This document shows, piece by piece, positions 1-11,189 of a DNA stretch of 11,189 bases. Under the pieces are notes generated by a model. That model saw nothing but the letters and a program-made list of their open reading frames with translations. It made no database searches and was not told the DNA's origin. The stretch spans positions 1 to 11,189 of the forward strand of contig JACQVL010000295.1 of NCBI GenBank assembly GCA_016209865.1, given 5' to 3'. Origin of the DNA: Candidatus Latescibacterota bacterium. Lineage in GTDB: Bacteria > JAAXHH01 > JACQVL01. The first letter of the stretch is position 1. Every line of letters starts with the position of its first letter. A program made the translations under genes and the position numbers.

Positions 1-554
1 GGATGGTTCGGGTCGAGCTTGATGACCCGCTCGAATTCTCTGCGGATGTCGCCGACCGTGAACGCGCCGAATAGTCCCTGAGCGAGGGCCAGGCGGGTGA
101 GGGCAAGCTGCCATTGCGCGTCCACAAAAGTGGGATCCCGCTTCAGCGCCTCACGGAACCAATCGAGCGCGTCGAATCGCCGGTGCTTCCCCTGGAGCGC
201 GACCAGGCCGAGGCCGTAATAGCCGTGCGGGAGCTTCGGGCTGAGGGTGATGATCTGGTAGAACTGGTCACGCGCGCGGGCGGTCTTTTTCTGCTGCGTG
301 AGGGAGAGTCCCAGCCAGTACCTGGCCAGCACCGCTCGTCGGTCCGCCGAGAGGACTTGCTGGAATGTCGCTTCTGCCTCGGCGAACCGGCCCTGGCGAT
401 AGAACGCGAGGCCCTGGTCGTACTGAGGTTTGGCCGCCGGGGGAATGTCGAGACTCCCTTTGGGGAAGAGAAAACAGCCGGTCAGTCCGCAGAGGATGAG
501 GCAAAGGAGAAGAGACGGGATTCGGGGTTCGGGATTCGGGGTTCGGGTGTACAT
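1..554 (-). CDS. TPR-repeat lipoprotein, C-terminus cut by window edge
   Basis: Reading the minus strand from the ATG at 554 gives an open frame of 184 codons that runs off the left edge. The N-terminus has a basic stretch, a hydrophobic segment (LLLCLILCG, about residues 15-23) and a lipobox LTGC with Cys27, so this is a predicted lipoprotein. There is no Asp after the Cys, which fits the outer membrane. From about residue 44 onward it shows tetratricopeptide character: YDQGLAFYRQGRFAEAEATF, then helices ending in LSP, then GYYGLGLVAL and DWFREALKRDPTF. TPR lipoproteins scaffold protein complexes at the membrane; the partner here is unknown. The start lies 19 bases after the stop of the preceding lipoprotein gene, so the two are probably cotranscribed. 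The first residues (TPNPEPRIP) are encoded by a 7-base repeat array, and no good Shine-Dalgarno sequence precedes the ATG, so the exact start is uncertain. Confidence 0.8.
   Translation of the reverse strand, partial: MYTRTPNPEPRIPSLLLCLILCGLTGCFLFPKGSLDIPPAAKPQYDQGLAFYRQGRFAEAEATFQQVLSADRRAVLARYWLGLSLTQQKKTARARDQFYQIITLSPKLPHGYYGLGLVALQGKHRRFDALDWFREALKRDPTFVDAQWQLALTRLALAQGLFGAFTVGDIRREFERVIKLDPNH
517..547. repeat. Heptanucleotide array, GGGATTC/GGGGTTC x4
   Basis: Four units of 7 bases alternate GGGATTC and GGGGTTC, followed by a partial GGG. The array sits at the 5' end of the TPR lipoprotein gene and encodes its N-terminal Pro-rich residues. It is one of several arrays with 7-base period in this window. 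Confidence 0.85.
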
Positions 555-573
555 CAGACAGTATCTCACAATC

Positions 574-1491
574 TCACGGGGAGAACTGTTGTGGGTCCGG
601 GACGCGCCATTCATCCGAGTTGATCGCTTGCGTGGCCAGGTTCAGTACGTCAAGCCGCTGAGCCGAGTCGGATCTCGGGATGAACTCCACAGGAATCGAA
701 AAGACTTGCTGGAACAGCGCAAACCGGCTGGCTGCCCAGACCTGATCGAAGAGTCCGTAATTCAGCCGGATGAGGACGCGTTGAGGTTGAATCGCTCCGC
801 GGGCGTCCACGGTCGCTGCCCATTGCATCGCCGAGATGGAGACCTGGCCGAATTGCGCGCGAACATCCGCGAGGAAACGGTTCCCGGAGCTGTCCGCGTG
901 CGCCATGAACACCTGGCCGTTGACGTCGGCGTACGCGACCGTCTTCCCGTCTGCCGCCAGCGCGGCTGCGTGCGCCCGCCCGTCAACGAGCAGAGTGACC
1001 GGACGGTCGCTGTTCGTCGCCGGGTCGAGGTCTCCTCCGACATCAAGGCCATAGATCGGCCCATCCTCAATATACACGATCGCCGACGGGTTCAAAGCCA
1101 CGATTCCGTCCCGGTTGAGGATGCGCGAGAAGCCGATGGCGAGATGAACACGTGGCGGTCTGACTCCGTCCGTCCGCACGCCGGGAATGAGTCCGAGACG
1201 GGTCACGGTGAGTCGCGTCCCCTTAGGCCGGAGGGCGTACACTCCGGTCTCCTCGAACAACGTCACCGGGCGGCTGTCTCCGGATGACAGGATCGTCCAC
1301 TGGGCCGGCCGCGCCACGTACAGGAAATGTCGGATAAAGACCGTCCGCGTTGCGCTCGATCCCCCTCCCAGAGGGTATTCCACGACGGACACGTTCTGAC
1401 TCGCGTCGATGACCGGGCCGAGCTGGGGGTCAGGACGCACCGCTCCACAGGCGGTCGTCAGGAGAGCCAGGAGCAGATATCGGCTTGTCAC
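574..1491 (-). CDS. Lipoprotein with one WD40/TolB-like strand motif, function unknown
   Basis: A 305-residue protein. The signal sequence is short, with hydrophobic LLLALLTTA followed by Cys15; the lipobox is non-ideal (TTAC) but placed correctly for a lipoprotein. The mature part has no domain I can name with certainty. Around residues 176-207 there is one stretch (AADGKTVAYADVNGQVFM) like the PD40/TolB-type propeller repeat consensus of PDG, hydrophobic pair, DxxG and aromatic. The protein may be a small beta-rich periplasmic domain. The gene overlaps the end of the barrel gene by four bases (GTGA), and GGAGGT at 1498-1503 lies six bases before this GTG. A GTG one codon upstream (1494) is possible but only three bases from that Shine-Dalgarno. 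The tight coupling suggests the lipoprotein is made in fixed ratio with the barrel and may act with it, as surface lipoproteins do with TonB-dependent transporters; that role is inference. Confidence 0.75.
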   Translation of the reverse strand: MTSRYLLLALLTTACGAVRPDPQLGPVIDASQNVSVVEYPLGGGSSATRTVFIRHFLYVARPAQWTILSSGDSRPVTLFEETGVYALRPKGTRLTVTRLGLIPGVRTDGVRPPRVHLAIGFSRILNRDGIVALNPSAIVYIEDGPIYGLDVGGDLDPATNSDRPVTLLVDGRAHAAALAADGKTVAYADVNGQVFMAHADSSGNRFLADVRAQFGQVSISAMQWAATVDARGAIQPQRVLIRLNYGLFDQVWAASRFALFQQVFSIPVEFIPRSDSAQRLDVLNLATQAINSDEWRVPDPQQFSP

Positions 1492-3695
1492 CACCGCACC
1501 TCCACTCCCGTCCAGATCGCCCGCGCGGGGCCGTAGACCCCCTGCGATTGATTCAGCACCGGGTTATCGGGCTGGCCGGTGCTCTCGAACCAGCGAGGGT
1601 CCGGAATGACGTCGAGATTCTGATCGTTCATGAGGTTACGGATTTCACAGAACACCGTGGTTGCCGGGAATAAGGAGCGGAAGGGGAGGGGCACATCAAC
1701 CCGCGCGTCGATCCGGCGCATCCACGGGCCGAACTTGATTCGAGTCGGCTCGTCCGGCCGAACGACGCGCCCGACGTCTGCCGTATGGGGGGCGCGATAC
1801 GGCGTCCCGCTGTGCAGATGGCCGACGGTGGTGATCGTGACCCCGGACCGGAACCGGAGGGTAACGACCGTCGCTACCCAGTGGCGCCGGTTCCAGAAAT
1901 CGTTCACCTGCCGGTCGAACGTGGTGAAATCCCCCAACGTCAGGGGATCGCCGGGGCCGAACGGGTAATCCGTCTCCCGGACGCGGCCTAAGTTGAACAG
2001 GTAGAGGTACGACAGCCGGCCGGACAGCCGGACTCCCGATTTGCCCGCGGGCAGGGACGGGCGGATGAGGATGACTTCCATCCCCCGCTGTTGATGGAGC
2101 CCAGCGTTGATCCGTCCCCAGTAGCCCGGATAATTCGAGATAGTCTGCGGCAGGACTTCCGGACCGAAGACGGGGGGATAGCGTTCGGCATCCCGATAGA
2201 AGGCGGTCACGTCGAGCGTATACGCGCGGCGGCTGAGGCTGATCCCCCCTTCCAGGGTAGTGACCCGCTGCGGCCGGAGCGACGTGATCGACCGGTCGGC
2301 GTACGGGGAGGTCGACTGTTCAGGCGCCGCGTACAGCTCTTCAAAGGACGGAGGATGGGAAGCGACACTGAAGGTCGCGTGCGTCGTCAAGGATCGGTAA
2401 GGAAAAGCCACGGAGATCGCCGGGCTGAGCAACTGTGTGCCCTTCGAGTCACCGCCCGCGGCGAGCAGCAATTGACGCACTGCATCCTGCACGGCGCGCT
2501 CATCCACGAGGGTGCGATAGACATCCCGCCAGACCGCTTTGCCGGGGTCGTAGACCTCATAGCGCAGGGAGAGGCCCATCGCCAGCGCCCAGAAGCGGAA
2601 GCGATCCCCGACGGTCACGGCGTAGTAACGGGGTTGAACCCGGAGATCGAATTGATCCGGGAGGACGGACGGGCGCCATCGTTGCTCCTGACTCAGTCGC
2701 TGCACGGTCACGTCAGCGCCGGCGGTCAGCGTGTGCACCTGATTCGGCTGAAGGGTGAGGTCGACACCGAACGAGAGCGTCCGGGTTGAACGGCGTGCGG
2801 CGAAGACGGGCGTCACCGTGATGGGGAAGAGTCCGTCGAGGAACGGGGGCGGCAGCGGAGAACCTGGGGATGACAGGCTGGACGAATCCGACGGATCGCT
2901 CACCCATTGCGCGGAGAGCGCCCGAACGTGGGCCTGATACGAGAGCGATCGGGTGGGCTGGCCGCCCATGAGGACTTCAAGGCCCCCGGCCCGGGCGCGC
3001 CATGTATTCAGACCTTCCAGCATGTAGCGCGCCCGGTCGGTGTAGACTGTGTTCCCCCGCCTGACATGCCATCCGTTGTCGAGACCGAGGAGCTTGACCG
3101 TCGCACGATGGACTTGAGAGAGCTGGGATGAGAGACGAAAAAGTCCGTCCAGTCGGGCGGTCCGCTGGTTGGGAAACGGCCCCCACTTCTCCCGGTAGCC
3201 GGTGTCAAGACGGTATCCCACGCGCCGGGCCGGGGTGAGGGCGCGTTCAAAGGAACCTCGTATATGCTGAGAGAGACGGGTCGTGCCGTCCTGGTCGTAG
3301 TGATAATCATACGGCACAGGCCTGGTCTGTCCCGGCTGAAACGGCTCCCATTCCCGGTTGCCTTTCAGACGGCGGATGGCGTTGAGGAATCTGGGGTCGT
3401 CGACGACCGACTGGAAGACGTTCGGCCCCGCGTGATTCAGGGGGACGAGGGTGCGTTCATACCGTAAGAATCCCGTCACGTGACGGGCGGGAACGGCGCG
3501 CGCCTCCTGAAGCTCCTCCCGTCCGGCATACCGGGCGGCCAGTGAATCCGCCATCAGGAGGATGTCCCCGTGTTCGGTCGTCGTCGAATCGGCGGCGGAT
3601 TGGACGGCCAGACTCTGGCTCACCTCCTGAGCTGGGCTGAAAGACCAGCCTCCGAGGAGGAGCAGGATGACGCTCACGGTTATCGACATGGTCAT
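1488..3695 (-). CDS. TonB-dependent-receptor-like outer-membrane beta-barrel
   Basis: A 735-residue protein with a Sec signal peptide (about residues 1-22: MTMS, then hydrophobic IL-rich core, then SPA|QE). Alternating aromatic/polar beta strands fill the rest. Motifs typical of TonB-dependent receptor barrels are visible: PPSFEELYA (about 448-456), LRPQRVTTLEGG (about 473-484), LDVTAFYRD (about 494-502), a late strand with the EIRNLMNDQN region, and a C-terminal GVEVRW ending in Trp, as expected of a BAM-recognised last strand. The N-terminal ~115 residues after the signal peptide do not show a recognisable plug domain or TonB box. The family imports large or scarce ligands across the outer membrane. 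I chose the ATG at 3695, not an ATG at 3746, because the longer version only adds translation of a dispersed repeat (SFLRKRESI) ahead of the signal peptide. The SIS gene ends 78 bases upstream. Confidence 0.75.
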   Translation of the reverse strand: MTMSITVSVILLLLGGWSFSPAQEVSQSLAVQSAADSTTTEHGDILLMADSLAARYAGREELQEARAVPARHVTGFLRYERTLVPLNHAGPNVFQSVVDDPRFLNAIRRLKGNREWEPFQPGQTRPVPYDYHYDQDGTTRLSQHIRGSFERALTPARRVGYRLDTGYREKWGPFPNQRTARLDGLFRLSSQLSQVHRATVKLLGLDNGWHVRRGNTVYTDRARYMLEGLNTWRARAGGLEVLMGGQPTRSLSYQAHVRALSAQWVSDPSDSSSLSSPGSPLPPPFLDGLFPITVTPVFAARRSTRTLSFGVDLTLQPNQVHTLTAGADVTVQRLSQEQRWRPSVLPDQFDLRVQPRYYAVTVGDRFRFWALAMGLSLRYEVYDPGKAVWRDVYRTLVDERAVQDAVRQLLLAAGGDSKGTQLLSPAISVAFPYRSLTTHATFSVASHPPSFEELYAAPEQSTSPYADRSITSLRPQRVTTLEGGISLSRRAYTLDVTAFYRDAERYPPVFGPEVLPQTISNYPGYWGRINAGLHQQRGMEVILIRPSLPAGKSGVRLSGRLSYLYLFNLGRVRETDYPFGPGDPLTLGDFTTFDRQVNDFWNRRHWVATVVTLRFRSGVTITTVGHLHSGTPYRAPHTADVGRVVRPDEPTRIKFGPWMRRIDARVDVPLPFRSLFPATTVFCEIRNLMNDQNLDVIPDPRWFESTGQPDNPVLNQSQGVYGPARAIWTGVEVRW

Positions 3696-3700
3696 TATGG

Positions 3701-3720
3701 ATTCCCGCTTGCGCAGGAAT
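3701..3720 (-). repeat. Dispersed hairpin repeat (VIPAQAGI/FLRKRESI type)
   Basis: The sequence ATTCCTGC-GCAA-GCGGGAAT on the minus strand is an 8-bp stem-loop with one U-G wobble in RNA. Its translations (VIPAQAGIH and SFLRKRESI) are familiar spurious peptides from dispersed intergenic repeats in many bacterial genomes. It lies 5 bases before the barrel start codon, where a hairpin in the mRNA could cover the ribosome site or protect the 3' part of the operon message. Confidence 0.75.
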
Positions 3721-3773
3721 GACACTGCAGCAGGGAGGTGTTCCATAGATTTCCGCTGCTCCGCGCGTCCGCC

Positions 3774-4955
3774 TCACGCCCGAACCTGGCTGGCCGCTTC
3801 CCCGATCAGCATCCATAGCGCGGCGGCCTGCACGACGCCGGACGGCGGGACGACGCGGATGTCGTAGCCGGGCACCGCGATGCACGCGTCCCCGTGTTTC
3901 CACCCGCAATCGATCAGGATTTCCTGTGGTCGCGCGATGAACTTTCCCGTCTCGCAGCCGCCCTCCATCCAGATCGAATGCATCCTCGCTTTCCGTGTCG
4001 CCAAGACCAGCCCTTCCGGGAAGTTGTAGTACCCCCAGTACGCGAACGTGTCCTCTTGCTGGAATGCCGCGACCGCCTCGTTCCAGTTCATCCCGTTCAT
4101 GTTAAGGGAGAAGAGTCGAGGGTCTCCCGGCATCCCGTCCTGCGCGGCAAAATAATGGCCGTTGCCGGAGACCCAGACGTGGTGGCCAGAGTCGAGGCTC
4201 TGCGCGATCAGGGCGCCGCTCTGGAAGAAGCGGGGGAGTTGCTGGCTGATCCGGGTAAAACACCGATCCATCTCCGCTAAGAACTGGCCGCCGAGCGCCC
4301 CCGCCACGATGGAGGGAATGGTGATATCCTCATGGAACATCACATCCCGGTAGGCATTATTCCGCGCCCCGCCGCCGGGCATCCCTCCGCTCTGGTACAT
4401 GGCGAGCGTCTTGCCGAGCCGGCTGCAAGCGGCGATCAGTTCGCAGGTGAACACCCACAGCGCCGTGATGTTGGCGATCCCGCCGGTCGGGCACACCTTT
4501 TCCGGCCGGCAGGGGACGGAGAGGACGGGCACGGCGCCCACCGGCAGCCCGTTGTCGATCAGGATATCCGCGTGGTCGCAGACGGGGGAGACGGCGGAGC
4601 CGAACAGGACGACTAACGCGCCCTGCTCACGGAAGGCGTCGAGTTCCCGCGCCTGTTGCTCCGGGTCGTTGTTCAGCGTCCCGGCCAGGATGACGTCCCG
4701 GTTCGTGAGCGTGGTGGTCTGGTATTCCCGGCGGTTTCGGATCTGCCGGATGCCCCCGGACCGGCCGGTCGCCTCAGAGACGAACCCCGGCTCGTCGGCG
4801 ACGGCGTAGAGGCTCCCGCCCGCGACTAACCGTTCCGCGCCCTGCTCCGACGCCGCCACGATCGACGTCATGAGGCTTCCCAGTCCCGTCAGGTTTTCTG
4901 TGATCGCTCGAAGATACTGAGTCGCTGGTCGTTCGTTGTTCACATGCGCTGTCAT
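3774..4955 (-). CDS. Tandem SIS-domain protein, putative sugar-phosphate binding or isomerase
   Basis: A 393-residue protein that appears to consist of two sugar-isomerase (SIS) modules. Module 1 (about 20-205) has GGSLYAVADE (47-56), SEATGRSGG (60-68), ILIDNGLPVG (131-140), CPTGGIANITALW (155-167) and SGGMPGGGARNNAY (189-202). These line up by eye with the COG4821-type SIS pattern (fEA-RaGG, DN-P-GDA, gP-S-i-gaf-N, S-N-PGG-N). Module 2 (about 225-390) has SGHHVWVSGNGHYFA (256-270), ILIDCGWKHGDACIAVP (346-362) and PPSGVVQAAALW (370-381), echoing module 1. SIS domains bind phosphorylated sugars in isomerases, lyases and regulators; which applies here is open. The start at 4955 is preceded by AAGGAG 11 bases upstream. 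A longer reading from 5000 only translates a repeat array. Placement between the enolase-superfamily gene and the barrel gene suggests a catabolic role for an imported sugar. Confidence 0.7.
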   Translation of the reverse strand: MTAHVNNERPATQYLRAITENLTGLGSLMTSIVAASEQGAERLVAGGSLYAVADEPGFVSEATGRSGGIRQIRNRREYQTTTLTNRDVILAGTLNNDPEQQARELDAFREQGALVVLFGSAVSPVCDHADILIDNGLPVGAVPVLSVPCRPEKVCPTGGIANITALWVFTCELIAACSRLGKTLAMYQSGGMPGGGARNNAYRDVMFHEDITIPSIVAGALGGQFLAEMDRCFTRISQQLPRFFQSGALIAQSLDSGHHVWVSGNGHYFAAQDGMPGDPRLFSLNMNGMNWNEAVAAFQQEDTFAYWGYYNFPEGLVLATRKARMHSIWMEGGCETGKFIARPQEILIDCGWKHGDACIAVPGYDIRVVPPSGVVQAAALWMLIGEAASQVRA

Positions 4956-4978
4956 CGGTGTGAGTGCTCCTTGTTTGA

Positions 4979-4999
4979 GGTCCCAAGTCCCAGGTCCCA
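4979..4999. repeat. Heptanucleotide array, GGTCCCA/AGTCCCA x3
   Basis: Three 7-base units (GGTCCCA, AGTCCCA, GGTCCCA) followed by a partial AGT lie in the 109-base gap between the enolase-superfamily gene and the SIS gene, just before the SIS start. Confidence 0.85.
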
Positions 5000-5031
5000 A
5001 GTTAGCAAACGCTGCACACAGAACTGTTCTT

Positions 5032-5063
5032 ACCGACTACTGACCACCGATCACCGACCACCG
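5032..5063. repeat. Heptanucleotide array, ACCGAYC x4
   Basis: Units ACCGACT, ACTGACC, ACCGATC and ACCGACC, plus a partial ACCG, repeat every 7 bases directly after the stop codon of the enolase-superfamily gene. The units are less regular than in the other arrays. Confidence 0.7.
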
Positions 5064-5064
5064 C

Positions 5065-6201
5065 TTATTTCCGGCACCGCGTGATGACCTCTTGATTGAG
5101 GGGCAGGCCGAGTCCAGGCCCCTGGGGAACGTGGTACAGACCGCCGGCGATCCGGGGCGGGTGTTCGGGCAGTTCGTACCAGAGGGGGTCTCGTTTCCGG
5201 TTGGCGAAGATTTCCACGTAGCCGCCGCGTGGAGAAGATGCCAGGAGGTGAGCGGCAACCTGGGGTTCCTCATGGTGTCCGATCGTGAGGTCGAAGCACT
5301 CCGCCAGGCCCGCGATCTTCCGCCATTGGGTGATGCCGCCGACCATCGTCACGTCGGTGTTGATGATGTCGACCGCGCCCCGGACGATCAGGTCGCGCAT
5401 CCCCTGCCGCGAGACCTCCCCCTGGCCGGAGGTCACCCGGAGGCCGGTCGCCTCCCGGACGCGCCGGAGGCCTTCGACGCAGTCGTACCACGCCACCGGC
5501 TCCTCCAGCCAGGCGATGTTGAGCGGGGCCACCGCCCGCCCGAACGCGATCCCATCCGCGACGCTCCAGCCCTGGTTGGCGTCGCAGGCGATGACGAAAT
5601 CCGGCCCGCCTGCCTCCCGGACAACCCGGACGCGTTCCAGGTCGTGGGTGAGCGTCGCCCGTCCCACCTTCATCTTGAGGCCCGCCACCCCTCTCGCCTT
5701 GCACTCCGCCACCTCGTCCGCCAGCGCGGTCGTCGAGCCGTCTTTACTGTAGTACCCCCCGATGGAGATCACCGGAAGCGTCTCGCGGAATCCCCCTAAG
5801 AGCTTGTAGAGCGGCTGACCGGCGGCTTTCCCCAGAACGTCCCACAGGGCGATGTCGACGGCGGCGATCGCCTGCATCCGGATGGCATGACGGGCGAGGT
5901 CGAGGGCGTGCAGGCCGCGGTTCCCTAAGTCGATCGGGAGCGAGCACATCGTCTCGTTCAGCGCCTCGACCATGAACGGGTCCTGGCCCAACAGCATCGG
6001 GCGCAGGTAGTCGGTGATCACCCGGACGATCTCATCCTGGTACAGGTCCTCATCCCCGCCGTACGTCTCCCCGACCACTCCGTCATCGGTCACGACGCGG
6101 ACGACGAGGGTATTCCGCGCCTTGATGACGTATGTCCCGCCCAGAAACGCCTCAGGGAGGGGCAGGACGAGGGGGATGGGCTGGAGATCGACGATCTTCA
6201 T
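5065..6201 (-). CDS. Mandelate racemase/muconate lactonizing enzyme family protein
   Basis: A 378-residue enolase-superfamily protein of normal family length. The N-terminal capping domain (about 1-125) is followed by the modified TIM barrel. Visible active-site set: K176-x-K178 (GLKMKVG), metal ligands D207 (CDANQGW), E233 (WLEEPV) and E262 (SGQGE), D283 (INTDVTMVGG) with H309/H310 (TIGHHEEP), and E330 (YVEIF). This is the mandelate-racemase-type pattern, with a KxK base on one face and a His-Asp dyad on the other. Such enzymes abstract the proton alpha to a carboxylate; members include sugar-acid dehydratases and racemases. The exact substrate cannot be told from these residues. It is the first gene of the minus-strand operon, 66 bases from the -10 box of a strong minus-strand promoter. 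No clear Shine-Dalgarno precedes the ATG, but the N-terminus MKIVDLQPIPL matches the family. Confidence 0.9.
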   Translation of the reverse strand: MKIVDLQPIPLVLPLPEAFLGGTYVIKARNTLVVRVVTDDGVVGETYGGDEDLYQDEIVRVITDYLRPMLLGQDPFMVEALNETMCSLPIDLGNRGLHALDLARHAIRMQAIAAVDIALWDVLGKAAGQPLYKLLGGFRETLPVISIGGYYSKDGSTTALADEVAECKARGVAGLKMKVGRATLTHDLERVRVVREAGGPDFVIACDANQGWSVADGIAFGRAVAPLNIAWLEEPVAWYDCVEGLRRVREATGLRVTSGQGEVSRQGMRDLIVRGAVDIINTDVTMVGGITQWRKIAGLAECFDLTIGHHEEPQVAAHLLASSPRGGYVEIFANRKRDPLWYELPEHPPRIAGGLYHVPQGPGLGLPLNQEVITRCRK

Positions 6202-6213
6202 GGCAGAGAATCG

Positions 6214-6241
6214 GTGACCAGTGACGAGTGACGAGTGACGA
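6214..6241. repeat. Heptanucleotide array, GTGACSA x4
   Basis: Units GTGACCA, GTGACGA, GTGACGA, GTGACGA followed by GTAAA. It lies in the predicted 5' leader of the minus-strand operon, 12 bases before the start codon of the enolase-superfamily gene. The last units and the trailing GTAAA recur at 8923-8941. Confidence 0.9.
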
Positions 6242-6266
6242 GTAAAGGCATAAGAAAGTATCCGCT

Positions 6267-6295
6267 ATTCTATGGTGTTGTGCTGCGAAAGTCAA
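6267..6295 (-). promoter_or_regulatory. Predicted sigma70-type promoter of the minus-strand operon
   Basis: On the minus strand, TTGACT (6295-6290) is followed after exactly 17 bases by TAGAAT (6272-6267). This is 5/6 match in each box with the ideal spacing. Transcription would start near 6260, giving a leader of about 60 bases that contains the GTGACGA array, then the enolase-superfamily gene. Confidence 0.65.
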
Positions 6296-6331
6296 CCCCG
6301 TTCTACGGTTTGATCGCGTGAGGATGATGGT

Positions 6332-6345
6332 CTCATAAGAATGAG
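6332..6345. promoter_or_regulatory. Possible operator: CTCAT-AAGA-ATGAG inverted repeat
   Basis: A perfect 5-bp inverted repeat with a 4-base centre lies between the two divergent promoters, ending one base before the plus-strand -35 box. Position and symmetry fit a regulator binding site, but short repeats of this size occur by chance and no regulator gene is in the window. Confidence 0.3.
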
Positions 6346-6346
6346 C

Positions 6347-6375
6347 TTGACAGGCGGTCGTGCGGTTCTTAGAAT
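6347..6375 (+). promoter_or_regulatory. Predicted sigma70-type promoter of the plus-strand operon
   Basis: TTGACA (6347-6352, perfect) and TAGAAT (6370-6375, 5/6) are separated by exactly 17 bases. Transcription would begin near 6382, leaving a leader of roughly 170 bases before the epimerase start at 6554. The -35 boxes of this promoter and the opposing one are about 50 bases apart, so one regulator could control both. Confidence 0.7.
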
Positions 6376-6390
6376 CACCAATAACACTTT

Positions 6391-6479
6391 TCACTCGTCA
6401 CTTGTCATTCTGAGCGAAGCGAAGAATCTCGTCGTTCAGAAGACCCTTCGCTTCGCTCAGGGTGACATTGGGTGAGTGA
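6391..6479. repeat. Large imperfect inverted repeat (dispersed intergenic repeat)
   Basis: Arms at 6403-6424 and 6446-6467 are 22 bases each and complementary except for two positions, with a 21-base loop. An outer pair TCACTC (6391-6396) / GAGTGA (6474-6479) extends the structure. The inner arm GAGCGAAGCGAAG is the core of a repeat often seen in intergenic regions of diverse bacteria. The left outer part, read on the minus strand, is the same GTGACAA/GTGACGA heptad motif found elsewhere in the window. In the predicted epimerase-operon leader it would fold into a long hairpin starting about 10 bases from the 5' end of the RNA. Confidence 0.8.
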
Positions 6480-6553
6480 TTCTTAGAATTTCACTTCGGT
6501 CATCTCGTCGTCTTGTTCTGTCATTTCACCCTGCATCAAGAGGAGACCTGGCC

Positions 6554-7354
6554 GTGAAGATCGCCCTGCAAGAAGGTTTGCTGCCCGGTGATTCGTTGGA
6601 CGAAAAGCTCGATTTCGCGGAATCGTTGGAGATCGAAGGACTGGAGGTGTCGGGATGGAGCAAGCCGTATGAGCGTGTCAAGGAGTTAGAGAAAGCCTTA
6701 AAGGGACGGCGCATCACATTCGCGTCCGTCTGCGGGCAGTCGACTTTCGACTTCCTCGACCCCGACCCGGCGAAGCGGAGAGCGAGCATCGAGGAGTCCA
6801 AGCGGAACCTCGACGTGTGTGCCCACTTCGGCGCAGTGGGACAGATCGTCGTGCCGATCTTCGGCGGACCACGCCTCCCGGACCTCTCTCCTTACTTCGA
6901 CGTGATCGAACTGGAGAAACAGATCTTCGTTGAGATCACGAAGGAACTGGCCGCGTACGCGGCTGACCGGAAGACCCTGGTCCTCCTGGAACCCCTCAAC
7001 CGGTACGAGCAGCACCTGCTCCGCCGGCAGGACGACGGGGTGGAGATCATCAAACGGGCGGGCGATCCCCCCGGAGTGAAGCTGTTGAGCGATTTTTTCC
7101 ACATGCACATCGAAGAGACGAGCACCCCCGATGCGTTCCGGCGGGCGGGGAAGTACGTCGGACACGTCCACATGGCGGACAACACGCGCCAGCAGCCGGG
7201 GACGGGGGACATCGACTGGCGAGCCGGCCTGGGGGCGCTGAAGGAGGTCGGGTTCACCGGCTATCTCGCCTACGAGTGCGGGATCGCGGGCGAGCGGAAA
7301 GCGGCGCTCAAGCAGTCGGTCGAGTTCATCCGGAGGATTATTAAGGGCTTGTGA
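6554..7354 (+). CDS. Sugar phosphate isomerase/epimerase-like TIM-barrel protein
   Basis: A 266-residue protein of the xylose-isomerase-like/AP-endonuclease-2 TIM-barrel family. Expected metal and catalytic residues are visible: E146 (LLEPLNRYE), D180 and H183 (LSDFFHMH), H206 (GHVHMADN) and E241 (YECG), matching the Glu-Asp-His-Glu divalent-metal set of D-tagatose 3-epimerase and related ketose or inositol enzymes. R150 and E152 follow the first Glu as in the family. It probably interconverts a ketose, keto-inositol or related polyol; substrate unknown. I chose the GTG at 6554 because AAGAGGAG (6538-6545) sits 8 bases upstream and the product starts with the barrel's first strand (MKIALQEG). 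An ATG at 6476 would add unstructured residues encoded partly by an intergenic repeat. It is the first gene of the plus-strand operon; the next gene starts 26 bases after its stop. Confidence 0.88.
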   Translation: MKIALQEGLLPGDSLDEKLDFAESLEIEGLEVSGWSKPYERVKELEKALKGRRITFASVCGQSTFDFLDPDPAKRRASIEESKRNLDVCAHFGAVGQIVVPIFGGPRLPDLSPYFDVIELEKQIFVEITKELAAYAADRKTLVLLEPLNRYEQHLLRRQDDGVEIIKRAGDPPGVKLLSDFFHMHIEETSTPDAFRRAGKYVGHVHMADNTRQQPGTGDIDWRAGLGALKEVGFTGYLAYECGIAGERKAALKQSVEFIRRIIKGL

Positions 7355-7380
7355 AGATAGGGTGAAAAGGGGAAAAGGCG

Positions 7381-8100
7381 GTGACCGACACCGAACGATA
7401 CGCCTTCGCCATGAATGGCTATCTGACGATCCAGAATGCGCTCTCTGTAGAAGAAGTCGCTGTCCTTAACAACGCGCTGGATCGGGACTTCACGCAGCGC
7501 CGGGAGACGTATTATAGCCGAGGGGATGGCACCCATCAGAGCGTCCGGGTGATGGAAGTCGAGACGGCGTTCGACGCGCTGATCACCCATCCGTCCACGT
7601 TCGAGATGCTCCAGGATCTGATGGGAAAGAATATCGCGTTCTCGGAGCTGTCTGTCATCATCAAGGAGCCGCATACTGACAGCCATGCCGGCTGGCATAA
7701 GGACGCAGGGTACTCAGGGGTTGATCTGACACGCGCGCTCCTGATGATCTCCTCGATCTTCTACCTGACGGACGTCCCGCCGGGTGGGGCGTGTTTCACC
7801 GTCGTCCCGGGAAGTCACCGGTTCGACTGGCCGATGCCGAAAGTGAGTCACCTGGATGAGATGCCCGGTCAGGTCGAGCTGACGGGCAACGCGGGGATGG
7901 CGATTCTCTTCAACGCGAACCTGTGGCACTGTGCCAAACCGAATCGTGCTGACCTCTGGCGGAAGACGGTGCATCTGTATTACTGCCATTCCTGGATGAA
8001 GCCCAGCGGCCATACGAAGTTTCCACCGAGGCTCCTGGAGGCGGCAGATACGCCGTTTCTGAAACAACTCTTCCATACGAATTGGGGAGCGGTGAAGTAG
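7381..8100 (+). CDS. Phytanoyl-CoA dioxygenase (PhyH) family Fe(II)/2-oxoglutarate oxygenase
   Basis: A 239-residue protein with the PhyH-type double-stranded beta-helix signature. The iron-binding triad is H106 and D108 (GWHKDAGY) and H183 (LWHCAKPN), with R194 (WRKTVHLYY) placed to bind 2-oxoglutarate. The family motif GGACFTVVPGSH (136-146) and the N-terminal NGYLTIQNAL also fit. Such enzymes hydroxylate or otherwise oxidise small molecules using O2 and 2-oxoglutarate; bacterial members act on many substrates, not only phytanoyl-CoA, so the name gives the fold only. It starts with GTG, preceded by AAAAGGGG (7365-7372) 8 bases away. Position between the epimerase and SDR genes suggests it acts in the same pathway. 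Confidence 0.9.
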   Translation: MTDTERYAFAMNGYLTIQNALSVEEVAVLNNALDRDFTQRRETYYSRGDGTHQSVRVMEVETAFDALITHPSTFEMLQDLMGKNIAFSELSVIIKEPHTDSHAGWHKDAGYSGVDLTRALLMISSIFYLTDVPPGGACFTVVPGSHRFDWPMPKVSHLDEMPGQVELTGNAGMAILFNANLWHCAKPNRADLWRKTVHLYYCHSWMKPSGHTKFPPRLLEAADTPFLKQLFHTNWGAVK

Positions 8101-8161
8101 GAGGGCGATTCGTCGCGCCCACTCGGCCTCGTCAAGGAGGAAGACAGGAAAGGAGTCATCG

Positions 8162-8893
8162 ATGGGGAAACTCGACGGCAAGGTGGTGCTCGTGACGGGC
8201 GCCAGCCGGGGGATTGGCCGGGGGATCGCGCGTGGATCGGCGCGTGAGGGCGCGAGCGTCGTCTTAGCCGCGCGCGACACCGCCAGGCTGCAGCAGACGG
8301 CGGACGAAATCATCGCCCTGGGCCGGGCGGCGCTGGTCGTCCCGACGGATGTGACGGACGAGCAGCAGGTCGAGACGCTGTTCAGCCGGGCGATGGATCG
8401 GTTCGGCCGGCTGGACGTCCTCTACAACAACGCGGGCGCGTTCAACGGCGGGCCGATCCATGAGTTATCGGTGGCGGACTGGGATCACGTGATCGCGGTG
8501 AACCTGCGCGGCCCGTTCCTCTGCACCCGGCAGGCGTTCCGGATCATGAAGCCACAGGGCGGCGGCCGGATCATCAACATCGGGAGCATCTCGGCCCAGC
8601 GGGTTCGCCCGCATTCCGCCCCGTACAGCACGAGCAAGCACGGCATCTGGGGGCTGACGCAGGTGACCGCCCTCGAAGGCCGCGAGTACGGGATCGTCTG
8701 CAGTTGCCTCCATCCCGGCAACGTCTTGATCGAGCGCCGGGCGGCGAGCGCCGCGACCCAGGATCAAGAGCCGATGATGTCGATCGATGAGTTGGCCGAG
8801 GTCGCGGTCACGATGGCGACTCTCCCGCCTCACATGAACATGCTGGAAGCGATCGTCCTGCCGGTGCAGCAGTTGTATATTGGGAGAGGATGA
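8162..8893 (+). CDS. Short-chain dehydrogenase/reductase (SDR) family oxidoreductase
   Basis: A 243-residue classical SDR. It has the dinucleotide-binding TGASRGIG (12-19), DV at 63-64 (PTDVTD), NNAG (89-92), catalytic N114, S142 (INIGSIS), Y155 and K159 (YSTSK), and the PG motif (HPGNV) after the active site. It oxidises an alcohol or reduces a carbonyl with NAD(P)(H). The A-A-R-D stretch after beta-2 (about 36-39) hints at NADP(H) because of the Arg, but this is weak. AAAGGAG (8149-8155) lies 6 bases before the ATG. It is the third gene of the plus-strand operon. Within this locus it may oxidise a hydroxyl made or exposed by the neighbouring enzymes. Confidence 0.92.
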   Translation: MGKLDGKVVLVTGASRGIGRGIARGSAREGASVVLAARDTARLQQTADEIIALGRAALVVPTDVTDEQQVETLFSRAMDRFGRLDVLYNNAGAFNGGPIHELSVADWDHVIAVNLRGPFLCTRQAFRIMKPQGGGRIINIGSISAQRVRPHSAPYSTSKHGIWGLTQVTALEGREYGIVCSCLHPGNVLIERRAASAATQDQEPMMSIDELAEVAVTMATLPPHMNMLEAIVLPVQQLYIGRG

Positions 8894-8908
8894 AAAGAGG
8901 GAAAGGCA

Positions 8909-8936
8909 GTGACGAGTGACAAGTGACGAGTGACGA
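8909..8936. repeat. Heptanucleotide array, GTGACRA x4
   Basis: Units GTGACGA, GTGACAA, GTGACGA, GTGACGA followed by GTAAA, 15 bases after the SDR stop codon. It is nearly the same as the array at 6214-6241 and in the same orientation. Confidence 0.9.
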
Positions 8937-8944
8937 GTAAAAGC

Positions 8945-8971
8945 GAGAAAAGTTAAGGTTTCTCCTTTTTT
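8945..8971 (+). terminator. Weak terminator-like hairpin after the SDR gene
   Basis: GAGAAA (8945-8950) can pair with TTTCTC (8959-8964) around an 8-base loop, and a run of six T follows (8966-8971). The stem is short and AT-rich, so termination would be inefficient at best. If it does not work, transcripts from the SDR operon would have run into leuC before the insertion. Confidence 0.25.
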
Positions 8972-8993
8972 GTCCCGTAGCAAGGAGATTTCG

Positions 8994-9011
8994 ATGAGGA
9001 TGTGTCGGTAA
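8994..9011 (+). other. Possible leuC leader mini-ORF, truncated by the insertion
   Basis: AAGGAG (8982-8987) followed 6 bases later by ATG gives a very good translation start, but the frame now reads only MRMCR and stops at a TAA (9009-9011) supplied by the end of the mobile element. Joining 9007 to 10267, the inferred pre-insertion order, would give MRMCRLL and a TGA overlapping the leuC ATG (ATGA). It may be a coupled leader peptide. It could also be a chance Shine-Dalgarno/ATG pair. Confidence 0.25.
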
Positions 9012-10169
9012 TCATCCCCATCCCTGAAGGGAGGGGCTTGACCCTGCCGCCTGGCCCATCCGCTCGGGGAGCGCACAGACCAGGGGCGAGTCTTCAGGCT
9101 GGATTACAGCAGCCCCGACTGCGGCAATGGTCTGTGCTCCGTTGAGATCGGCGTCACAGGCACGACCGCAGTGTGAACAGACAAACGCTTTCCCGTGGCG
9201 GGAGCCGAGATGGAAACACGCGGCGCAGGTTTGCGAGGTGTAGCGCGGATCAACGACGACGAGCACCACACCGGCTAGGGCCGCCTTATACTCGATAAAG
9301 GCTCGGAGCTGGGCGAACGCCCAGGAGGTGTGCAGACCGCGTTGAGATTTCCGAACCGTAGTCCGGGCGCGAATGCCCGTCAGATCTTCCAAGGCAATGC
9401 CGCGTCCGGTGTCTTTGGCTGTCTCAACGATCTGCTTGCTGATCGTGTGGTTGATCCAGGTCTGGTAGCGTCGTTCTTTGCCAGACAGGCCCTTGAGCAC
9501 ACGTCTGGTATTCTTTCTCGTCGATCGGGATCGGGTGTTTCCCTTCGCTTGCAACGATTTCCTGACCTTCTGTCGTCTCAGTCGGTAAGCACTCAGAGTT
9601 ACGCTGCCGAACGTGGGCCCGTCGGATGTGGTGGCAATCTCGGTGATGCCCAGATCGACCCCCAGGAGCGCCGTCACGTCAGCGGGCGAGGGATCGATCA
9701 CGGTACAGGTGGCCAACAGGTAGAAGGTGCCCTTCACGAGCACCAGATCACTTTCGCCCTGTCGAGTCCGAAGGAGTTGGTGTTGGCGTTCACCGCAGAC
9801 GAACGGCATGCGATGCCGCTTCCCATCGGCCCAGATCGAGACTTCGTCCTGATCCAGATACCATCGAAGAATCCGATCATCGTAGGCAATGGACCCATGC
9901 CGTTTGAACGTGCGTGGTCGTGTCCGGTCCAGCTTATAGGCATCGGCCACTTTGGCGATACAGCGGACGCCCATCTGGGCTGTCAGACCAAACCGGACCT
10001 TGACCTCCCGATAGACGCCCTGATGGATGGCATACTGCCCAAAGGTCTGGTGCTGCCAGGCCCAGGCCGCAATAGCGGTACAGGCACGGTTGGCCGTTTC
10101 CAGCGTCTTGGTCAGCGCAGCCGCCTGATCGGGCGTGGGAGCGAGTTTGACTTGGGCGGTGAGTTTCAT
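9012..10169 (-). CDS. tnpB: RNA-guided endonuclease TnpB, IS200/IS605 family
   Basis: A 385-residue TnpB of normal length that looks intact. The RuvC-like catalytic residues are D172 (LLGVDLGITE), E261 (GIALEDLTGIR) and D341 (CDADLNGAQ). The zinc finger is C315-x2-C318 and C331-x2-C334. The N-terminal MKLTAQVKLAPTPDQ is the usual TnpB start. In known systems TnpB uses an RNA from the element's right end to cut DNA next to a transposon-specific motif, favouring retention of the element. I chose the ATG at 10169; a longer open frame from 10439 only runs through the left end and antisense to leuC. The stop codon lies about 4 bases from the predicted element end, so the coding sequence overlaps the whole right-end hairpin. 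The gene is opposite to its neighbours. Confidence 0.92.
   Translation of the reverse strand: MKLTAQVKLAPTPDQAAALTKTLETANRACTAIAAWAWQHQTFGQYAIHQGVYREVKVRFGLTAQMGVRCIAKVADAYKLDRTRPRTFKRHGSIAYDDRILRWYLDQDEVSIWADGKRHRMPFVCGERQHQLLRTRQGESDLVLVKGTFYLLATCTVIDPSPADVTALLGVDLGITEIATTSDGPTFGSVTLSAYRLRRQKVRKSLQAKGNTRSRSTRKNTRRVLKGLSGKERRYQTWINHTISKQIVETAKDTGRGIALEDLTGIRARTTVRKSQRGLHTSWAFAQLRAFIEYKAALAGVVLVVVDPRYTSQTCAACFHLGSRHGKAFVCSHCGRACDADLNGAQTIAAVGAAVIQPEDSPLVCALPERMGQAAGSSPSLQGWG
9016..9036. repeat. Right-end subterminal hairpin of the tnpB element
   Basis: CCCC and TCCC (9016-9019 and 9021-9024, A9020 bulged) pair with GGGAGGGG (9029-9036) across a TGAA loop. It lies inside the last codons of tnpB and 8 bases from the predicted right end. 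Confidence 0.7.
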
Positions 10170-10175
10170 ACCCAC

Positions 10176-10204
10176 AAGATAGGCTGTTTGAAGTATTCTG
10201 GCAA
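10176..10204 (-). promoter_or_regulatory. Possible promoter of tnpB
   Basis: On the minus strand TTGCCA (10204-10199) and TATCTT (10181-10176) are 17 bases apart. The -10 box ends only 6 bases before the tnpB ATG, so a transcript from it would be nearly leaderless, in keeping with the absence of a good Shine-Dalgarno before tnpB. Confidence 0.35.
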
Positions 10205-10235
10205 GTATAGAATCGAAGAAGAGCACGATTCCTCC

Positions 10236-10254
10236 CCTCGGCTGAAGCCGGAGG
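10236..10254. repeat. Left-end subterminal hairpin of the tnpB element
   Basis: CCTCGGC (10236-10242) pairs with GCCGGAGG (10247-10254) across a TGAA loop with G10250 bulged. The hairpin foot is 12 bases from the predicted left end. Confidence 0.7.
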
Positions 10255-10272
10255 TTTCCTCGTGAGGTTATT

Positions 10273-11189
10273 ATGATTGCGAAGACGATGTACGAGAAGA
10301 TCTGGGATGCCCACGTCGTCCGGGAACAGCCGGATGGACTCACCATCCTGTATATCGACGCCCATCTCGTCCACGAGGTGACGTCCCCCCAGGCGTTCGA
10401 AGGGCTGCGCGCGGCCGGCCGGCCAGTCCGCCGGCCCAACCTGACGTACGCGACGATGGACCATAACGTGCCGACGACCGACCGGTCGCTCCCGATGACG
10501 GACGCGGTCGCCGCTCTGCAGGTCGAGATGCTCTCCCGGAACTGCCAGGAGTTCGGGGTTCCCCTGTACGACCTCCACAGCCCGAATCAGGGAATCGTCC
10601 ACGTCATCGGCCCGGAGCTTGGCATCACGCAACCGGGCAAGACGATCGTGTGCGGGGACAGCCATACGGCCACGCACGGGGCGTTCGGCGCGTTGGCGTT
10701 CGGGATCGGGACGAGCGAGGTGGAGCATGTCCTGGCTACCCAGTGCCTGCTGCAGAAGCGGTCGAAGACGTTCGAGGTCCGGGTCGACGGCCGGCTGCCC
10801 GCCGGGGTGACGGCGAAGGACATCATCCTGAGCATCATCGGCCGCACCGGCATCGGCGGGGGAGGCGGGATGATCGTCGAGTACACCGGCAGCGCCATCC
10901 GGGGCCTGACGATGGATGAACGGATGACGATCTGCAACATGTCGATCGAATTCGGCGCCCGCGCTGGGATGATCGCCCCGGATGACACGACGGTCGAGTA
11001 CCTCGCCGGCCGGTCGTTCACCCCGAAGGGAGAGGCGTTCGACCGGGCGGTCACACGCTGGACCGGGCTAGCGACGGACGAGGGGGCGGGGTACGACCGG
11101 CAGTTGACGCTCGACGCCGCGACGCTCGTCCCGCAGGTCACCTGGGGCACGAACCCCGGTATGGTCGCCAACGTGACCGGAGTCGTCCC
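10273..11189 (+). CDS. leuC: 3-isopropylmalate dehydratase large subunit, C-terminus cut by window edge
   Basis: The first 305 codons of LeuC, which forms the leucine-biosynthesis isomeroisomerase with LeuD and interconverts 2- and 3-isopropylmalate in the cytoplasm. Near-diagnostic stretches are present: [72 protein letters not shown] and [10 protein letters not shown]. The three Cys that hold the 4Fe-4S cluster come later in the family (the first near residue 350), so they fall outside the window; roughly 160 residues are missing. The ATG at 10273 gives the usual N-terminus. GAGG (10264-10267), 5 bases upstream, is formed across the predicted junction with the mobile element, so the element may have replaced the native translation signal. 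leuD would be expected downstream. Confidence 0.95.

Follow-up and report, generated by a model that had tools for sequence, protein, structure and literature searches.

Intergenic heptamer arrays in a Candidatus Latescibacterota genome as candidate arms of small mobile hairpins

Bacterial heptanucleotide repeats have been known for decades, and slippage has been given as their source. Mazel is said to have described in 1990 the heptanucleotide STRRs, mostly intergenic arrays of period 7 of which one genome has several units, and Elhai reportedly described in 2008 the SDR elements of Nostoc punctiforme, tiny dispersed folded repeats that often sit inside heptamer arrays and occur as nested insertions.

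A proposal of polymerase slippage for period-7 repeats (Mrazek 2007) is cited in two later papers (PMC4679880 and PMC4692102). For the GGGNATC repeats of Xanthomonas, one study describes outward placement, 70 to 75 facing pairs, conserved positions, and a G-quadruplex reading (Rehm et al. 2015, PMC4692102). The heptamer-armed stem-loop P6b of the Nostoc trnL intron has been replaced whole several times by the other repeat class, with its fold kept (Kaasalainen et al. 2015, PMC4476775), arrays of TAACTGA direct repeats have been described in marine Beggiatoaceae (MacGregor 2015, PMC4679880), and the genome of Geobacter metallireducens holds multicopy elements of four tandem heptamers (PMC2700814). 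The results presented here give a testable alternative to slippage, namely, hairpin elements with swappable heptamer arms whose sites are kept.

Heptamer arrays in the window and its genome

The window, the whole stretch of 11,189 nucleotides that was analyzed, is one contig (C263) of a 3.75-Mb genome bin that has 356 contigs and is 83% complete. A sequence-only reading of this DNA had named five period-7 arrays and a partial reversed one. TRF recovered the five within a few bases of the positions given there, the reversed partial array is present in the sequence, and every one of them sits between genes or at the edge of one, as had been claimed.

516-547, plus strand: heptamer array TCGGGRT, 4.6 units (TRF, census), at the 5' end of or just upstream of a minus-strand gene, overlapping the 5' end of one called ORF, with the G-rich strand directed away from the gene
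4980-5002, plus strand: heptamer array GTCCCAA, 3.3 units (TRF), upstream of the minus-strand gene at 3774-4955
5031-5063, minus strand: heptamer array CGGTGGT / CGGTGAT, 4.6 units (TRF), directly 3' of the stop codon of the minus-strand gene at 5065-6201
6214-6243, plus strand: heptamer array GTGACSA, 4.3 units (TRF), 12 bases upstream of the start of the same minus-strand gene (5065-6201) and reading away from it
6391-6407, minus strand: short reversed GTGACRA array (TCACTCGTCACTTGTCA; from the sequence), the facing partner of 6214-6243 in a divergent spacer
6404-6467, no strand: imperfect palindrome GTCATTCTGAGCGAAGCGAAGAATC...CCTTCGCTTCGCTCAGGGTGACAT (from the sequence and the spacer listing)
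8908-8938, plus strand: heptamer array AGTGACG/AGTGACA, 4.4 units (TRF), 14 bases past the stop of the plus-strand SDR-like gene at 8162-8893 and reading away from it

The other rows returned by TRF for the window have about two copies each. Our own scan recovered four of the five arrays, that at 4980-5002 falling below its threshold, and found nothing at periods 4 to 6 or 8 to 12; second-order Markov shuffles of the window gave 0.003 period-7 arrays per shuffle. The arrays at 4980-5002 and 5031-5063 face each other across the spacer 4956-5064. Although C-rich, the GTCCCAA family probably reads in the plus direction of its array, given that its left-arm reading, AAGTCCC, matches that of a left arm in a Pyrinomonadaceae locus (L099). 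Related copies of the palindrome lie between facing GTGACRA arms at two further places in the same genome (L045, 7729-7928, and L049, 4427-4628). For the array at 8908-8938, no partner was seen between it and the TnpB gene at 9012.

The window has other features. The TnpB-type (IS200/IS605) gene at 9012-10169 (minus strand), shortly past the 8908 array, stands alone, with no recognizable TnpA adjacent, and its best plasmid relatives are Bacteroides TnpB proteins at 48% identity. A dRS3/ATTCCC-like palindrome, GGATTCCCGCTTGCGCAGGAATGAC, lies at 3699-3723 upstream of a receptor-like gene; palindromes of this type recur in host hairpin loops, with about 20 copies in 616 kb. By look, from names assigned by eye to ORF translations, 5065-8893 is a catabolic cluster of enolase/mandelate-racemase-like, sugar-isomerase-like, phytanoyl-CoA-dioxygenase-like, and SDR genes.

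For a census of the host genome, we sampled 60 contig stretches in addition to the window (616 kb, 16% of the genome); about one-quarter of the sampled contigs were chosen for GTGACRA matches, so that densities are somewhat inflated, while periods and layout should be unaffected. The comparison of periods with shuffled controls that the sequence-only reading had proposed gave 146 period-7 arrays versus 4 in Markov shuffles, a net of 142 versus about 0 given that a constant 4 per row, shuffles included, represents runs of N. Periods 4 to 6 and 9 to 13 were at or near background, period 8 showed a small excess (17 versus 4), and periods 14 and 21 were also raised, as multiples of 7. The view that one period holds across differing units is borne out, and the genome-wide excess of period 7 is large. 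In DNA that is 89% coding, 129 arrays were intergenic, 24 partly genic, and 21 genic by the calls of a home-made gene caller. Given this avoidance of gene interiors and the period-7 excess, what we found is the opposite of both outcomes that had been named as counting against the reading, i.e., no excess of period 7 over other periods or arrays equally common inside genes.

Period-8 arrays (AACGTTYG/AACGTGYC, GCAGGGGA) occur in the host at L037 14520-14557, L046 2149-2232, L070 52-135, and L080 6231-6261, some of them paired face to face, as though there were a sister class of 8 nt.

Read on the G-rich strand, the commonest unit families are AGTGACG (58, plus variants), CGGTGGT (24), AAGGACG (17), GGATTTT (13), CAGGGGT (12), CGGGGTT (7), and AGTGAAG (6), followed by many rare ones. 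Array lengths peak at 24 to 25 and 30 to 33 bp and seldom exceed 5 units. The units, first described as mostly unrelated, are not all single cases. GTGACRA is present at two places in the window and at hundreds across the genome: three consecutive copies with at most one mismatch were found at 457 places. The same query had no match in any of 28 other genomes, of which 15 belong to the order of the host; relatives compared with the host comprised these 15 genomes of the order and none of the same family, the next ones sharing only the domain. In 137 kb from two order-level relatives there were no period-7 arrays, where about 32 would be expected at host density.

A separate repeat family, TGGGCAATGGGCAGTGGGCAGT, lies at L040 4327, L042 4457, L062 2151, L065 3249-3295, and L085 9523, with long shared flanks such as CCGCCGGGCAGG, and is clearly a single element, dispersed within the host's own genome.

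The host arrays are not independent microsatellites. Their G-rich strand points outward from the nearest gene in 121 cases and inward in 41 (p 2e-10), both at gene 3' ends (68 outward, 19 inward) and at 5' ends (53 and 22). Outward arrays 3' of a gene start mostly within 10 nt of the stop codon, and those 5' of a gene lie mostly 12 to 40 nt upstream of the start, at about the onset of the ribosome-binding site. Arrays were present in 11 of 16 convergent, 62 of 173 co-directional, and 2 of 26 divergent spacers. Among the 30 spacers with at least two arrays, 24 contain exactly two that face each other (“><”), mostly with a common unit in both, and none shows the order “<>”. A single array is all that is present in 101 of the 131 array-bearing spacers; a shortened inverted partner was detected on the inner side in 20 of 61 such spacers, a direct partner in 0 of 61, and no partner in the 41 others tested. 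Long inverted repeats occupy 42 of 215 host spacers, versus 0 in shuffles and 0 of 21 spacers in order-level relatives. Their 5' arm has more G than C in 34 of the 42, and over four genomes G exceeds C in the 5' arm of 106 hairpins and C exceeds G in 11.

In the forward reading, host arrays have A-rich flanks on both sides. Layered spacers also occur, in which an outer CGGTGGT arm and an A-rich link precede a GTGACRA arm around a GTCATTCCCGCGAAAGCGGGAATC palindrome. Arm status was shown for about half of the testable host spacers; because arrays are often single and loops diverse, some of those in the host may be eroded remnants or of another nature. The loops of the host differ except for a common GTCATTCCCGC core, which is why whole-element copying is best shown in other genomes. 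Within one element, the two arms resemble each other in variant order no more closely than do arms taken from separate elements of that family, so that covariation is absent at the fine scale. Arm-to-arm covariation was also dropped as proof of selection on the fold, as it was not seen within families and an apparent signal in mixed phyla was gone within one genus (p 0.11).

Hairpins and orthologous spacers in other phyla

A scan of GTGACGAGTGACRAGTGACGA over 84,980 species returned at least 115 matching stretches, with Chloroflexi, Acidobacteria, Nitrospirae, Verrucomicrobia, Bacteroidetes, Gammaproteobacteria, and others among the matches listed. The 115 listed stretches contain 338 period-7 arrays, about half of which carry other units, and they show the same polarity as the host (144 outward versus 27 inward, p 2e-20), for GTGACRA (76 and 13) and for other units (68 and 14). 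Besides GTGACRA variants, eight unit families are common to the host and other phyla, versus 2.2 expected from letter-shuffled units (p 0.0005). A query with a Nostoc-type array had no match. GTGACRA also matched 33 IMG/VR contigs classed as viral (L206-L238), with 110 period-7 arrays in all; these carriers may represent pieces of host DNA or elements borne by prophages.

Acidobacteria contain dispersed copies of whole hairpins with their loops. We compared three Pyrinomonadaceae genomes, G029 (BP_17), G030 (BP_15), and G050, which represent three related species of one genus. A 4.3-kb query matched 117, 123, and 82 places in them, respectively, and most matches were 70 to 110 bp, i.e., single spacer hairpins. 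Aligned copies share both arms and loop, with a loop like ATAGAGAAAACCTGCTTTCTTCTATTC in the GTGAATC element and like AAGTTAAAGCAGCACTCCGGTCTTTAAACTTGTCTT in the GTGACRA element. Another copy spanning the whole loop exists for 30 of 35 two-array hairpins, a count that includes possible orthologous copies in sister genomes; most have at least nine such matches, too many for orthologues. In a second acidobacterium, G032, an ATTGCGG element of about 77 bp is found at more than 40 places. The dispersed copies in Pyrinomonadaceae and G032 are, like MITEs, bounded by terminal inverted repeats.

Orthologous spacers show that sites are kept while sequences change. Between G029 and G050 (88% mean protein identity), 29 spacers have a hairpin in both genomes, 8 in one only, and 36 in neither, so that 29 of 37 are kept, yet the arm unit is similar in just 7 of the 29. 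In the closer pair, G029 and G030 (97% protein identity), hairpins occupy 13 spacers in both genomes, and 7 of the 13 are similar. Examples of swaps are GTGAATC versus GTTTCAR; GTGACRA versus a GTTGTCA-type unit versus GTAAATC; and GTGACRA versus GTGATGA versus AACGATG. Given that both arms change unit together between species in the alignments and that the new element, in the cases inspected, has the loop typical of its own family, a swap looks like replacement by a copy rather than drift. One nested case (G029:C13, about 91.2 kb), in which a GTCAATC/GTGAATC element lies inside a GTGACRA element's loop, suggests a route by which an element would insert into a loop and the outer arms would then be lost. 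Among the orthologous spacers, one possible empty site was seen.

Proposed mechanism and rival explanations

We consider it probable that a large share of the arrays are arms of small mobile hairpins that insert into existing hairpins between cistrons or take their place; the remaining arrays are probably remnants of such arms. The element would be a hairpin of roughly 60 to 200 bp that fills the space from a stop codon to the gene that follows, with one common layout for many unit families: an A-rich edge, a 3- to 5-unit heptamer array (G-rich strand), a loop, the inverted array, and a T-rich edge. A putative enzyme would move these elements as hairpins, of DNA or RNA, preferentially into or in place of intercistronic hairpins that are already there, and they would be kept because a hairpin just past a stop codon is tolerated or useful, e.g., for stability or processing of the mRNA 3' end. 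The swap results come from Pyrinomonadaceae and the whole-element results from Pyrinomonadaceae and G032, lineages other than that of the window; by analogy, the scheme may hold for the window's genome too. A wider version, in which mobile heptamer-armed hairpins enter or overwrite intercistronic hairpins in many phyla, the sites staying occupied as sequences move around, with no need for a RAYT-type transposase or a reverse transcriptase, is tentative, and we hold it to be doubtful.

Replication slippage with a preference for 7 nt, building arrays in situ where selection allows, i.e., in spacers, is the published proposal (Mrazek 2007), and it accounts for the specificity of period 7 and for the concentration of arrays outside genes. 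We nevertheless regard it as improbable. It predicts neither the polarity nor the facing pairs of the same unit, nor the sharp cap near 5 units or the simultaneous replacement of both arms, and 137 kb from two order-level relatives lacked the roughly 32 period-7 arrays expected at host density; loop-bearing dispersed copies, also not predicted, already strain it. Microsatellite slippage alone was accordingly rejected on polarity, facing pairs, and loop-containing copies. Slippage fixed at 7 nt does not predict polarity and pairing, dispersed hairpins, or swaps, and movement of whole hairpins does. The sequence-only reading, which had favored a shared generating mechanism such as slippage over the spread of one element, is therefore supported in part: what it said of period and position stands, but unit families are dispersed in high copy with polarity and facing same-unit pairs, whole hairpins with their loops are repeated in another phylum, and both arms swap unit together.

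Selection for functional RNA or DNA structures, such as bidirectional terminators, RNase III processing sites, or mRNA-stabilizing sites, is quite possible, although we would not place it at even chances, and it is compatible with mobile hairpins. Sequence would then turn over as only the fold matters, and heptamer repetition would ease the rebuilding of an arm. Conservation of the site despite sequence turnover speaks for such a function, as do the A-rich and T-rich edges, the 3' location, and the distribution over spacers, convergent ones being richest in arrays and divergent ones poorest; the trnL intron P6b offers a parallel in which two heptamer classes have been interchanged and the fold kept (PMC4476775). 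As far as sequence can tell, the location, edges, and conserved sites fit a role in termination, processing, or mRNA stability. However, roughly half of the co-directional Pyrinomonadaceae elements have the next start at a distance of 16 nt or less, which leaves a promoter no room and makes strong termination unlikely at those sites, and function alone leaves copies with family-specific loops unexplained. A known RNA family was also considered and set aside, as Rfam returned no match over the gathering threshold in the window, L132, L267, L075, or L045.

REPIN/RAYT-type elements, inverted pairs mobilized by a Y1 transposase, share the outline of short inverted intergenic pairs with singlets as remnants (PMC3116915), and Y1_Tnp genes are present in some carriers (G032 and G046). 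This explanation is very unlikely: the arms are tandem heptamers rather than a single REP palindrome, and no Y1_Tnp (RAYT) match was found in the genome bins of the host (G000, 83% complete), G029, G030, or G031, all of them array-rich. Nor was RVT_1 detected in the genome bins of the host, G029, G030, G050, G031, G032, or G035 (Chloroflexi). Spread by RAYT or by reverse transcriptase was consequently rejected, several heavily loaded genomes being without Y1_Tnp or RVT_1. Least probable of all is that the arrays are G-quadruplex elements, as proposed for GGGNATC repeats. Some units have G3 tracts (CAGGGGT and TCGGGGT) and about four units are common, but the commonest families, GTGACRA, CGGTGGT, AAGGACG, GGATTTT, and GTGAATC, have no G3 tract and show the same layout and polarity, which makes G-quadruplexes unlikely as a general explanation.

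Comparison with known systems

Heptamer arrays, facing pairs in Xanthomonas, and swaps of repeat class at one Nostoc intron are already published. The genome-wide swapping of entire heptamer-armed hairpins at fixed spacers, with many units and outside cyanobacteria, was not found described in the literature available to us and appears new. A similar layout is seen in the GGGNATC repeats of Xanthomonas and Nostoc, in which, as in the host arrays, the G-rich strand points away from the gene and facing pairs occur (PMC4692102). That paper, however, has one unit family per organism and reports neither orthologous sites with swapped units nor dispersed copies that contain the loop, and a G3 tract in every unit is a trait of GGGNATC repeats that the host units GTGACRA, CGGTGGT, AAGGACG, and GGATTTT lack. 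The heptanucleotide STRRs and long SSRs are likewise mostly intergenic arrays of period 7, with several units in one genome (Mrazek 2007, as cited in PMC4692102 and PMC4679880). With them the host arrays share at least three tandem 7-nt units in numbers above chance and the mostly intergenic position. Heptanucleotide STRRs are known from heterocystous cyanobacteria, and the host is not a cyanobacterium by gene content. In the literature available to us, STRRs and long SSRs are taken as simple repeats that slippage produces, and hairpin pairing or an element nature is not described.

The trnL P6b stem-loop of Nostoc, with its Class I and Class II heptamer repeats, is also a heptamer-armed hairpin at a fixed site (PMC4476775, PMC3488679), but it is a single intron locus, whereas here the same behavior extends over many protein-gene spacers. 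The TAACTGA repeats of Beggiatoaceae resemble the present arrays as intergenic heptamers near start codons, scattered across phyla; that paper finds related heptamers rare or absent and reports one indirect repeat only (PMC4679880). The elements of Geobacter metallireducens are multicopy tandem heptamers, as here, but were read as regulatory RNA, and some lie inside genes (PMC2700814). REPINs are dispersed inverted-pair mini-elements between genes in which the inverted pair is the repeated unit, yet they have single palindromic REP arms and a RAYT transposase (PMC3116915), and no RAYT was found in several carriers here.

The SDR elements of Nostoc punctiforme, reportedly 21 to 27 nt long and not heptamer-armed, differ from the hairpins described here. 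If our interpretation is right, it links the heptamer reports from Xanthomonas, Nostoc, Beggiatoa, and Geobacter with the puzzling class switches of trnL P6b and points to a novel route by which very small DNA elements spread.
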